Assembly: GCF_001633165.1 (NCBI RefSeq)
Contig: NZ_CP015418.1
Coordinates: 1,860,001 to 1,924,000 of the forward strand
Direction of reading: 5' to 3'
Length of the DNA: 64,000 nt
Source: Rhodovulum sulfidophilum DSM 1374
GTDB lineage: Bacteria > Pseudomonadota > Alphaproteobacteria > Rhodobacterales > Rhodobacteraceae
In this document: one piece after another, positions 1-64,000 of the stretch
Numbering within the stretch: the first letter of the stretch is position 1
Layout: each line of letters opens with the position of its first letter
Made by a program: the position numbers and the translations under genes
The notes under the pieces: model-generated
Told to the model about the DNA's origin: nothing
The model's input: the letters and a program-made list of their open reading frames with translations, nothing else
The model's database searches: none

Positions 1-1664
1 TTGCCGCGCTGACACCGGCTGCGCCGGCCCATGCCGATCAGGGCGTCTCGGGCGCCTATCTGGCCGCGCGCCAGGCGAGCTTTCTCAGCGACTACCGCGC
101 CGCGGCGGTCTATTTCACCGAGGCGCTGGCCGCCGATCCCGCCAATCCTCGGTTGCTGGAAAATGCGATGACCGCCTTCGTCGGGCTGGGGGAGGTCGAG
201 AAGGCGGTGCCGGTCGCCCGCCGGATCGCGACGCAGGGCAATCCCGATCAGCTGGCCAGTCTGGTGCTGATGGCCGATCAGATCCGGCAGGGGCAATATG
301 ACCGGGTGCTGGCCGATTTCGAGGCCGGGCGGCGTACCGCGCCGCTTGTCGACGGGCTGATCCGGGCCTGGGCGCTGTTCGGTCAGGGCCGGATGGGCGA
401 TGCGCTCGAGGCGTTCGACGCCGCGGCGGCGCAGACCGGGCTGAAGGCGTTCGGGCTTTATCACAAGGCGCTGGCGCTGGCGGCTGTCGGCGATTTCGAG
501 GGGGCCGACCGGATCTTCTCGGGAGAGGCCGAGGGGCCGCTGCGCGCCACGCGGCGCGGTGTGCTGGCCCATGTCGAGGTGCTGAGCCAGCTGGAACGCA
601 ACGATGACGCCATCGAGCTGATCGACGCGGCCTTCGGCAGCGAGGCCGATCCGGGCGTGGCCGAGATCCGCGCGCGGCTGGCCGAGGGCGACGTCCTGCC
701 TTTCGATGCCATCGACGGGGCGGCGGGTGGCGCGGCCGAGGTGTTCTTCACCGTTGCCAGTGCGCTGAACGGCGATGCGCTGGACGGCTACACCCTGCTT
801 TACGCCCGTCTGGCCCAGTTCCTCGCGCCGGGAAATTCCGATGCGATCCTGCTGGCGGCGGGGCTGCTCGAGGCGCAGGACCGCTACGAGCTGGCGACCG
901 AGGCCTATGCCGCCGTGCCGGCCGACGATCCGGCCTTCTATGCCGCCGAGCTTGGCCGCGCCGAGGCGATGCGCCATGCGGGCGATGCCGAGGGCGCGGT
1001 CGAGACCCTGCGCGGGCTGGCCGATACCTATCCCGACATTGCCATCGTCCAGGTGACGCTGGGCGATGCGCTGCGCGGTCAGGAGCGCTTTGACGAGGCA
1101 TTGCAGGCCTATGACGCCGCCATCGCGCTGTTCGACGAGACCGCCCGCGGCCAGTGGATCGTCTATTATGCCCGCGGCATCTCCTATGAGCGGCTCGGCC
1201 GCTGGCCCGAGGCCGAGGCCGATTTCCGCAAGGCGCTGGAGCTTGAACCCGACCAGCCGCAGGTGCTGAATTATCTGGGCTATTCCTATCTCGAGATGAA
1301 CACCAATCTCGACGAGGCGATGACGATGATCGAGCGCGCCGTCGCGGCCCGGCCCGATGACGGCTATATCACCGACAGCTTGGGCTGGGGGCTCTACCGG
1401 CTTGGCCGCTATAGCGAGGCGGTGCCGCATATGGAGCGCGCGACCGCGCTGATGCCGGTCGATCCCGTCATCAACGACCATCTGGGCGATGTCTACTGGG
1501 CGGTGGGCCGCAAGGTCGAGGCGCGGTTCCAGTGGCACCGGGCGCTGTCCTTCGGGCCGGAGGAGGCCGAGGCCGAGCGTATCCGCCGCAAGCTGGAGGT
1601 CGGGCTCGACACGGTGCTTAAGGAAGAGGGGGCGCCGCCGCTCCGGGCTGCCAATGACGGTTGA
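1..1664 (+). CDS. TPR repeat protein, exported (5' end outside window)
   Basis: The reading frame is open from the first bases of the window, so the start codon lies upstream. The first visible residues ([11 protein letters not shown] followed by DQG) look like the end of a signal peptide with an A-H-A cleavage site, so only about 15-25 residues are probably missing. The roughly 550 visible residues are alanine- and glutamate-rich helical repeats. The clearest TPR units are near the C-terminus, for example around [21 protein letters not shown] and the [14 protein letters not shown] unit. TPR proteins are protein-interaction scaffolds, and the signal peptide suggests the periplasm. The last codons overlap the ispE start, so the two genes are probably co-transcribed. 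No specific partner can be named from sequence. Confidence 0.85.
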
Positions 1665-2493
1665 GGCCTTCGCGCCCGCCAAGATCAACCTGACCCTGCA
1701 TGTCACCGGACAGCGGGAGGACGGGTATCATCTGCTCGACAGCCTGGTCGTCTTCGCCGATATCGGCGACCGGCTGAGGCTTGACCCGGCCGAGGATATC
1801 AGCCTGTCGGTGACCGGTCCGCGTGCCGAGGGCGTGCCGGTCGACGGGCGCAATCTGGTGCTGAAGGCCGCGGCTCTGTTCGGGCCGGGGCAGGGCGCCA
1901 GGGTCCGGCTCGACAAGCGGCTGCCGGCCGCGGCGGGCATCGGCGGCGGGTCCTCGGACGCGGCGGCGGCCCTGCGCGGGCTGGCCGCGCTTTGGGGGTG
2001 CGATCTGCCCGGAGCCGAGGCGGTGCTGTCGCTCGGGGCCGATGTGCCGGTTTGCCTCGCACCGGGGCCGGTCCGGATGCGCGGGGTCGGCGAAGAGATC
2101 CTGCCCGCGCCCGCCTTGCCCGAATTCGGTATTCTGCTGGTCAATCCCGGCGTCGAGGTGCCGACGCCCGCCGTCTTCAGGGGGCTCTCGCGCAAGACCA
2201 ACGCGCCGATGCCCGACCTGCCGGGCTGGGGCTCGGCCAGCGGGCTTGCCGATTGGCTGGCGGGCCAGCGCAACGATCTCGAACCGCCCGCACGGGCCGA
2301 GGCGCCGGTGATCGGCGAGGTTCTGGCCGCGATTGCCGCGACGCCGGGCTGCCTTCTGGCGCGGATGTCGGGCTCGGGGGCGACCTGCTTCGGGATCTAT
2401 GCCGACCGCGCCGCCGCCGAGCGCGCCGCCGTCCTGCTGCACGAGACCCGGCCCGACTGGTGGGCCGAGGCCGGGGCGCCCTACAGTCTTTAG
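1654..2493 (+). CDS. ispE: 4-diphosphocytidyl-2-C-methyl-D-erythritol kinase
   Basis: Encodes 279 residues, the usual length of IspE, which phosphorylates CDP-methylerythritol with ATP in the cytosolic MEP pathway to isopentenyl diphosphate. The N-terminal AKINLTLHV segment and the GHMP-kinase glycine loop [15 protein letters not shown] near residues 93-107 are present, and a second glycine-rich segment [11 protein letters not shown] lies near the C-terminus. The ATG at 1654 overlaps the end of the TPR gene. A longer in-frame opening to 1489 exists but only by running through the TPR gene, so the [15 protein letters not shown] start is preferred. Its product feeds the polyprenyl diphosphate synthase encoded 1.5 kb downstream. 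Confidence 0.95.
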
Positions 2494-2655
2494 CAGGCTC
2501 CGTTCGGCCTTTCGTCCGGCGGCAGGCGGCGCAGCCCCTGCGCGGGCCGGGCGCTCTTCCTGCAAAGAAGATGCAGCGGTCCCGAAACAAGGCGGTGTGC
2601 TATGTGGCACGGAGTGGAAATTCACGACGGTCGGCAAACGGACGAGATCTCAGGC

Positions 2656-3126
2656 ATGACCATTCGCGACTTCAGACCCGGCGACTCTGCCATGCTCGCG
2701 TCAATCTTTCACGAGGCGGTTCATGCTGTGGGCAGCCGCGACTATAGCCCGGAACAGGTGGCGGCATGGAGCCCTGCGCCGGTTCCTGCGGAGCAGTTCC
2801 TGACCCGCATCTCCGACGGTCGGTCGGTTTTCGTTGCGGTGACAGGCAGCGACGCGCCAATCGCCTTCATAGAGCTGGAGCAAGATGGCCATATCGATTG
2901 CTTTTATTGCAGTCCCGAATTCGTCGGCCATGGCGTCGGAAAAGCGCTTTACCAGAGACTTGAAGCGGCAGCCCTGGCGATGGGCCTCTCCCGTCTCCAT
3001 GTCGAGGCCAGCGAAGCGGCCCGCCGTTTTTTCCTGGGACAGGGGTTCACCTTGCTGAAGCGGCGGGAGTTCGAGCGAAATGCCGTCATGATCCACAATT
3101 ATCTTATGGAAAAGACCTTGCGTTAA
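2656..3126 (+). CDS. GNAT-family N-acetyltransferase, YafP-like
   Basis: The 156-residue product has the layout of the GNAT fold. The N-terminal MTIRDFRPGD strand, the YSPEQVAAW helix and a central acetyl-CoA loop (GHGVGKALYQRL, a variant of the Q/R-x-x-G-x-G/A motif) resemble Escherichia coli YafP from memory. The C-terminal FFLGQGF segment matches the usual F-Y-x-x-x-G-F end of the fold. An in-frame ATG at 2602 would add 18 residues, but the ATG at 2656 starts directly at the conserved domain. The gene stands alone, with lower GC than its neighbours, and may be a transferred accessory gene. The acceptor substrate is unknown. Confidence 0.8.
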   Translation: MTIRDFRPGDSAMLASIFHEAVHAVGSRDYSPEQVAAWSPAPVPAEQFLTRISDGRSVFVAVTGSDAPIAFIELEQDGHIDCFYCSPEFVGHGVGKALYQRLEAAALAMGLSRLHVEASEAARRFFLGQGFTLLKRREFERNAVMIHNYLMEKTLR

Positions 3127-3275
3127 GGGCTCGGGGCAGCCCCTTACGGCGCCAGATTCGCGGACAGGCTCTGCCGGACGCATCCCGGTCAGCCGGGCTT
3201 TCAGCCAGTGAATGGAGCCGATGAGGACGGGCGCGGAAGGACTTTGTGTGCCTGTCATTGCGGGCGGCTTCCAAA

Positions 3276-3310
3276 GAAAAACGGCGCGGGCCGGGGCCGC
3301 GCGCCGTTTC
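3276..3310 (-). terminator. Rho-independent terminator after the polyprenyl synthase gene
   Basis: A GC-rich inverted repeat (arms ACGGCGCGGGCC and GGCCGCGCGCCGT with one bulged base) lies 20-55 bases past the stop of the leftward gene. On the minus strand it is followed by TTTTT, the classic intrinsic-terminator arrangement. Confidence 0.75.
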
Positions 3311-3332
3311 GATCATGCGTGGCTGAGGCCGG

Positions 3333-4334
3333 TCAGCTGATTCGGGCCACCACGTAATCGGCCAGATCCGACAGCATGTCGCGGATCTCGTGCTCGGGCA
3401 GCAGGCTTAAAGCCTCCTTGGCGCGCGCGGTCCAGGCCAGCGCCTCCTGCCGGGTCGCCTCGATGGCGCCGTGTTTCGCCATCAGCTCGAGCGCATGCTC
3501 CAGATCGCCGTCACGCTGATCGCCCTTCTCGATGGTGCGGGCCCAGAAGGTACGCTCGGTGTCATCGGCCTTGGCGATGGTCTTGATGATCGGCAGGGTC
3601 AGCTTCCGCTCGCGGAAATCGTCGCCGATATTCTTGCCGGTCGAGGCCGCGTCGCCCGCCACGTCCAGAAGATCGTCGACGATCTGGAAGCCCACCCCCA
3701 GCGCATCGCCATAGGTATGCAGCGCCTTGACCTGTTCCTCGGGCATGCCCGCGATCACGCCGCCGACCTCGGTCGCGGCGGCGAAAAGCGCGGCGGTCTT
3801 GCCGCGCACGACCTTCAGGTAGATCTCTTCGGTGGTGCCGAGATCCTGCGCGGCGGTAAGCTGCAGCACCTCGCCCTCGGCGATCACCGCGGCCGCGTTC
3901 GACAGGATGTCGAGAACCCGCATGTTGCCGGGCGCCACCATCAGCTGGAAGGACCGGGCGAAGAGGTAGTCGCCGACCAGAACCGAGGACTTGTTGTCCC
4001 AGAGCAGGTTCGCCGTCGGCCGGCCGCGGCGCTGGCCGCTTTCGTCGACCACGTCGTCATGCAGCAGCGTCGCGGTATGGATGAACTCGACCGTGCCTGC
4101 CAGATAGATGTGATAGGGGCCGTCATAGCCGCACATCCGGGCCGCCGCTATGGTCAGCATCGGCCGCAGACGCTTGCCGCCCGCGCCGACCAGATGCGCC
4201 GCGACCTCGTCGATCCGGGGCGCATATTCCGAGGTCATCCGCTCGCGGATCAGCCGGTCGACGGCCGCCATCTCTTCGGTCAGGAGCGCAGCCAGGCGTT
4301 CGTGCGGTTTGGTTACGGCGGTGTCCAAGCCCAT
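3333..4334 (-). CDS. Trans-polyprenyl diphosphate synthase (octaprenyl/decaprenyl type)
   Basis: A 333-residue trans-prenyltransferase that elongates farnesyl or geranylgeranyl diphosphate to the ubiquinone side chain. Both aspartate-rich Mg-binding motifs are intact: DDVVD at residues 93-97 and DDLLD at 220-224. The residue five positions before the first motif is a small alanine, as in enzymes that make long chains. The GGKRLRPML substrate-binding segment is at 52-60. The frame stays open upstream to 4487, but the added residues cover the divergent gene's start region, and MGLDTAVTKPHERL is the natural start. Ubiquinone in this family of bacteria is usually Q-10, so decaprenyl or solanesyl chains are likely. 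IspB, SdsA and DdsA are the usual names. Confidence 0.92.
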   Translation of the reverse strand: MGLDTAVTKPHERLAALLTEEMAAVDRLIRERMTSEYAPRIDEVAAHLVGAGGKRLRPMLTIAAARMCGYDGPYHIYLAGTVEFIHTATLLHDDVVDESGQRRGRPTANLLWDNKSSVLVGDYLFARSFQLMVAPGNMRVLDILSNAAAVIAEGEVLQLTAAQDLGTTEEIYLKVVRGKTAALFAAATEVGGVIAGMPEEQVKALHTYGDALGVGFQIVDDLLDVAGDAASTGKNIGDDFRERKLTLPIIKTIAKADDTERTFWARTIEKGDQRDGDLEHALELMAKHGAIEATRQEALAWTARAKEALSLLPEHEIRDMLSDLADYVVARIS

Positions 4335-4388
4335 GGCTGCCTCGTCTCTTGCTCGACAACGGGGCGCCACTGCCCTTAATTCGTTGCC

Positions 4389-4610
4389 ATGAAAGAACTC
4401 GTTCGCACCAACGACCCGACAGTGATTGCCTATGCCTCGGCGCTTCTTCAGGGCGAGGAGATAGACTGCTTTCATATGGATGTCCACATGAGCGTTCTGG
4501 AGGGGTCGCTAGGCGTATTGCCGCGCCGGATCATGGTGGCCGACCGCGATCTGTTTCGCGCCCGCGCCGTGCTGCGCGACAATGGCATCCCCTGCGGCGA
4601 TGAGGGCTGA
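4389..4610 (+). CDS. DUF2007 family small protein
   Basis: A 73-residue protein beginning MKELVRTNDPTVIAYASALL and ending with a DRDLFRARAVLRDNGIP segment. This is the pattern of the DUF2007 family, sometimes called putative prokaryotic signal-transducing proteins. The fold is a small ferredoxin-like domain and the function is unknown. It is divergent from the polyprenyl synthase gene with only 54 bases between the starts, and its stop sits beside the start of the methyltransferase gene, so those two are probably one transcript. The same neighbourhood is common in Rhodobacteraceae (recalled, not checked). Confidence 0.8.
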   Translation: MKELVRTNDPTVIAYASALLQGEEIDCFHMDVHMSVLEGSLGVLPRRIMVADRDLFRARAVLRDNGIPCGDEG

Positions 4611-4614
4611 GCCG

Positions 4615-5367
4615 ATGACAGCGCTGCGCCAGGACAGGTTTCTGGGCGGGCGGCTGGCACTCTGGCAGCCGGTTGCGGGCTATCGCGCCGGGATCGACGC
4701 GGTGCTTCTGGCGGCGGCGACGCCCGCCCGCGCCGGGCAGGGCGTGCTGGAACTGGGCTGCGGAGCGGGGGTGGCGAGCCTGTGCCTTGCGGCGCGGGTG
4801 CCGGGACTGTCGCTTACGGGGGTGGAGCTGCAACCGGCCTATGCGGCGCTTGCCGGTCGGAATGCCGCCGAGACCGGGCTGCCGCTGGAGGTCGTCACGG
4901 CCGATCTGACCGCGTTGCCGCCCGGGGTGAAGGCCCGAAGCTACGATCACGTTATCATGAACCCGCCCTATTTCCGGCGCGACTGCGGCAGTGCGGCCCC
5001 CGATCCGGGCCGCGAGACCGCGATGGGCGAGGCGACGCCCCTGGCCGATTGGGTCGCGGTCGCGGCGCGGCGGCTCAGGCCCGGCGGTCGCCTGACCGCG
5101 ATCCAGCGCGCCGAGCGTCTGCCAGAGCTGCTTTGTGCCGCCGCGGCGGCCTTCGGCGCGATCGAGCTGCTGCCGCTGGCGCCGAGGCCCGGCCGCGCGG
5201 CCAAGCTGGTTCTGCTGGCGGCGCGGAAGGGACGGCACGGGCCGTTCCGGCTGCATCCGCCGCTGGTGCTGCATGAGGGGGCCGCGCATCTCGGGGATGG
5301 CGACAGCTATACCGCGGAACTGACGGACATTCTGCGCAACGGGGCGGCATTGTCCTGGCCTGGATGA
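4615..5367 (+). CDS. tRNA1(Val) A37 N6-methyltransferase-like protein (TrmN6 family)
   Basis: A 250-residue class I SAM-dependent methyltransferase. The SAM-binding LELGCGAG loop is at residues 45-52 and the catalytic NPPY tetrad of N6-adenine methylases at 116-119 (MNPPYFRRD). The N-terminal QDRFLGGRLALWQP segment is typical of the COG4123 TrmN6/YfiC group, which methylates A37 in tRNA1(Val). Alternative starts at 4582 and 4600 exist; the ATG at 4615 begins at the conserved core. It follows the DUF2007 gene by 4 bases. The exact RNA target is inferred from family only. Confidence 0.83.
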   Translation: MTALRQDRFLGGRLALWQPVAGYRAGIDAVLLAAATPARAGQGVLELGCGAGVASLCLAARVPGLSLTGVELQPAYAALAGRNAAETGLPLEVVTADLTALPPGVKARSYDHVIMNPPYFRRDCGSAAPDPGRETAMGEATPLADWVAVAARRLRPGGRLTAIQRAERLPELLCAAAAAFGAIELLPLAPRPGRAAKLVLLAARKGRHGPFRLHPPLVLHEGAAHLGDGDSYTAELTDILRNGAALSWPG

Positions 5368-5373
5368 CCCGGC

Positions 5374-5398
5374 CAGTTATGCACGAACTGTTTTTTTT
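5374..5398 (+). terminator. Rho-independent terminator after the TrmN6-like gene
   Basis: A short hairpin (CAGTT, seven-base loop, AACTG) is followed directly by eight T residues, 7 bases past the methyltransferase stop codon. The stem is only five pairs, but the uninterrupted T run is strong support in a genome this GC-rich. Confidence 0.65.
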
Positions 5399-5471
5399 CA
5401 AGGAGGTGACACGACTCGGAAATCGTGTTGGACTAAGACTGTTTCATGACAGCTAGAGAGGAGCATCGGCC

Positions 5472-5639
5472 ATGAATCTGAGTTCGCATCTGCAGGAACT
5501 CCGCAAGAAACACAAAGCTCTCTCGGACGAGGTCGAACGGGCCCAACAGACCCCGGCCGCCGACAATATCCAGGTCGCCGAACTCAAGAAGCAGAAGCTC
5601 AAGCTGAAGGAACAGATCGAACGCCTGTCTCAGGCCTGA
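5472..5639 (+). CDS. YdcH family (DUF465) small protein
   Basis: A 55-residue protein beginning MNLSSHLQELRKKHKALSDE and ending in a lysine/glutamate-rich helix (ELKKQKLKLKEQIERL). This length and the two-helix coiled-coil-like composition match the DUF465/YdcH family, whose function is unknown. A purine-rich ribosome-binding site (AGAGAGGAG) precedes the ATG. The last 10 bases overlap the end of the convergent EamA gene. The upstream 100 bases hold the TrmN6 terminator and then an isolated promoter region, so the gene is probably transcribed alone. Confidence 0.85.
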   Translation: MNLSSHLQELRKKHKALSDEVERAQQTPAADNIQVAELKKQKLKLKEQIERLSQA

Positions 5640-6508
5640 TCGGCCGCCCTTCGGCTGGCGCGCGCGGCCAGGGCCGCGCCGCCGGTGATCAGGAGGGCCG
5701 CCGCGAACAGGGTGGGCGTCGGGACCGCAACCCCGGCGCCGACCAGGACAAGGGTCGATAGCAGCGGCGCGGCATAGCTCGCCACTCCCAACAGCTGGAT
5801 GTCGCCCCGCTTGACCCCGATATCCCAGACATAGAAGGCCAGCCCGACCGGGCCGAGGCCAAGCGCCGCGACGCTGAGCCAGCCTTGCGCGGCTTGCGGC
5901 CAGACGGTCTCCTCGAAGATCAGATGCAGCGGCCAGGACAGCGCGGCCGTCGCCAGGCAGAAAACGGCAACGCTTGCGGTCGGCACCGTTCCAAGGCGGC
6001 GGGACAGCACCGAATAGCTTGACCAGGTCAGCGCGCAAAGCAGGGCAAGGCCATAGCCGGGCAGGGCGGCGGCCTCGAAACCGGTCATGGCGCCCCGCGC
6101 CACGATCAGCGCCGCGCCCGCGAAGCCGGCAAGCGCGCCCAGAACATGTGCCGGACGCAGCCTCTCGCCGGGCAGGAGCCCCGACATCAGCACGATCAGC
6201 AAGGGCCAGAGATAGGCGATGAGTCCGGCCTCTGCCGCAGGGGCCAGTCGCAGCGCCGAGAAGTAAAGCGCGTGGTATCCGAACAGTCCCACTGTTCCGA
6301 AGACATAGACCTTCCAGGAAATCTGCCGCAGCAGCGCCGCTTCGCCCCGGGCGAGCACCCAGACCAGTCCGAGCGTGCCGCCGATGGCAAAACAGATGGC
6401 GTTGAGCTGCAGCGGCGGCACCGGGGCCGAGCCGACGGTGAAAAGCGCAAGCAGCGCCCAGAGCAGGACGGCGATGAATCCGGTGGCGGTGGCGCGGGGA
6501 CGGGTCAT
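5630..6508 (-). CDS. EamA/DMT-superfamily exporter, YddG-like
   Basis: A 292-residue integral membrane protein with about ten hydrophobic segments arranged as two EamA repeats. This is the drug/metabolite transporter layout. The segment LLCALTWSSYSVLSRRLG at the start of the second repeat is reminiscent of the aromatic-amino-acid exporter YddG (from memory), but substrate cannot be assigned firmly. The start MTRPRATATG at 6508 is preferred over an in-frame ATG 30 bases upstream, because the extension is short and polar. The 3' end overlaps the convergent YdcH gene by 10 bases. Confidence 0.82.
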   Translation of the reverse strand: MTRPRATATGFIAVLLWALLALFTVGSAPVPPLQLNAICFAIGGTLGLVWVLARGEAALLRQISWKVYVFGTVGLFGYHALYFSALRLAPAAEAGLIAYLWPLLIVLMSGLLPGERLRPAHVLGALAGFAGAALIVARGAMTGFEAAALPGYGLALLCALTWSSYSVLSRRLGTVPTASVAVFCLATAALSWPLHLIFEETVWPQAAQGWLSVAALGLGPVGLAFYVWDIGVKRGDIQLLGVASYAAPLLSTLVLVGAGVAVPTPTLFAAALLITGGAALAARASRRAADQA

Positions 6509-6576
6509 GGGACGAGACTTATCCGGGCCGGGCCGCATCGGCCAGAGCGTGGCGCTGTCGGCCGACGTAGCGTCAT

Positions 6577-6631
6577 GGGTATTTGTGCCAAGAAGAAGAC
6601 AGGCCTGGTTTTCTTTTTGGCAAAAATACCC
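6577..6631. repeat. 55-bp near-perfect palindrome between phaB and the EamA gene
   Basis: The left arm GGGTATTTGTGCCAAGAAG and the right arm ending GGCAAAAATACCC pair over about 27 positions, with one bulge and three imperfect positions. Two of these are G-U compatible when transcribed leftward or rightward, which suggests folding as RNA. A similar GGTATTT/AAGAAGAAG palindrome is, from memory, a common intergenic repeat in Rhodobacteraceae. It lies beyond the phaB terminator and may act as a second, bidirectional transcript end. Confidence 0.7.
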
Positions 6632-6684
6632 GGCGCGCAGCGCGCCCGCGACAGCGGGCCATGCGGCGGTGTGCCATGCAATGG

Positions 6685-6712
6685 AAAAGGGCGGCCCGCC
6701 AGTGGGCCGCCC
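6685..6712 (-). terminator. Rho-independent terminator after phaB
   Basis: A perfect nine-pair stem (GGGCGGCCC, six-base loop, GGGCCGCCC) lies 26 bases past the phaB stop. On the minus strand it is followed by TTTT. Confidence 0.8.
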
Positions 6713-6737
6713 CGGATCGTGACGCCGGAGGCCGGGC

Positions 6738-7460
6738 TTAGACGAAGAATTGCGCGCCGTTGGCGGAGATCGTCGAGCCGTTGATGAAGCCCGCGTCGTC
6801 GGAGGCGAGGAAGGCCACGCAGCGTGCGATTTCCTCGGGCTCGCCGAGCCGCCCCGTGGGGATCTGCGAAATGATCGCCTCGCGCACCTTTTCGGGCACG
6901 GCCATCACCATTTCCGTCGCGATATAGCCGGGGCAGATCGCGTTGGCAGTGATGCCGGACCGCGCGCCTTCCTGGGCCAGCGACTTGACGATGCCGAGAT
7001 CGCCCGCCTTGGTCGCGGCATAGTTTACCTGACCGAACTGCCCCTTCTGGCCGTTGATCGAACTGATCACGATGACGCGGCCGAACTTGCGCTCGCGCAT
7101 GCCGGGCCAGATCGGGTGCACGGTGTTGAAGACGCCGGTCAGGTTGGTGTCGATCACCTCCTGCCATTGCGTGGGCGTCATCTTGTGGAAGGGGGCGTCG
7201 CGGGTGATGCCGGCATTGGCGACCACGACGTCGATCGGCCCCAGATCCGCCTCGACCTTCGCCAGGCCCTCTTTCGACGCCTCGTAATCGGCGACCGACC
7301 ATTTGTAGGTCGAAATGCCGGTTTCGTCGGTGAATTTCTTCGCCGCCTCGTCATTGCCGCCATAGGTGGCCGCCACGGTATAACCCGCCGCTTTCAGGGC
7401 CTTGCTGATGGCTTCTCCGATACCGCGCGTGCCGCCGGTGACCAGTGCAACTCGTGCCAT
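6738..7460 (-). CDS. phaB: Acetoacetyl-CoA reductase
   Basis: A 240-residue short-chain dehydrogenase that reduces acetoacetyl-CoA to (R)-3-hydroxybutyryl-CoA with NADPH, the second step of polyhydroxybutyrate synthesis. The nucleotide loop TGGTRGIG is at residues 8-15, the NAG motif at 82-84, and the catalytic serine pair near 133-134 is followed by NYAATK at 146-151 (Tyr147, Lys151). Length and the SINGQKGQFGQVNYAATKAG segment match PhaB rather than FabG. It lies 96 bases downstream of phaA in the same direction and ends in an intrinsic terminator. No phaC synthase of the classical type is adjacent. Confidence 0.95.
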   Translation of the reverse strand: MARVALVTGGTRGIGEAISKALKAAGYTVAATYGGNDEAAKKFTDETGISTYKWSVADYEASKEGLAKVEADLGPIDVVVANAGITRDAPFHKMTPTQWQEVIDTNLTGVFNTVHPIWPGMRERKFGRVIVISSINGQKGQFGQVNYAATKAGDLGIVKSLAQEGARSGITANAICPGYIATEMVMAVPEKVREAIISQIPTGRLGEPEEIARCVAFLASDDAGFINGSTISANGAQFFV

Positions 7461-7556
7461 GTTTCCTCCAGATGGAAATGTGGTTCCAAAAATCTCGTTA
7501 CGCAATGAGGATTAGGCGCGCAAGAATATTGCGCGCCCGTTTCAATTTCGTCGCAA

Positions 7557-8732
7557 TCAGGGACGTTCGAGGCACATGGCAACGCCCATGCCGCCACCGA
7601 TGCAAAGGGTGGCAAGGCCCTTCGCGGCGTCCCGGCGCTTCATCTCGAAGAGCAGCGTGTTGAGGATCCGCGCGCCCGAGGCGCCGATCGGGTGGCCGAT
7701 GGCGATGGCGCCGCCATTCACGTTGACGATGGCCGGATCCCAGCCCATGTCCTTGTTGACCGCGCAGGCTTGGGCGGCGAAGGCCTCGTTGGCTTCGACC
7801 AGGTCGAGATCCTCGACCTTCCAGCCGGCCTTTTCCAGCGCCTTGCGCGAGGCCGGGATCGGACCGGTGCCCATGATCGAGGGATCGACCCCGGCGGTGG
7901 CGTAGGAGGCGATCCGCGCCAGCGGTTCCAGCCCGCGCTTCTCGGCCTCGTCGGCTGTCATCAGGAGCACGCCGGCGGCGCCGTCATTTATGCCGCTGGC
8001 ATTGCCCGCGGTGACCGAGCCGTCCTTGGCGAAGGCCGGACGCAGCTTCTGCATCGACTCGAGCGTAGCGCCGTGGCGGATGTATTCGTCGGCCTCGACG
8101 ATGGTGTCGCCCTTGCGGCCCTTGACCGTGACCGGCACGATCTCGTCCGTGAACTTGCCGTCCTTCTGCGCGGCCTCGGCCTTGTTCTGGCTGGCCAGGG
8201 CGAATTCATCCTGCATGTCGCGGCTGATCTGCCATTGTTCGGCCACGTTCTCGGCGGTCTGGCCCATGTGATAGCCGTTGAAGGCGTCCCACAGCCCGTC
8301 CCGGATCATCGAATCGATGAACTTGACATCGCCCATCTTGTGACCCGCGCGCAGATGCGCGACATGCGGGCTCAGCGTCATGTTCTCCTGGCCGCCGGCG
8401 GCGATGATGGCGGCGTCGCCCAGCTGGATATGCTGCGCGGCCAGCGCGACCGAGCGCAGGCCCGAGCCGCAGACCTGGTTGATCGACCAGGCGGCGGATT
8501 CGATCGGGAAGCCCGCATTGACATGGGCCTGACGGGCCGGGTTCTGACCCTGACCCGCTGTCAGCACCTGGCCGAGAATGGTTTCCGAGATGTCGGATTT
8601 GTCGATGCCCGCGCGCGCGACGAGCGCTTCGAGCATCGTCCGGCCGAGTTCATGGGCCGGAACGGTCGCGAACGCGCCGTTGAAGCTGCCGACCGCGGTT
8701 CGGGCGGCAGAAACGATGACGACATTGGTCAT
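7557..8732 (-). CDS. phaA: Acetyl-CoA acetyltransferase (beta-ketothiolase)
   Basis: A 391-residue thiolase that condenses two acetyl-CoA to acetoacetyl-CoA. The acylated cysteine is Cys88 in [10 protein letters not shown]. The C-terminal catalytic histidine is in the [10 protein letters not shown] motif and the second cysteine in [11 protein letters not shown]. Length is exactly typical for PhaA. The ATG at 8732 ([17 protein letters not shown]) is preferred over an upstream in-frame start at 8798, which adds residues not seen in thiolases. It precedes phaB, giving the two-step route from acetyl-CoA to 3-hydroxybutyryl-CoA. Confidence 0.96.
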
Positions 8733-8891
8733 GGGTAGGTCCTTCTCCCCTGAGTGCCTGACAGGGCGACTATAGGGGATGCAGATACGGACTTGCACCC
8801 CCGCCGAAGGCCGGAATGCCGCGGGCAGGCGGGTTTCGGCGCGGCGCCGCGCCGCAGCATATTTGGCGGGGCGACAGGGGGCGGTTGCGGG

Positions 8892-9731
8892 TCAGGCGGT
8901 GCGCCGCCGGGGCTGCGCGCGCCAGGGCGGGATCAGGGTCGGCGCGCCGAAGGCATAGCCCTGCATGCAGTCGATTCCGGCGGCGGCGAGCCAGGCGGCG
9001 TCGCGCGCGGTCTCGACATTTTCGGCCACGGTGAACATGTCGAAATGCCGGGCGATGGCGATGAGCGCCGAGGTCAGCACCTGGTTGTCGGGGTCGTCGG
9101 CGATGCCGCGGATGAACTGGCCGTCAATCTTGAGGATGTCGAAATAGAACTCGCGCAGATAGCGTATCGCGGTATAGCCGGTTCCGAAATCGTCAAGCGC
9201 GAAGGCGATGCCCTTGGCCTGCAGCTCGCGCATGAAGGCGATGACGAGGCCGGGTGTCACCATGGCCGAGCTTTCGGTGATTTCCAGGATCAGCCGCTCT
9301 GCCAGGGTCGGGTCGGTCTCGATGGCGCGGTTGAGGGTGCGGATCCAGGGCGGATGGCCGATCGAGCGGGCCGACATGTTGATCGCAAGCCGCAGGTCGG
9401 GGCAATCGGCAAGGGCGGCCAGCCCCATCTCGAGCGCGAGGCAGTCGATCCGGCGGCCGAGTTCGGTGGGTTCGACCGTCTCGATGAATTCGGCCGCGGG
9501 GATGATCCGGCCGCCGCGGTCGAGGATGCGGATCAGCCCCTCGTAGAACGCAATTTTGCCATTTTCCATGTTCTGGACCACCGGCTGGAAGGCCAGCACC
9601 ATGTCGCGCCTCCGAAGCGCGGCGCGGACCATTTCCATGACGTTCCGGTCGTCTTCGGCGCCCGCCCCGGGAAGCGGATTCTCCGCCCCTTCGGTCGAAC
9701 CGACGTCGTTTTCGTGACTGTCGTCGGGCAT
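8892..9731 (-). CDS. EAL-domain cyclic-di-GMP phosphodiesterase
   Basis: A 279-residue, apparently cytosolic, stand-alone EAL protein. After an acidic, disordered-looking N-terminus of about 30 residues, the domain shows the metal/substrate residues expected of an active enzyme. These are EGL at 64-66 (variant of EAL), the NMSARS asparagine, the LEITES glutamate, DDFGTGY, the KIDG lysine, and the AENVET glutamate. It should hydrolyse c-di-GMP to pGpG. The frame is open upstream as far as 10409, but that stretch is antisense to tag and lacks domain content, so the start MPDDSHENDV at 9731 is used. No GGDEF partner lies in the window. Confidence 0.88.
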   Translation of the reverse strand: MPDDSHENDVGSTEGAENPLPGAGAEDDRNVMEMVRAALRRRDMVLAFQPVVQNMENGKIAFYEGLIRILDRGGRIIPAAEFIETVEPTELGRRIDCLALEMGLAALADCPDLRLAINMSARSIGHPPWIRTLNRAIETDPTLAERLILEITESSAMVTPGLVIAFMRELQAKGIAFALDDFGTGYTAIRYLREFYFDILKIDGQFIRGIADDPDNQVLTSALIAIARHFDMFTVAENVETARDAAWLAAAGIDCMQGYAFGAPTLIPPWRAQPRRRTA

Positions 9732-9863
9732 TCCTGTCCTCCGCTTCGCTCTGGAACGTGATGACGCAAGAGCGGTTAAGGACAGGTGAAGGTTCGCTTT
9801 TGGTTCCAATTTGAGATAACCTCGATCCCCTGAGCCAAGATGCGACGAAAAAAGGGAAACTTC

Positions 9864-10433
9864 ATGGCAGAGCGGTGTGGTTGGTGCGGCAGCGAGCCGA
9901 TTTACGTGACGTATCACGACACGGAATGGGGCGTTCCCGAATACGACTCGCGCGCCCTGTTCGAGAAGCTGATTCTCGACGGCTTCCAGGCCGGGCTGTC
10001 CTGGCTGACCATCCTGCGCAAGCGCGAGGGCTTTCGCGCCGCCTTTGCGGGCTTCGATCCGGAGGCGATCGCGGGCTGGGGCGAGGCCGATGTGGCGCGG
10101 CTGCTGGCCGATCCCGGCATCGTGCGGCATCGCGGCAAGATCGAGGGGGCCATCGGCAATGCCCGGGCCTGGTGCGAGATCGAGGCGCGCGAGGGGTTTT
10201 CGGACTATCTTTGGCGCTTCGTCGATGGCGCGCCGCTGCAGAACGACTTTGCCAGCATGGCCGAGGTCCCGGCCCAGACGCCGCGCTCGCAGGCGATGTC
10301 GAAGGCGCTGAAGGCGGACGGGTTCAAGTTCTGCGGCCCGACCATCGCCTATGCCTTCATGCAGGCGGTGGGCATGGTCAACGACCATGTGCTGACCTGC
10401 CCGCGCCATGCCGAGGTGGCGGCGCTGGGATGA
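9864..10433 (+). CDS. tag: DNA-3-methyladenine glycosylase I
   Basis: A 189-residue base-excision-repair enzyme that removes 3-methyladenine from alkylated DNA. The Tag signature is complete: the N-terminal CGWC zinc-ligand region, YHDTEWG, the FQAGLSW helix, and the C-terminal HVLTCPRH zinc ligands. The ATG at 9864 is preceded by AAAGGGAAAC; an in-frame ATG at 9840 is possible but adds a basic stretch absent from Tag. It is divergent from the EAL gene, with 132 bases between starts, and convergent with the thioredoxin-like gene, whose end is 4 bases away. Confidence 0.95.
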   Translation: MAERCGWCGSEPIYVTYHDTEWGVPEYDSRALFEKLILDGFQAGLSWLTILRKREGFRAAFAGFDPEAIAGWGEADVARLLADPGIVRHRGKIEGAIGNARAWCEIEAREGFSDYLWRFVDGAPLQNDFASMAEVPAQTPRSQAMSKALKADGFKFCGPTIAYAFMQAVGMVNDHVLTCPRHAEVAALG

Positions 10434-10437
10434 CCGC

Positions 10438-10995
10438 TCAGGATCCCTCGATCAGGCGCCCCAGCAGCGCTTTCGCCCCGGGGCTGTTCCAGTCGGCCTC
10501 GCCCATCAGGCGGCCGATCTCGCGGCCCTCGGGATCGAGGATCACCGTCACCGGCAGCGCCATGATTCCCATCCCGCGGGCGAGCCCGGACGAGCGGTCG
10601 CGCCATTTCGGCAGATGGGCGATCTGCTTGTCGTCGAAGAAACGGTCGATGGCCTGCGGCGGGTTGCGCCCGGTCGCGACGGTGACGACGGCGAAACGGT
10701 CGCTGCCCATGGTTGCGGCGAGGCTGTCGAGCGTCGGCATCTCGGCCAGGCAGGGCGGGCACCAGGTGCCCCAGAAATTCAGCACCACCCAGCGGCCGCG
10801 ATATTCGTCCAAGCTGCGCTCGGCATCGGTTTCGTCCAGCAGCACGGCATCGGGAATGGCCCGCGGTTCGGCATGGAGCACCAGTTTCTTCATGCTGCCT
10901 TCGCGCATCGCCTCGAGCGTGGCGATGTCGGCGGCATGGGCCGCGTTTGCACAGAGCCCGAGGGCGATGTAGAGGACGAGCGACCTTAAGATCAT
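10438..10995 (-). CDS. TlpA/ResA-like periplasmic thioredoxin
   Basis: A 185-residue thioredoxin-fold protein with an N-terminal signal peptide (hydrophobic VLYIALGLC then ANAAHA|AD). The redox motif is WCPPC at residues 78-82 and the cis-proline loop is ALPVTVIL. Proteins of this group reduce periplasmic disulfides, often for cytochrome c or copper-protein assembly; no such genes are adjacent. Its start overlaps the first bases upstream of argH on the other strand, an arrangement (tlpA divergent from argH) that I recall from related bacteria. Confidence 0.88.
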
Positions 10996-11020
10996 GTTTC
11001 CCTCCGAAGGCGGCCAGCCG

Positions 11021-12436
11021 ATGACAAAAGACCAGACCGACGCCAAGAACCAGACCCGTTCCAACGCGATGTGGGGCGGGCGTTTCGCTGCCGGGCCGGA
11101 CGCGATCATGGAGGCGATAAACGCCTCGATCTCGTTCGACAAGCGCCTTGCCCCGCAGGATATCGCAGGCTCGCGCGCCCATGCCGCCATGCTGGCGGCG
11201 ACCGGTATCCTCACCGATACGGATGCCGAGACGATCCGGGAAGGCCTGCTCACGGTCTTGTCAGAGATCGAGGATGGCAGCTTCGCCTTTTCCACCGCGC
11301 TTGAAGACATCCACATGAATGTCGAGGCGCGGCTGAAGGAGATCGTCGGCGAACCCGCCGGGCGGTTGCATACGGCGCGGTCCAGGAACGACCAGGTCGC
11401 GACCGATTTCCGGCTCTGGGTGCGCGACCAGGCCGATGCCGCCATCGACGGGATCGGGCGGCTGATCCGCGCGCTCCTGGTGCAGGCCGAGGCAGGGGCG
11501 GATTGGGTGATGCCGGGCTTCACCCATCTGCAGACCGCCCAGCCGGTGACCTGGGGCCATCACATGATGGCCTATGTCGAGATGTTCGCCCGCGACCTGT
11601 CGCGCTTCACCGATGCGCGCGAGAGGATGAACGAAAGCCCGCTGGGGGCCGCGGCGCTGGCCGGCACCTCCTTTCCCATCGACCGGCACATGACCGCCGA
11701 GGCGCTGGGCTTTGCCCGGCCGATGGCCAATTCGCTCGATGCGGTCTCGGATCGCGACTTCGCGCTGGAATTCCTGGCCGCGGCCTCGATCTGTGCGATG
11801 CACCTGTCGCGTTTCGCCGAAGAGCTGGTGATCTGGTCCTCGGCGCAGTTCCGCTTTGTCGCGCTTTCGGACCGGTTCTCGACCGGCTCTTCGATCATGC
11901 CGCAGAAGAAGAACCCCGACGCGGCCGAGCTGATCCGCGCCAAGATCGGCCGGATCTTCGGTGCCAATGTCGCGCTGATGACGGTGATGAAGGGCCTGCC
12001 CTTGGCCTATTCCAAGGACATGCAGGAGGACAAGGAACAGGTCTTCGACGCGGCCGACAACCTGATGCTGGCCCTGGCCGCGATGGAGGGCATGGTGCGC
12101 GACATGACCGCGAACCGGCCCGCGCTGGAAGCGGCGGCCGCCAGCGGTTTCTCGACCGCGACCGATCTGGCCGACTGGCTGGTGCGCGAGCTGGGCCTGC
12201 CTTTCCGCGAGGCCCATCACGTCACCGGCACGCTGGTCGCGATGGCCGAGAAGAAGGGCTGCGATCTGCCCGATCTGAGCCTTGCCGAGATGCGGTCGGT
12301 GCATGAGGGCATCCGCGAGGACGTGTTCGGCGTGCTGGGCGTGCATAATTCGGTGGCGAGCCGGATGAGCCATGGCGGCACCGCGCCCGAACAGGTCCGG
12401 ACCCAGATCGCGCGCTGGAAGGACCGGCTGGGATGA
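11021..12436 (+). CDS. argH: Argininosuccinate lyase
   Basis: A 471-residue member of the fumarase/aspartase superfamily that splits argininosuccinate into arginine and fumarate, the last step of arginine synthesis. The signature [12 protein letters not shown] is present, as are the N-terminal MWGGRF segment and TARSRNDQ. The ATG at 11021 is chosen over 10994, which would overlap the divergent thioredoxin gene start. The stop overlaps the next small lipoprotein gene by 4 bases (ATGA), so argH heads an operon running through lysA and possibly the TIGR02302 gene. Confidence 0.97.
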
Positions 12437-12726
12437 CATGCGGCGCGAGGCTTGCGGCTCTTCTGGCGCTTCTGGCGCTGTCGGCCTGCGCCCGGCCGCA
12501 TGGCGGGGTCGCGGTCTCGAACGAGGGCGATGTCAGCGGCGCGGTGTCGGCCGGCGGGGTCGCGGTCGGGGCGGGGCCGGATGGCGCCCGCGCCTCGGCC
12601 CGGGTCGTGGACACCGGCACCACGGCTGTTAGGGTGGGCACCGATGGCGCCTCGGTCGGGCTGCGCCCGCGCGGCGCCCCGGTGCGGGTGATCCTTGGGA
12701 CGGGAGGAGTGGGACTTGGATTCTGA
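12433..12726 (+). CDS. Small hypothetical lipoprotein
   Basis: A 97-residue protein with a lipoprotein signal (hydrophobic [11 protein letters not shown] lipobox, Cys18 or 19). The rest is low-complexity, rich in Gly, Ala and Val, with repeated short units such as GGVAV and GTDGASV. It begins in an ATGA overlap with argH and overlaps the next small gene. The length and glycine-valine repeats do not match a family I can name. Codon bias is normal for the window, which supports it being a real gene. Confidence 0.7.
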
Positions 12727-12898
12727 TCGGATCTTGCGGCGGGGCGGTCTTGCGGCCTGTGCCTTGTCGCTTTTGGTGGCGCTGGGCGGCTGCGGCATCG
12801 ATGGCAAGCCCGAACGGCCCCAGCCCGCGCCTTCGGAGCCGGGCGTGTCGGTCAGCGGTACGGCCGAATTCGGCGTCGTCGGGGGCAACCGGCCATGA
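12716..12898 (+). CDS. LptM-like small lipoprotein
   Basis: A 60-residue lipoprotein with an ALGGC lipobox followed by CGIDGKPERPQPAP. The C-G-x-x-G-x-P-x-x-P pattern right after the acylated cysteine is that of LptM (YifL), which helps assemble the LptDE lipopolysaccharide translocon in the outer membrane. In many proteobacteria that lipoprotein gene lies directly upstream of lysA or dapF, as here. A TTG at 12716 with a GGGAGGAG site just before it is the best start; another TTG at 12695 would run through the ribosome-binding site. It overlaps the previous gene by 11 bases and the next by 4. The LptM assignment is inference from motif plus position. Confidence 0.65.
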   Translation: MDSDRILRRGGLAACALSLLVALGGCGIDGKPERPQPAPSEPGVSVSGTAEFGVVGGNRP

Positions 12899-13218
12899 AA
12901 TACCTGCGCTATGTCTTCCTCGCGCTGGCGATCTGGGGCGCGATCCACCCGATGTTCTATTTCATGCGCTGGATCCTTGCCAATGACTGGGACTGGGGCG
13001 GGATGATCGACGCCTGGTATGTCAATGACAGCGCCACCGGCCTGACCTGGGATCTGACCATCAGCGCCATCGCGCTGACGCTCTGGATCGTCATCGACAG
13101 CGCCCGGCGCCGCGATGCGCTGGGGCTGGTCTGCATCCCCTTGACCTTCGGCATCGGCCTGTCCTGCGGCCTGCCGCTTTACATCTTCCTGCGCTCGCGG
13201 CCCTCGCAGGTCGTCTGA
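12895..13218 (+). CDS. DUF2834-like small membrane protein
   Basis: A 107-residue protein with three hydrophobic segments: residues about 5-25, a second near 58-70 (ISAIALTLWIVI), and a third near 80-100 (LVCIPLTFGIGLSCGLPLYIFL). The YVNDSATGLTWDLTISAI and LPLYIFLRSR segments fit the DUF2834 family of unknown function, from memory. The start overlaps the LptM-like gene by 4 bases and lysA follows 18 bases later, so it belongs to the argH-lysA operon. Confidence 0.75.
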   Translation: MKYLRYVFLALAIWGAIHPMFYFMRWILANDWDWGGMIDAWYVNDSATGLTWDLTISAIALTLWIVIDSARRRDALGLVCIPLTFGIGLSCGLPLYIFLRSRPSQVV

Positions 13219-13236
13219 GCCCCTCCGGAGACCCGA

Positions 13237-14502
13237 ATGGACCATTTCCTTTACCGGGACGGTACGCTTCATGCCGAGGACGTGCCGCTGAGCGAGATCG
13301 CGGCCGCTGTCGGCACGCCGTTCTACTGCTATTCCGTCGCCACGCTGACCCGGCATTTCCGGCTGTTCGACGAGGCGCTGGCGGGCACCGACCATCTTGT
13401 CTGCTATGCGATGAAAGCCAATTCCAACCTCGCGGTGCTGAAGCTCATGGGCGATCTCGGCGCGGGTATCGACGTGGTCTCGGGCGGCGAATATCGCAAG
13501 GCGCGCGCGGCGGGCGTGCCGGGCGAGAGGATCGTGTTTTCCGGCGTCGGCAAGACCCGCGAGGAAATGCGGCTGGCGCTCGAGGGCGGCATCCGCCAGT
13601 TCAACGTCGAATCCGAGCCCGAGATGGCGGCGCTGGACGAGGTCGCGCGGTCGATGGGCGTGGTGGCCCCCATCGCGGTGCGGGTGAACCCCGATGTCGA
13701 CGCGAAGACCCATGAGAAGATCGCGACCGGCAAGTCCGAGAACAAGTTCGGCATCCCCATCGCCCGCGCCCGCGAGGTCTATGCCCGTGCCGCCGCGATG
13801 CCGGGGCTCGAGGTGCTGGGGATCGACGTGCATATCGGCAGCCAGCTGACCGAGCTTGCGCCCTTCGAGCTGGCTTATGGCAAGATCGCCGAGCTGACCC
13901 GTGTGCTGCGCGCCGACGGCCATGACATCCGCCGGCTCGATCTGGGCGGGGGGCTTGGCATTCCCTATGAGCGCTCGAACAGCGCGCCGCCGCTGCCGGT
14001 CGAATACGGCGCCATGATCAAGCGGGTGCTGGGCGATCTGGATGTCGAGATCGAGATCGAGCCGGGGCGGCTGATCGCCGGGAATGCCGGCCTGCTGGTC
14101 AGCCGGGTGATCTACGTGAAGGAGGGCGAGGGACGGACCTTCCTGATCCTCGATGCCGCGATGAACGACCTGGTCCGACCCTCGATGTACGGCGCCCATC
14201 ATGACATCGTGCCTTTGACCGAACCCGCCGCCGGGACCGGTTACGCCCCCCATGACGTCGTGGGTCCGGTCTGCGAGACCGGCGACACCTTCGCCAGGGC
14301 GCGCGATCTGCCGCCCCTGGCCGAGGGCGATCTGGTCGCCTTCCGCTCGGCCGGGGCTTACGGCGCGGTGATGGCCTCGGAATACAATACCCGGCCCCTG
14401 GTGCCCGAGGTGCTGGTCGGCGGAGATCACTTCGCTGTCATTCGCCAGCGGCCCTCCTTTGACGAGATCATAAACCGCGATACCATCCCGGAATGGCTGT
14501 GA
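13237..14502 (+). CDS. lysA: Diaminopimelate decarboxylase
   Basis: A 421-residue PLP enzyme that converts meso-diaminopimelate to lysine. The PLP-binding lysine is in CYAMKANSN. The HIGSQ motif, the glycine-rich LDLGGGLGIPY loop, the EPGRLIAGNAG phosphate-binding segment and the C-terminal GPVCETGD and GAYGAVMASEYN segments are all present. The ATG at 13237 follows a CGGAGACC site. It is the last biosynthetic gene of the argH operon. Confidence 0.97.
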   Translation: MDHFLYRDGTLHAEDVPLSEIAAAVGTPFYCYSVATLTRHFRLFDEALAGTDHLVCYAMKANSNLAVLKLMGDLGAGIDVVSGGEYRKARAAGVPGERIVFSGVGKTREEMRLALEGGIRQFNVESEPEMAALDEVARSMGVVAPIAVRVNPDVDAKTHEKIATGKSENKFGIPIARAREVYARAAAMPGLEVLGIDVHIGSQLTELAPFELAYGKIAELTRVLRADGHDIRRLDLGGGLGIPYERSNSAPPLPVEYGAMIKRVLGDLDVEIEIEPGRLIAGNAGLLVSRVIYVKEGEGRTFLILDAAMNDLVRPSMYGAHHDIVPLTEPAAGTGYAPHDVVGPVCETGDTFARARDLPPLAEGDLVAFRSAGAYGAVMASEYNTRPLVPEVLVGGDHFAVIRQRPSFDEIINRDTIPEWL

Positions 14503-14539
14503 CCCGGCATCCCGCCCGGATCCGCCGCCGGATGGGAGC

Positions 14540-17074
14540 ATGACCGACAGCACGCCGCGCCCCGACGACACCCTCGCCGAGCTTCGCTGGCCGCTGCGCC
14601 TGACCTGGGCGGGCCTTCTGGCCGAGCGTCTGAGCCGTGCCTTCTGGCCGCTCGCAAGCCTCGTTCTGCTGGTTGCCGCGGCGCTGGCCTTCGGAGCGCA
14701 TGACCTGCTGTCCCCGGCCGCGGCTTTCGCGATTGGCGGCGCGCTGCTTGCGGCGCTTCTGGGGACGCTGGTCTACGGGCTGCGCAGCTTCCGGCGGCCG
14801 GGCCGGGCCGAGGCGCTGGACCGGCTCGACCGCAGCCTTCCCGGCCGACCGCTCGCGGCGCTGTCCGACAGCCAGGCCATCGGCGCTGGCGATCCGGCCT
14901 CCGAGGCGGTCTGGCGGGCCCATGTCACCCGCATGGCGGCACGGGCGCGGGCCGCGCGCGCGGTGGCGCCCGACCTGCGGCTGTCCTCGCGCGACCCTTA
15001 CGGGCTGCGCCATGTCGCGCTGATCGCCTTCACCGTCGCGCTGATCTTCGGGTCCTTCCTGCGGGTGGCAAGCGTGGCCGATCTGGGCAAGGGCGGCCCG
15101 GCGCTGGCCTCGGGCCCAAGCTGGGAGGGCTGGATCGAGCCGCCAGCCTATACCGCAAAGCCCGCGATCTATCTCAACGACATTTCCGACACCCGGCTGG
15201 CCGTGCCGCAAGGCAGCCGCGTCACGCTGCGGCTTTATGGGGAGGTCGGGGCGCTGGACGTGACCGAGACGGTCTCGGGCCGCGAGCCCGGCGCCGAGGG
15301 CGCGGCCGCGGCGCCCGCCGGGATCGATGCCATGGCCCGGAGCTTCGAGGTGATCCGCGACGGCCGGGTCGAGATCGACGGGTCCGGCGGTCGGTCCTGG
15401 CAGATCGTGCTGAGCCCCGACATCCGGCCCGAGGTGCGGCTGACGGGCGAGATCGACGTGACGGCCGATGGCGAGATGCGCCAGCCCTTCTCGGCCAGCG
15501 ACGATTACGGGGTGACGGCGGGCGAGGCCACGATCACGCTCGATCTGGCCGCGGTCGAGCGCCGCTATGGTCTGGCCGCCGAGCCCGATCCGCGCGCGCC
15601 GCTGGTGCTTGACCTGCCGATGCCGATTTCGGGCGACAGGCGGCAATTCACCGAGACCCTTGTCGAGAACCTGTCGCAACACCCCTGGGCCGGGCTGCCG
15701 GTGCAGCTTGAACTGGCCGTCGAGGATGCGCTGGGCCAGCGCGGGGTGTCCGCGCCCGCCGGGATGGTGCTGCCGGGGCGGCGCTTTTTCGACCCGCTCG
15801 CGCGCGCGGTGGTCGAACAGCGTCAGGCGCTGCTCTGGGCGCGCTCGAACGCCCGCGAGGTGGCGCAGGTCCTGCGGGCCATCAGTTACCGGCCGGATGA
15901 GATCTTCCGCAACGAAAGCGCCTATCTGCAATTGCGGGTCGCGATCCGCAGGCTCGAGAGAGCGGCGCCCGGGCTGACGGCCGAGACCCAGGCGGAACTG
16001 GCCGGGGCGCTGTGGGACATTGCCGTCCTGATCGAGGATGGCGACCTTTCGGATGCCGCCGAGCGGCTGCGCCGGGCGCAGGAGAGGCTGTCCGAGGCGA
16101 TGAGGAACGGCGCCAGCGATGCCGAGATCGCCCAGCTCATGGACGAGCTGCGCGAGGCGACGCGGGATTACATGCGCCAGCTGGCCGAACAGCAGCAGGA
16201 CGAGGACCGGCAGCAGGCGCAGAACGGCGAGATGCAGGAGCTGACCGGCGATCAGCTTCAGCAGATGCTCGACCGGCTGCAGCAGCTGATGGAAGAGGGC
16301 CGGATGGCCGAGGCCCAGCAGCTTCTGCAGATGCTGCAGCAGATGATGGAGAACATGCAGGTCACCCAGGGCCCGGGCGGGGATAGTCCGGGTCAGCAGG
16401 CGATGGAGGGGCTGGCCGAGACCCTGCGCGACCAGCAGGGCCTGTCCGACGACGCCTTCCGCGATCTGCAGGAGCAGTTCAACCCCGGCCAGCAGGGTCA
16501 GGGCGAGGGCGAGGGCCGTGAGGGCGAGGGTGAACAGGACCGGGCCGATCCGGGGCAGGGCGGTGAGGACGGTCAGCAAAGCCTTGCCGAGCGTCAGGAG
16601 GCGTTGCGCCGCGAGCTGGAGCGTCAGCAGCAGACCCTGCCCGGGCTTGGCGCCTCGCCCGAAAGCGAAGGCACGCGCGAGGCGCTGGATCGGGCTGGCC
16701 GCGCGATGGACGAGGCCGAACGGTCGCTGCGCGACAATGATCTGGCCGGGGCGCTGGACGATCAGGCCCGGGCGATGGAGGCGCTGCGCGAGGGCATGCG
16801 CAATCTGGGCGAGGCGCTGGCGCAGAACCGCCAGCAGCGCGGCGAGGACGGGCAGGGCCGGGGCCGGGCCGATGCGGGCGGCGAGCGCCGCGATCCGCTG
16901 GGCCGGGCGCCGGGCTCGACCGGGCAGGTCGGCACCGAGGACAGCATGTTGCAGGGCGAGGATGTCTACCGCCGCGCCCGCGATCTGCTGGACGAGATCC
17001 GCCGCCGCTCGGGCGAGCAGAACCGCCCCGATCTCGAACTCGACTATCTCAGGCGCCTGCTCGAGCGGTTCTGA
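14540..17074 (+). CDS. TIGR02302 / DUF4175 family membrane protein
   Basis: An 844-residue protein with three N-terminal hydrophobic helices (about residues 35-50, 55-75 and 155-175), followed by a large soluble region. The last third is extremely rich in Gln, Glu, Gly and Met, including long QQLLQMLQQMMENM-like helices and a low-complexity GEGEGREGEGEQ stretch near residues 655-670. This plan is that of the alphaproteobacterial TIGR02302/DUF4175 family, of unknown function, commonly placed after lysA. Helical, coiled-coil-prone repeats suggest a structural or envelope role, which is inference. The gene begins 37 bases after lysA. Confidence 0.85.
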   Translation: MTDSTPRPDDTLAELRWPLRLTWAGLLAERLSRAFWPLASLVLLVAAALAFGAHDLLSPAAAFAIGGALLAALLGTLVYGLRSFRRPGRAEALDRLDRSLPGRPLAALSDSQAIGAGDPASEAVWRAHVTRMAARARAARAVAPDLRLSSRDPYGLRHVALIAFTVALIFGSFLRVASVADLGKGGPALASGPSWEGWIEPPAYTAKPAIYLNDISDTRLAVPQGSRVTLRLYGEVGALDVTETVSGREPGAEGAAAAPAGIDAMARSFEVIRDGRVEIDGSGGRSWQIVLSPDIRPEVRLTGEIDVTADGEMRQPFSASDDYGVTAGEATITLDLAAVERRYGLAAEPDPRAPLVLDLPMPISGDRRQFTETLVENLSQHPWAGLPVQLELAVEDALGQRGVSAPAGMVLPGRRFFDPLARAVVEQRQALLWARSNAREVAQVLRAISYRPDEIFRNESAYLQLRVAIRRLERAAPGLTAETQAELAGALWDIAVLIEDGDLSDAAERLRRAQERLSEAMRNGASDAEIAQLMDELREATRDYMRQLAEQQQDEDRQQAQNGEMQELTGDQLQQMLDRLQQLMEEGRMAEAQQLLQMLQQMMENMQVTQGPGGDSPGQQAMEGLAETLRDQQGLSDDAFRDLQEQFNPGQQGQGEGEGREGEGEQDRADPGQGGEDGQQSLAERQEALRRELERQQQTLPGLGASPESEGTREALDRAGRAMDEAERSLRDNDLAGALDDQARAMEALREGMRNLGEALAQNRQQRGEDGQGRGRADAGGERRDPLGRAPGSTGQVGTEDSMLQGEDVYRRARDLLDEIRRRSGEQNRPDLELDYLRRLLERF

Positions 17075-17144
17075 TCGCGTCACCCGCGGGTCGCGAATCC
17101 GTGCTAGCTTTCCCTTGGGTCATTTTCTGGCCGGGGAGGCGGGC

Positions 17145-18167
17145 ATGAAGATCGTCGACTGGAACCTCGAATGGATGAACCGGTGGTTTTCCGGCAATAC
17201 CCGGCCGCGCTGGGGCTCGGGCGAGCTTACGCCCGACGAGGCGCGGATCTGTGCCCGCAAGGCCGCCGCCGTGATCGACGCGCTCGCGCCCGATCTTCTT
17301 TGCCTGCAGGAGGGGCCCAGCGCCGAGGCCGAGATGGCGCTTTTCATCGATGAATTTCTCTCGGATGCCGACGGGCCGCGCTATGAGGCGCTGATCGGGT
17401 CCGATGGCGGCGCGCAGAAGCTTTACGTGCTGCGGCGCCGGGGCGGCCTGGTGCGCGCCCTCGAGCGCGCGACCGATGCCGCGACCCGGGCCCTGGCCGA
17501 GCCCTGGGCGGCCGATGTCAATGGCGACATGCTGCTGGAGGGCTACGAGTTCACACGTCTGCCGCTGGTGGTCGATATCGATCCGGTGGGCGGGGCGCCG
17601 GTCCGGGTCGTGGTGCTGCATACCAAGTCGAAATACGTCCATCGTGGCGCGGCGCTCTGGCACGATCCGGCGCGGCGGCAGGAATTCGTGGTCGCCGCAT
17701 TGCTGGCCCGGCGCCGGATCTCGGCCGAGGGGTTCCGGCTGCGCGCCTATCTCGACGCCTTGGTCGCTGAGGATCCGGAGGCGCGGATCGTCGTCACCGG
17801 CGACTGGAATGACGGGCCGGGGACGGATTTCTTCGAGCGCAGCTATCTGACCCATAACGTGGCCGATATCGTTCTGGGCTCGACCTTCCTGCCGGGGTTG
17901 ATCTTCCACCACCCGCTGCTGGCCCATGTGCCCGCCGCCGCCCTGTTCACCGCGCGCTTCGACGATTTCGTCGACGAGGTGACCGACCGGCCACTGCTGC
18001 TCGATCATTTCGCGATCTCGCCCGGGCTGACGCCCTGGGTTCAGGCGGCCGGGATCGGGCATGACGCCTATGAGGCCGGGCTGACGGGCACGGGCGCGGC
18101 GCGGGTGGAGCGGCCAAGCGATCACCGCCCGATCTGGGTCGAGATCGGTCGGCCGCTGACCGGCTGA
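17145..18167 (+). CDS. Endonuclease/exonuclease/phosphatase (EEP) family hydrolase
   Basis: A 340-residue metal-dependent hydrolase of the DNase I/EEP fold with no signal peptide. The expected residues are visible: DWNLEWMN at the N-terminus (metal-binding Asn), LCLQEGP (catalytic Glu), VVLHTKSKY, TGDWNDGPGTDFF (Asp/Asn pair) and the terminal SDHRPIWVEI (catalytic His). EEP proteins include nucleases, phosphatases and phospholipases, so the substrate is open. The ATG at 17145 follows GGGGAGG. The 70-base gap after the TIGR02302 gene allows its own promoter. Confidence 0.85.
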   Translation: MKIVDWNLEWMNRWFSGNTRPRWGSGELTPDEARICARKAAAVIDALAPDLLCLQEGPSAEAEMALFIDEFLSDADGPRYEALIGSDGGAQKLYVLRRRGGLVRALERATDAATRALAEPWAADVNGDMLLEGYEFTRLPLVVDIDPVGGAPVRVVVLHTKSKYVHRGAALWHDPARRQEFVVAALLARRRISAEGFRLRAYLDALVAEDPEARIVVTGDWNDGPGTDFFERSYLTHNVADIVLGSTFLPGLIFHHPLLAHVPAAALFTARFDDFVDEVTDRPLLLDHFAISPGLTPWVQAAGIGHDAYEAGLTGTGAARVERPSDHRPIWVEIGRPLTG

Positions 18168-18174
18168 GGCGATG

Positions 18175-18203
18175 AAAAAGGCCCGGGCGCGGGGCCCGGG
18201 CCT
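18175..18203 (-). terminator. Rho-independent terminator after the class IV transaminase gene
   Basis: A perfect ten-pair stem (AGGCCCGGGC, five-base loop, GCCCGGGCCT) lies just past the leftward transaminase stop and is followed on the minus strand by TTTTT. It closes the transaminase-dgcA-dgcN operon. Confidence 0.82.
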
Positions 18204-18232
18204 GATGGCGGGATGGTGCGGGCGCGGCGGCC

Positions 18233-19093
18233 TCAGATCGCGGTCTTGACCGCCTCGTCGATATAGATCTCGCGCAGGCGGCGCGAGACCGGGCCCGGCA
18301 GGCCGTCGCCGAGGCTGACCCCGTCGACCGACACCACCGGCATCACGAAGGCCGAGGCCGAGGTGAAGAAGGCCTCGTCGGCCTGCTTGGCCTCCTCGAT
18401 GGTGAAGGCGCGTTCCTCGATTTCCATCTGCGCTTCGGCGGCGAATTTCAGCACCGCGGCGCGGGTGATGCCGGGCAGGATCTCGGTGCCGAGCTGGCGG
18501 GTGATGATCTTGCCGTTCTTGACGATATAGGCGTTGTTCGAGCTGCCCTCGGTGACGAAGCCGTCCTCGACCATCCAGGCGTCATCGGCGCCGGCCTTCT
18601 CGGCGGCCATCTTCGCCATCGACGCGTAAAGCAGCTGCACCGTCTTGATGTCGCGCCGCGCCCAGCGCAGGTCGTCGATCGAGATCACCTTGATGCCGGT
18701 CTCGGCGGTCTTGCTTTCGATGATTTCCTTGGACTGGGTGAACATCACCAGGCTCGGCGCGACCTGGTCCGGATCGGGGAAGTGGAAGTCGCGATCAGCG
18801 GGCGCGCCGCGGGTGATCTGCATGTAGACCATGCCCTGATCGACGTCGTTCTTCGCGATCAGCTCGCGGTGGATCTGCAGCAGCGCGTCCATGTCGACGG
18901 GCGACCGCATCTCGAGCTCGGCCAGCGAGCGCTGCAGCCGCGCGGCATGGGCATGGAAGTCGAGAAGCTTGCCGCCGACCACGCTGGCCACCTCGTAGAC
19001 GCCATCGGCGAACAGAAAGCCGCGGTCGAAGATCGAGACGCGGGCTTCGGTCTCGGGCAGGTAGTCGCCGTTCACATAGACGGTTCGGGTCAT
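18233..19093 (-). CDS. dat: D-amino-acid aminotransferase-like class IV transaminase
   Basis: A 286-residue fold-type IV PLP enzyme. Features of the family are visible: the N-terminal VNGDYLPETEARVSIFDRGF and FADGVYEV segments, the PLP lysine in RRDIKTVQLL, and the VTEGSSNNAYIV phosphate-binding region. D-amino-acid transaminase interconverts D-alanine and D-glutamate with their keto acids. Sequence alone does not fully exclude a branched-chain or 4-amino-4-deoxychorismate enzyme, but the two downstream-acting neighbours (DgcA- and DgcN-like) favour a D-amino-acid role. It is the last gene of a three-gene leftward operon and ends in an intrinsic terminator. Confidence 0.82.
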   Translation of the reverse strand: MTRTVYVNGDYLPETEARVSIFDRGFLFADGVYEVASVVGGKLLDFHAHAARLQRSLAELEMRSPVDMDALLQIHRELIAKNDVDQGMVYMQITRGAPADRDFHFPDPDQVAPSLVMFTQSKEIIESKTAETGIKVISIDDLRWARRDIKTVQLLYASMAKMAAEKAGADDAWMVEDGFVTEGSSNNAYIVKNGKIITRQLGTEILPGITRAAVLKFAAEAQMEIEERAFTIEEAKQADEAFFTSASAFVMPVVSVDGVSLGDGLPGPVSRRLREIYIDEAVKTAI

Positions 19094-19155
19094 CGCGGGG
19101 TCCTTTTTTCAGGGGTGGGCGCGGCGCGCGGCACCGCAGCCCGGCAAGTCGGGGC

Positions 19156-20121
19156 CTATCCCCAGAGCGCGGCGGCGGGGGCATGCACGCCCGCCTCGTC
19201 GAAGCAGAGGGGCTCGGGCCGGTCTTCGGCCAGAAGCAGCGGCCCGTCAAGATCCGTCACCGCCGCGCCCTGGGCCAGGAGCACGGCAGGCGCCATCGCG
19301 AGGCTCGAGCCGACCATGCAGCCGACCATGATGCCATAGCCCTCGGCCAGTGCCTGTTGCTTGAGGGCCAGCGCCTCGGTCAGCCCGCCGGTCTTGTCGA
19401 GCTTGATGTTCACCAGATCGTATTTGCCCTTCAGCGCGGGCAGGCTGGCGCGGTCATGGCAGCTTTCATCGGCGCAGACCGGCAGCGGGCGCGCGATCTC
19501 GGCCAGCATGTCGTCCTGACCGGCGGGCAGGGGCTGTTCCACCAGCGCCACGCCGAGGCGCACCAGATGCGGCGCGAGATCGGCATAGACCTCGGCGGTC
19601 CAGCCCTCATTGGCATCGACGATGATCCGGGCCTTGGGCGCGCCCGCGCGCACCGCTTCCAGCCGGGGCATGTCGGCATCGGTGCCGAGCTTGATCTTCA
19701 GAAGCGGCCGGTGGGCATTCCGGGCCGCCGCCGCGCGCATGTTCTCGGGCGTGTCGAGCGACAGCGTGAAGGCGGTGATCTCGGGGCCCGGCGCGGGCAG
19801 GCCCGCCAGATCCCAGACCCGGGTGCGGGCCTCCTTGGCCTCGAGATCCCAGAGCGCGCAATCGACGGCATTGCGCGCGGCGCCGGGCGGCAGCAGCTCC
19901 TGCAGCGCGGCTCGGCTCGGCGAGGGCGGAAGCGCCCCGATCTGGGCGGTGACGCTGTCCAGCGTCTCGTCATATCGGGCATAGGGGACGCATTCGCCCC
20001 GGCCGGTGGCGCCGCCCGAGGCGACGCGCACGGTCAGTACGCGGGCCTCGGTGCGCGAGCCGCGCGAGATGGTGAAGGCCTCTTTCAGGCGGAAGCTCTC
20101 GGGGGTGACGGAAATCTGCAT
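19156..20121 (-). CDS. dgcA: Enolase-superfamily dipeptide epimerase / DgcA-like N-acetyl-D-glutamate racemase
   Basis: A 321-residue enolase-superfamily enzyme of the muconate-lactonizing subgroup. The catalytic KxK pair is in LLKIKLG, the metal ligands follow the VDANEGW, VEQPLP and CADESCH pattern, and the second catalytic lysine is in VNIKLDKTGG. This is the active-site set of L-Ala-D/L-Glu epimerases. Its tight linkage to the gene for a DUF1611/DgcN protein (9 bases away) matches the D-glutamate catabolic pair DgcN-DgcA that I recall from marine Proteobacteria. There, DgcA would convert N-acetyl-D-glutamate to N-acetyl-L-glutamate. The specific substrate is inferred from context; the superfamily is certain. 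Confidence 0.8.
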   Translation of the reverse strand: MQISVTPESFRLKEAFTISRGSRTEARVLTVRVASGGATGRGECVPYARYDETLDSVTAQIGALPPSPSRAALQELLPPGAARNAVDCALWDLEAKEARTRVWDLAGLPAPGPEITAFTLSLDTPENMRAAAARNAHRPLLKIKLGTDADMPRLEAVRAGAPKARIIVDANEGWTAEVYADLAPHLVRLGVALVEQPLPAGQDDMLAEIARPLPVCADESCHDRASLPALKGKYDLVNIKLDKTGGLTEALALKQQALAEGYGIMVGCMVGSSLAMAPAVLLAQGAAVTDLDGPLLLAEDRPEPLCFDEAGVHAPAAALWG

Positions 20122-20130
20122 CTGTCTGCC

Positions 20131-21132
20131 TCAGATCGCGTCGAGCGCATCGGCGAGACGGCCCGCGCCCTGCCGGAACGGGTCGACCGTCGGCAGGCCC
20201 ATGCGTTTCTCGATGCCTTCGAGACAGCTCAGCGCCTCGTCCTCGCCCATCGCCGCGGTATTGACCGAGATGCCGACGACCTCGGCCTTCGGATTGGCGA
20301 CGCGGGCAAGACCCAGCGCGGTGTCGCGCAGCGTCTCGAGGCTCGGCAGGCCGTAATCCGGCAGGCCGCGCATATGCGTCCGAGTCGGTTCGTGGCTGAG
20401 GATCAGCGCATCGGGCTGGCCGCCATGGATCAGCGCCATGGTCACGCCGGAATAGGAGACATGGAACAGACTGCCCTGACCCTCGATCATGTCCCAGTGA
20501 TCGTCGTCATTGTCGGGCGTCAGCCATTCGATCGCGCCGGCCATGAAATCGGCGATCACGGCATCGAGTGGGACGCCCTCGCCGGTGATCAGGATGCCGG
20601 TCTGGCCGGTGGCGCGGAAGGAGGATTTCAGCCCGCGGGCCTTCATCTCGCGGTCCATCGCCAGCGCGGTATACATCTTGCCGACCGAGCAGTCGGTGCC
20701 GACCGCGAGGCAGCGCTTGCCCGAGCGTTTCTTGCCATTGGCGATCGGGTAGGCGACGGTCGGGATGCGCACGTCGTGCAGGGTGCGGCCGGTGGCCTCG
20801 GCGACGCCGGCGAGGTCGGGTTCGTTGCAGAGCAGGTTATGCAGCCCCGAGGCGAGATCGAATCCCTCTTCGAGCGCCGCGACCAGCACCTTCTTCCAGG
20901 CGGGCGAGATCACGCCGCCGCGGTTGGCGACACCCACCACCAGCGTCTTCGCGCCCTCGGCCTTGGCCGCGGCCAGATCGAGGTCGGGCAGTTTCAGGTC
21001 GGCCTTGCAGCCGTCCATCCGGAACTGGCCGACGGCGTTTTCCGGACGCCAGTCGCGGATGCCCTGGGCCACCTTGGCCGCCAGCGGGTCAGGGGCGTCG
21101 CCCAGAAACAGGAGATAGGGGGTTTCGATCAT
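20131..21132 (-). CDS. dgcN: DUF1611 family protein, DgcN-like D-glutamate N-acetyltransferase
   Basis: A 333-residue DUF1611 protein. The N-terminal domain (VVGVANRGGVISPAW) is followed by a P-loop-like region with the phosphate-binding signature GTDCSVGKMYTALA, then the ATGQTGILI and IEGQGSLFHVSYSGVT segments. From memory, NCBI family naming and recent work on D-glutamate breakdown call this protein DgcN, which acetylates D-glutamate before DgcA racemizes the product. The nucleotide-binding-like fold is unusual for an acetyltransferase. It is the first gene of the operon; the 253-base gap upstream is shared with divergent mcl1. Confidence 0.78.
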   Translation of the reverse strand: MIETPYLLFLGDAPDPLAAKVAQGIRDWRPENAVGQFRMDGCKADLKLPDLDLAAAKAEGAKTLVVGVANRGGVISPAWKKVLVAALEEGFDLASGLHNLLCNEPDLAGVAEATGRTLHDVRIPTVAYPIANGKKRSGKRCLAVGTDCSVGKMYTALAMDREMKARGLKSSFRATGQTGILITGEGVPLDAVIADFMAGAIEWLTPDNDDDHWDMIEGQGSLFHVSYSGVTMALIHGGQPDALILSHEPTRTHMRGLPDYGLPSLETLRDTALGLARVANPKAEVVGISVNTAAMGEDEALSCLEGIEKRMGLPTVDPFRQGAGRLADALDAI

Positions 21133-21385
21133 CGTGGCGTTCCCTTTATTGCTCGCACGAAAATATCACCCGACCGAAGGAAAACCTGCCGATATTCCGC
21201 GCATTCGGGTGGATTTCGCGAAGATTCATCGACATATGGTCTGATCTGGCGAAGAATTCTGCACAAGACGTGGCCCCGGGGCTGAGACCGTGCTGCGGCG
21301 CGGCAAAATAACTTGCGCGGATTGGGGTAACATTCTACCAACTCGGCCATGACAGACGACATATCCTTACCGAAGGGGTACGACC
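21133..21385. promoter_or_regulatory. Divergent promoter region dgcN / mcl1
   Basis: These 253 bases separate two divergent start codons and are less GC-rich than the genes. The most visible symmetric element is an imperfect inverted repeat at 21299-21319 (CGCGGCAA, six-base spacer, TTGCGCG), about 70 bases upstream of the mcl1 start. GCAA/TTGC half-sites are typical of several bacterial regulators, so this could be an operator for mcl1; which protein binds it cannot be told. Confidence 0.4.
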
Positions 21386-22345
21386 ATGAGCTTTCGCATC
21401 CAGCCCACGCCCGTCTCCCGTCCGAACCGCTGTCAGCTGTTCGGCCCGGGCTCGCGCCCCGCGATCTTCGAGAAGATGGCGGCCAGCGCGGCGGACGTGA
21501 TCAACCTCGATCTCGAGGATTCGGTCGCGCCCGACGACAAGTCTAGCGCGCGTGCGAACGTGATCCAGGCCATCGGCGACATCGACTGGGGCAGGAAGAC
21601 GCTGAGCGTGCGGATCAACGGGCTCGACACGCCCTACTGGTATCGCGACGTGGTCGAGTTGCTGGAGCAGGCGTCGGACCGGCTCGACCTGATCATGATC
21701 CCGAAGGTGGGCTGCGGCGCCGATCTTTACGCGGTCGATGCGCTGGTGACGGCGGTCGAGCGGGCGACGGGGCGGAGCAAGCCGCTGGGCTTCGAGGTCA
21801 TCATCGAATCGGCGGCCGGCATTGCCCATGTCGAGGAGATCGCGGCGGCCAGCCCGCGGCTGCAGGCGATGAGCCTTGGCGCGGCGGATTTCGCGGCCTC
21901 GATGGGGATGCAGACCACGGGCATCGGCGGCACCCAGGAGAATTACTACATGATCCGGGAGGGTGCGAAATACTGGTCGGACCCGTGGCACTGGGCGCAG
22001 ACGGCGATCGTTGCAGCCTGCCGGACCCATGGCGTGCTGCCGGTCGACGGGCCGTTCGGCGATTTCTCGGACGAGGAGGGGTTCCGCGCCCAGGCGCTGC
22101 GCTCGGCGACGCTGGGCATGGTCGGCAAATGGGCGATCCATCCCAAGCAGGTGGCGCTGGCCAACGAGGTGTTCACGCCCTCCGGGGCGGCGGTGGACGA
22201 GGCGCGCGAGATTCTCGCGGCGATGGAGAAGGCCAAGGCCGAAGGGTCGGGCGCGACGGTCTACAAGGGGCGGCTGGTCGATATCGCCTCGATCAAGCAG
22301 GCCGAGGTGATCGTGCGTCAGGCCGAGATGATCGCGGCCGGCTGA
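21386..22345 (+). CDS. mcl1: L-malyl-CoA / beta-methylmalyl-CoA lyase
   Basis: A 319-residue member of the CitE/malyl-CoA lyase family, the length of Mcl1 from Rhodobacter. It reversibly cleaves L-malyl-CoA to acetyl-CoA and glyoxylate, and beta-methylmalyl-CoA to propionyl-CoA and glyoxylate, in the ethylmalonyl-CoA pathway of acetate assimilation. Family residues visible are the GPGSRPAIFEKMAAS start, the metal-site glutamate and aspartate in VINLDLEDSVAPDDK, the VIIESAAGIAHVEEI segment and the GKWAIHPKQV segment. The ATG at 21386 follows GAAGGGGTACGACC. Other genes of that pathway are not in the window. Confidence 0.94.
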   Translation: MSFRIQPTPVSRPNRCQLFGPGSRPAIFEKMAASAADVINLDLEDSVAPDDKSSARANVIQAIGDIDWGRKTLSVRINGLDTPYWYRDVVELLEQASDRLDLIMIPKVGCGADLYAVDALVTAVERATGRSKPLGFEVIIESAAGIAHVEEIAAASPRLQAMSLGAADFAASMGMQTTGIGGTQENYYMIREGAKYWSDPWHWAQTAIVAACRTHGVLPVDGPFGDFSDEEGFRAQALRSATLGMVGKWAIHPKQVALANEVFTPSGAAVDEAREILAAMEKAKAEGSGATVYKGRLVDIASIKQAEVIVRQAEMIAAG

Positions 22346-22374
22346 GACCGCTGGCAAAGAGCCGGGCTTCGGAT

Positions 22375-22421
22375 CGCTGACGCGATCCGACCCATCCCGG
22401 AGGCTTTGCCCCCGGGACGCC
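22375..22421. repeat. GC-rich intergenic repeat, copy 1
   Basis: This 47-base unit starts CGCTGACGCG and contains CCGGAGGCTTTGCCCCCGGG. It aligns with copy 2 at 22501-22545 over nearly its full length. The inner part is itself an inverted repeat (CCGG-GGC, TTT, GCC-CCGG). Its left edge pairs GGATCGC with GCGATCC into a second small hairpin. Confidence 0.7.
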
Positions 22422-22500
22422 AGAGACGCGCGTTGGATGGCTCCCGAATATCTGGCCGCAATCGATACGGTGCTTGTGTCAGGTGGAGCCGGTTTCGCGG

Positions 22501-22545
22501 CGCTGACGCGCCCCGACCCGCCGGGGGCTTTGCCCCCGGACCCCC
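22501..22545. repeat. GC-rich intergenic repeat, copy 2
   Basis: This 45-base unit has the same start (CGCTGACGCG), then CCGACCC and a CCGGGGGCTTTGCCCCCGGA core. It lies 126 bases after copy 1 in the same orientation, in the 263-base gap between mcl1 and the LysE-type gene. Similar GGGGGCTTTGCCCCCGG cores are, from memory, scattered through Rhodobacteraceae intergenic regions, so this looks like a REP-type dispersed repeat. Confidence 0.7.
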
Positions 22546-22608
22546 GTCGGCCTGCCACAGCGGCCCGCGGGACTGGCAATTCGGACGGGGCATGCGATAG
22601 TGCGGCCC

Positions 22609-23205
22609 ATGGACAATCTCGATCTTCTGCTGGCGCTTGGGGCCTTCGCGCTGGTCGCCTCGATCACACCGGGGCCCAACAACCTGATGCTGATGGCCTC
22701 GGGGGCCAATTTCGGGTTGCGCCGGACCCTGCCGCATATTCTGGGCGTGGCGCTGGGCTTCGTCGCGATGATCGTGCTGGTCGGGCTGGGCGCGATGCGG
22801 GCCTTCGAGGCCTGGCCGATGCTGCGCGTGCTGCTGACCTGGTTCGGCGCGGCCTATCTGGTCTGGCTGGCCTGGAAGATCGCCCGGGCCGCGCCGCCCG
22901 AACCTGGCGCGGCGCCGGGGCGGCCGATGACCTTCCTGCAGGCCGCGGCCTTCCAATGGGTCAATCCCAAGGGCTGGACCATGGCGCTGGCGGCGCTGAC
23001 GCTTTACGCGCCGGGGCAAAAGCCGGCGGCGGTGCTGCTGGTCGCGGGGGCTTTCGCCGCGGCGAGCGTGCCCTCGACCGGGCTCTGGACCATCCTCGGC
23101 ACCCGCATCCGGCTGCTGCTGAGCCGGCCCGCGCGGCTGCGCCTGTTCAACCGGGCGATGGCGCTGCTGCTGCTGGCCTCGCTGGTGCCGGTTTTCCTGC
23201 CTTGA
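22609..23205 (+). CDS. LysE/RhtB-family amino-acid exporter
   Basis: A 198-residue membrane protein with the family start: a first hydrophobic helix leading into SITPGPNNLMLMASGANFGLR, the conserved T-P-G-P motif. The second signature FQWVNPKGWTMALAA lies in the middle, and there are about five or six transmembrane helices. Members export amino acids such as lysine, homoserine and threonine; substrate is not predictable. A GTG at 22600 would add three residues; the ATG at 22609 is used. It appears to be a single-gene unit. Confidence 0.88.
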   Translation: MDNLDLLLALGAFALVASITPGPNNLMLMASGANFGLRRTLPHILGVALGFVAMIVLVGLGAMRAFEAWPMLRVLLTWFGAAYLVWLAWKIARAAPPEPGAAPGRPMTFLQAAAFQWVNPKGWTMALAALTLYAPGQKPAAVLLVAGAFAAASVPSTGLWTILGTRIRLLLSRPARLRLFNRAMALLLLASLVPVFLP

Positions 23206-23450
23206 CGCAGGAGGCGCGTGCCTGGCGGGAACCTGTTCCGGATTTGCCAGCGCCTCCGGACTGACGTTCGCCCTTATCGGGTGTTTGCGGCATCGCGTTT
23301 CGTCGCGGCGGGATGCGCTCGGTCTTCCTCCCTATCCGCGCTCTCCGGGCCCGGCCCCCCGTGCCCTTTCCGGCGGGCGTGCTATGGTTCGCGCCGAGAC
23401 AAGAGCGGCTGCCCGCGCGGCGGCCCGGTACCGAAGAAAGGGGTATGGTC

Positions 23451-24530
23451 ATGGCAGAGGACAGCATCCGCAAAACCACCGGACGGGGGCGGCGCTTCGA
23501 CAGCGTGCTCGACACCATCGGCGACACGCCCGTGATCCGCATCAACAATCTCGGCCCGAACCATGTCACGCTTTACGTCAAGGCCGAGTTCTTCAATCCC
23601 GGCGCCTCGGTCAAGGACCGGCTGGCGCTGAACATCATCGAGGCGGCCGAGCGCTCGGGCGCGCTGAAACCGGGCCAGACCGTGGTCGAGGCCACCTCGG
23701 GCAATACCGGGATCGGGCTGGCGCTGGTCTGCGCGCAGAAGGGCTATCCGCTGGTCATCACCATGGCCGAGAGCTTTTCGGTCGAGCGCCGTCGCCTGAT
23801 GCGGATGCTGGGCGCCAAGGTCGTGCTGACGCCCAAGGCCGACAAGGCGATGGGGATGTACCGCAAGGCCCAGGAGCTGGCCGAGAAGAACGGCTGGTTC
23901 CTGGCCCACCAGTTCGAGACCGGAGCCAATGCCGATATTCACGAGACCACCACCGCGCGCGAGATCCTTGCCGATTTCGAGGGCGAGCGGCTTGACTATG
24001 TCGTGTCGGGCTATGGCACCGGGGGGACGGTGACCGGGATCGCCCGGGCGCTGCGCCGCGAGCGGCCCGAGACGAAGATCATCCTCAGCGAACCGGCCGA
24101 TGCGGCGCTGATCGCCTCGGGCCGGGCGCAGAAGCGCAATGCCGAGGGCGAGGCGGACGAAAGCCATCCCGCCTTCCATCCGCACCCGATCCAGGGCTGG
24201 ACGCCCGATTTCATTCCGCTGGTGCTGCAGGAGGCGATCGACCAGGGCTTTTATGACGAGCTCATTCCGGTCGAGGGGCCCGAGGCGCAGAAGCAGGCGC
24301 GGGCGCTGGCCGCGAAGGAGGGCATCCTGACCGGGGTGTCGGGCGGCGCGACCGTCGCCGTGGCGCTGCAGGTGGCCGAAACCGCTGAACCGGGCTCGGT
24401 CATCCTCGCGATGCTGCCCGATACCGGCGAGCGCTATCTCTCGACCCCGCTTTTCGAGGCGGTGGGGGCCGAGATGAATGACGAGGAAAAGGCGATCTCT
24501 GCCTCGACGCCGGGCTTCCAGATCGGCTGA
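23451..24530 (+). CDS. cysK: Cysteine synthase A
   Basis: A 359-residue fold-type II PLP enzyme that makes cysteine from O-acetylserine and sulfide. The PLP lysine is in NPGASVKDRLAL, the asparagine loop in EATSGNTGIGLA, and the phosphate-binding loop in GYGTGGTVTGIAR. It is about 40 residues longer than typical CysK, with an N-terminal tail and a C-terminal extension (AISASTPGFQIG). It also carries an inserted segment around HPAFHPHPIQGWTPDFIP, where typical enzymes have HKIQGIGAGFIP. ATGs at 23445 and 23451 are both possible; the AAAGGGG site suits 23451. Confidence 0.92.
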   Translation: MAEDSIRKTTGRGRRFDSVLDTIGDTPVIRINNLGPNHVTLYVKAEFFNPGASVKDRLALNIIEAAERSGALKPGQTVVEATSGNTGIGLALVCAQKGYPLVITMAESFSVERRRLMRMLGAKVVLTPKADKAMGMYRKAQELAEKNGWFLAHQFETGANADIHETTTAREILADFEGERLDYVVSGYGTGGTVTGIARALRRERPETKIILSEPADAALIASGRAQKRNAEGEADESHPAFHPHPIQGWTPDFIPLVLQEAIDQGFYDELIPVEGPEAQKQARALAAKEGILTGVSGGATVAVALQVAETAEPGSVILAMLPDTGERYLSTPLFEAVGAEMNDEEKAISASTPGFQIG

Positions 24531-25032
24531 TCGCCGGGCTCGTGCTTCGGTTCGCCCCTTCCGGGGGCGGGCCGGGCGCGGCCAGTGCACGCCCGCATCT
24601 GCGGAGAGCAGGATGCGGTAGCCTTCTTCGGCCGCGCCCGGTGAACGGGGACTTGCGGGGAAAACGCATGGACAAATCCGGTCCGGCATCGGCTTTCGTA
24701 ACAGCGCGAAACGGGGAAGGTCCGGTCCCATACAGGCCGCGGCGGTCTTGGTGGCGGACCACGGGAAGGGCGGGCAGGACGTGGCCCGATGCGTTCCCGC
24801 GCGGCGCGGGTCATGGCCGGGCTCTTCGGCGGCCCGCCGTACTCCTTCCCGGCCCGATGGCGGGAGGGCGACCATGCCCGCCGCCGATGACATGTCGACC
24901 GGCCAGAGATCTCGGCATGGGTCCGGGCGCCGACCGCCCGCCGGGTCCGCCGCGTCATCGTCGTCGCGCGGCGGCGTTGCAAATCGGCGCGGCGGGCGTC
25001 ATATACCCCGCCAGCATCAAGGAGCCGCGTCG
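24531..25032. other. Gene-free stretch between cysK and accA
   Basis: These 502 bases contain open frames of up to 164 codons, but they have no ribosome-binding sites, domain content or consistent codon bias. Just after cysK, the CGCCCCTTCCGGGGGCG hairpin (about 24554-24570) could end its transcript, although no T run follows. The remainder probably holds the accA promoter and 5' leader. I see no RNA gene or repeat in it. Confidence 0.5.
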
Positions 25033-25992
25033 ATGAACTATCTCGAATTCGAAAAGCCCCTGGCAGAGATCGAAGGCAAGGCAGAGGAGCTTCGGGCGCT
25101 GGCCCGCGCCAATTCCGAGATGGACGTGGCGCAGGAGGCCTCGGCGCTCGACCGCAAGGCCGCCGACATGCTGAAGGAGCTTTACAAGAACCTGACCCCC
25201 TGGCGGAAATGCCAGGTCGCGCGCCACCCCGACCGGCCGCATTGCAAGGACTATATCGAGGCGCTGTTCCGCGAATACACGCCGCTGGCGGGCGACCGCA
25301 ACTTTGCCGAGGACAATGCGGTGATGGGCGGGCTGGCGCGGTTCAACGACCAGCCGGTGGTGGTGATCGGCCATGAGAAGGGCTTCGACACCAAGACCCG
25401 GCTGGAACGGAATTTCGGCATGGCCCGGCCCGAGGGCTATCGCAAGGCGGCGCGGCTGATGGACATGGCCGACCGCTTCGGCCTGCCGGTCGTCACCCTT
25501 GTCGACACCCCCGGCGCCTATCCGGGCAAGGGCGCCGAGCAGCGCGGCCAGTCCGAGGCCATCGCGCGCTCGACCGAGAAATGCCTGCAGATCGGCGTGC
25601 CGCTGATCTCGATCGTGATCGGCGAGGGCGGGTCGGGCGGGGCGGTGGCCTTCGCAACGGCCAACAAGGTCGCGATGCTGGAACATTCGGTCTATTCGGT
25701 GATCTCGCCCGAGGGCTGCGCCTCGATCCTGTGGAAGGATGCCGAGAAGATGCGCGAGGCGGCCGAGGCGCTGCGGCTGACCGCGCAGGATCTGCTCAAG
25801 ATCGGGGTGATCGACCGGATCATTCCCGAGCCCATCGGCGGCGCCCAGCGGTCCCGCGAGGAGACCATCGAACGGGTCGGGCGCAACCTTGCCACCATGC
25901 TGGGCGAGCTGGTCGGCAAGGAGCCTGCGGCGCTTGTCGCCGAGCGGCGTCGGAAATTCCTCGATATCGGCTCGAAAGGGCTGGCCGCCTGA
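25033..25992 (+). CDS. accA: Acetyl-CoA carboxylase carboxyltransferase subunit alpha
   Basis: A 319-residue subunit of the cytosolic acetyl-CoA carboxylase, which transfers the carboxyl group from biotin to acetyl-CoA to give malonyl-CoA for fatty acid synthesis. The [22 protein letters not shown]-terminal helix, the [21 protein letters not shown] oxyanion region and [32 protein letters not shown] are characteristic. The ATG at 25033 is the natural start. It is monocistronic here, convergent with the plsC-ftsXE operon, with a CCGCCCGG/CCGGGCGG hairpin at 26007-26026 between the two. Confidence 0.97.
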
Positions 25993-26041
25993 GCCGGTTG
26001 CCTTTTCCGCCCGGGCGACCGGGCGGGACCGGCAGTGGGGC

Positions 26042-26776
26042 TCAGGCCCCTGTGGTGAAGCCCGCCTCGGCCATCAGCCGGTCCGAGGCGGTCTCGACCG
26101 TCTCTTCCAGCTGAGCCATGAAAACGTCGATCGGCTGCGCGGGCGCGATCGGCGGCAGGTATTCCAGCACCGCGAGCCCGGGCTTGCGATAGATCCCGGT
26201 GCGGGGCCAGAACAGCCCGACATTGGTGGCGGCGGGAACGCAGGGCTGGCCGAGCTGCTGGTAGAGCACGCCCGCGCCGATCTTGTAGGGCCGCGTCACG
26301 CCCGGCGCGACGCGGGTGCCCTGCGGGTAGATGATCAGCTGGCCCGGCATCTGCCGGCCCTCGGCCACCTGCCGTCTCATCGTCGCGATCGCCTGGCCGC
26401 GCTTGCCGCGGTCGACCGGAATGCAGCCGATCCGCAGCGCGTACCAGCCCAGCACCGGTGCCCAGGTCAGGGACTTCTTCATGATGAAGCGGGGCCGGGG
26501 CAGCGAGCCGACCAGCAGGATGATGTCGAAGAAGGACTGATGCTTGGCGGCGATCAGCACCTCGCCCTCGGGCGGCGTGCCGCGCACCTCGGATTTCAGG
26601 CCGACCATCCAGCGCGCGGTCCAGCGCACCCAGTGGCAATAATGCCGTGCCGCCATCGTGGCGCCGCGCGGCGAGGCCAGCGCCAGCGGCAGGTACAGCA
26701 GGCCGACGACCGGCATCGCCAGATACATCTGTCCGACGAAGAAGAGCGAGCGCAGATATTGCAGGGGAGAGCGCAT
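26042..26776 (-). CDS. plsC: 1-acyl-sn-glycerol-3-phosphate acyltransferase
   Basis: A 244-residue membrane-associated acyltransferase that converts lysophosphatidic acid to phosphatidic acid. The catalytic H-x4-D motif appears as KHQSFFD, followed by the second block around RIGCIPVDRGKRG and the third block YPQGTR (variant of F-P-E-G-T-R, with Gln for Glu). An N-terminal hydrophobic anchor covers about residues 12-32. It sits 3 bases downstream of ftsX, so it is the distal gene of the ftsE-ftsX-plsC operon, linking envelope division and phospholipid synthesis. Confidence 0.92.
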   Translation of the reverse strand: MRSPLQYLRSLFFVGQMYLAMPVVGLLYLPLALASPRGATMAARHYCHWVRWTARWMVGLKSEVRGTPPEGEVLIAAKHQSFFDIILLVGSLPRPRFIMKKSLTWAPVLGWYALRIGCIPVDRGKRGQAIATMRRQVAEGRQMPGQLIIYPQGTRVAPGVTRPYKIGAGVLYQQLGQPCVPAATNVGLFWPRTGIYRKPGLAVLEYLPPIAPAQPIDVFMAQLEETVETASDRLMAEAGFTTGA

Positions 26777-26779
26777 CGG

Positions 26780-27703
26780 TCAGGTGATCCTTCTCAGCAT
26801 CCGCATCGCGGTCCAGCGGGTGGCGGCGAAGCCGATGGCTCCGGCCAGCACCGGCAAGAGCAGCGGCACGATCCATTGGGGGCCGGAAAATCCGAGCCCG
26901 GTCAGAAATCCGTCGGGGCCGTCGCCGGGCAGAAGGGCGACGGCGCCCATCCCGGCGAGGGTTCCGAGCGCGGCGCCTTCCAGCGTCCGCCGGGTAAAGC
27001 GCCGCACGAAGGCCCTGGCGATAAAGGCGTCGCGCGCGCCGACGAGGCGCAGCACGCCGATCACCTGGGCATTGGCGGCCAGCGCCGCATTGGCGGCCAG
27101 CGCGATCATCGCCGCCATGCTGGCGCCGATCAGCAGCATCGCGGTCCAGCCCAGCAGCCGCAGCCGTCCGGCCGCGCGCACCAGCGGCTGGCGCCAGCGG
27201 GTGTGATCGTCGAGAACCGCCCCCGGCGCCTCGGCCGCCAGCCGCAGCCGGAGCGCCTCGGCATCGACGCCCGCGCGGGTCTCGGTCACCTCGATCAGCC
27301 GGGGCAGGGGCAGCGTCTCGACCGGCAGGTCGGGGCCGAACCAGGGTTCCAGCAATTGCCGCTGTTCGATGTCGCTCATCGCCCGGGCCGAGGCGATGCC
27401 GGGCGTCGTGCGCAGGATCTGCAGCACCGCCTCGCTCTGGGTGCCCATCTGCCCGGGCGGGGCCGAGATCCGCACCGTCGCGGTCCGGGCAAGCGCGTCG
27501 GCCCAGCGGTCGGCCAGCCGCCCCGAGGCCATGCTCAGCGCCAGCGCGAAGACCGCGAGAAAGGCCATGGTGGCGGCGGTGAACAGCGTGAGCCGGGCGG
27601 TGAAGCCCGTCGGCGGCACGACCCGGCTGGCTTCGGGGTCCGAGCTCAGGGCCGAGACCAGCAGCCGGGCGCGCTGCCTCAGGGCCGCCAGCACCGCGCT
27701 CAC
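26780..27703 (-). CDS. ftsX: Cell-division ABC transporter permease FtsX-like
   Basis: A 307-residue protein with one N-terminal transmembrane helix (near residues 35-58), a periplasmic loop of about 110 residues and three C-terminal helices (near 185-205, 240-255 and 270-290). This is the four-helix FtsX topology. The EVTETRAGVDAEALRLRL loop segment and VLRLVGARDAFIARAFVRRF after helix two match the family. FtsEX links the divisome to peptidoglycan hydrolases. The start overlaps the ftsE stop by 4 bases. Confidence 0.88.
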   Translation of the reverse strand: MSAVLAALRQRARLLVSALSSDPEASRVVPPTGFTARLTLFTAATMAFLAVFALALSMASGRLADRWADALARTATVRISAPPGQMGTQSEAVLQILRTTPGIASARAMSDIEQRQLLEPWFGPDLPVETLPLPRLIEVTETRAGVDAEALRLRLAAEAPGAVLDDHTRWRQPLVRAAGRLRLLGWTAMLLIGASMAAMIALAANAALAANAQVIGVLRLVGARDAFIARAFVRRFTRRTLEGAALGTLAGMGAVALLPGDGPDGFLTGLGFSGPQWIVPLLLPVLAGAIGFAATRWTAMRMLRRIT

Positions 27704-28377
27704 AGATCCGCCCCCGCCAGATGCAGCTGCCGGTCCTTGATGCGCAGCACGCGCGCCGCGACCTGGGTCTTGGCGGCACGGATCAGGTTCAGGTCATGGG
27801 TCGCGATCAGGATCGTCTTGCCCATCCGGTTCAGCTCGATCAGCAATTGCAGGATGCGCAGCGACATCTCCCAGTCGACATTGCCGGTGGGCTCGTCGGC
27901 CAGGATCACGTCGGGCGACAGGATTACCGCCCGGGCCAGCGCCGCGCGCTGACGCTCGCCGCCCGAAAGCTGCGGCGGCAGCGCCCCGGCCTGTGCCTTC
28001 AGCCCGACCCAGGTCATGAGTTCCGACAGGTTCCGCTCTTCGGCCGCGATGTCGCGCCCTGCGGCCATCAGCGGCAGGGTGATATTCTCGCTGAGCGGCA
28101 GGTGGTCGAGGAACCGGCAGTCCTGATGGACCACGCCGATCCGGCGCCGCATCCGCGCGACCCCGTCGCGGTCGAGCCCGGCCAGATCGGCGCCGAACAG
28201 GCGCATCCTGCCCTGGCTGGGCTGCAATTCGGCGTAGCAGATCTTCAGGAACGTGGTCTTGCCCGCCCCCGAAGGGCCGGTCAGGAAATGAAACGAGGCC
28301 GGTGCCAGCCTCAGCGACATGTCGCACAGAAGGTCGCTTCCGCCATAGCTGTGCGAGACGTTTTCGAGCTCGATCAA
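27700..28377 (-). CDS. ftsE: Cell-division ATP-binding protein FtsE
   Basis: A 225-residue ABC ATPase with Walker A GPSGAGKTT, Q-loop VVHQDCRFLDHLPLSENI, the LSGGERQRAALARA signature, Walker B VILADEPTGNVD and a switch histidine in ATHDLNLI. The NVSHSYGG start and length fit FtsE. The only reasonable start is TTG at 28377, with a GGAG site 6 bases upstream. The longer frame to 29088 is antisense to the zinc-ribbon gene and is spurious. It forms an operon with ftsX and plsC and is divergent from the zinc-ribbon gene. Confidence 0.92.
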   Translation of the reverse strand: MIELENVSHSYGGSDLLCDMSLRLAPASFHFLTGPSGAGKTTFLKICYAELQPSQGRMRLFGADLAGLDRDGVARMRRRIGVVHQDCRFLDHLPLSENITLPLMAAGRDIAAEERNLSELMTWVGLKAQAGALPPQLSGGERQRAALARAVILSPDVILADEPTGNVDWEMSLRILQLLIELNRMGKTILIATHDLNLIRAAKTQVAARVLRIKDRQLHLAGADL

Positions 28378-28552
28378 GGTCCGCTCCGTCGGCCGGGGTC
28401 CGGGTCCGTTCGCCCATGGTATTGCCCACGTCCGCGCGGGTTGCAATCGCACCGACCGCAAAGGCTTTGAATTTCCGCAGGCAGTGATACAACATGGCGC
28501 GGAAATGGCAGGCAGGTCCGGCGGGCCGATGCGCCCCGGGGGGTAGAGCGGA

Positions 28553-29302
28553 ATGCGATTGACGTGCCCGAAATGCGGCGCCCAATACGAGGTGGACGAG
28601 GCGGTGATCCCTGACGAGGGGCGCGACGTCCAGTGTTCGAACTGTAACCACATATGGTTCCAGGAACCGTCCGGTCCCGCGCCGCGGGATCCGCTGGCGG
28701 GGTTCGCGGCGCCGCGCGCTCCGGAGCCGGTGGCGCCGGGGCCGGAGGGCGCCGATGCGCCGCCCCGCCGCGGGCTCGACGAGGACGTGCTGAGCATCTT
28801 GCGCGAAGAGGCCGAGCGCGAGCAGCGCGCCCGCGAGGAGGAGGCGACCGCCGAGACCTTTTCGGAGCAGGCCGATCTGGGGCTTGCCAGCCCGCCGCCT
28901 CCGGTGCGGGCCAAAGCCCCCGAGCCGGCGCCTTCGCCCGAGCCCGAACCGGACCCCGCGCCCGCCGAGCCGTCGCGGGGTGCCGCGCGGCGCGATCTGC
29001 TGCCCGATGTCGAGAAGATCACCTCGACGCTTTCGGCCAGCACCGATCGCGGAGCCGAAAGCATCCCGCCCGCGGCCTCAGCCCGCAACGGTCTGAGCGG
29101 GGCCTTCCTGGTGGGCTTCCTGGTCGCCGTGCTGGTCGCGGCAGCGGCGCTGGCGGCCTATCTCAAGGCCCCGGCCATCGCCGCGCTGAACCCGGTGCTC
29201 GAGGGCCAGGTCGCGGCCTATGTCGAGACGGTCGATGCGGCCCGGGCCTGGCTGGCCGGGCTGGTCCCGGCCGATCCGGTCGACCGGGAGCCGGGCCGCT
29301 AG
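28553..29302 (+). CDS. MJ0042-type zinc-ribbon membrane protein
   Basis: A 249-residue protein. The N-terminus is a zinc ribbon of the MJ0042 type (LTCPKCGAQYEVDEAVIP, then CSNCNHIWF), giving a CxxC...CxxC set. A long Pro/Glu/Ala-rich disordered linker (about 40-165) precedes one hydrophobic helix (residues about 183-203, FLVGFLVAVLVAAAALAAYL). The C-terminal 45 residues have no recognizable domain. The layout suggests a cytosolic zinc domain tethered to the inner membrane. It is divergent from ftsE, a recurrent neighbourhood in this family of bacteria. Function unknown. Confidence 0.85.
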   Translation: MRLTCPKCGAQYEVDEAVIPDEGRDVQCSNCNHIWFQEPSGPAPRDPLAGFAAPRAPEPVAPGPEGADAPPRRGLDEDVLSILREEAEREQRAREEEATAETFSEQADLGLASPPPPVRAKAPEPAPSPEPEPDPAPAEPSRGAARRDLLPDVEKITSTLSASTDRGAESIPPAASARNGLSGAFLVGFLVAVLVAAAALAAYLKAPAIAALNPVLEGQVAAYVETVDAARAWLAGLVPADPVDREPGR

Positions 29303-29305
29303 GGC

Positions 29306-30955
29306 TCAGGCCGTATCGGCCGAGGCCCGGGCCTCGGCGACATCCGCTGTGATGTGGATGCCCTGCGGCAGCCCGGCTGCCCTCAGCAATTGCAGATGCT
29401 GGGGACGCGCCCCTGCCAGCGAGACCGCCATGCCCTGATCGAGCGCCTTTCTCGCGAAGCCGGTCAGGCTGTGCGCGCCGGTCATGTCCAGCAGCGGAAC
29501 ATCTGCCATGTCGAGGATCAGGTGGCGCGGCCGGGCCGCGATACGGTCGAGCACGTTCTCGATCACCGGGGCCGAGCCGAAGAAATAGGCCCCGGTCAGC
29601 CGCAGCACCACGGTCTGCCGGTTCAGGCCGCGATCCTCGGGGCGGCTTTCGGTATCGCTCTCGTCCAGCATCGCGTCGACGCCGCTCATCTGTGCCAGCC
29701 GGTGCAGGAAGACCAGCGCACCCAGTGCGAGCCCGGTCACGATGGCCTCGGTCAGATCGCGCAGCACGGTCATCGCCAGCGTCGCCAGCAGCACCACGAC
29801 CTCGGCCCGGGCGGTGCGCGCCAGCGTCCGGATCGCACGGATGTCGATCATGTGCAGCGAGACCGAGACCAGCACGCCCGCCAGCGCCGCCAGCGGAATC
29901 GCCGAGGCGAGCGGGGCCAGCAGCAGCACCATGCCCAGAAGCGCCAGCGAATGGATCATGCCCGCGACCGGGCCATGGGCGCCGGCGCGGACATTGGTGG
30001 CGGTGCGGGCGATGGTGCCGGTGACGCAGAAGCCGCCGAAACAGGCCGAGGCGATGTTGGCCGCGCCCTGTCCGATCAGTTCCGCGTTCGAGCGGTGGCG
30101 CCGGCCGGTCATCGAATCCGCCACCACCGCCGAGAGCAGCGACTCGATGGCGCCGAGCAGGGTGAAGGCCAGCGCGTCGGGAAGGACGGCGCGGATCTTC
30201 TCGAGCCCCAGCGGCGGCAGATGCGGCGCGGGCAGGCTGGAGGCGATGCCGCCATAGGCGCTGCCGATGGTCGGGACCGGAAGCTTGAACAGCCAGACCG
30301 TCAGGCCGGCCAGGGCGATGGCCATCAGCATGCCCGGAAAGCGCGGCGCATAGCGGCGCTGCACGAGGATGAAGCCGAATGTGCCGATGCCCATCGCCAG
30401 ATCGATCGGGCCGAGCGTCGGCAGCGCGGCCCAGAGCGCGGGGATCTTCTCGAGGAAGGGGCCGGGTTCGGGGCCGTCCAGCGTCAGCCCCAGAAACGGC
30501 CGCATCTGGCTGGCGAGGATGATGACGCCGATCCCGGCGGTGAAGCCCACGGTGACGGGGTAGGGGATGAACTTGACGAAGCTGCCCAGACGGAGCGCCC
30601 CTGCCGCGGCCAGGAAGATCCCCGACAGGAAGGTCGCGAGCGCGAGCCCGTCAAGCCCGTGGCGCTGGACCGTGGCCATGACCAGCACGATGAAGGCGCC
30701 TGCCGGGCCGCCGATCTGGAACCGGCTGCCGCCGAGCGCCGAGACCAGGAAGCCGCCGATGATGGCGGTGATCAGCCCGCGATCCGGCGGCACGCCCGAG
30801 GCGATGGCGATGGCCAGCGACAGGGGCAGGGCCACCACCGCCACGGTCAGTCCGGCCACGAGATCGGCGCGGAAGGCGCGCAGCCCGTAGCCCTCGGCCA
30901 TCGCGGTCAGAAGCTTCGGGGTGAATTGCTGCATCGGCCCGCTGGCTGGGATCAT
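29306..30955 (-). CDS. SulP-family anion transporter with STAS domain
   Basis: A 549-residue protein with about 10-12 transmembrane helices, beginning with the DLVAGLTVAVVALPLSLAIAIASGVPPDRGL signature region of SulP transporters. A C-terminal STAS domain covers about 440-549 and includes HLILDMADVPLLDMTGAHSL, where the regulatory Thr/Ser position is a threonine. Members carry sulfate, bicarbonate or dicarboxylates; the substrate is open. A GGAGG site sits 8 bases before the ATG at 30955, which supports that start over the ATG seven codons later. It is convergent with the zinc-ribbon gene. Confidence 0.9.
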   Translation of the reverse strand: MIPASGPMQQFTPKLLTAMAEGYGLRAFRADLVAGLTVAVVALPLSLAIAIASGVPPDRGLITAIIGGFLVSALGGSRFQIGGPAGAFIVLVMATVQRHGLDGLALATFLSGIFLAAAGALRLGSFVKFIPYPVTVGFTAGIGVIILASQMRPFLGLTLDGPEPGPFLEKIPALWAALPTLGPIDLAMGIGTFGFILVQRRYAPRFPGMLMAIALAGLTVWLFKLPVPTIGSAYGGIASSLPAPHLPPLGLEKIRAVLPDALAFTLLGAIESLLSAVVADSMTGRRHRSNAELIGQGAANIASACFGGFCVTGTIARTATNVRAGAHGPVAGMIHSLALLGMVLLLAPLASAIPLAALAGVLVSVSLHMIDIRAIRTLARTARAEVVVLLATLAMTVLRDLTEAIVTGLALGALVFLHRLAQMSGVDAMLDESDTESRPEDRGLNRQTVVLRLTGAYFFGSAPVIENVLDRIAARPRHLILDMADVPLLDMTGAHSLTGFARKALDQGMAVSLAGARPQHLQLLRAAGLPQGIHITADVAEARASADTA

Positions 30956-31131
30956 GCTTTGCCTCCATCGGTTTTCAGGCGCGGCACCAGCGGGACGCCC
31001 CGCGCCCGAAGGCGCGCGACCGGCGCGGCGGTGTCATGAGTCGCGGCGCAGTCTACTCCAGAACCCGGGGGCGGATGCGACCCCGAAATGCACGTTACCG
31101 CAAAGGTTTCGTCAAGATGCCCGGGACAGGC

Positions 31132-31449
31132 TCAGGTCTTGCCGGGTTCGGGGCGTGCGGCCATCGCGGCCTCGAAGGCGGCTTTCTGTTCCGGGCCCGC
31201 CTCGGTCTGATGCAGGGCCTTCCAGTCCTTGTAGGGCATGCCGTAGAAATCTTCGCGCGCCTCGGCCTCGGTCATCGCGACCCCGCGCTCGGCGGCGGCC
31301 TCGGCCATCCAGCGCGACAGGCAGTTGCGGCAGAACCCGGCCAGGGTCATCAGGTCGATGTTCTGCACCTCGGGCCGGTCCTCCATCAGGTGGCGCCTGA
31401 GCCGCCGGAAGGCGGCGGCCTCGATTTCGGTGCGGGTGGCGTCGTCCAT
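31132..31449 (-). CDS. DUF1244 family protein
   Basis: A 105-residue protein with the DUF1244 core: helical N-terminus, then NIDLMTLAGFCRNCLSRWM, in which the two cysteines three residues apart are conserved, and the YGMPYKDWKALHQ segment. Length and motif match the family, whose function is unknown. It follows the N-formylglutamate amidohydrolase gene by 33 bases, so the two are likely co-transcribed. Confidence 0.88.
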   Translation of the reverse strand: MDDATRTEIEAAAFRRLRRHLMEDRPEVQNIDLMTLAGFCRNCLSRWMAEAAAERGVAMTEAEAREDFYGMPYKDWKALHQTEAGPEQKAAFEAAMAARPEPGKT

Positions 31450-31482
31450 GTCGGGTCTCCTTCCGGGAGGGGCGGGCCGCGC

Positions 31483-32223
31483 TCAGGCGCCGGTATCGGC
31501 CAGCGCGGCCTCGAGGATCGGGGCAAGCCGCGCGGCCCAGGCGGCCTGGTCGGCAGGCGCGGCGATCACGTCGTTGCGCAATTCGACCAGCACGTTCGGC
31601 CGGCCGAAGGCCTCGGCATGGCGGTCGACGGAATCGCCCGGCAGATGCCCGCCATAGGGCTCGTTCTCGCCGACGCAGAGATCGCCCTCGGCGCGCAGCC
31701 GCGCGATCAGCGGCCGCGCGAGCCGGTCGTCGGCGGCATGCAGGATGCCGATCTGCCAGGGCCGGGGCGGGCGCCCCTTCAATTGCGGCGTGAAGCTGTG
31801 CATCGCAAGCAGCACGGTATCGGAGCGCCGCGCCGCCAGCCGCGCGACCTCGGTGTGATAGGGGCGCCAGAAGGTCCGGATGCGGCGGTCGGTCTCGGCC
31901 TCGTCGATGGCGCGGTTGGCCGGGATCACGGTGCCGTCATAGAGCCGCATCACCAGGGTCGGGTCGTCCTCGCTCCGGTTCGGGTCGATCACCAGCCGCG
32001 AGAAGCGGCTGAGCACCAGGGGCGCGTCGAGCCGCTCGGCCAGCGCGCGGGCCACGCCCGCGGCCCCAGGGTCCCAGGCGATGTGGCGGGCCATGTCGGC
32101 CGGAGTGATGCCGAGGCTGCCGCCGTTCACGCAGGGCGGCACGATGTTGGTGGCGTGATCGCAGGTGACCAGCCAGCGCCCGCCGCGCGTCTCGCCGACC
32201 GTCTCGAAAGGCTGTTCGGTCAT
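31483..32223 (-). CDS. N-formylglutamate amidohydrolase family protein
   Basis: A 246-residue hydrolase. Family segments visible are VTCDHATNIVPP near the N-terminus, HIAWDPGAAGVARALAERLDAPLVLSRFSRLVIDPNR, and HSFTPQLKGRPRPW-like text near residue 145. N-formylglutamate amidohydrolase releases glutamate from N-formylglutamate, the last step of one histidine-degradation route. No hut genes are adjacent, so the stand-alone copy may act on another N-acyl amino acid. Divergent from pyk. Confidence 0.85.
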   Translation of the reverse strand: MTEQPFETVGETRGGRWLVTCDHATNIVPPCVNGGSLGITPADMARHIAWDPGAAGVARALAERLDAPLVLSRFSRLVIDPNRSEDDPTLVMRLYDGTVIPANRAIDEAETDRRIRTFWRPYHTEVARLAARRSDTVLLAMHSFTPQLKGRPPRPWQIGILHAADDRLARPLIARLRAEGDLCVGENEPYGGHLPGDSVDRHAEAFGRPNVLVELRNDVIAAPADQAAWAARLAPILEAALADTGA

Positions 32224-32367
32224 TGTCCTGTCATCTTTTCACGCCACATCCCTGTCTGCGGCCGTTCCCGCAGGCGCCGGTTGTCTTGCCGCGGAGTTCG
32301 GCCTAGAAGGTGACATTGTACACCAGCGCATACTGCGCATGGATCACCTGAAGACAGATAGGGCAGT

Positions 32368-33813
32368 ATGAGACGTCTACGCAACCTCAAGATCGTGGCC
32401 ACGCTGGGCCCGTCCTCGACCGACTACGCGACGATCCGGGCGCTTTTCGAGGCCGGGGCGGATGTGTTCCGGCTGAACATGAGCCATGGCACTCATGATG
32501 AGATCGCGCAGCGTCACGCGACCATTCGCAAGATCGAGGCCGATACCGGCCGCCCGATCGCGATCCTGGCCGACCTGCAGGGGCCCAAGCTGCGCTGCGG
32601 CCAGTTCGCCAATGGCGCGGCCGAGCTCGAGGACGGGCAGATCTTCCGCTTCGATCTCGACCCGGCCCCGGGCGAGGCGCATCGGGTGCAGCTGCCGCAC
32701 AAGGAGATCTTCGACGCGCTGGAACCCGGCGCGACGCTGCTTGTCAATGACGGCAAGCTGCGGCTGCGGGTGAAGGAGCACGGCCCCGATTTCGCCGAAT
32801 GCGAGGTGATCGTCGGCGGCACCATCTCGAACCGCAAGGGCGTGAACGTGCCCGACGTGGTGCTGCCGGTCGCGGCGCTGTCGGAAAAAGACCGCGAAGA
32901 CCTGCATTTCGCGCTGGATCTCGGCGTCGACTGGGTTGCGCTCAGCTTCGTGCAGCGCCCCGAGGACGTGATCGAGGCGCGCGAGATCGTGGGCACGCGG
33001 GCCGCGATCCTGTCGAAGATCGAGAAGCCCGCCGCTGTGAAGGCCTTTGACGACATCCTCGAGGTCTCGGACGGGATCATGGTCGCGCGCGGCGATCTGG
33101 GGGTCGAATTGCCGGTCCAGAGCGTGCCGCCGATCCAGAAGCGGCTGGTGCGGTCCTGCCGGGCCGCCGCCAAGCCGGTGATCGTGGCGACGCAGATGCT
33201 GGAATCGATGATCGAAAGCCCGATGCCGACCCGGGCCGAGGTTTCGGACGTGGCCTCGGCGATCTACGAGGGGGCCGATGCGGTGATGCTGTCGGCCGAA
33301 TCCGCCGCCGGGCGCTATCCGGTCGAGGCGGTGAAGATGATGGACAATGTCGCGGTCGAGGTCGAAAGCGATCCGACCTACCGCTCGGTGATCGAGGCCA
33401 GCCGCCAGGCCGAGCGTTCGAGCGTGGCCGACGGCATCGTCTCGGCGGCGCGCGAGATCGCCGAGACCACCGACATCAAGGCGATCTGCTGTTTCACGGA
33501 ATCGGGGACGACGGCGCTCAAGACCTCGCGCGAGCGGCCGCGGGTGCCGATCGTGGCGCTGACGCCGTTTCCGGCGACGGGCCGGCGGCTTTGCCTGAGC
33601 TGGGGCATCAACTGCTATTACAACGAGAAGGTCGAGCGCTTCAAAATGGCCGTGGTCAGCGCCGCCCGCGCGGCGCGGCAGGGCGGCTATGGCGAGGGCG
33701 ATGACAAGATCATCGTGATCGCGGGGCTGCCCTTCAATCTTCCCGGCTCGACCAACATCCTCCGCGTGGCGCCCTGCGAGGAGCGGCTGATCTTCAACCT
33801 CGAGCCCGAATAA
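32368..33813 (+). CDS. pyk: Pyruvate kinase
   Basis: A 481-residue glycolytic enzyme making ATP and pyruvate from phosphoenolpyruvate. The N-terminal KIVATLGPSS, FRLNMSHG, DLQGPKLR, the active-site ILSKIEKPAAV with its catalytic lysine, MVARGDLGVELP and ATQMLESMIESPMPTRAEVSDVA are all intact. The ATG at 32368 is adopted. The 144-base upstream gap, shared with the amidohydrolase, carries a small inverted repeat (GCGCA-TAC-TGCGC at about 32327-32339) near the start that could be an operator. An intrinsic terminator follows. Confidence 0.97.
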   Translation: MRRLRNLKIVATLGPSSTDYATIRALFEAGADVFRLNMSHGTHDEIAQRHATIRKIEADTGRPIAILADLQGPKLRCGQFANGAAELEDGQIFRFDLDPAPGEAHRVQLPHKEIFDALEPGATLLVNDGKLRLRVKEHGPDFAECEVIVGGTISNRKGVNVPDVVLPVAALSEKDREDLHFALDLGVDWVALSFVQRPEDVIEAREIVGTRAAILSKIEKPAAVKAFDDILEVSDGIMVARGDLGVELPVQSVPPIQKRLVRSCRAAAKPVIVATQMLESMIESPMPTRAEVSDVASAIYEGADAVMLSAESAAGRYPVEAVKMMDNVAVEVESDPTYRSVIEASRQAERSSVADGIVSAAREIAETTDIKAICCFTESGTTALKTSRERPRVPIVALTPFPATGRRLCLSWGINCYYNEKVERFKMAVVSAARAARQGGYGEGDDKIIVIAGLPFNLPGSTNILRVAPCEERLIFNLEPE

Positions 33814-33858
33814 GGGACCTGCCGGTCGCCGGTAAGGCGGCCCTGGCCTTATGAGATG

Positions 33859-33893
33859 AGCCACCGGTCGTTGTCGCGGCCGGTGGCTTTTTC
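33859..33893 (+). terminator. Rho-independent terminator after pyk
   Basis: A nine-pair stem (AGCCACCGG and CCGGTGGCT, 12-base loop) is followed by TTTTT, 45 bases past the pyk stop codon. Confidence 0.85.
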
Positions 33894-34045
33894 ATGCGGG
33901 GCGCGCGGATGCCCGATGGGGGTGTGGAGGGGCGTTTTCTCCTTGCATGCGGGGCCCGGGCTTTCTATATCCTCGCCACTCACCCGGGGCGACCGGCCGT
34001 TGTGGCATGCCGAGTCGCGCCTTCACCGCCCGAAAGGAGACGGAA

Positions 34046-34246
34046 ATGCCCAAGATGAAAACCAAATCGAGCGCCAAGAAGCGCTTCAAGGTCACGGCCA
34101 GTGGCCGGGTCAAGGCGGGTCAGGCCGGCAAGCGCCACGGCATGATCAAGCGGACCACCAAGTTCATCCGCGACGCGCGCGGGACGACGATGCTCTCGGC
34201 TCCGGACGAGAAGCTCGCCAAGTCCTACATGCCCTATTCGCGCTAA
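34046..34246 (+). CDS. rpmI: 50S ribosomal protein L35
   Basis: A 66-residue, strongly basic protein beginning [20 protein letters not shown], the invariant L35 start, with the GKRHGMIKR and MLPY-like end (SYMPYSR). An AAAGGAG site precedes the ATG. It is followed 14 bases later by rplT, the usual pair. infC, which often precedes rpmI, is not adjacent; the preceding gene is pyk with its own terminator, so the promoter lies in 33894-34045. Confidence 0.98.
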
Positions 34247-34260
34247 CGGAGGCCTGATCC

Positions 34261-34623
34261 ATGTCCCGAGTCAAAGGCGGCACCACCACCCATGCCCGTC
34301 ACAAGAAGGTCATCAAGGCTGCGAAAGGCTATTACGGCCGCCGCGGCAATGCCTTCCGCACCGCGACCCAGGCCGTCGACAAGGCCAACCAGTACGCGAC
34401 CCGCGACCGCAAGCAGCGCAAGCGGAACTTCCGCGCGCTCTGGATCCAGCGGATCAACGCCGCTGTGCGTGCCCATGATGAATCGCTGACCTATTCGCGC
34501 TTCATCAACGCGCTGGCCGTCGCCGGGATCGAGGTCGACCGCAAGGTCCTGGCCGATCTCGCCGTGAACGAGCCCGAGGCGTTCGGCGCCATCGTCGAAA
34601 AGGCCAAGGCCGCGCTGGCCTGA
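34261..34623 (+). CDS. rplT: 50S ribosomal protein L20
   Basis: A 120-residue basic protein with the L20 signature: [28 protein letters not shown], followed by [23 protein letters not shown]. It binds 23S rRNA early in 50S assembly. In other bacteria L20 represses its own operon by binding the leader; no such leader fold is evident to me here. Operon with rpmI, closed by an intrinsic terminator. Confidence 0.98.
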
Positions 34624-34650
34624 GCCTGAGGCGACCGGCAACCGGTTCCG

Positions 34651-34683
34651 CCCCCGTCCGGCCTTGCCCGGGCGGGGGTTTTT
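34651..34683 (+). terminator. Rho-independent terminator after rpmI-rplT
   Basis: An eleven-position stem (CCCCCGTCCGG and CCGGGCGGGGG, one G-U compatible mismatch, six-base loop) runs directly into TTTTT, 27 bases past the rplT stop. Confidence 0.88.
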
Positions 34684-34747
34684 CATGTCCGTCCGGCAGC
34701 GCCGCGCGGGCATGGATCGCGCGGCGCGGCTGCGATAGGACATCGCC

Positions 34748-35674
34748 ATGACGATCACCCTGCGGCAGCTTTCCTATTTCCTCGCCCTGGCCGAGCACCG
34801 GCATTTCGGCCGTGCCGCCGAGACGGTTCATGTCAGCCAGCCCGCGCTGTCGGTGCAGATCCGCGAACTCGAGGCCGAGCTTGGCGTGCAGCTGGTCGAG
34901 CGCCAGCCGCGCGGGGTGATCCTGACGCCTGCCGGGCACGACCTGCTGCGCCATGCCCGCCGGGTGATGCAGGAGGTGCGGGCGCTGAAGGATGCCGCGC
35001 GCTGGCAGCGCGGGCTGGGCGGGCGGCTGAGCCTCGGGCTCATTCCGACGGTGGCGCCCTATCTGCTGCCGGTGGCGCTGCCGCTGATCCGGGCCGAGAA
35101 CCTGACGCTGGAGATCGGGGTGCGCGAGGCGCGGACCGACCGGCTGCTGGCCGATCTGGACGAGGGGCGCCTCGATGCGGCGCTTCTGGCATTGCCGACC
35201 GGGCGGGAGGATCTGGTCGAGGCGCCGCTCTTCGAGGACCGTTTCCTGCTGGCGGGCTCGGCGCGGCAGATCGCGGCGCTGGGGGCAGGGGCCGAGGGGG
35301 TGCGTCCCGATGCGCTTGACCCGGACCGGCTGCTTCTGCTGGATGAGGGGCATTGCCTGGCCGATCAGGCGCTGGAGGTCTGCGGCATGAAACGCGACGA
35401 GACCCGGGTCGATCTGGGGGCCTCGTCGCTGGCGACGCTTTGCGGGCTGGCGGCCGAGGGTTTCGGGCTGACCTTCCTGCCCGAGATCGCGCTGCGCTCG
35501 GAACGGGCGGCGAGCCCGGCGCTGGCCGTTCACCGCTTTGCCATGCCCGAGCCTTCGCGGCGGCTGGGACTGGTCAGGCGGCGGATCTCGCGCGAGGATG
35601 GCTGGTTCGTGGCACTGGCCGCGATCCTGACCGAGGCCGGCGAGCGCCTGACCCGGGTGGCCCGCGACGGCTGA
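34748..35674 (+). CDS. oxyR: Peroxide-sensing LysR-type regulator OxyR
   Basis: A 308-residue LysR-family regulator with an N-terminal helix-turn-helix ([31 protein letters not shown]). The effector domain carries the OxyR redox pair: Cys203 and Cys212 in [15 protein letters not shown], with the same nine-residue spacing as Cys199/Cys208 of E. coli OxyR. It should activate peroxide-defence genes when oxidized. No catalase or peroxiredoxin gene is adjacent, so its targets lie elsewhere or the gene is solitary. The preceding region contains only the rplT terminator and a short promoter gap. Confidence 0.9.
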
Positions 35675-35753
35675 GACAGGGCCCGGCGGCCGGTTGCCTT
35701 CGGATCAGCAAGCGCATAAGAGGGGGCGATCCGTCCCGCTAGGGAGACTTCCG

Positions 35754-36704
35754 TTGCGCGATCTCAAGAACCCCGCCGAACGCCACCCCGAAAAGGCGCG
35801 CCGTCCCGATACGGTCCAGCCCAAGAAGCCGGCCTGGATCCGCGTTCGCGCGCCCGGGGGCGATGGCTATCGCGACACCCACCGGGTGATCCGCGAGCAC
35901 GGGCTGGCGACCGTCTGCGAAGAGGCCGGATGCCCCAATGTGGGCGAGTGCTGGTCGCAGGGCCACGCGACGATGATGATCATGGGTGAGATCTGCACCC
36001 GCGGCTGCAGCTTCTGCAACGTGGCGACCGGACGCCCCGATACGCTTGACATCTTCGAGCCGGGCCGGGTCGCGGACGCGGTCCAGAAACTGGGGCTGAA
36101 GCATGTCGTGATCACCTCGGTCGACCGCGACGATCTGGACGATGGCGGGGCCGAGCATTTCGCCCAGACCATCCGTGCGGTGCGCCATCGCGCGCCCGGA
36201 ACCACCATCGAAGTGCTGACGCCCGACTTCCTGAAATGCGGGCCCGACGCGCTCGAGACCGTGGTCGCGGCGCGGCCGGATGTGTTCAACCACAATCTCG
36301 AGACGGTGCCGGGGCTTTATCCCGAGGTCCGTCCGGGCGCGCGGTATTTCCATTCGCTCCGGCTGCTGCAGCGGGTGAAGGAGATCGACCCGTCGATGTT
36401 CACCAAGTCGGGGATCATGGTCGGGCTGGGCGAGGACCGTCAGGCCGTGCATCAGGTGATGGACGATCTGCGTGCGGCCGATGTCGATTTCCTGACCATC
36501 GGGCAGTATCTGCAACCGACGCCCAAACACCACGCGGTGGCGCGTTTCGTGACGCCGGAGGAATTCTCGGCCTATGAGAAGGCGGCCTATGGCAAGGGCT
36601 TCCTGATGGTTTCGGCCACGCCTCTGACGCGCTCGAGCTATCATGCGGGCGACGATTTCGCCCGTATGCGCATGGCCCGCGAGGCGCGGCTCGCGCAGGG
36701 ATAA
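35754..36704 (+). CDS. lipA: Lipoyl synthase
   Basis: A 316-residue radical SAM enzyme that inserts two sulfurs into protein-bound octanoyl groups to form lipoate. Both iron-sulfur sets are present: the auxiliary cluster [12 protein letters not shown] (Cys55, 60, 66) and the radical SAM cluster CTRGCSFC (Cys81, 85, 88). The terminal conserved serine is in TRSSYHAG. The TTG at 35754 ([20 protein letters not shown]) has an AGGGAG site 8 bases upstream and gives the usual length. The frame is open to 35694 but lacks a site there. Confidence 0.96.
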
Positions 36705-37077
36705 GTCGCGAAAATTCGGCGAATTTTCGTGTGACGCGCGCGGGCAGCCGCCTGCGCGACGTGTGCTGCCATCCCCCGGAAAGCGTGGCAGGGACTGAAT
36801 TGCGTAGGAAAACGGGCTGCCGCGGGAAGCTTTCTTGCTGCATCCAGTTGAGCCGCAGAACGGTGTCTGCAGAAGGGGATGCCTATCTGGCGGGGGCGGA
36901 GCCCGGCCGAATTCATGTGTCAGCGCGAAGATCATATGCGCCGCCGCCAGCGGAGCGTTTTCGTTCCTAGCGGCGGCGTTTCAGGTCAAAGGCAAGAAAG
37001 ACGGGGGCCTGATCCCGGGGCCGAGCGGCCATGACCGGGTCGCAGGCGCGCCCTTCATTCTGTATCCGGCGCCCCGC
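36705..37077. other. Gene-free stretch between lipA and ssb, with palindromes
   Basis: These 373 bases lie between convergent genes. Right after lipA is a 21-base palindrome (36709-36729, arms CGAAAATTCG and CGAATTTTCG around one base). Further on a GCCGCCGC/GCGGCGGC hairpin (about 36942-36969) could end one of the transcripts. The open frames across the region are antisense shadows without coding features, and I see no RNA gene. Confidence 0.5.
36709..36729. repeat. 21-bp AT-rich palindrome after lipA
   Basis: Ten-base arms (CGAAAATTCG and CGAATTTTCG) are perfectly complementary around a single central G, starting 5 bases past the lipA stop. The AATTCG-N-CGAATT core is shared in form with the palindrome at 46169-46189. 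It may serve as a transcript-end hairpin or protein site; from memory such AT-rich palindromes recur in Rhodobacteraceae intergenic DNA. Confidence 0.65.
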
Positions 37078-37572
37078 TCAGAACGGAATTTCGTCGTCGA
37101 AATCGCTCGCGGGTTGTTGCGGTCCGCCGTAATCGCCGCCGCGGCTGCCGCCCTGGTCGTAACCGCCGCCACCGCTGCCGCCGCCATAATCGCCGCCCCG
37201 GCCGCCGCCGCCGCCGCCGTCACGGCCATCGAGCATGGTCAGTTCGCTCCGGTAGGGGCGCAGAGCCACCTCGGTGCTATAGCGGTCCTGACCGGATTGG
37301 TCCTGCCATTTGCGGGTTTCGAGCTGGCCTTCGACATAGACCTTCGAGCCCTTGCGCAGATATTGCTCGGCGACCCGCACGAGGGGCTCGGAGTAGATTG
37401 CGACCGAATGCCATTCGGTCCGCTCCCGACGCTCGCCGGTGTTGCGGTCCTTCCAGGTCTCGGATGTGGCGATCCGCAGATTGCAGACCTTGCCGCCCGA
37501 GGGAAAGCTGCGCACCTCGGGGTCGCGTCCGAGATTGCCGATCAGAATGACCTTGTTCACCGAACCTGCCAT
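37078..37572 (-). CDS. ssb: Single-stranded DNA-binding protein
   Basis: A 164-residue SSB. The N-terminal OB fold starts [21 protein letters not shown] and includes [10 protein letters not shown] and [14 protein letters not shown]. It is followed by a glycine-rich linker (about 112-152, [14 protein letters not shown] type) and the acidic partner-binding tip DFDDEIPF. It protects single-stranded DNA in replication and recombination. Divergent from the lytic transglycosylase gene. Confidence 0.97.
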
Positions 37573-37784
37573 GCGTGCCCTCTTTTCGAATCTTCCAGTT
37601 CCATAGAGCCCCGGTCTACACTAGCCCGCCCGGGCGGGCGACGGCGAATTCCGCATCCTGCGGGCGCAGTTTTCCGCTGAAGGCCCGGCCTGGGGCGGGA
37701 AAAGGGACGGGCTGGCCAGACTGCGCCGCCTTGCCTATACTCCGGCGGCGAAAAGGCCGCCCGGCACGGGGGAGGGACGATAGG

Positions 37785-38381
37785 GTGAAGCGACAGCTTG
37801 CAGCGATTGCACTGGCCGCGCTGGCGGTGTCCGGCGCGCATCCCGAGCCGGTTCTGGCAGATACGTCGGTTTCCTCGAAATCCCGCCTCACGCTGTTCCG
37901 GTCGCAGACCCGGGTGCTGGACGGTCGCGCCGCCCAGCAATATTCGAATTCGGTGCGGTTGCAGCCCGACCGTGTGCGCACGCCCACGCAAGGTATGCTG
38001 CTTTATTCCGGTCGCTACCGGGGTGAATTCGTCGATGTCGCCCGCGCGGCGGCGCGCAGGCACGGTGTGCCGGAGGATCTGTTCCTGCGGCTGGTGCAGC
38101 AGGAGTCGGGCTGGAATAGCCGGGCGGTGTCGCATAAGGGGGCGATCGGCCTGGCGCAGCTGATGCCCGAGACCGCCCGTAGGCTTGGCGTCGATCCGAC
38201 CGATCCGCGCCAGAACCTCGAGGGCGGCGCGCGCTATCTGCGGCGGCAATTCGACCGTTTCCGGTCCTGGCGGCTTGCGCTTGCGGCCTATAATGCCGGG
38301 CCGGCAGCGGTCGAACGCCATGGCGGGGTGCCGCCCTATGACGAGACCCGGACCTATGTCCGCCGGATCTGGGGCAGCTGA
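37785..38381 (+). CDS. Soluble lytic murein transglycosylase-like protein
   Basis: A 198-residue exported protein. A signal peptide ([16 protein letters not shown], cleavage near PVLA|DT) precedes a C-terminal SLT domain. The catalytic glutamate is Glu107 in [15 protein letters not shown], followed by [17 protein letters not shown], the [12 protein letters not shown] helix and [28 protein letters not shown]. It cleaves peptidoglycan between N-acetylmuramic acid and N-acetylglucosamine. The GTG at 37785, preceded by GGAGGG, is the best start; the longer in-frame opening crosses the divergent ssb start. No adjacent secretion system explains its presence, so a housekeeping role is likely. Confidence 0.9.
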
Positions 38382-38402
38382 TTGTAACGGCCGGATGGCG
38401 GG

Positions 38403-38642
38403 CTAGCCGGGGTCGAAGGCGATCCGGTAGACCCCTTCGGGCAAATCGAGCGCCGCGCCGAGTTCGTGCAGCTGTGCCAGAGACAGCGTGATCTTCTGTA
38501 CCCTGTCCGTGCGGGGGTCGAGTTGCTCGACCGTGACGCAATCCTCGAAGGCCGTGATCGTCACGTCCTCCCGAAGATGTTCGGGCCCCTCGTCGACGAG
38601 GGTGATGACGGTGGCGTCGAAATCGTGCTCGATGCTGAACAT
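38403..38642 (-). CDS. Hypothetical 79-residue protein
   Basis: A small acidic protein beginning MFSIEHDFDATVITLVDEGPEHLREDVTI and ending ALDLPEGVYRIAFDPG. It has alternating hydrophobic and acidic positions, like a beta-rich domain with one C-terminal helix, and no cysteines other than one at about residue 34. I do not recognise the family. It is convergent with the transglycosylase gene (21 bases between stops). Codon usage is typical of the window, so it is likely real. Confidence 0.65.
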   Translation of the reverse strand: MFSIEHDFDATVITLVDEGPEHLREDVTITAFEDCVTVEQLDPRTDRVQKITLSLAQLHELGAALDLPEGVYRIAFDPG

Positions 38643-38704
38643 GTGGGCAGGCTAGCCGCCCCGGACGGCCTTGTGAAGCGGTCTCGGCGCGCGGAACGGC
38701 GGAT

Positions 38705-38718
38705 TTGACACGCATCAA
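38705..38718 (+). promoter_or_regulatory. FNR/FnrL-type binding site
   Basis: TTGAC-ACGC-ATCAA matches the FNR consensus TTGAT-N4-ATCAA at nine of ten conserved positions. It lies 60 bases upstream of the start of the first DUF6455 gene, a location suited to activation when oxygen is low. In Rhodobacteraceae the likely protein would be FnrL. This is a motif-based call. Confidence 0.6.
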
Positions 38719-38778
38719 GGCGCGGAAACAGGTGCTGCGCTCTAGTGCGTTTAATTCGAACACGACAGGAGACATCCG

Positions 38779-39048
38779 ATGTCGGGCCAAACCAAATACG
38801 ACGAACACGCGCATCTGGTCGAGAAGATGGCCGAGGTGCTCGGCGTGGATCTCGACGAAGAGACCATGGCTGGCCGTTGGACCCCCGAAGACATGCAGGA
38901 CAGCGTGTCCCGCTGTCTGGGCTGTACCGATCCGTCGCAATGCCGAAGCTGGCTCGGAACCCATGATGCCGGGGCCGGTGAGACGCCGGACTATTGCCGC
39001 AACAAGGATCTGCTGGAGGCGATGCGGGCACGGCTCGTGTCCGCCTGA
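38779..39048 (+). CDS. DUF6455 family cysteine-rich protein 1
   Basis: An 89-residue protein. A helical N-terminus (KYDEHAHLVEKMAEVLGVDL) is followed by a cysteine cluster CLGCTDPSQCRSWLGTHD and a later YCRNKDLLEAM. The C-x2-C-x6-C spacing with a fourth cysteine resembles a metal or iron-sulfur ligand set and matches the DUF6455 family (recalled). Function unknown. It is the first of two tandem paralogues and lies behind the FNR-like box, suggesting oxygen-responsive expression. Confidence 0.75.
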   Translation: MSGQTKYDEHAHLVEKMAEVLGVDLDEETMAGRWTPEDMQDSVSRCLGCTDPSQCRSWLGTHDAGAGETPDYCRNKDLLEAMRARLVSA

Positions 39049-39053
39049 GGTCG

Positions 39054-39314
39054 ATGGAAGATCAGGGCAGGCTCTCGAAACATTTCTGGCTGACCCAGGG
39101 CATGGCGCGCACCATCGGGGTCAACCTCAATCACGCACTCCGGTCCGGGCAGCTGGGCCGGGGAGAATATTCCGAACTGGTCGCGCGCTGCTGCCATTGC
39201 GGCCGCGCCGAGGCCTGCATGGGCTGGATGGGCCATCAGGTCTCCGGGGCAGATTGCCCGCCCGACTGGTGTGCGGTCCGCTGTTCGCTGAAGGCGCTGA
39301 AGAAACCGGCCTGA
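39054..39314 (+). CDS. DUF6455 family cysteine-rich protein 2
   Basis: An 86-residue paralogue of the preceding gene. It shares the helical N-terminus and the cluster CCHCGRAEACMGWMGHQ, followed by ADCPPDWCAVRCSL, giving four more cysteines. The ATG at 39054 is only 5 bases past the upstream stop, so the pair is one transcript. The doubled cysteine set relative to the neighbour (seven cysteines here) suggests the two may be ligands for one cofactor or partners; this is inference. Confidence 0.72.
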   Translation: MEDQGRLSKHFWLTQGMARTIGVNLNHALRSGQLGRGEYSELVARCCHCGRAEACMGWMGHQVSGADCPPDWCAVRCSLKALKKPA

Positions 39315-39328
39315 ACGGCGATCGGGCC

Positions 39329-39634
39329 TCAGCCGGTTTCGGTGTCGAGCCAGGCCGTGGCGCCGGGCGTGGTCTCCGCGTCTTCCCAGTGGATCACCGG
39401 CAGATCGTAGGGATGCCGCTCCTCGATAAGGGTCACGAGCGCCGGCCTGTGGGCCGCGCGGGTCTTGAAGCTCAGCAGCACTTCGGGCTCTTCCTCGATC
39501 CGGCCCTGCCAGTGGAACAGGCTGAGCACGCCCGGCAGGATATTGGCACAGGCGGCCAGCCGCTGCCCGAGCGCGGCGCGCGCGATGGCCCGGGCGGTGT
39601 CGGTATCGGGGCAGGTGGTGGTGACATGGATCAT
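39329..39634 (-). CDS. cutA: Divalent-cation tolerance protein CutA
   Basis: A 101-residue protein with the CutA core: VTTTCPDTDTARAIARAALGQRLAACANILPGVLSLFHWQGRIEEEPEVLLSFKT, then RHPYDLPVIHW. CutA is a very stable trimer implicated in copper tolerance and other roles in different bacteria. It is convergent with the second DUF6455 gene. Confidence 0.95.
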   Translation of the reverse strand: MIHVTTTCPDTDTARAIARAALGQRLAACANILPGVLSLFHWQGRIEEEPEVLLSFKTRAAHRPALVTLIEERHPYDLPVIHWEDAETTPGATAWLDTETG

Positions 39635-39713
39635 GCTGGCCTCCTCTGGCAGGTGGTGTGGCTGGGTGCAGGAGCCTTCGGGGCCGCAGTCTCGCAGGGC
39701 GCGGCCGCGATGC

Positions 39714-39956
39714 CTAACGCGGATTTTCCATGATGAAGTGATAGCCGCTGGAAATCGTCCAGAGCCCCGGTGGCGCGACCGGCTTCAAAAGCCGCAGCAC
39801 GAGGGTGGGGGTGTCGGGAATCACTTCGGCCACATTCCAGCCCATCCTATTCTGCCCTTGCAGGATCGTGTCGAGCTTGCCGCCTGTGCTGCCGAAGACA
39901 AGCCCGATCAGCCCGCCGACAAAGCTGATCCGAACAACCGAATTGACCTTCGGCAT
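39714..39956 (-). CDS. Hypothetical 80-residue protein with hydrophobic segments
   Basis: Starts MPKVNSVVRISFVGGLIGLVFGS and ends LWTISSGYHFIMENPR, with a GWNVAEVIPDTPTLVLRLL segment in between. The N-terminal glycine-rich hydrophobic stretch and the GLWTISSGY end look like a small family of bacterial proteins of unknown function; I cannot name it. It stands alone between cutA and rimO, with a 100-base upstream gap, and its codon use is slightly less GC-biased than the neighbours'. Confidence 0.6.
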   Translation of the reverse strand: MPKVNSVVRISFVGGLIGLVFGSTGGKLDTILQGQNRMGWNVAEVIPDTPTLVLRLLKPVAPPGLWTISSGYHFIMENPR

Positions 39957-40057
39957 GAGGCCCTCTTCGATGATTTGCGAATTGCAGTCATAGGTTGGGG
40001 CAGAAAATCCGCAGCGTGGGCGACGTCGCCTGACGGACCCGGCTTGCCGCCATTGGC

Positions 40058-41446
40058 TCAGCTCTCGAGCCGTCCCCAGAGATCGTACTCGCCCGCCTCC
40101 TCGACCTCGACCGTCACGATATCGCCCGGGGCGAGGCCTTCGGCGCCCTCGTCGATGAAGAGACAGCCGTCGATCTCGGGCGCGTCGGCCTTCGTGCGGC
40201 AGGTGGCGATGCCGTCGGCGTCGAGCTCGTCGACGATGACCTCGAGCCTGCGGCCGACCTTCGCCGCCAGCTTCGCCTCGGAAATCGCCTGGGCCTTTTC
40301 CATGAAGCGCTCCCAGCGCTCCTGCTTGATCTCGGCGGGGACATGGTCGGGCAGGGCGTTCGCGGCGGCGCCCGAGACATTCTCGTATTGAAAGCAGCCG
40401 ACACGGTCCAGTTGCGCCTCGTCGAGCCAGTCGAGCAGGGTCTGGAACTCGGCCTCGGTCTCGCCCGGATAGCCGACGATGAAGGTCGAGCGCAGCGCCA
40501 GATCGGGGCAGACCGCGCGCCAGGCGGCGATCTCGTCGAGCGTTCTCGCCGCCGCCGCGGGCCGGGCCATGCGTTTCAGCGTGTCCGGGTGGGCGTGCTG
40601 GAACGGGATGTCGAGATAGGGCAGGATCAGCCCCTCGGCCATCAGCGGGATCAGCTCGCGCACATGCGGGTAGGGATAGACGTAATGCAGCCGCACCCAG
40701 ATTCCGAGCGCACCCAGGTCGCGGGCGAGATCGGTGATATGCGCCCGGTGGCCCTTTTCGGTCGCGTGTTTCAGATCGACCCCGTAGGCCGAGGTGTCCT
40801 GGCTGATGACCAGAAGCTCCTTCACCCCGGCTTCGGCCAGCTTCGAGGCCTCGCGGATGACGGCATGGGCCGGACGCGAGGCGAGCCTGCCGCGCATGTC
40901 TGGAATGATGCAGAAGCGGCAGTGGTGATTGCAGCCCTCGGAAATCTTCAGATAGCTGTAATGGCGCGGCGTCAGGCTGACACCCGAGGCGGGCAACAGG
41001 TCCACGAACGGGTCGGGCGCGGGCGGTACCGCGGCATGCACCGCGTCCAGCACCTGTTCGTATTGATGCGGGCCCGTGACCGCCATCACCGTCGGATGGG
41101 CGCCGGTGATGTAGCCCGGTTCGGCGCCGAGGCAGCCGGTGACGATCACCCGGCCGTTTTCCTTCAGCGCCTCGCCGATGGCGTCCAGGCTCTCGGCCTT
41201 TGCGCTGTCGAGAAAGCCGCAGGTATTCACGATCACCGCATCCGCGCCCGCGTAATCGGGCGAGATCGCATAGCCCTCGGCCCGGAGCCGGGTCAGGATC
41301 CGTTCGCTGTCGACCAGCGCCTTGGGGCAGCCCAGGCTGACCATGCCGATGGTCGGCTGGCCCGGGCGGGCAGGATCGGCGATCCGGGCGCGGGGGGCCA
41401 GGTCGGGGCGGAGGTCGGGCGGGTTCGGCGATCGGGGATCGGACAT
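40058..41446 (-). CDS. rimO: Ribosomal protein S12 methylthiotransferase RimO
   Basis: A 462-residue radical SAM methylthiotransferase that modifies the conserved aspartate of ribosomal protein S12. The N-terminal MTTase domain carries [25 protein letters not shown] and GCLGAE cysteines. The radical SAM cysteines are CNHHCRFC in [16 protein letters not shown]-terminal TRAM domain covers about 395-462. RimO rather than MiaB is indicated by [10 protein letters not shown]. The first 30 residues are proline-rich and unusual but harmless; the later ATG starts would cut the domain. Divergent from the AsmA gene. Confidence 0.95.
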
Positions 41447-41608
41447 GATTGCGTGCCTATACGCCAGCGCGCGCGGTCTGGAAAGACGTTGCCGATGTTA
41501 CCTTCCCTGTAACTGGGGCTTGTCACCGGGTCTTTTTACGGCGGCTTGTTGCGGGCGGGCGGGAGGCCTAGGCTTGCCGAAACGAAATCATGTGCAAGCG
41601 AGGGTCCG

Positions 41609-43591
41609 ATGCGCTGGATGATCCGGGGACTTCTGGTGGTGGTGGTTCTGGTGGGGCTTGGGGGCGCTCTGGTGCTGCTGATGCCGACCGACAGGGTGGC
41701 GCGGCTGGCCGCCGATCAGGTCGAGAAGGCAACCGGCCGCGTGCTGACCATCTCGGGCGGGGTGCGGCCCTCGCTCTGGCCGGAAATCGGCGTCGAGACC
41801 GGGGCGGTGAGCCTTGCCAATGCCGACTGGTCCGATCAGGGGCCGATGCTCTCGGCCGAAGGGCTGGCGGTCGGCATCGACCTCGCCCGGCTGCTGCGCG
41901 GTGAAATCGCGGTGCGCGAGGTCGCGGTGATCGCGCCGCACATCCTGCTGGAGCGCCGGGCCGACGGCCGCGGCAACTGGCAGTTCGACCGGGCCGAAAG
42001 CGCGCCCGCGCCGGAGGCGGCCCCGAGCTCGGCGACTGACGAACCGCGTCAGGGCGCCCTTGCGGGCTTCACGCTCGACCGGGGCCGGATCTCAGATGGC
42101 GCGCTTGTCTATCTCGACCATGCCAGCGATGCGCGGACCGAGCTTGCGGATGTCGATGCGGAGCTGACGCTGCCCGACCGTGGCGGGCCGGGCGATCTGA
42201 GCCTCAAGGCGCTGCTGAACGGGCAGGAGGTCAGCCTTTCGGCCCGAATCGCCCGGGCAACGGCGCTGGTCGACGGAGAGCAGACGCGGGTGACGCTCGA
42301 TGCGGCGGTGGGTCAGGCGAGCCTTGCCTTCGACGGAGAGGCGGGGCTGGCGCCGCCCACGGCCGAGGGCAAGCTTTTCGCCGATGTCTCGGATCTGCGC
42401 GCGATCTCCGCGGCAGCCGGGATCGCACCGCCCGACCTGCCTGCCGGCGTCGGTCAGCGGCTGGTGCTGGAGGGGCGCGTGGCCCTCACGCCCGACGGCG
42501 CGATCCGGTTCGACCAGGCCAGTTTCCGGCAGGATGGCAACACGATCTCGGGCGATGCCGAATTCGTGCCCGGCGCGCGGCCCCATCTCGAGGCCAGGCT
42601 CTCGGCCGGAACGCTCGACCTGTCGCCCTTCGTGGCGTCCGGCGGTGGCGGTGCGGGGAAGGGGGGCGCCGGGGCAGCTTCGCAGGCCTCTCCGGCGGGC
42701 TGGTCGACAGCCCCGATCGATGTCGGCTGGATGGGCGCGCTCGATGCCGAGATCGGCCTCGATGCCGAGGCGCTCGACTTCGGCAAGGTGCGGCTGGGGC
42801 CGGTGCGGCTGGGTGCAAGGCTGGAGGATTCGACGCTTTCGGGCGATCTGCACGAATTGCAGGCCTATGCGGGCAATGTGACCGGCAGTTTCGAGGTTGA
42901 TGGCCGGGACGGGCTGTCGCTGGACGCCGATCTCGACATCGCGGGCGTGGCGGCCGAGGCGCTGCTGCGCGACATGGCCGGTTTCGACCGGCTGCAGACC
43001 TCGGCCGATCTGCAGCTTGCGCTGCAGGCGTCGGGCCGGTCGGTTGCGGCGCTGATGGGCTCGCTTTCGGGCGGCGGCGCGTTCGATTTCGGCCGCGGCG
43101 AGTTCCGCGGGCTCGATCTGGCTGGCATGCTGGTCAATCTCGACCCGTCCTATATGGGGGCGGGGGCCAAGACGATTTTCGACTCGATCTCGGCGAGCTT
43201 CACTCTCGATGGGGGCGTGCTCTCGAATTCCGATCTCAGGATTGCGGCGCCCCTTGTCGCGGCAGCGGGGCGTGGCCGTGTCGATATCGGCGCTCGCGAC
43301 CTCGACTACACTCTGGTTCCGAGCGCTTTGCGGGGGGCTGGGAATGGCGGGATCAGCGTGCCGCTTCGGATCACCGGTCCCTGGGCGGCGCCGAGCGTTC
43401 GGCTCGATGCCGGGGCCATGGCCGAGGAGCGCCTGAAACAGGAGCGCGAGACGCTGGAGCGGAAGGCGCGCGAGCGGGCCGCCGACGAGCTGGGGGCGAA
43501 GGCCGACGAGGGCGAAAGCCTCGAGGATGCGGCCAAGCGGCGGCTTGGCGAAGAGGCCGCGAAAGGGCTGAAGAATCTGTTCGGAGATTGA
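41609..43591 (+). CDS. AsmA-family protein
   Basis: A 660-residue protein with an N-terminal membrane helix (residues about 4-24, IRGLLVVVVLVGLGGALVLL), then an AsmA domain beginning DRVARLAADQVEKATGRVLTISG. The middle is a long repetitive beta-rich periplasmic region. Near residues 365-375 there is a low-complexity GGGGAGKGGAGAA insertion. The C-terminal RKARERAADELGAKADEGES helix is charged. AsmA-like proteins are now placed among bridge-like lipid carriers between the two membranes; that role is inference here. GAGGG precedes the ATG. A strong bidirectional hairpin separates it from gcrA. Confidence 0.87.
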   Translation: MRWMIRGLLVVVVLVGLGGALVLLMPTDRVARLAADQVEKATGRVLTISGGVRPSLWPEIGVETGAVSLANADWSDQGPMLSAEGLAVGIDLARLLRGEIAVREVAVIAPHILLERRADGRGNWQFDRAESAPAPEAAPSSATDEPRQGALAGFTLDRGRISDGALVYLDHASDARTELADVDAELTLPDRGGPGDLSLKALLNGQEVSLSARIARATALVDGEQTRVTLDAAVGQASLAFDGEAGLAPPTAEGKLFADVSDLRAISAAAGIAPPDLPAGVGQRLVLEGRVALTPDGAIRFDQASFRQDGNTISGDAEFVPGARPHLEARLSAGTLDLSPFVASGGGGAGKGGAGAASQASPAGWSTAPIDVGWMGALDAEIGLDAEALDFGKVRLGPVRLGARLEDSTLSGDLHELQAYAGNVTGSFEVDGRDGLSLDADLDIAGVAAEALLRDMAGFDRLQTSADLQLALQASGRSVAALMGSLSGGGAFDFGRGEFRGLDLAGMLVNLDPSYMGAGAKTIFDSISASFTLDGGVLSNSDLRIAAPLVAAAGRGRVDIGARDLDYTLVPSALRGAGNGGISVPLRITGPWAAPSVRLDAGAMAEERLKQERETLERKARERAADELGAKADEGESLEDAAKRRLGEEAAKGLKNLFGD

Positions 43592-43602
43592 CGGGCCCAA
43601 AG

Positions 43603-43629
43603 CTTCGGCGCCCCTCGGGGGCGCCGAAG
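43603..43629. terminator. Bidirectional hairpin between asmA-like gene and gcrA
   Basis: A perfect twelve-pair stem (CTTCGGCGCCCC, loop TCG, GGGGCGCCGAAG) lies between two convergent stop codons. It lacks a long T run in either direction, so termination is likely but not certain. Confidence 0.65.
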
Positions 43630-43640
43630 GGGGCGGTCGT

Positions 43641-44282
43641 TCAGCGCTTGCGGTCGCGCCGCGCGCTCATCGGCTGGAAGGCCACGCCGACATGGGCCTC
43701 GCAATAGGGTTTGCCCTGCTGCACCGGCAGGCCGCAGAACCAGAAGTCGTCGGTTGCCGGGTCGCCGATCGGCCATTTGCAGGTGCGTTCGGTCAGCTCC
43801 ATCAGCGTCAGCCGCTTGGCGGTCTTCTCGACCTCGCGCACCGAGGCCAGGGTTTCCGGGCTGATCTCGTTGGCGGAGGGTTGCGGCGGCAGCGGCTGGC
43901 CCGCGGGCACGATGGCCTTGCGGGAGGCTGTCGGCGTCGGGGCGGCGTCTTGCGGCTCCGGCGCGGCGGCGGCCGGCCGGCTTTCAGGCGGGACCGGAGC
44001 CTGGGCCGCCGGGGTCTGGGCCGTCGCGGCGGCCGGCGCCGCGGCCGGGCTGGCCTCGGGCTTCGGCGCGGGCTTTTCCTTGGCGGCCGGTGCGGCGGTG
44101 CCCGCAGCGGGGGCCGGGCGTGCCGGGGCGGCGCCCGCGCGGTTCGACAGCCCCAGCCGATGCACCTTGCCGATGACCGCGTTGCGGGTCACACCACCCA
44201 GTTCCTTGGCGATCTGGCTCGCCGACTGGCCCTCGGCCCACATGCGTTTCAGCGTTTCGACACGTTCATCCGTCCAGGACAT
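43641..44282 (-). CDS. gcrA: GcrA cell-cycle regulator
   Basis: A 213-residue GcrA homologue. The N-terminal MSWTDERVETLKRMWAEGQSASQIAKELGGVTRNAVIGKVHRLGL helix-turn-helix, which reads methylated GANTC sites, is intact. The C-terminal domain has CKWPIGDPATDDFWFCG and GKPYCEAH. Between them is a long Ala/Pro/Lys-rich linker of about 80 residues. GcrA works with sigma-70 RNA polymerase and the CcrM methyltransferase to time cell-cycle transcription. No ccrM is in the window. Divergent from the ABC permease gene. Confidence 0.95.
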   Translation of the reverse strand: MSWTDERVETLKRMWAEGQSASQIAKELGGVTRNAVIGKVHRLGLSNRAGAAPARPAPAAGTAAPAAKEKPAPKPEASPAAAPAAATAQTPAAQAPVPPESRPAAAAPEPQDAAPTPTASRKAIVPAGQPLPPQPSANEISPETLASVREVEKTAKRLTLMELTERTCKWPIGDPATDDFWFCGLPVQQGKPYCEAHVGVAFQPMSARRDRKR

Positions 44283-44424
44283 GATATTCCCTTGGCTCGC
44301 GGCGGCTTCCCGGCCCGGGTCAGTGGCCCGGGACCTGCCGCCTTGGAGAAATCCGACAAGGCCCTATTCTAATCCGGGCGGGTTCGGGGATACAAGCGGA
44401 AGGCTTATGAAGGAGACAGGACGG

Positions 44425-45225
44425 ATGAACGCAACCGGGATGGGGGTGCGCCGCTTCGGACAAGTCAACTGGCTGGGGCTTTACACGCTGAGCGGGCGGG
44501 AAATTCAGCGGTTCCTTGCGGTCTGGAGCCAGACGCTTGCCGCGCCGCTGGCGACGGCGGGGCTGTTTCTGGGCGTCTTCTCGCTGGCGATAGGGCCGTC
44601 GCGGGGCGATGTGATGGGGGTGCCCTTCGTGCAGTTCCTGGCGCCCGGCATCCTGATGATGACGGTGATCCAGAACGCCTTCGCCAATACGTCTTCGTCG
44701 ATCCTGATCTCGAAGGTGCAGGGCAATATCGTCGACACGCTGATGCCGCCGCTGTCGCCGGGCGAGTTGCTGGCGGGCTATACCGCGGGGGGCGTGGCCC
44801 GCGGGCTTCTGGTCGCCGTTGCGGTCGGGCTGCTGATGCTGACGGTGCTGGGGATGGGAGTGGCCCATCCGGTCTGGGCGCTGGTCTTCGTGCTTCTGGG
44901 CTCGGCTTTTCTTTCGGCGCTGGGGATCATGGCTGCGATCCTCGCCAACAAGTTCGACCAGATGGCGGCGATCACGAATTTCATCATCACGCCGCTGAGC
45001 TTCCTGTCGGGGACCTTCTACTCGATCGAGCGGCTGCCGCTGGGAATGCAGATCGCGACCCATGCGAATCCGGTCTTCTACCTGATCGACGGGGTACGCT
45101 ACGGCATCATCGGCCGGTCGGACAGCTCGCCCTGGCTCGGGCTCGGGGTCTGCACATTGGCCACGGCACTGGTCATGGCGCTGTGCTGGCACTGGTTCCG
45201 GACCGGCTACCGGATGAAGGCCTGA
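44425..45225 (+). CDS. ABC-2 type transporter permease
   Basis: A 266-residue integral membrane protein with six hydrophobic segments, of the ABC-2 permease family. The N-terminal QVNWLGLYTLSGREIQRFLAVW is typical, and the PLSPGELLAGY and ITNFIITPLSFLSGTFYSIERLP segments are diagnostic. From memory the nearest group is the YadH-like permeases. The ATG at 44425, with an AGGAG site 10 bases upstream, is preferred over 44407. The partner ATPase gene is not adjacent, so it lies elsewhere. Substrate unknown. Confidence 0.86.
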   Translation: MNATGMGVRRFGQVNWLGLYTLSGREIQRFLAVWSQTLAAPLATAGLFLGVFSLAIGPSRGDVMGVPFVQFLAPGILMMTVIQNAFANTSSSILISKVQGNIVDTLMPPLSPGELLAGYTAGGVARGLLVAVAVGLLMLTVLGMGVAHPVWALVFVLLGSAFLSALGIMAAILANKFDQMAAITNFIITPLSFLSGTFYSIERLPLGMQIATHANPVFYLIDGVRYGIIGRSDSSPWLGLGVCTLATALVMALCWHWFRTGYRMKA

Positions 45226-45242
45226 GCCGCCCGAGGGGCGGC
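45226..45242. terminator. Hairpin between the ABC permease and trpA genes
   Basis: A perfect seven-pair stem (GCCGCCC, loop GAG, GGGCGGC) overlaps the permease stop codon. A wider outer repeat (GCCTGAGCC with GGCTCAGGC) encloses it, extending into the end of trpA. Two convergent transcripts end here; no T run follows, so termination efficiency is uncertain. Confidence 0.45.
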
Positions 45243-45257
45243 CAGGGCTTGTCCGGC

Positions 45258-46049
45258 TCAGGCGCTGTGCGCGCCGTCGGCAAGGGTCTTCACATAGGCC
45301 AGGATCTCGGCCACCGGTTTCTTTTCCTCGACCAGCTTGACGATGGCAGATCCGACAACGGCGCCATCGGCGACCGCCGCCATCGCGCGGGCGTTTTCGG
45401 GGCTGCGGATGCCGAAGCCCACGATCACCGGCAGATCGGTCTTGGCCTTGATCCGGGCGATCTCGGGGGCGACATCCGCGGCCTCTGCCGCCGCTGCCCC
45501 GGTGATGCCGGTGATCGAGACGTAATAGACGAAGCCGCCGGTGTTCCGCAGCACCCTGGGCAGGCGCCTGTCATCGGTCGTGGGCGTGGCCAGCCGGATG
45601 AAGTCGAGCCCGGCGGCCTGGGCGGGCAGGCAAAGCTCGGTATCCTCCTCGGGCGGCAGGTCGACCACGATCAGCCCGTCGATGCCGGCCTCTTTCGCCT
45701 CACCCAGAAAGCGCTCGACCCCGCGCGAATGGATCGGGTTGAAATAGCCCATCATCACGATCGGCGTGCTGTCGTCCCCGGCGCGGAAGGCGCGGGCCAG
45801 TTCGAGGGTCTTCTGCAGGGTCTGGCCGCCCTCGAGCGCGCGCTGGCCTGCCAGCTGGATCGTCGGGCCGTCGGCCATCGGATCGGTGAAGGGCAGGCCC
45901 AGCTCGATGATGTCGACGCCGGCCGCGGGCAGGCCCTTCACGATATCGAGCGATGTGGCATAATCGGGGTCGCCCGCCATCACGTAGGCCACGAAGGCCT
46001 TGCGGTTCTCCGCCTTAAGCGCGGCGAATTTGGCGTCGATGCGGGTCAT
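45258..46049 (-). CDS. trpA: Tryptophan synthase alpha subunit
   Basis: A 263-residue TIM-barrel enzyme that splits indole-3-glycerol phosphate to indole and glyceraldehyde 3-phosphate. The catalytic glutamate is in [20 protein letters not shown] and the catalytic aspartate in [11 protein letters not shown]. The phosphate-binding [12 protein letters not shown] loop is near the C-terminus. trpB is not adjacent, and the gene stands alone here, so tryptophan genes are split in this genome. Divergent from ychF. Confidence 0.97.
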
Positions 46050-46168
46050 GGGCGTCCTCCGGGTGGTTCCGAAGCGGTTTGGGCCAGGAAAAGACGAAAA
46101 TCAATGGGCCGTTTGGTCGTCGCGGGGGCCGGGACGAGGCGGGGACGGACCGACCGAAGGGTCGGCGG

Positions 46169-46189
46169 CAATTCTTCGTCGAAGAATTG
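46169..46189. repeat. 21-bp AT-rich palindrome upstream of ychF
   Basis: Ten-base arms (CAATTCTTCG and CGAAGAATTG) are perfectly complementary around one T. It lies in the trpA-ychF divergent region, 87 bases before the ychF start. A further small repeat, GACCGACCGAAGGGTCGGC, lies just before it. The format matches the palindrome after lipA, which suggests a repeat family; a regulator site is also possible. Confidence 0.6.
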
Positions 46190-46276
46190 TGGGTCCCGCG
46201 CGGCGACCATGCCGCTTGACGGGCGGGGGCCCGGCCTCCTACATGCGGCCGGACCAAAGCCAGGAGAGACGCGATC

Positions 46277-47374
46277 ATGGGCTTCAAGACCGGCATCGTC
46301 GGCCTGCCGAATGTGGGCAAATCGACGCTTTTCAATGCGCTGACCCGCACGGCTGCGGCGCAGGCGGCGAATTTCCCGTTCTGCACCATCGAGCCCAATG
46401 TGGGCGAGGTCGCCGTGCCCGATCCGCGTCTCGACCGGCTTGCCGAGATTGCGGGGTCGAAGCAGACCATCCCGACCCGCATGACCTTTGTCGACATCGC
46501 GGGGCTGGTGAAGGGTGCTTCGAAGGGCGAGGGGCTCGGCAACCAGTTCCTGGCCAATATCCGCGAATGCGACGCCGTCGCCCATGTGCTGCGCTGCTTC
46601 GAGGATGGCGACGTCACCCATGTCGAGGGCCGGGTCGATCCGGTCGCCGATGCCGAGGTGATCGAGACCGAGCTGATGATCGCGGACATGGAATCGATCG
46701 AGAAGCGGTTGCAGGGCCTGGTGCGCAAGGTGCGGGGCGGCGACAAGGAGGCGGTCCAGCAGGAGCGTCTGCTGAAGGTCGCGCTGGCGGCGCTGAACGA
46801 GGGCCGTCCCGCCCGCAGCGTCGAGATCGCCGAGGACGATGAGAAAGCCTGGAGCATGCTGCAGCTTCTGACCTCGAAGCCGGTGCTCTATGTCTGCAAC
46901 GTCTCCGAGGAGGAGGCCGCGAGCGGCAATGCCTTCTCGCGGGCCGTGGCCGCGATGGCCGAGGCCCAGGGCGCGGCCAGCGTGGTGATCTCGGCCAAGA
47001 TCGAGGAGGAGATCAGCCAGCTCGACGCGGAGGAGGCCGAGGTCTTCCTCGGGGAGATGGGGCTTGAGGAGGCCGGGCTCGACCGGCTGATCAAGGCGGG
47101 TTACACGCTTCTGGATCTTGAGACCTATTTCACCGTGGGGCCGAAGGAGGCGCGGGCCTGGACCATTCCGGTGGGCACCTCGGCCCCGAAGGCCGCGGGG
47201 GTCATCCATGGCGATTTCGAGCGCGGCTTCATCCGGGCCGAGACCGTCGCCTTCGACGATTACATCGCCTGTGGCGGAGAGCAGGGGGCCAAGGACGCGG
47301 GCAAGATGCGCGCCGAGGGCAAGGGCTATGTCGTTCAGGACGGCGACGTGATGCATTTCCTGTTCAACGCCTGA
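46277..47374 (+). CDS. ychF: Ribosome-associated GTPase/ATPase YchF
   Basis: A 365-residue Obg-family P-loop protein. The G1 loop GLPNVGKST is at residues 8-16, DIAGLVKGASKGEGLGNQFL carries the G3 region, and the C-terminal TGS domain ends FRAE-like (MRAEGKGYVVQDGDVMHFLFNA). YchF proteins bind ribosomes and usually prefer ATP; they affect stress responses. Length and motifs match well. A GCCCGG/CCGGGC hairpin with TTT lies 2-25 bases past the stop. Confidence 0.96.
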   Translation: MGFKTGIVGLPNVGKSTLFNALTRTAAAQAANFPFCTIEPNVGEVAVPDPRLDRLAEIAGSKQTIPTRMTFVDIAGLVKGASKGEGLGNQFLANIRECDAVAHVLRCFEDGDVTHVEGRVDPVADAEVIETELMIADMESIEKRLQGLVRKVRGGDKEAVQQERLLKVALAALNEGRPARSVEIAEDDEKAWSMLQLLTSKPVLYVCNVSEEEAASGNAFSRAVAAMAEAQGAASVVISAKIEEEISQLDAEEAEVFLGEMGLEEAGLDRLIKAGYTLLDLETYFTVGPKEARAWTIPVGTSAPKAAGVIHGDFERGFIRAETVAFDDYIACGGEQGAKDAGKMRAEGKGYVVQDGDVMHFLFNA

Positions 47375-47375
47375 G

Positions 47376-47399
47376 GCCCGGGCCTGCGGACCGGGCTTT
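47376..47399 (+). terminator. Probable terminator after ychF
   Basis: The stem GCCCGG (9-base loop) CCGGGC is followed by TTTC, immediately past the ychF stop. The T run is short. Confidence 0.5.
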
Positions 47400-47455
47400 C
47401 CGCGCGGTCCGGGACGGGCTAGAGAGGCGGGGTCGCGGTCCCGGAGGAGCTTGCC

Positions 47456-47890
47456 GTGAAGACGATCTATGTCCTGAACGGACCCAACCTGAACCTGCTC
47501 GGTCAACGCGAGCCCGAGATCTACGGGCGCGAGACGCTGGCCGATGTCGAGGCATCCTGCGCCCGGGTCGCTGCCGGGGCAGGGATGGAGATCCGCTTTC
47601 TGCAGTCGAACCATGAGGGCGCGCTTGTCGACTGGATCCACGAGGCGCGGCAGGCGGCGGTGGGGATCGTCATCAACCCGGCCGCCTTCACCCATAGCTC
47701 GGTGGCGATTCTCGATGCGCTGAACGCCTTCGAGGGGCCGGTGATCGAAGTTCATATCTCGAATGTGCACAGGCGCGAGCCGTTCCGCCACCGCTCTTAT
47801 GTCTCGTTGCGCGCCGATGGCGTGATTGCCGGATGCGGCGTCGAGGGCTACGAGCTTGCGCTGAAACGGATCGCCACCCTGCTGGGCTGA
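47456..47890 (+). CDS. aroQ: 3-dehydroquinate dehydratase type II
   Basis: A 144-residue shikimate-pathway enzyme. The N-terminal [21 protein letters not shown] carries the active-site tyrosine, [12 protein letters not shown] the glutamate/asparagine region, and [13 protein letters not shown] and [19 protein letters not shown] (active-site histidine) follow. The GTG at 47456, with a GGAGG site 7 bases before it, gives the usual length. It stands between ychF and the antiporter gene, probably monocistronic. Confidence 0.96.
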
Positions 47891-48014
47891 GACCGGCATC
47901 GCCGGGTCCGGGGGCGCGTCGGGGCCGGTGCCTGCGACCCGCTGCGTCATGGCGTCCGGGCGGCCCGGGCCCGTGCCGAGTTTTCACCGCTTCAGTTTCC
48001 GCTATGTCTGAGCC

Positions 48015-50528
48015 ATGGACATCATATTACTGACCACGATCGTGGCCTGTCTCTTTCTTGTCATCGGCGCCAGCGAGCCGCTGGCCGCACGGTTGCGCCT
48101 GCCCTATGCGGTGATCCTCGCCGCCCTTGGTATCCTCGTCGGGGGCGGCGCGATCTTCTTTCTGCGAACCGATCTGACCGATGCCCTGAACCCGGTGGCC
48201 GAGGCGATCCTGGGTCTGCCGATCCGGTCGAACGTGTTTCTCTATGTCTTCCTGCCAACCCTGCTGTTTCAGGTCACGCTTGGCATGAACCTCCGGCGGA
48301 TGCTCGACGACTGGGTTCCGATCCTCGTGCTGGCGGTGGTCGCGGTGGTGGTGGCGACGCTGTCGGTGGGCTATGCGCTTGCCTTCGCCTCGGCGCTGCC
48401 GATCGCGGTGTGCTTTCTCGTCGGGGCCATCGTCTCGACCACCGACCCTTCGGCCGTGGTCGGCATTTTCCGCTCGATCTCGGCGCCACGCCGGCTGGCG
48501 CGGATCATCGAGGGCGAGAGCCTTCTGAACGACGCCGCCGCCATCGCGCTGTTCGGGCTGTTCATCGGCTTCGTGATGCTCGGCGTGCCCGACCCGACGC
48601 TCTCGGATGCGCTGACGCAGGTCCCGGTGCTGGTCGCGGGGGGCGTGCTGGCGGGCTGGGTTGCGGCCCGGGTCGCGCTCTGGATCATGGCGCTGGTCGC
48701 CCGGTTCGAACTGGCGCAGATCACGGTCTCGGTGGCGCTGCCCTATCTGGCCTATATCGTGGCAGAGCAGATTGTCGGCGCCTCGGGCGTGATCGCGGTG
48801 GTGACGGCGGGACTGACGCTGAACCTGACCGGGCCGGGCCGGCTGACGCCGGTTGCGATGACCAAGCTTCGCGAGGTCTGGGACCTGCTTGCGCATTGGG
48901 CCGGAGCGCTGATCTTCGTGCTGGCGGCGCTGCTGATCCCGCGGCTTCTGGAAGAGCTGCGGCTTGAGGATCTCAAGCTTGTGGCGGTGGTGGTGGCGGC
49001 CGCGATCGCGGCGCGGGCCGTGATCCTGTTCGGGCTGATGCCGCTTCTGTCGGCGCTGAAGTTGTCGCCCATGGTCGAGCGGCCCTATCGCGTCGCCATC
49101 CTCTGGGGCGGGTTGCGCGGCGCGGTGACACTGGCGCTGGCGCTGGCGGTGACCGAAAGCCTGCGGGTGCCGGGCGAGGCCAAGCGCGTGGTCGGCATTC
49201 TCGCCACCGGTTTCACCCTCTTCACGCTGATCGTGCAGGGGACGACGCTGCGCTGGGTGATCGGGCGGCTCGGGCTGGCCCGGCTTTCGCCGCTCGACCA
49301 GGCGCTGTCGAACCAGGTGGTGGCGGTCTCGCTGCAGACCGTGCGCGAGGATGTGGCGCGCACCACCGGGAACTACAATCTGAGCCATGATATCGTCCGT
49401 TCCGAGGCCAAACGCTTCGGCGAAAGGCTTGACGAGGCGGTGAAGGCGGCCGAGGCCGAGGCGCCGATCCTCGACCGCGACCGGGTCACACTGGGGCTGA
49501 TCGCGCTGGCCGGGGCCGAGCGGGATGCCATTCTCGACCGGATCCGCGACCGCACCATGTCGACGGGGCTGACCGATCGGATTCTCTCGAATGTCGACCG
49601 GTTGATCGAAGGCGCGCGCTCGGGCGGGCGCACAGGCTATGTGCGCGCCTCGAAGGCCAGCACCGGTTATGGCCGCACCTTCCGGCTGGCGGTGGTTCTG
49701 AGCAATCGGCTGGGGGTTTCTGCGCCACTGGCCCGGATGACGGCCGACAGGTTCGAGATCCTGCTGTCGCAGCGGCTGATCCTGCGCGATCTGAGCGGCT
49801 TCATCGACGGCCGCATCCGGCGGATTCACGGTCGCCGGGTGGCCGACCTGCTGCACGAGCTTCTGGCCCGTCGCAGCGAGGCGGTCGAGACCGCGTTGGA
49901 CGGTCTCCGGCTGCAATATCCGGGCTATGCCGAGGAACTCGAACGCCGCTTCATCCGCCGGACCGCGCTGCGGCTGGAAGAGCGCGAATATCTCGCGATG
50001 CGCGAGGATGGGCTGATCGGGGCCGAGCTGCATGCCGCGCTGATGCAGGACATCGCCCGGCGCCGGACAGAGGCCGAAGAGCGGCCGCGGCTCGACCTGG
50101 CGCTGCGCAAGGCCGATCTGGTGCGGCGCCTTCCGCTTTTCGCCGATCTCGACGAGCCTGCGCTTCGGCGGTTGGCGCGCTCGCTGTTGACCCGGCATGT
50201 GAACCCGGGCGAGGTGATCTTCCGCAAGGACATGCCCGCCAAGAGCGTGTTCTTCATCGCCACCGGCGCGGTCGAGATGGAGACGGCGGGCCAGACCGTG
50301 CGGCTCGGCCGGGGCGAGATGTTCGGGCAGATGTCGATGCTGTTGCAAAAGCCCCGGCGCGCCGAGGCGCGGGCGATCGCGCCCTCGACGCTTCTGTTCC
50401 TGGACGAATTGCGGTTTCGCAAGCTGCTGTCGCGCAGCCCGACGATCCGCGCGGCGGTGCGTGACAGCGCCCTACGGCGTGGCATCTCTCCCGACACGAT
50501 CCTGCCGGGCGAGGCGCAGGCGGGCTGA
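48015..50528 (+). CDS. CPA1-type cation/proton antiporter with cyclic-nucleotide-binding domain
   Basis: An 837-residue protein. The N-terminal half (to about residue 415) has 11-12 membrane helices of the NhaP/CPA1 antiporter family, including the STTDPSAVVGIFRSI ion-binding segment and GESLLNDAAAIALF. A long cytosolic helical region follows, and the C-terminus (about 705-820) is a cyclic-nucleotide-binding fold with FADLDEPALRRLARSL, NPGEVIFRKDMPAKSVFFIATGAVEM and the GRGEMFGQMSMLL loop. The phosphate-binding residues seem weak. Such fusions probably couple ion exchange to cAMP or cGMP; the transported ion is not certain. The C-terminus reaches 50528, just before a gene-poor region. Confidence 0.88.
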   Translation: MDIILLTTIVACLFLVIGASEPLAARLRLPYAVILAALGILVGGGAIFFLRTDLTDALNPVAEAILGLPIRSNVFLYVFLPTLLFQVTLGMNLRRMLDDWVPILVLAVVAVVVATLSVGYALAFASALPIAVCFLVGAIVSTTDPSAVVGIFRSISAPRRLARIIEGESLLNDAAAIALFGLFIGFVMLGVPDPTLSDALTQVPVLVAGGVLAGWVAARVALWIMALVARFELAQITVSVALPYLAYIVAEQIVGASGVIAVVTAGLTLNLTGPGRLTPVAMTKLREVWDLLAHWAGALIFVLAALLIPRLLEELRLEDLKLVAVVVAAAIAARAVILFGLMPLLSALKLSPMVERPYRVAILWGGLRGAVTLALALAVTESLRVPGEAKRVVGILATGFTLFTLIVQGTTLRWVIGRLGLARLSPLDQALSNQVVAVSLQTVREDVARTTGNYNLSHDIVRSEAKRFGERLDEAVKAAEAEAPILDRDRVTLGLIALAGAERDAILDRIRDRTMSTGLTDRILSNVDRLIEGARSGGRTGYVRASKASTGYGRTFRLAVVLSNRLGVSAPLARMTADRFEILLSQRLILRDLSGFIDGRIRRIHGRRVADLLHELLARRSEAVETALDGLRLQYPGYAEELERRFIRRTALRLEEREYLAMREDGLIGAELHAALMQDIARRRTEAEERPRLDLALRKADLVRRLPLFADLDEPALRRLARSLLTRHVNPGEVIFRKDMPAKSVFFIATGAVEMETAGQTVRLGRGEMFGQMSMLLQKPRRAEARAIAPSTLLFLDELRFRKLLSRSPTIRAAVRDSALRRGISPDTILPGEAQAG

Positions 50529-51311
50529 TGTCCGGAGCCCCCCGTTCTTCCGGATCAGACCGGGGGCGCAGGGATCCGGGAGAAGGCCGCGCGGCGTCTG
50601 TCCTGCGCGCCGAGGGCACAGGCGAGGATATGGTGCGCGGGGGGGGCGTCGCTGGAGTTTCTGAAGCGGCCGTCAGCGCGCGTTTTCAGGCTATGGCAAC
50701 GGGGGGCGATGGCGCGCTCTCACAGGTCATGGCGATAGGAGGCGGCGCCATCGCCCGATACAGATGATCTCTGCGAGGCCGGGGAAACCGTCTGCGGCTT
50801 TGTCTTGGCGGATGCCCTCTTCTTCAGCTTTTTGAAGCGACGTCCGACCCTGTCGCGCCGTTTTTGGTGGCGATATCGGCGGCCTTGGGCCCCTTTCGGG
50901 GCTTGTGCCCCTGGCAACAGCGGTGAGGCGCTCGATGGCCCTCCGGGGGAGGAGCGCTTGAGCAGCGGAAAGCCGTCCTTTGGGGCCGATACCCTAGCAG
51001 GCTGCTGAAAAAGTCATGAGACGAAGGCGTTGGTGTCAGAATACCCCATTCACGGCTTCTCTCGTTGCATTGCACGGGGTGGGCGCCGATGAATTTGACG
51101 ACAATGGTCGCCGCAAGACGTTTTTCAGCGGCCTGCTAGAACGAGGGGATTGCGGAGGCGGCGGGTCGAGGCGGGGGCGGCCCGGCGGCGCTTCCTTCCG
51201 GAGAGAGGTTCTCTGTGAACTGTTGAAGGGGGCGGCTGCACAGGCCGGATCGAAACCCGGGCCTGGCGTCAATATCGCGGGCGGAAGAGGGGCGATCCTC
51301 CGAGGGCGTCG
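50529..51311. other. Gene-poor stretch holding a miniature inverted-repeat element
   Basis: These 783 bases separate the antiporter gene and the secreted operon. The first 460 bases show only short open frames without ribosome-binding sites; one leftward and one rightward frame are basic (for example KRRPTLSRRFWW) but match nothing I can name. They may be decayed coding or mobile DNA. A 146-base element with inverted ends (50994-51139) lies in the second half. No RNA gene seen. Confidence 0.5.
50994..51139. mobile_element. MITE-like element (146 bp) with 22-24-bp terminal inverted repeats
   Basis: The left end CTAGCAGGCTGCTGAAAAAG and the reverse complement of the right end CTAGCAGGCCGCTGAAAAAC agree at 18 of 20 bases, and the following GTC is shared after a one-base shift. 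Both ends begin with CTAG, which could be a palindromic target duplication or part of the repeat. Only 100 bases lie between the repeats, with no transposase frame. CAGGCTGCTGAAAAA-type ends are, from memory, common in DDE-transposase insertion sequences (IS4/IS5/IS1182-like groups). A non-autonomous MITE or a deletion remnant fits; family not assigned. Confidence 0.75.
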
Positions 51312-52313
51312 TCAGTTCAGCGTCTTGCAGCAGCGGAAGCCGAGGTGATAGTTTTCATGGCTGGCGGGGCTCATGACGCGGGTGCCGTGCCAGAACGGAG
51401 CGCGCCAGCGGCACCAGTCTGGATGCGCGCGATATTTGTCCCAGATGAACCAGGACCCCTTCATTTCGGTCACCCCGAGCCGCGTGCTGCCGGCGCTTGC
51501 CATCTGGTCCGGCGCGAGCGGCAAATTCATGTGCTCGGCCGCATTGCCGTTGATGTCATAGATCTGAAGCGGACTTTTGCAATTGGCGAAGCTGCCGGTC
51601 GGATAGGTGTTCGACCCGCAATTGCCGAAGCCGCCGCCCGGGCAGGACGGGCTTTTGACGCTGTTCTGGGCGCATATTCCGCTTCGGAAGGCGGGGCCGT
51701 AGCTCCAACCGGCGCTGCTCTTGTATTTCGCGTTATGGGCCGTGCGCATCCGGCCGACGGCGCTCGAGGCGGACAGGCCGCGGGCCAGGTCGAACCGGTA
51801 ATCGGGCGGCTCCAGAGCCCCGGCGCAGGCGCCTTCCCATTCATGCGCGTCGCAAAGGCGCTTTCCCTCGGCGGCGCAAATCTCGGCGGCCTCCTTGGCC
51901 TTCACCCAGACCACCGGATAGCTGCAGGGAATGCCGGGATATTCGAACTGGTCGATGCAGGCTTTCGCGTCTTCCGGCCGCTCGCTGCGCGGGTCGTAAA
52001 GCGGCGCCATGTAGCGGGCGCCACAGATCCTCTCGAACCGCTTGTCGGCGTAATGCGCCAGTGCATTGCCGCCGACGCGGGCATTGCAGGCCTCGCGGGT
52101 CATGGCGTGACGCGTGATCGCGGGATTGCCCTGTCCGATAACCGCCGAGCGGGCGAAGATCGCTTCGATCCGGGTGATCGCGGCCGAGCTGACACCGCGG
52201 GCTGATTGCATTTCGCGAAACATCTGGGCATTGGCCTGGGACAGGGTCTGAGACATCGCCGGGGAGGCGATCACGGCGGCGCAGAGCGCCAGCAGGCCCA
52301 GGCGGCGGGTCAT
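51312..52313 (-). CDS. Secreted, cysteine-rich formylglycine-generating-enzyme-like protein
   Basis: A 333-residue protein with a signal peptide (LGLLALCAAVIASPAMS|Q). The C-terminal two thirds follow the FGE-sulfatase (SUMF1) fold: IDQFEYPG, PVVWVKAKEAAEICAAEGKRLCDAHEWEGAC, YDINGNAAEHM and the terminal HLGFRCC. Active FGE needs two cysteines five residues apart near the C-terminus. Here Cys301 (DWCRWRAPFW) is present, but the partner position is Pro306, so oxidase activity as in classical FGE is doubtful. There are 15 cysteines, many paired closely, which suits a disulfide-rich periplasmic or surface protein. It overlaps the previous gene's stop by 4 bases. No sulfatase gene is present. Confidence 0.78.
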   Translation of the reverse strand: MTRRLGLLALCAAVIASPAMSQTLSQANAQMFREMQSARGVSSAAITRIEAIFARSAVIGQGNPAITRHAMTREACNARVGGNALAHYADKRFERICGARYMAPLYDPRSERPEDAKACIDQFEYPGIPCSYPVVWVKAKEAAEICAAEGKRLCDAHEWEGACAGALEPPDYRFDLARGLSASSAVGRMRTAHNAKYKSSAGWSYGPAFRSGICAQNSVKSPSCPGGGFGNCGSNTYPTGSFANCKSPLQIYDINGNAAEHMNLPLAPDQMASAGSTRLGVTEMKGSWFIWDKYRAHPDWCRWRAPFWHGTRVMSPASHENYHLGFRCCKTLN

Positions 52314-54079
52314 CTTGGAGGCTCCTTGCGCATGAGGTAGAAGAAATCGCGGTTGTCGGGAAAGCCGATGAAACGCGGGATCGGGCGGCCATCGCGGCTT
52401 TTCTCGTCGATCCGGCTCATGCCGGCGACCAGATGGCGGGTATCGAGCCCGCCTGCCTTGCCGGGAGTGTAAAGCGCCATATAGGTATGCTCGAGCGCGT
52501 TCATGTCGAGCAGCATGGCATAGTCGCAGCCATAGGCCTGGAAGGTGCGCGCCATGGCCGATGGCGTGGCTGTCGAGAACCAGCCATAGATCAGGAAGGT
52601 TCGTCCCGCGGCGGTCTTCATGCAGGCGCCCGCGCGCAGCGTCCTGAGATCGGCATTGGCCGATCCCGACCAGTTGCCTGCCCCCCATTGGCGGACCAGC
52701 GGCCCGACGATGCCCCTGCCGGTCGTGGCGTCGCGCTCGATGATCGGCACGCCGTTCTGCCGGGCAAAGCGGATCTGCGGCAGCAGCGCGTTGTCGGCCT
52801 CGGTCCAGGTCTTCATGCCGATTGTGCCATCGTCGAGCACGTAAAGGGTCGACAGATCGGGTTGCAGGCTGCTGAGCACGGTCCCGTGAACGACAAAGCC
52901 GTAATGGTGGCCGTTATTGAACCTCGCCATCGGGCCGAAGCGAAAGGCGCCGTGGTCGCGCTTGAAGCCGCCGGTGAAGGTCGCGGCGACACGGCGGGCC
53001 TCTTCGGGATTGATCATTCCAACGGTCGCCAGCGGACGCGCGGTGTCAAAGCCGTCCGGGCCGGGAAGCGACCAGTTTCGGCCCGGGCCGGAGGGGCGCG
53101 ACGACCAGTCGAGACGGGGATGTTCGGTGCCCGTCTCGTAGCCGATGTCGAAATGCGTCATGTCGAAGGCCACGAGATAGACATCGGCGCGGCCCTCGAT
53201 GCCGTCGAGCCCGTTGGCTTCGCCGCGGCGCCTGAGGATTTCGGGCGCGATCATGCGCGGCTGAAGCGCGGAGGCATAGATGCCGGGGGCGCCGCCTATG
53301 GCGTACCACGCCCCCATCTCCATGCGTTTTGGCGTGGCGCCGACGAGATCGAAGGTCATCGTTGTATACATGACCGGGAAATCGCGCAGCGCGGCCCGGC
53401 CCAGCAGGCGGTCGACCGCGCCGGGATCGGCCCCCGCCAGCAGCTGGCCGCTGGCCAGATAGCGGTCCTTGTAGAGCGTGTCCTTGACGAGGCCGACGAG
53501 GGATTCGCCGAACCAGAGATTGTCGCGCAGGAATTCTGCCGTGCGTTCGAGATTGGTGCGTGCGCCCGAGACCGGGTTGCGCAGATAGAGACGCGCATCG
53601 CAAAGCGGCGCGAAGGGCAGGCCCGAGGCCCTGGCATCGGAAAGCTCCGGCGTTGCGACCGCCCAGGGGCGGCATTTGATCTGCGCCTGTCCTTCCGTCA
53701 GCAGGATTGCCGGTGCCGGATCGTCGCTGAGAGAGACATCCCGCGTGAGCGGTGCGGGGTTTTCCAGATGATAGGTTTCGGGCTGTCGGCCGGGGCGCTC
53801 AATCTCCAGCAGGAACCAGCCATTGGCATGGGGATTGAGCGAGATGAGCGTGAGCCGGGTGCCGTCGCGCGACAGCGCGCTTTGCGACGCCCGGAGCCCC
53901 TGCAATTCGATCACCGATTTCGGACGCGGGGCGCGGGCATCGGCATTCTGGAGCGCAAGCCGGACCGCACCGGGATGCGGGATCGTCTGGCCGGGCAGCG
54001 AGGCGGGCGGCAGGGCCAGACAAACCGCCCAGGCGAGGGCTCGGAAGCTTTGTGTGGCGATCTGAATAAACGCGGTCAT
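52310..54079 (-). CDS. Secreted protein with divergent phosphodiester-glycosidase-like C-terminus
   Basis: A 589-residue protein with an N-terminal signal peptide (about 1-31). I do not recognise the first 340 residues. The C-terminal part resembles, in order of segments, the NAGPA/phosphodiester glycosidase fold. A TFTGGFKRDHGAF stretch occupies the place of the NGGFF motif, STLYVLDDGTIGMKTW follows, then ADLRTLRAGACMKTAAGRTFLIYG, and finally AYGCDYAMLLDMNALEH where family members have a LDGGGS-type loop. That last loop is altered, so catalytic activity is uncertain. It shares an ATGA overlap with the FGE-like gene and was probably acquired with it as a unit. Confidence 0.6.
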   Translation of the reverse strand: MTAFIQIATQSFRALAWAVCLALPPASLPGQTIPHPGAVRLALQNADARAPRPKSVIELQGLRASQSALSRDGTRLTLISLNPHANGWFLLEIERPGRQPETYHLENPAPLTRDVSLSDDPAPAILLTEGQAQIKCRPWAVATPELSDARASGLPFAPLCDARLYLRNPVSGARTNLERTAEFLRDNLWFGESLVGLVKDTLYKDRYLASGQLLAGADPGAVDRLLGRAALRDFPVMYTTMTFDLVGATPKRMEMGAWYAIGGAPGIYASALQPRMIAPEILRRRGEANGLDGIEGRADVYLVAFDMTHFDIGYETGTEHPRLDWSSRPSGPGRNWSLPGPDGFDTARPLATVGMINPEEARRVAATFTGGFKRDHGAFRFGPMARFNNGHHYGFVVHGTVLSSLQPDLSTLYVLDDGTIGMKTWTEADNALLPQIRFARQNGVPIIERDATTGRGIVGPLVRQWGAGNWSGSANADLRTLRAGACMKTAAGRTFLIYGWFSTATPSAMARTFQAYGCDYAMLLDMNALEHTYMALYTPGKAGGLDTRHLVAGMSRIDEKSRDGRPIPRFIGFPDNRDFFYLMRKEPPR

Positions 54080-54245
54080 GATGTCGTCTTAGGCAATCGC
54101 CATAAAGAAACAGTATGCGCAGATCCGGAATATCGCGGAGCCGGAGGCCTTTCCGTTTGCAAGGTAACCATGGGGCCGCAAGCCCGGCAAGGGGCTATGG
54201 CAGGTCCATGCTTGTTTCGATTTGTTTTGCCGGGAAATGCGAGCT

Positions 54246-55256
54246 TCAGGTCGCGTAATGGCTGCGGAACCAGGAGACGAATCCGGCCACCCCGTCGCGC
54301 ATCGGGGTTTGCGGGCGATAGCCGGTCAGGCGTTGCAACAGGGACGCATCCGCCCAGGTTGCGGGCACGTCGCCGGGCTGCATTTCCATGTAGTTGCGGA
54401 TTGCCTTGACGCCGAGCTCGGATTCGAGGGCGTCGATGAAGTCGAGCAGGCGCACCTTTTCCGAATTGCCGATATTCACGACCCGAAACGGTGCGACCGG
54501 GCTGAGGCTGTCGCCCTCCGGAACCTGCCCGTCGGCGGGGCGTTCGGGGACCGCGTCCATCAGAAGGCGAATGCCGCGCACCAGGTCGAGGACATAGGTG
54601 AAGTCCCGATACATGTCGCCGTGATTGTAGATGTCTATGGGCTCGCCCTTCACGATGCGGCTGGCGAATTTGATCGGCGCCATGTCGGGACGGCCCCAGG
54701 GGCCATAGACGGTGAAGAAGCGGAACATCGTCGTCGGCAGATCGTGCAGATGGGCATAGGCATGGCCCATCGCCTCGGTGGCTTTCTTGGTCGCCGCATA
54801 GATCGTCAGCGGCAGGTCTGCCTTCTGGGTTTCGGTGAAGGGCATGTCGGTATTGGCGCCATAGACCGAGGAGGTGGAGGCCATCATCAGGTGGCTGACG
54901 TTGTGTCGCCGGGCGGCCTCCATCAGGTTGAAGGTCCCGACGAGGTTCGAGTCGATATAGGCGCGGGGGTTCTCGAGGCTGTAGCGGACACCGGCCTGTG
55001 CCGCGAGATGCACGATGATGTCGGGGTCACAGGCATCGACCGCCGCCGAGAGAGCGGGGTCGTCCTCGAGCATCGCCTCGGTCATCGTGAAGCCCGGTCG
55101 GCCCTCCAGCAGGGCCAGGCGGCGGCGCTTGAGCGAGATGTCGTAATAATCGGTCATGCCGTCGAAGCCATGCACGATCATGCCTTCGGACAGCAAAAGG
55201 TCGGCGAGGTGGAAGCCGATGAAGCCGGCGGTGCCGGTGATGAAAACGCGGGTCAT
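54246..55256 (-). CDS. NAD-dependent epimerase, UDP-glucuronate 4-epimerase-like
   Basis: A 336-residue extended short-chain dehydrogenase. The Rossmann loop GTAGFIGFHLADLL is at the N-terminus, STSSVYGANTDMPF carries the catalytic Ser, and YAATKKATE the Tyr/Lys pair. The segments GFDGMTDYYDISLKRRRL and RFFTVYGPWGRPDMAP match UDP-glucuronate 4-epimerases (LpsL/Cap1J type), which supply galacturonate for lipopolysaccharide or capsule. It stands alone, 166 bases from the secreted operon and running the same way, so a surface-polysaccharide link is plausible but unproved. Confidence 0.88.
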   Translation of the reverse strand: MTRVFITGTAGFIGFHLADLLLSEGMIVHGFDGMTDYYDISLKRRRLALLEGRPGFTMTEAMLEDDPALSAAVDACDPDIIVHLAAQAGVRYSLENPRAYIDSNLVGTFNLMEAARRHNVSHLMMASTSSVYGANTDMPFTETQKADLPLTIYAATKKATEAMGHAYAHLHDLPTTMFRFFTVYGPWGRPDMAPIKFASRIVKGEPIDIYNHGDMYRDFTYVLDLVRGIRLLMDAVPERPADGQVPEGDSLSPVAPFRVVNIGNSEKVRLLDFIDALESELGVKAIRNYMEMQPGDVPATWADASLLQRLTGYRPQTPMRDGVAGFVSWFRSHYAT

Positions 55257-55379
55257 GAGATGCCTTCCCGGAACGGGGGTGATGGCGTTTATCTAAAGCG
55301 CGGCGGCCGGAAGGGAAAGGCCGGGCATTCATTCGCGAAAAGGAAGGGGGGCCGATGGGACGGCGAAGCCCCGGGGTGG

Positions 55380-55396
55380 GCGCCAATGCGTGGCGC
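55380..55396. terminator. Hairpin downstream of the H-NS-like gene
   Basis: GCGCCA (5-base loop) TGGCGC is a perfect stem about 20 bases past the leftward H-NS-like stop. It is flanked by G/C runs that can extend the pairing (CCCCGGGG with CCCCCGGGG). No T run is present. Confidence 0.4.
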
Positions 55397-55416
55397 GGCC
55401 CCCGGGGGAAAAGGGA

Positions 55417-55728
55417 TCATGCGATCGCAAAATCCTCGAGGCTGGCGCCTTTCGACAGGGCTTCTTCAAGCCAGCGCGGACGACGCCCGCGACCACTCCA
55501 GGTTTCGGTGGGATTCTCGGGGTTGCGGTATTTCGCGACCGGTTTCACACGGCGCGACTTCTTGCCGATGATCTCGTCGAGAGAAAACCCCATTTCTTTT
55601 GCGGTCGCTTCGAGAACCGCCTTGGCCTTTGCCTTCTCGCGGTCATGGAACGATGCGATTGCGCCGTCGATGTCCTTGCGGAGGTCTTTCAGCTCCTTGA
55701 GGGTAAGCGTTTCCAGGTCTTTTGCCAT
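55417..55728 (-). CDS. hvrA: H-NS family histone-like protein (HvrA/Spb type)
   Basis: A 103-residue protein with an N-terminal coiled-coil oligomerization region (LETLTLKELKDLRKDIDGAIASFHDREKAKAKAVLE). The C-terminal DNA-binding segment KYRNPENPTETWSGRGRRPRWLEEAL contains the H-NS core TWSGRGRRPRW. In Rhodobacter, HvrA modulates photosynthesis and nitrogen-fixation genes; equivalence here is inferred from length and motif. The ATG at 55728 is used; the longer frame begins in unrelated sequence. The upstream 460 bases are relatively AT-rich, as expected for a self-regulated nucleoid protein. Confidence 0.88.
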   Translation of the reverse strand: MAKDLETLTLKELKDLRKDIDGAIASFHDREKAKAKAVLEATAKEMGFSLDEIIGKKSRRVKPVAKYRNPENPTETWSGRGRRPRWLEEALSKGASLEDFAIA

Positions 55729-56190
55729 TTCTATTGTCCTTGAGTCGAGTGGGGGGCATTTGTTAGCCATCTGCAATGGCGCGACTTTGTACCGATTGAG
55801 TGCTTTTGCCAAGGGCGAAAGGACGCTTTGTCACATCTTTTAATCCCGGCATGTGCATTCGCCTAGGTTAATACCTGTGTTTCTTCGTTTCGGGGTTATC
55901 GTTCGAGGGGAAGGGCAATGTCAAATACCGCAAACTCTACGAAAGTTCCGCCTTTTGGAACTGTTTCACCTCGCGGCTGATGCGCCAGGCTTGTTAAATC
56001 AATTTAAGGATTTGTGGATTAAGGTCAATTCGTGCCGGGGTTGCGAATTGCGTCGCCCGGAATGTGGCCGCGTAAATTGGGGCGCGACATGGCATCTGCG
56101 ATTTTGCGATGCCCAACCGGTGGAACGGCGCTGACGGCCGTTGAGTGCCGGAAATTTCCGGTCAGTGGAACAATTGGGCCGGGGTGAAGC
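55729..56190. other. Gene-free, relatively AT-rich region between hvrA-like and luxR genes
   Basis: These 462 bases contain a perfect 14-base palindrome CCGGAAATTTCCGG (56148-56161), 30 bases beyond the luxR-type stop codon. There are several A/T-rich blocks, such as TTAAATCAATTTAAGG. No coding frame is credible. The AT-richness in a 65-70% GC genome suggests an H-NS-bound control region for hvrA, or horizontally acquired DNA. The palindrome may be an operator or the core of a weak terminator. Confidence 0.5.
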
Positions 56191-56802
56191 TCAGATGACG
56201 CCGCGGCTGCGCGCCATGGAGGTTGCCTGGGATGTGGTCGCGGCACCGAGCTTGCGTTTGGCATTGGCCAGCCGGGCCTTGACCGCGCTCATCGAGATCT
56301 CGAGTTCCGCGGAGATTTCCTTGAGCCGCAATCCGTCGGCCTGAAGCCTGAGCGCTTCGGTTTCGGCATGGGTAAGGCCTGTCCGTTCGGATCCCGCGCG
56401 ATGCAGGCGGGTGACGATCTGAAGCAACTCGGCCATTTCCGATTCGGCATAGGTGCGATCCGACCGGGCGAAGGTGCCGTAGCTGCGCCGACCGGACTCG
56501 CCCGGCCGCATCACCGAAACCACCGCGCCATGGATCAACCCGAAACTTGCGGCCTGGCCGAAGACATCTGCATGGTCGTCGAAGGCGAGTGCCGCCCAGG
56601 AAATGACGCCTGTCCGCGCATAGACCCAGCGGAATACCGGGTCCTGGACGATCAACCCGTTGCGGGCGTAATGGTCGGTCCAGTCGCCGGGCAGCCGGTT
56701 GATTTCCTGGGCCGGATAGGTGAAGCCCAGACGCAGCCCGACATAATACCCCGCAGGCGCAAGGGCGGAGAGGCGATCGGTCAGTTTCTTCCGAAGATCC
56801 AT
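56191..56802 (-). CDS. LuxR-family quorum-sensing-type transcription regulator
   Basis: A 203-residue regulator with both LuxR domains. The N-terminal autoinducer-binding domain has the conserved signal-pocket residues Trp41, Tyr45, Asp54, Pro55, Trp70 and Gly92 in GDWTDHYARNGLIVQDPVF and following. The C-terminal helix-turn-helix (about 142-190, LTHAETEALRLQADGLRLKEISAELEIS and SAVKARLANAKRKLG) is typical. It is about 40 residues shorter than many LuxR proteins. It should sense an N-acyl-homoserine lactone. No luxI synthase is in the window, so it is a LuxR solo locally. Divergent from the HTH-less paralogue. Confidence 0.88.
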   Translation of the reverse strand: MDLRKKLTDRLSALAPAGYYVGLRLGFTYPAQEINRLPGDWTDHYARNGLIVQDPVFRWVYARTGVISWAALAFDDHADVFGQAASFGLIHGAVVSVMRPGESGRRSYGTFARSDRTYAESEMAELLQIVTRLHRAGSERTGLTHAETEALRLQADGLRLKEISAELEISMSAVKARLANAKRKLGAATTSQATSMARSRGVI

Positions 56803-56907
56803 CGGGCGGGGGGCATCTCGTGATGAAGGTCTTGAACAGGGTGGCGCTTTGGTATCAGGAACGGGCGCAGAATACCATGTGTGTTTCCGGGTCGCGACGG
56901 GTGGTTC

Positions 56908-57396
56908 ATGAACAGGGTAAACAAGGTCGCCGAGCTTTTGGAAATGCTGCAGCGGACCTGTGACACGGGCTTCGTTCTGGCGCTTCATGTCCGCTTCACC
57001 CGTCCGCTTGTGCTGTACCGGACCTATCCGCAGTCCTGGTGCGATCACTACGATCTGAACGGGTTGGTGATGCTCGACCCCGCCGTGCGCTGGAGCTTTT
57101 GCAACACGGGCGTCATCCAGTGGGACGACCCGTCCCTGGACGATCCGGGCGGCGTGGTCGAGGCCGCGCGTGCGCATGGGGTGGCCAATGGTGTCTCGGT
57201 TTCTGTCGGATCGGCGACCTCGCGTAGTCTGGGCGGGTTTTCGCGGTCGTCCGGCCGCTTTGATGCGGCCGATATGGACCGGCTGTCGGATCTCGTCGAG
57301 ACCCTGCATCTGGTGCTCGACGGTGTCTCCGAGGACGAGCAGGGGCCCGAATTGCGTGCGCTGCGTGCGCTGTCGACGTCGGTGCTGCAACCGTAA
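56908..57396 (+). CDS. Autoinducer-binding-domain protein lacking a DNA-binding domain
   Basis: A 162-residue paralogue of the LuxR ligand domain. The signal-pocket residues are retained (Trp44, Tyr48, Asp57, Pro58, Trp72, Gly95 in PQSWCDHYDLNGLVMLDPAVRW and later). The frame then ends with a stop after ALSTSVLQP, and the following 110 bases hold no helix-turn-helix in any frame. By analogy with truncated receptors elsewhere it may bind the same signal or dimerize with the full-length LuxR and act as an antagonist; this is inference. It starts 106 bases from the divergent luxR start. A hairpin (CCCGGAC/GTCCGGG) lies just past the stop. Confidence 0.82.
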   Translation: MNRVNKVAELLEMLQRTCDTGFVLALHVRFTRPLVLYRTYPQSWCDHYDLNGLVMLDPAVRWSFCNTGVIQWDDPSLDDPGGVVEAARAHGVANGVSVSVGSATSRSLGGFSRSSGRFDAADMDRLSDLVETLHLVLDGVSEDEQGPELRALRALSTSVLQP

Positions 57397-57452
57397 CCGA
57401 CGCCCCCGGACCGTCTGTCCGGGCGGACGCCACGGCTTTGTCATCTCTGTCG

Positions 57453-57506
57453 GTTATGCTGCAGGTGCAAAAGGATTCGGGGCGCGTTATGCTGCGGGTG
57501 CAAAGG
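57453..57506. promoter_or_regulatory. Tandem 20-bp direct repeat upstream of the FabI-like operon
   Basis: Two copies of GTTATGCTGCRGGTGCAAA begin at 57453 and 57486, 33 bases apart, or about three DNA turns. The second copy ends 30 bases before the operon start codon. They contain TGC and TGCA half-sites, reminiscent of recognition sequences of PHA regulator PhaR in relatives, which is a memory-based and tentative link. Their position suits a cooperative operator of the operon. Confidence 0.6.
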
Positions 57507-57534
57507 CATGAGCCGCTGTGGTTTAGGAGCATCC

Positions 57535-58299
57535 ATGTTTTCACTTGAAGGCCAGACGGCGCTGATCGTCGGGATCGCGAATGACAAGTCCATCGCCTGG
57601 GGTGCGGCGCGCGCGCTCAGGGCTCAGGGGGCCAGGCTTGCGATCACCTATCTGAATGAAAAGGCTGAAGCTTTCGTCCGGCCCCTGGCCGAGGAGGTCG
57701 GCGCGGAGATCTTCATGCCGCTTGATGTGTGCAACGAGGCCGAGATGGATGCGGTCTTCGCCGAGATCGGGGCGCGCTGGGGGCGGCTCGACACCGTGCT
57801 GCATTCGATCGCCTTCTGTCCGCGCGACGATCTGCATGGGCGTGTTGTCGACTGCTCTGCCGAGGGGTTCTCGCTGGCCATGGATGTTTCGGTGCATTCC
57901 TTCCTGAGAATGATCCGGAAGGCCGAGCCGCTGATGCCCGACGGGGGGACCTGCATGACCGTGTCCTTCGCGGGCGCGACGCGGGTGGTCGAACATTACA
58001 ATATCATGGGGCCGGTCAAGGCGGCGCTGGAATCGACGGTGCGCTACGTGGCGGCCGAGCTGGGGCCGAAAGGGATCTCGGTGCATGCGCTGTCGCCCGG
58101 GCCGCTGGCGACGCGCGCGGCCTCGGGGATCGCCGAATTCGACGAATTGCTCGACGCCGCCGCCGAGCGCGCGCCGATCCATCATCTGGCCACGATCGAG
58201 GATGTCGGGGCCTATTGCGCATTCCTCGCCAGTCGCGAGGCCAAGAACGTGACGGGGGGCGTCCACGCCATAGATGGCGGTTATTCCATCATCGGCTGA
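57535..58299 (+). CDS. FabI-like enoyl-[acyl-carrier-protein] reductase
   Basis: A 254-residue short-chain dehydrogenase of the FabI type. The [11 protein letters not shown] segment binds NAD, and the active-site YxxxxxxK is in [12 protein letters not shown] (Tyr155, Lys162). The first catalytic tyrosine of FabI (Tyr146 in E. coli) is Phe145 here ([13 protein letters not shown]). FabI reduces enoyl-ACP in fatty-acid synthesis. A paralogue with this altered residue next to DUF3141, Pta and AckA genes may act on another enoyl thioester. The ATG at 57535 follows TAGGAGCATCC; a longer in-frame opening to 57508 exists. First gene of the operon. Confidence 0.85.
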
Positions 58300-58310
58300 A
58301 GGAGACGACC

Positions 58311-60842
58311 ATGGATATGCATGTGGAAAGCCGCTCGGACGATGACCCCGCCGACGTGATGCGGGCCCTGATCTGGGGCTCGGGGGGGATGGCTCAGGAC
58401 CGGCTTGCGCTGATGAGTGCACTGGCAGGCGGGTCGCTGGAGAATGCGGACCTGATCCGAGAGGTTGCGGGCCGCCACGGCAACAGGATGCTCGACACCC
58501 ATTCGACGCGGACGCGCGAGCTGCTGGCTCAGATGCGGCGGCTGATGGAGGCCGCCCGGAATTCGAAGAAGGAGATGACGCGGGGGCAGCTTGTCGCGGA
58601 TTATCGCGACTATCTGCGCGATGCGGGCGAGCGCTGGCTGCTGACGATGGATGCGCTGCGGGCAAGGGGCGACATCTTTCGCGAGCACGAGGCCGAAGGC
58701 TGCCCGCCGGTCCTGGCCTATCGCTACGAGGTGGTGATCGACGGGACGGATCTGCCGCATCCCTGCAACTACCAGCTTCTGCGCATCGAGCCGCCCGAGG
58801 GGGTCGAGCTTCGTCCAGACAAGCGGCCCTATGTGATCATCGATCCGCGGGCCGGGCATGGTGGCGGTATCGGCGGGTTCAAGCCCGACAGCCAGGTGGG
58901 CGTGGCGTTCAAGGGCGGCCATCCGGTCTATTTCGTGTCCTTCAGGCGCGATCCGCTGCCGGGGCAGACGCTGGCCGATGTCTGCCGCGCCGAGGCGGAA
59001 TTCGTGCGCGAGGTGACCCGGCTGCATCCGGCGGCGGCCAAGCCGGTGGTGATGGGCAATTGTCAGGGCGGATGGGCGACGCTCTTGCTGGCCGCGACCA
59101 ATCCCGACCTGACCGGGCCCATCGTGTTGAACGGCGCGCCGGTCGCGACCTGGTCGGGGGAGGTCGGTCGGCATCCGATGCGCTACAATGCCGGGATCCT
59201 CGGCGGCGCGATGCAGCCGATGCTGTGGTCGGATCTGGGCGGCGGCCGCTTCGACGGCGCCAATCTGGTGATGAATTTCGAGCTGCTGAACCCGAGCCGC
59301 AACTACTTTCGCAAGTATTACGATATCTTCCGCGACATCGACCAGCCCGGCATGCGTCAGCGCTTTCTCGATTTCGAGCGCTGGTGGGGCGGCTTCTTCA
59401 CCCTGAACGAGGCCGAGATCCGCTGGGTCGTCGAACAGCTTTTCGTCGGCAACCGTCTGACCAGGAACACCGCCATGCTGGAGCCGGGGCGGCCGGTCGA
59501 CATCAAGGCGATCCGGGCGCCGATCATCGTCTTTGCCAGCCAGGGCGACAATATCACACCACCGCAACAGGCGCTGAACTGGGTCCTCGACGCCTATGCC
59601 GGGGTCGAGGAAATCCGCATCCGCGGTCAGCGGATCGTCTATATGGTGCATGAGGAGGTGGGCCATCTGGGCATCTTCGTCTCGTCTAAAATCGCCAGGA
59701 AGGAACATACCGAGGTCTCCTCGACGCTGAGGACCATCGAGGCGCTGGCCCCGGGGCTTTACGAGATGCGGATCGATGCCGCCGAGGGCCGGGGTGAGGA
59801 TCGCGAGTTCCTCGTCAGCTTTGCCGAACGCAGCTTTGCCGATCTCGAGCAGATCGCGGGCGGGCGCGAGGAGGAGGCAGCCTTTGCGGCGGTCTCGCGG
59901 ATGAGCACCATCCAGTCCGAGATTTACGATACCGCGGTTCGGCCTCTGGTCCGGGCCTCGGTGAATGCACAGGCCGCCGAGACGACGCGGCGGCTGCATC
60001 CCTTGCGGGTGCAACGAACGGCGATGTCCTCGGTCAATCCCTTGCTGGCGCCGGTCGCCGCCGCCGCCGGGCGGCTGCGCGAGGAGCGGCATCCGGCGGC
60101 GATCGACAATCCGTTCCTCTGGGCCGAGCGCTTCGCCGCCGACATGACGGAACAGTGGATCGACTTCGGGCGGGATATGCGGGATGCTTGGGTCGAGATG
60201 AGCTTCTTTGCGATGTGGAATTCGCCCTGGGCCCGGGCTTTCGGTGCCCCGGAGGCCGTGCGGCGGACCCGAAAGACGACCGCCGAGCTGCGCGCGATGC
60301 CGATTGTGGAGACCGTGCTTTCGCATGTCGATCAGGGCGGTTTCGTCGAGGCGGTGATCCGGATGCTGATCCTGCTGGCCGAAAGCCGCGGTTCGGTCCG
60401 GCGCGACCGGTTGGAACGCTCGGCATGGGTGCTGAACCATGACGAGCCCTTCGCCTCGCTGACAGCGGAATGCCGCGCGCGGATCCTGCATGAGCAGACC
60501 CTGATCGCGACCCATGATCCGGAGGGCGCGATCGGGACATTGCCCTGTCTTCTGCGCGATCCGGAGGACCGGGAGCTTGCCGCGCGCGTCGTGCAATATG
60601 TGCCCGGGCCCATCGCGGAGATGGCGCCGCATACGCTGGAGATGCTGCAGCGGTTCCGCGCGGTTCTTGGCCTGTCGCCGCTTGCCGAGGACGTGGTCGA
60701 GGACCCGCTGGCCTCGCATGGGGCCGTCGTCCATGGTGCCGATATGGCGCGGCCCGGATCCGCGGCCGCGGGTGTCCCCGGTGCCGAAGCTGGCGTCGGA
60801 GACGCGCCGAAGACCGTTTCAGAAAGAAAGACGTCCGAATGA
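58311..60842 (+). CDS. DUF3141 protein with PhaC-like alpha/beta-hydrolase core
   Basis: An 843-residue protein. Residues about 150-460 are an alpha/beta-hydrolase fold with the nucleophile elbow [13 protein letters not shown] (Cys251), the acid in [11 protein letters not shown] (Asp413) and the histidine in [13 protein letters not shown] (His452). A Cys-Asp-His set with a G-x-C-x-G-G elbow is that of polyhydroxyalkanoate synthases rather than ordinary esterases. The C-terminal 380 residues are helical, with no known domain to me. The family is recorded as DUF3141 and recurs beside FabI, Pta and AckA genes. It follows FabI by 11 bases and overlaps the next gene by 4. Whether it polymerizes, hydrolyses or transfers acyl-CoA is unknown. 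Confidence 0.85.
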
Positions 60843-62248
60843 AGATCACGGAGAACCGCACCTTCGACGAAATCTCGGTGGGAGACACCGCCCAAATCGT
60901 CCGGATCTGTTCCGAAGACGATTTCTATGTGTTCGCCAGCGCCTCGGGCAATTACAACCCGATGCATCTGGCGCGGCTGGATGGCGACGGCGACGGTGTG
61001 GATGAAGCCCTCGCGCCCGCGATCTGGGAAGCGTCGCTGATCTCGGCGGTCCTGGGCAATCTGCTGCCCGGCCCCGGAACGCTTTATCGCAGTCAGAGCC
61101 TGGTCTTCCACGAGCGTGCCCAGGCCGGGGACGAGCTTCTGACCCGGGTGACGGTCGTCGAGAAGCGTCCGCCGAACCGGATCGTCCTGGAGACCCGGGT
61201 CGAGCGCTGTTCGGACGGGGCGCTGGTGCTGGACGGCGAGGCCGAGGTCAAGGCGCCGCCGAAGAAGCTGGTGTTCAACGATCTGGAAATCCCCGGCCTG
61301 GTGATCGAACGCCACCGGCATTTCGATGAGCTGATCGACCGGGCCGAACCGCTGGCGCCCCTGCCGACGGCGGTGGTCTGTCCCGAAGAGCCGCGCGCGC
61401 TGGGCGGGGCGCTGCTAGGGGCGCGTCACACGATCATCGCGCCGATCCTCGTCGGCGATCCTGACAAGATCGCGGCGGCGGCGGCCGAGATCGGCGCCTC
61501 GCTTGCCGGGATCGAGATTGTCGAGGCGGCCGATCACGTAACGGCGGCCCATCTTGCGGTCGATCTGGTGGCGGGCGGCCGGGCGGCGGCGCTGATGAAG
61601 GGGCATCTGCATACCGATGTTCTGCTGCGGGCTGCGCTTCGCAAGGAGAACGGGCTGCGCGCCGGGCGGCGGTTCACCCATGTCTTCGTGATGGATGTGC
61701 CGGGGGTGCCGCATCCGCTGATGGTGACCGATGCCGCGATCAACATCGCGCCCGATCTGCGCACCAAGGTCGATATCGTGCAGAATGCCATCGATCTGGC
61801 GATTTCGATCGGGATCGAGGTGCCGAAGGTGGGCGTGCTGTCGGCGGTCGAGACGGTGAATCCCGACATTCCGTCCTCGCTCGATGCGGCGCTCTTGTCG
61901 AAGATGGCCGAGCGCGGCCAGATCCGGGGTGGCATGGTCGACGGGCCGCTGGCGATGGACAACGCGGTCGATCTGACGGCGGCGCGCACCAAGGGCATCA
62001 CCTCGCAGGTGGCGGGGCGGGCCGAGGTTCTGGTGGTGCCCAATCTGGATGCGGGCAACATGCTGGCCAAGCAACTGGCCTATATCAGCCATGCCGAAGG
62101 TGCGGGCGTCGTGATGGGGGCGAAAGTGCCGATTATACTCAATTCGCGGTCGGATGACGACAAGGCGCGGCTGGCCTCCTGCGCGGTGGCGACGCTGCAC
62201 AATGCCCGGCTGAACGGGCTGATCCCGGCCCAGCGGGCGGCGGAGTAG
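60839..62248 (+). CDS. MaoC-like / phosphate acetyltransferase fusion protein
   Basis: A 469-residue two-domain protein. The N-terminal hot-dog domain (about 1-150) is of the MaoC/(R)-specific enoyl-CoA hydratase type, but the catalytic motif S-G-D-x-N-P-x-H reads SGNYNPMH (Asn38, His43). The second conserved H-G is replaced in [15 protein letters not shown]. The C-terminal part (about 165-469) is a phosphate acetyl/butyryltransferase, with [11 protein letters not shown] and [29 protein letters not shown], and appears intact. The annotated family is bifunctional enoyl-CoA hydratase/phosphate acetyltransferase. It would convert acyl-CoA plus phosphate to acyl phosphate for the adjacent acetate kinase. 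The altered hydratase site may leave only ligand binding. Confidence 0.87.
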
Positions 62249-62252
62249 GACC

Positions 62253-63461
62253 ATGTCGCATGTTCTGACCCTGAATGCGGGCTCTTCCTCGCTGAAATTC
62301 GGCTTTTTCCGTTTGAACGGCGCGGCCGACGATCCGGACCCGCGCATCGTCGGCTCGGTCGAGCGGATCGGCACGGGCGAGCGTGCCCGGCTCAAGGCCA
62401 AGCGCCAGGACGGGATGGTGCTGGTCGACCGCGAATTCGGCCGCAACCATGTGGCCGACCACGAAACGGCCCTGGCCCGGGCCGTCGAGTTCCTGAAGGA
62501 ACAGCGCCCGCAGGCCGAGCTTGACGCGGTCGGGCACCGGGTGGTGCATGGCGGGCCCGATTACGACATGCCGGTCGAGCTGACGGGCGAGGTGATGGCG
62601 CGGCTTGCGCAGTTCGAGCCGCTGGCACCGCTGCACCAGCCGCATAACCTGGCGGGCGTGCGCGCGGCGCTGAAGCTGTTCCCCGAGGCCGTGCAGCTGG
62701 CCTGTTTCGACACCGCCTTTCACCGCAACCACCCCTGGGTCAACGACACTTTCGCCATTCCGCGCAAGTATTACGATCAGGGCGTGCGGCGCTACGGGTT
62801 CCATGGGCTCAGCTATCAGTACATTTCCGAGACCTTGCGCGAGACGGCGCCGCATCTGCATATGGGCCGCACCGTCGTCGCCCATCTGGGCAATGGCGCC
62901 TCGATGTGCGGGCTGATGGGCGGGCAGTCTCGGGCCTCGACCATGGGGTTCACGGCGCTTGACGGGTTGCCGATGGGCTCGCGCTGCGGTCAGCTCGACC
63001 CGGGCGTGCTCCTGTACATGCTGAGAAGCGAGGGCATGACGCCGGCCGAGATCGAGGACGAGCTGTATCGCAAGTCGGGGCTTCTGGGGCTGTCGGGGCT
63101 GTCGAACGACATGCGGACGCTCGAGGCCGCGGGTACCGAGGAGGCGCGCCAGGCGATCGACTATTTCGTGTTCCGGATCCGCCGCGAATTGGGCGGTCTG
63201 GTCGCGGCGCTGGGCGGGATCAGCACCATGGTGTTCTGTGGCGGGATCGGCGAGAATTCGGTCCTGATCCGCGAGAAGGTCTGCACCGGTATGGGGTGGA
63301 TCGGCATGGAACTGGACGAAACGCGCAACATGCGCAACGAGCGGATCATCTCGACCGATTTCAGCCGGGTGCGCATTCTGGTCATTCCCACCGACGAGGA
63401 GATCGTGATCGCGCGGGCCGCGCGCGACATGCTGGCGCGGCGCGCTGCGGACGCGGCGTGA
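62253..63461 (+). CDS. ackA: Acetate/propionate kinase
   Basis: A 402-residue acetokinase. The N-terminal LTLNAGSSSLKFGFF loop, GHRVVHGG, the ACFDTAFH catalytic Asp region, RRYGFHGLSYQYI, HLGNGASMCG and GGIGENS segments are all present. It makes ATP and acetate (or a longer short-chain acid) from the acyl phosphate supplied by the preceding phosphotransacetylase. It begins 4 bases after that gene. Substrate chain length is open in this context. Confidence 0.93.
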   Translation: MSHVLTLNAGSSSLKFGFFRLNGAADDPDPRIVGSVERIGTGERARLKAKRQDGMVLVDREFGRNHVADHETALARAVEFLKEQRPQAELDAVGHRVVHGGPDYDMPVELTGEVMARLAQFEPLAPLHQPHNLAGVRAALKLFPEAVQLACFDTAFHRNHPWVNDTFAIPRKYYDQGVRRYGFHGLSYQYISETLRETAPHLHMGRTVVAHLGNGASMCGLMGGQSRASTMGFTALDGLPMGSRCGQLDPGVLLYMLRSEGMTPAEIEDELYRKSGLLGLSGLSNDMRTLEAAGTEEARQAIDYFVFRIRRELGGLVAALGGISTMVFCGGIGENSVLIREKVCTGMGWIGMELDETRNMRNERIISTDFSRVRILVIPTDEEIVIARAARDMLARRAADAA

Positions 63462-63740
63462 TGGGGGCGGCCTTGCTCTCCGGATCGGCGGGCATGTGCC
63501 GCTTGGATATCGGCCGGATCACGATGATGCGGCGCCACTGTGCAGGTCGGTCGGGGCGTCTGTCCGCTTGCCGTGGGGCGGGCGCGAGACTGGCAGCGAG
63601 GGCGTCGTGTCCGCTCCTGACGCATATTCCCATTCTCGGGTCCGCCTTTCGCGCCCGGCCGGCATGGCTGCCATATCCGCATTGCCTGCGGCAGGGGCGC
63701 CTCGGACGGCCGGCCGCGCGATGAAAGCGAGGGAGGCGAC
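63462..63740. other. Intergenic region before the CoA-transferase gene
   Basis: This 279-base gap separates ackA from the CoA-transferase gene. It holds no credible gene. An imperfect symmetric GC element (GCATTGCCTGCGGCAGG, about 63680-63696) lies 45 bases upstream of the next start, and a GAGGGAGGCGAC ribosome site precedes that start. The CoA-transferase may therefore have its own promoter. Confidence 0.4.
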
Positions 63741-64000
63741 ATGAAACGGGCACTGAAACCGGCCGAGGCCGCCGAGATGATCCCCGAGGGTGCGGTGCTG
63801 CTGATCGGCGGTTTCATGGGGGTGGGCGCGCCGCACCGTCTGATCGACGCACTGGTCGCGCGCGGGGTGGGCGGGTTCACCGTCATCGCCAACGATACCG
63901 TGCGGCCGGGCCAGGATATCGGCAAGCTGATCGACGCGCGGCTGGTGGCGAAATGCATCGTCAGCCATATCGGCCTGAACCCCGAGACCCAGCGCCAGAT
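63741..64000 (+). CDS. atoD: 3-oxoacid/acetate CoA-transferase subunit A (3' end outside window)
   Basis: The visible 86 residues begin MKRALKPAEAAEMIPEGAVL and contain LLIGGFMGVGAPHRLIDAL, the glycine-rich CoA-binding signature of family I CoA-transferase alpha subunits. Such enzymes move CoA between short-chain acids and acetate or acetoacetate. The DIGKLIDARLVAKCIVSHIGLNPETQ part continues to the window end, so the gene is cut, and the beta subunit should follow. Which acid pair it uses (acetate, butyrate, acetoacetate or succinate) is not decided. Confidence 0.85.
   Translation, partial: MKRALKPAEAAEMIPEGAVLLIGGFMGVGAPHRLIDALVARGVGGFTVIANDTVRPGQDIGKLIDARLVAKCIVSHIGLNPETQRQ

Follow-up and report, generated by a model that had tools for sequence, protein, structure and literature searches.

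The locus

The window, by which we mean the whole analysed stretch of 64,000 nucleotides from Rhodovulum sulfidophilum DSM 1374, carries four intact genes on the + strand in the order fabI, DUF3141, MaoC-Ptb fusion and ackA. These genes and the related features are as follows.

57427..57444, + strand: 18-mer resembling a Pho box; a -10-like TATGCT element (57455-57460) follows after 10 bases
57457..57504, + strand: two TGCTGCRGGTGCAAA repeats at a spacing of 33 bases, putative TGC-rich boxes for PhaR
57535..58299, + strand: fabI, FabI-type enoyl-thioester reductase (PRK07533 group), ATG start at 57535 behind AGGAG
58311..60842, + strand: DUF3141 protein of 843 aa (PF11339, 734 bits)
60839..62248, + strand: MaoC-like domain fused to a phosphate butyryl/acetyltransferase domain (PRK08190, 624 bits)
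62253..63461, + strand: ackA, acetate/propionate-family kinase with an HRVVHGG motif
63741..64394 in window numbering (the window ends at 64000), + strand: CoA-transferase subunit A
64394-65047 in window numbering, past the window end and downstream of subunit A: CoA-transferase subunit B
7560-8798, minus strand: thiolase, inside the window
6741-7505, minus strand: acetoacetyl-CoA reductase, inside the window

The first-pass annotation had described four tightly packed genes, and re-deriving the coordinates gave the same picture: a gap of 11 bases between fabI and the DUF3141 gene, an overlap of 4 bases between the latter and the MaoC-Ptb gene, and a gap of 4 bases before ackA. The two CoA-transferase subunits correspond to 7742-8395 and 8395-9048 in the numbering of locus L146. 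The thiolase and the acetoacetyl-CoA reductase, previously annotated as phaA and phaB, are present in the window; the accompanying remark that a classical phaC is missing is correct for the window alone but not for the genome, in which two PhaC genes lie elsewhere. An operon without PHA context, suggested by the lack of phaC in the window, is ruled out by these two genes.

DUF3141 as a relative of PHA synthases

The predicted model of the DUF3141 protein is composed of a helical hairpin (residues 28-129), a PhaC-like alpha/beta hydrolase (139-477) and a helical C-terminal part (509-785); its catalytic domain is predicted to adopt the PhaC fold, and the best matches among solved structures were PhaC. 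The earlier description as a large PhaC-like Cys-Asp-His protein was confirmed by the triad C251/D413/H452, which lies in PhaC-type contexts. The core fold, the Cys box and the contexts of Asp and His are shared with class I and class III PhaC, whereas the extra N- and C-terminal helical parts belong to DUF3141. Alignment with class I PhaC gave an hhalign probability of 65%, and among the curated PhaC class models TIGR01836 (class III) alone was matched, at 39 bits against a cut-off of 365; because this is below the class cut-off, DUF3141 is not assigned to any of the PhaC classes I-IV. By sequence and predicted fold, DUF3141 is a PHA-synthase relative, namely a homologue of the PhaC-family cysteine acyltransferases. 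Two publications point in the same direction, PMC11878206 placing DUF3141 together with PHA synthase by fold and PMC8601165 connecting a DUF3141 domain to the class III synthase.

Conservation of the Cys, Asp and His residues across the family had been set beforehand as the refuting test, and the triad was found intact in 28 of the 32 rows retrieved by HMM search; of the remaining four rows, two come from a single split gene and lack its Cys region, and two are dead paralogs. The triad was also complete in all 26 relatives found by pattern search (26/26), a sample which is biased because the search pattern itself contained the Cys box. A short relative matched the PhaZ model and the class III PhaC model with 102 and 116 bits, respectively, both under the cut-off; a phosphoketolase was once considered as its neighbour, and a P-type ATPase was found there instead. 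For the C-terminal part alone, Foldseek gave no match at E 0.001, the best rows (E 0.13-0.5) being PG1108 (2h5n), which we take to be TerB-like, and sequence and Pfam searches with this part gave nothing except DUF3141 itself.

Enzymes encoded beside DUF3141

The FabI of the operon, which is the third FabI in the genome, satisfies its family profile (PRK07533, 422 bits against a cut-off of 337) and keeps Y-x6-K. In the fused protein, the MaoC domain scored 23.5 against Pfam MaoC, below the cut-off of 27. The hydratase-2 motif relies on a catalytic Asp and a catalytic His; this MaoC domain keeps the His but has Asn in place of the Asp, the Asn form constituting one clade. Since the catalytic Asp is absent, hydration is probably not encoded by this domain, which on sequence grounds is probably not a hydratase. 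Among MaoC fusions linked to PhaC, seven rows retain the Asp; the exceptions are L160, which has Ala, L151, which is misaligned, and L232, which is an ORF extension. In the residue table, L275 repeats the contig of L007, and two entries, L113 and L232, are extended ORFs rather than true fusions.

The Ptb domain matched PF01515 and PRK08190 above their cut-offs. The proposed conversion of acyl-CoA to acyl-phosphate agrees with this family profile, with the refinement that the enzyme stands closer to phosphate butyryltransferase than it does to Pta; its nearest solved chain is a butyryltransferase. The Ptb tree was built with L132 re-cut and with L129 and L211 left out. The kinase is the second AckA-family gene of the genome, the other copy having the higher family score, and its HRVVHGG motif is, we assume, the acetate-kinase pocket motif that favours short acids such as acetate.

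Genome survey and comparison with known operons

We surveyed 398 genomes of Pseudomonadota, of which 27 had DUF3141 and 371 did not. Per genome, up to three candidates were scored for PF11339, PRK08190 and PhaC and up to six for FabI, and copy numbers are therefore lower bounds; "near-full-length" refers to a 140-bit threshold set in this analysis. The PhaC model was matched in all 27 genomes with DUF3141 versus 161 of the 371 others, in a Fisher test that ignores kinship. FabI, phosphotransacylase and AckA, whose co-occurrence with DUF3141 had been proposed, are all its neighbours in 17 of the 27 genomes, and the second refuting condition set beforehand, absence of these partners in most genomes, thus does not hold. 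In eight of the 27 (five in one family) the flanks examined contain none of these partners. The FabI-DUF3141 pair occurs without nearby Ptb or AckA at L005, L006, L008 and L009, and for R. etli p42d the gene table, which is incomplete, shows none of the partners within 7 kb of DUF3141. A CoA-transferase or a 3-hydroxybutyryl-CoA dehydrogenase often accompanies the operon. DUF3141 was found in rhizobia, purple bacteria and marine Rhodobacterales, and because the gene set recurs in many genera, as had been expected, a cluster formed by chance is ruled out; that the same partners keep recurring likewise excludes a merely random placement of DUF3141. Ten other genomes have a genuine PhaC next to a phosphotransacylase of the type seen in the operon, indicating that DUF3141 takes the PhaC slot. 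No gene of the PHA-synthase family was nearby in 51 of 82 Ptb loci, a set comprising loci above and some just under the cut-off, with some flanks stopping at contig ends.

The operon type is not new. The ORF-pta-ack-fabI operon of S. meliloti is reported to be PhoB-induced (Summers 1999, cited in PMC8231600), and a DUF3141-pta-ackA-fabI run is present on two named S. meliloti plasmids; DUF3141, phosphate acetyltransferase, kinase and FabI form one run there as here, but fabI is last, Pta has about 318 aa without MaoC fusion, and a CoA-transferase is not listed in the 5 kb shown. Burkholderia phaC group D1 (phaC, phaJ-pta fusion, ackA, fabI; PMC8231600) and Halomonas/Cobetia (phaC1-fabI-bi-pta-ackA; PMC8686332) are described with the same partner enzymes and a PHA-synthase-family gene in the same slot, but this gene is a true PhaC where the window has DUF3141. 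In Bradyrhizobium diazoefficiens, blr3456-blr3459 is described as PhaR-repressed (PMC10888616) and shows the hypothetical-pta-ackA- order of L106-L108, L110 and L112. From this arrangement, rather than from its sequence, we infer that blr3456 is DUF3141; Blr3456 is absent from the published section on Bradyrhizobium granule proteins. A literature search joining PHB, Ptb and FabI yielded one unrelated item.

Promoter elements

The Pho-box-like 18-mer agrees with the consensus at 11 of 14 positions and is weak singly (shuffle p 0.06 alone). Among the 16 promoters examined, the best Pho-like match, likewise weak singly, occupies an identical position upstream of TA[TCG]GCT in 7 of the 10 from the genus. 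Another Pho box, picked by eye with a different spacing, was dropped for the aligned one. As for the candidate PhaR boxes, the genome contains 30 TGCTGCNNNTGCA sites versus 7 for the reversed control, and the pair at the operon is the only one this close. A CTGCN3GCAGC pair was also found between phaC and phaR (L205, positions 6162 and 6191). The candidate TGC box pair is kept in the nearest relatives and missing from some others, and a TGC match near the start is absent in 5 of the 16 promoters (L005, L012, L014, L017 and L127).

Possible roles of the operon

We think it probable that the operon is a PHA-linked module which converts acyl-CoA to acid and in which DUF3141 is an enzyme of the PhaC type. 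In the most likely reading, this branch responds to phosphate and to PHB and connects PHB turnover with the formation of acid and ATP. Of the original acyl-CoA and PHA-energy reading, the tie to PHA metabolism is well supported, although the operon type was already in print. DUF3141 would act at the PHB granule on 3-hydroxybutyryl-CoA or PHB through PhaC-style covalent Cys chemistry, FabI would reduce crotonyl-CoA with NADH to butyryl-CoA, Ptb and the kinase would yield butyrate and ATP, and the CoA-transferase may shift CoA between the acid and acetoacetate. That the chemistry is such C4 butyrate chemistry is an assignment we make only tentatively. Phosphate limitation may switch the branch on through the Pho-like box, and PHB may do so by titrating PhaR off the TGC boxes.

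Acetate overflow or uptake, in which the Ptb-type enzyme and the kinase would use acetyl-CoA or acetate, feeding or relieving PHB synthesis and leaving side roles to FabI and DUF3141, agrees with the HRVVHGG motif, presumably typical of acetate kinases. The authors of PMC10888616 and PMC8231600 interpret their operon versions so. However, the genome already has a further gene of the AckA family that scores higher for the family, the Ptb domain resembles butyryl enzymes far more closely than acetyl enzymes, and a dedicated enoyl reductase is not accounted for by this explanation, which we regard as rather doubtful. It is somewhat unlikely that DUF3141 is a PHB-mobilising, thiolytic depolymerase-like enzyme instead of a synthase, with the PhaCs of sister operons running the same reaction backwards: in fold and in the surroundings of its active-site residues it is closest to PhaC, and PhaC fills the slot in those operons, where the search was aimed at PhaC and not PhaZ, even though the remaining operon enzymes consume acyl-CoA, the short relative scores PhaZ and class III PhaC almost equally, and one genome announcement names a DUF3141 protein phaZ.

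In five genomes of the genus of the window there is a DUF3141 paralog that lacks both Cys and His, whose pairwise dN/dS is 0.27-0.43 and which lies upstream of MaoC-Ptb-AckA in all four cases that could be read; in one of these genomes (G005) no intact DUF3141 copy was found. These dead paralogs hint at a scaffold role, and together with the long extra helical regions they favour the explanation that DUF3141 mainly brings Ptb-AckA to the granule, catalysis being secondary; the triad is nevertheless intact in 28 of 28 ordinary DUF3141 rows, and as the main role we judge this improbable. PlsX makes acyl-phosphates, and a membrane-lipid branch under phosphate limitation, in which FabI would supply saturated acyl groups while acyl-phosphates would come from the Ptb-type enzyme, could accommodate the FabI membership and the PhoB control reported in PMC8231600, but the association with PhaC and the reported PhaR regulation argue against it, an acid kinase is unnecessary for lipids, and we hold it to be very improbable.

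A bolder version of the PHA-linked module, which we put forward as unlikely, is fermentation of the storage polymer. DUF3141 on the granule would exchange PHB chains with CoA and pass 3-hydroxybutyryl-CoA to docked enzymes for dismutation, one part being reduced by FabI to butyrate and the other oxidised to acetate, which would supply ATP and keep redox in balance in the absence of a respiratory acceptor; some Rhodovulum would have divided docking and catalysis between a pair of DUF3141 paralogs, of which one, a dead enzyme, would be kept as scaffold. Ilyobacter, an unrelated organism, ferments 3-hydroxybutyrate to acetate and butyrate and would employ similar steps; we know of no polymer-synthase-family protein involved in its pathway.

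Meaning for the DUF3141 family

The literature covered reports no tested function for DUF3141, and the papers on the operon or its PhaC version interpret the pta-ackA portion as acetate metabolism. Placement in the slot of PhaC, the enzyme that produces the bioplastic of storage granules, together with the PhaR and Pho signals, gives the DUF3141 family a testable job, and the dead paralogs represent a natural separation of scaffold from catalyst. The physiological question thereby raised is whether cells short of oxygen or phosphate can gain ATP by fermenting PHB.

Operon and Genome Setting

A tightly spaced four-gene operon had been claimed in the first-pass annotation, and this is borne out by our sequence and profile reading of the window, in which all four genes are present, intact and closely spaced. 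The start of fabI was set at 57535 because AGGAG stands in front of it; the earlier ATG at 57508 was rejected. The closest named relatives are R. visakhapatnamense (83% identity) and R. kholense (82%), placing the strain in Rhodovulum or very near it. The operon FabI is the third FabI of the genome (the other two are 44–45% identical), and its AckA is the second acetate-kinase-family gene; the set is therefore accessory, not housekeeping. The operon is followed on the same strand by:

63741 to past the window end, + strand: CoA-transferase subunits A then B

Neighbors of DUF3141

At a threshold of at least 140 bits, DUF3141 was found in 27 of 398 Pseudomonadota genomes. In 18 of the 27, the distance to a Ptb-type gene is at most 2.5 kb, with AckA within 2.5 kb of that Ptb; FabI occurs in the fetched flank (about 5 kb) in 18, and all three partners are present in 17, upholding the recurrent association that had been proposed. 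Genome G235 has Ptb and AckA nearby and FabI about 6–7 kb off, and G274 has FabI as the only partner. None of the three was found in the fetched flanks in eight genomes: five belonging to one family (f66), two in which the DUF3141 gene is interrupted by stops (G226 and G292), and G301. Further recurring neighbors are CoA-transferase A/B and 3-hydroxybutyryl-CoA dehydrogenase. Two Rhodobacter capsulatus loci (L014, L017) have the run FabI-DUF3141-AckA-CoA-transferase; because no Ptb was found within the fetched stretch, their kinase is locally without its usual partner.

Among named plasmids, pMPPM02 of Methylorubrum populi carries fabI-DUF3141-MaoC.Pta-ackA, and plasmids of S. meliloti and Roseovarius pelagicus carry the same set reordered. 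For R. etli p42d (L277) and S. americanum plasmid B (L279), the incomplete gene tables list DUF3141 and no partners within 7 kb; phasin and 3-hydroxyacyl-CoA dehydrogenase genes lie near DUF3141 in the latter. The literature already describes this operon type for several genera and the likeness of DUF3141 to PHA synthase; the listings and passages covered by our literature search yielded no published case tying the name DUF3141 to this operon, and no account of the MaoC Asp loss or of dead DUF3141 paralogs, which are described below.

Relation to PHA Synthase

DUF3141 is a PhaC-family homolog, retains the triad, has the partners named here and occupies the slot held by PhaC in related operons; its modeled fold is PhaC-like. 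Its C-terminal part (window 60282–60704) gave weak Foldseek matches to PG1108 (2h5n; best E 0.13), which we take to be TerB-like. The class I PhaC model was matched at E 1e-60 or better in 27/27 DUF3141 genomes versus 161/371 others (Fisher p 5.6e-10 over 398 genomes, uncorrected for kinship); by the standard of this model, G235 matches weakly (E 7.7e-101).

In the reverse survey of 82 Ptb-type loci, a PHA-synthase-family gene was present within 2.5 kb at 31 and not found within that distance at 51. DUF3141 accounts for 18 of the 31, class I PhaC for 11 (10 genomes) and a short PhaC/PhaZ-like gene for 3, as two kinds share one locus. The exchange of DUF3141 for PhaC is illustrated by L155 and L159, which have the order PhaC-MaoC.Ptb-AckA, by L158, where FabI is added, and by L246, with PhaC-FabI-MaoC.Ptb-AckA; in G241 (L125), from the same genus as L246, DUF3141-MaoC.Ptb-AckA is preceded by FabI and CoA-transferase. 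A separate clade (100/100), away from the main PhaCs, unites nine of the ten operon PhaCs, and the tenth (G043, divergently placed) groups with the main PhaCs. The second PhaC of the window genome (L204 5223–7007, G000 C1:421291) is a member of the operon-type clade, although its fetched neighborhood showed no Ptb. Mapping the two labels, DUF3141 and PhaC, on the Ptb tree takes five changes for each, of which at least two are forced, and both labels are more clustered than shuffled ones.

The window genome also has a short PhaC/PhaZ-like protein with an intact triad (L136 5958–7151, G000 C1:4077107), which adjoins a P-type ATPase gene and matches the models of PhaZ and of class III PhaC with almost the same score; its relatives adjoin Ptb-AckA in L134 and L135.

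MaoC Domain and Dead Paralogs

In the window MaoC domain, Asn stands where the SGDxNPxH motif has its catalytic Asp, which makes a hydratase unlikely here. A separate MaoC-like gene lies elsewhere in the genome. The alignment has 47 rows, among them a duplicated contig and two ORF extensions; this column reads Asn in 23 of them, Asp in 18 (of which one is misaligned) and another residue in 6. DUF3141 adjoins 16 of the 23 Asn rows (in four it is the dead paralog) and PhaC none; PhaC adjoins 8 of the 18 Asp rows and DUF3141 one. The Ptb tree includes 16 Asn rows, all in one clade, so the change is one event, not many.

A DUF3141 without Cys and His occurs in five genomes of the same genus as the window (G003, G005–G008), the Asp position being Asp in 5/5.

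Dead DUF3141 paralogs
L138 5041–7173
L139 5162–7207
L269 85–1956, contig ends
L270 4836–6707
L271 5276–7333

MaoC.Ptb-AckA lies directly downstream in all four readable cases, the fifth (L269) being at the contig end. Pairwise dN/dS of 0.27–0.43 indicates that the dead protein is kept, under purifying selection. The intact copy is instead in FabI-DUF3141-CtfA-CtfB in G003, G007 and G008 (L008, L005, L273); in G006 it adjoins MaoC.Ptb up to the contig end (L272), and the genome search of G005 found none. Retention of dead paralogs beside MaoC.Ptb-AckA suggests that part of the role of DUF3141 is independent of catalysis.

Promoter Region

Two TGCTGCRGGTGCAAA repeats precede fabI with a spacing of 33 bases and are kept in the nearest relatives (L003, L004, L207). 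TGCTGCNNNTGCA occurs at 30 sites in the genome, its reversed control at 7, and the fabI pair is the only one so closely spaced. The stretch between phaC and phaR holds two CTGCN3GCAGC boxes; a TGC match near the start is absent from 5 of 16 promoters examined. In 7/10 promoters of the genus, 10 bases separate the end of a Pho-like 18-mer from a downstream TA[TCG]GCT, and single-promoter shuffles of the Pho-like matches in the 16 gave p 0.000 to 0.16. A phaR mutant of Bradyrhizobium is reported to show a 7.2-fold increase of blr3456-3459, for which boxes are predicted (PMC10888616), and the operon of S. meliloti is reported to be under PhoB control (Summers, 1999, as cited in PMC8231600).

Proposed Chemistry

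The preferred chemistry is a C4 chain, held tentatively and at somewhat less than an even chance, and its main rival is acetate. The fusion reaches 310 bits against the phosphate butyryltransferase model and 59 against that for Pta, neither passing its cut-off; among solved chains, its Ptb domain is nearest to a phosphate butyryltransferase (228 bits), the best Pta scoring 51 bits. The operon kinase retains HRVVHGG, presumably the acetate-kinase pocket. In the proposed branch, DUF3141 would act on 3HB-CoA or PHB, FabI would perform the C4 reduction, and the branch would yield butyrate plus ATP, in an operon that may be controlled by phosphate and PHB.
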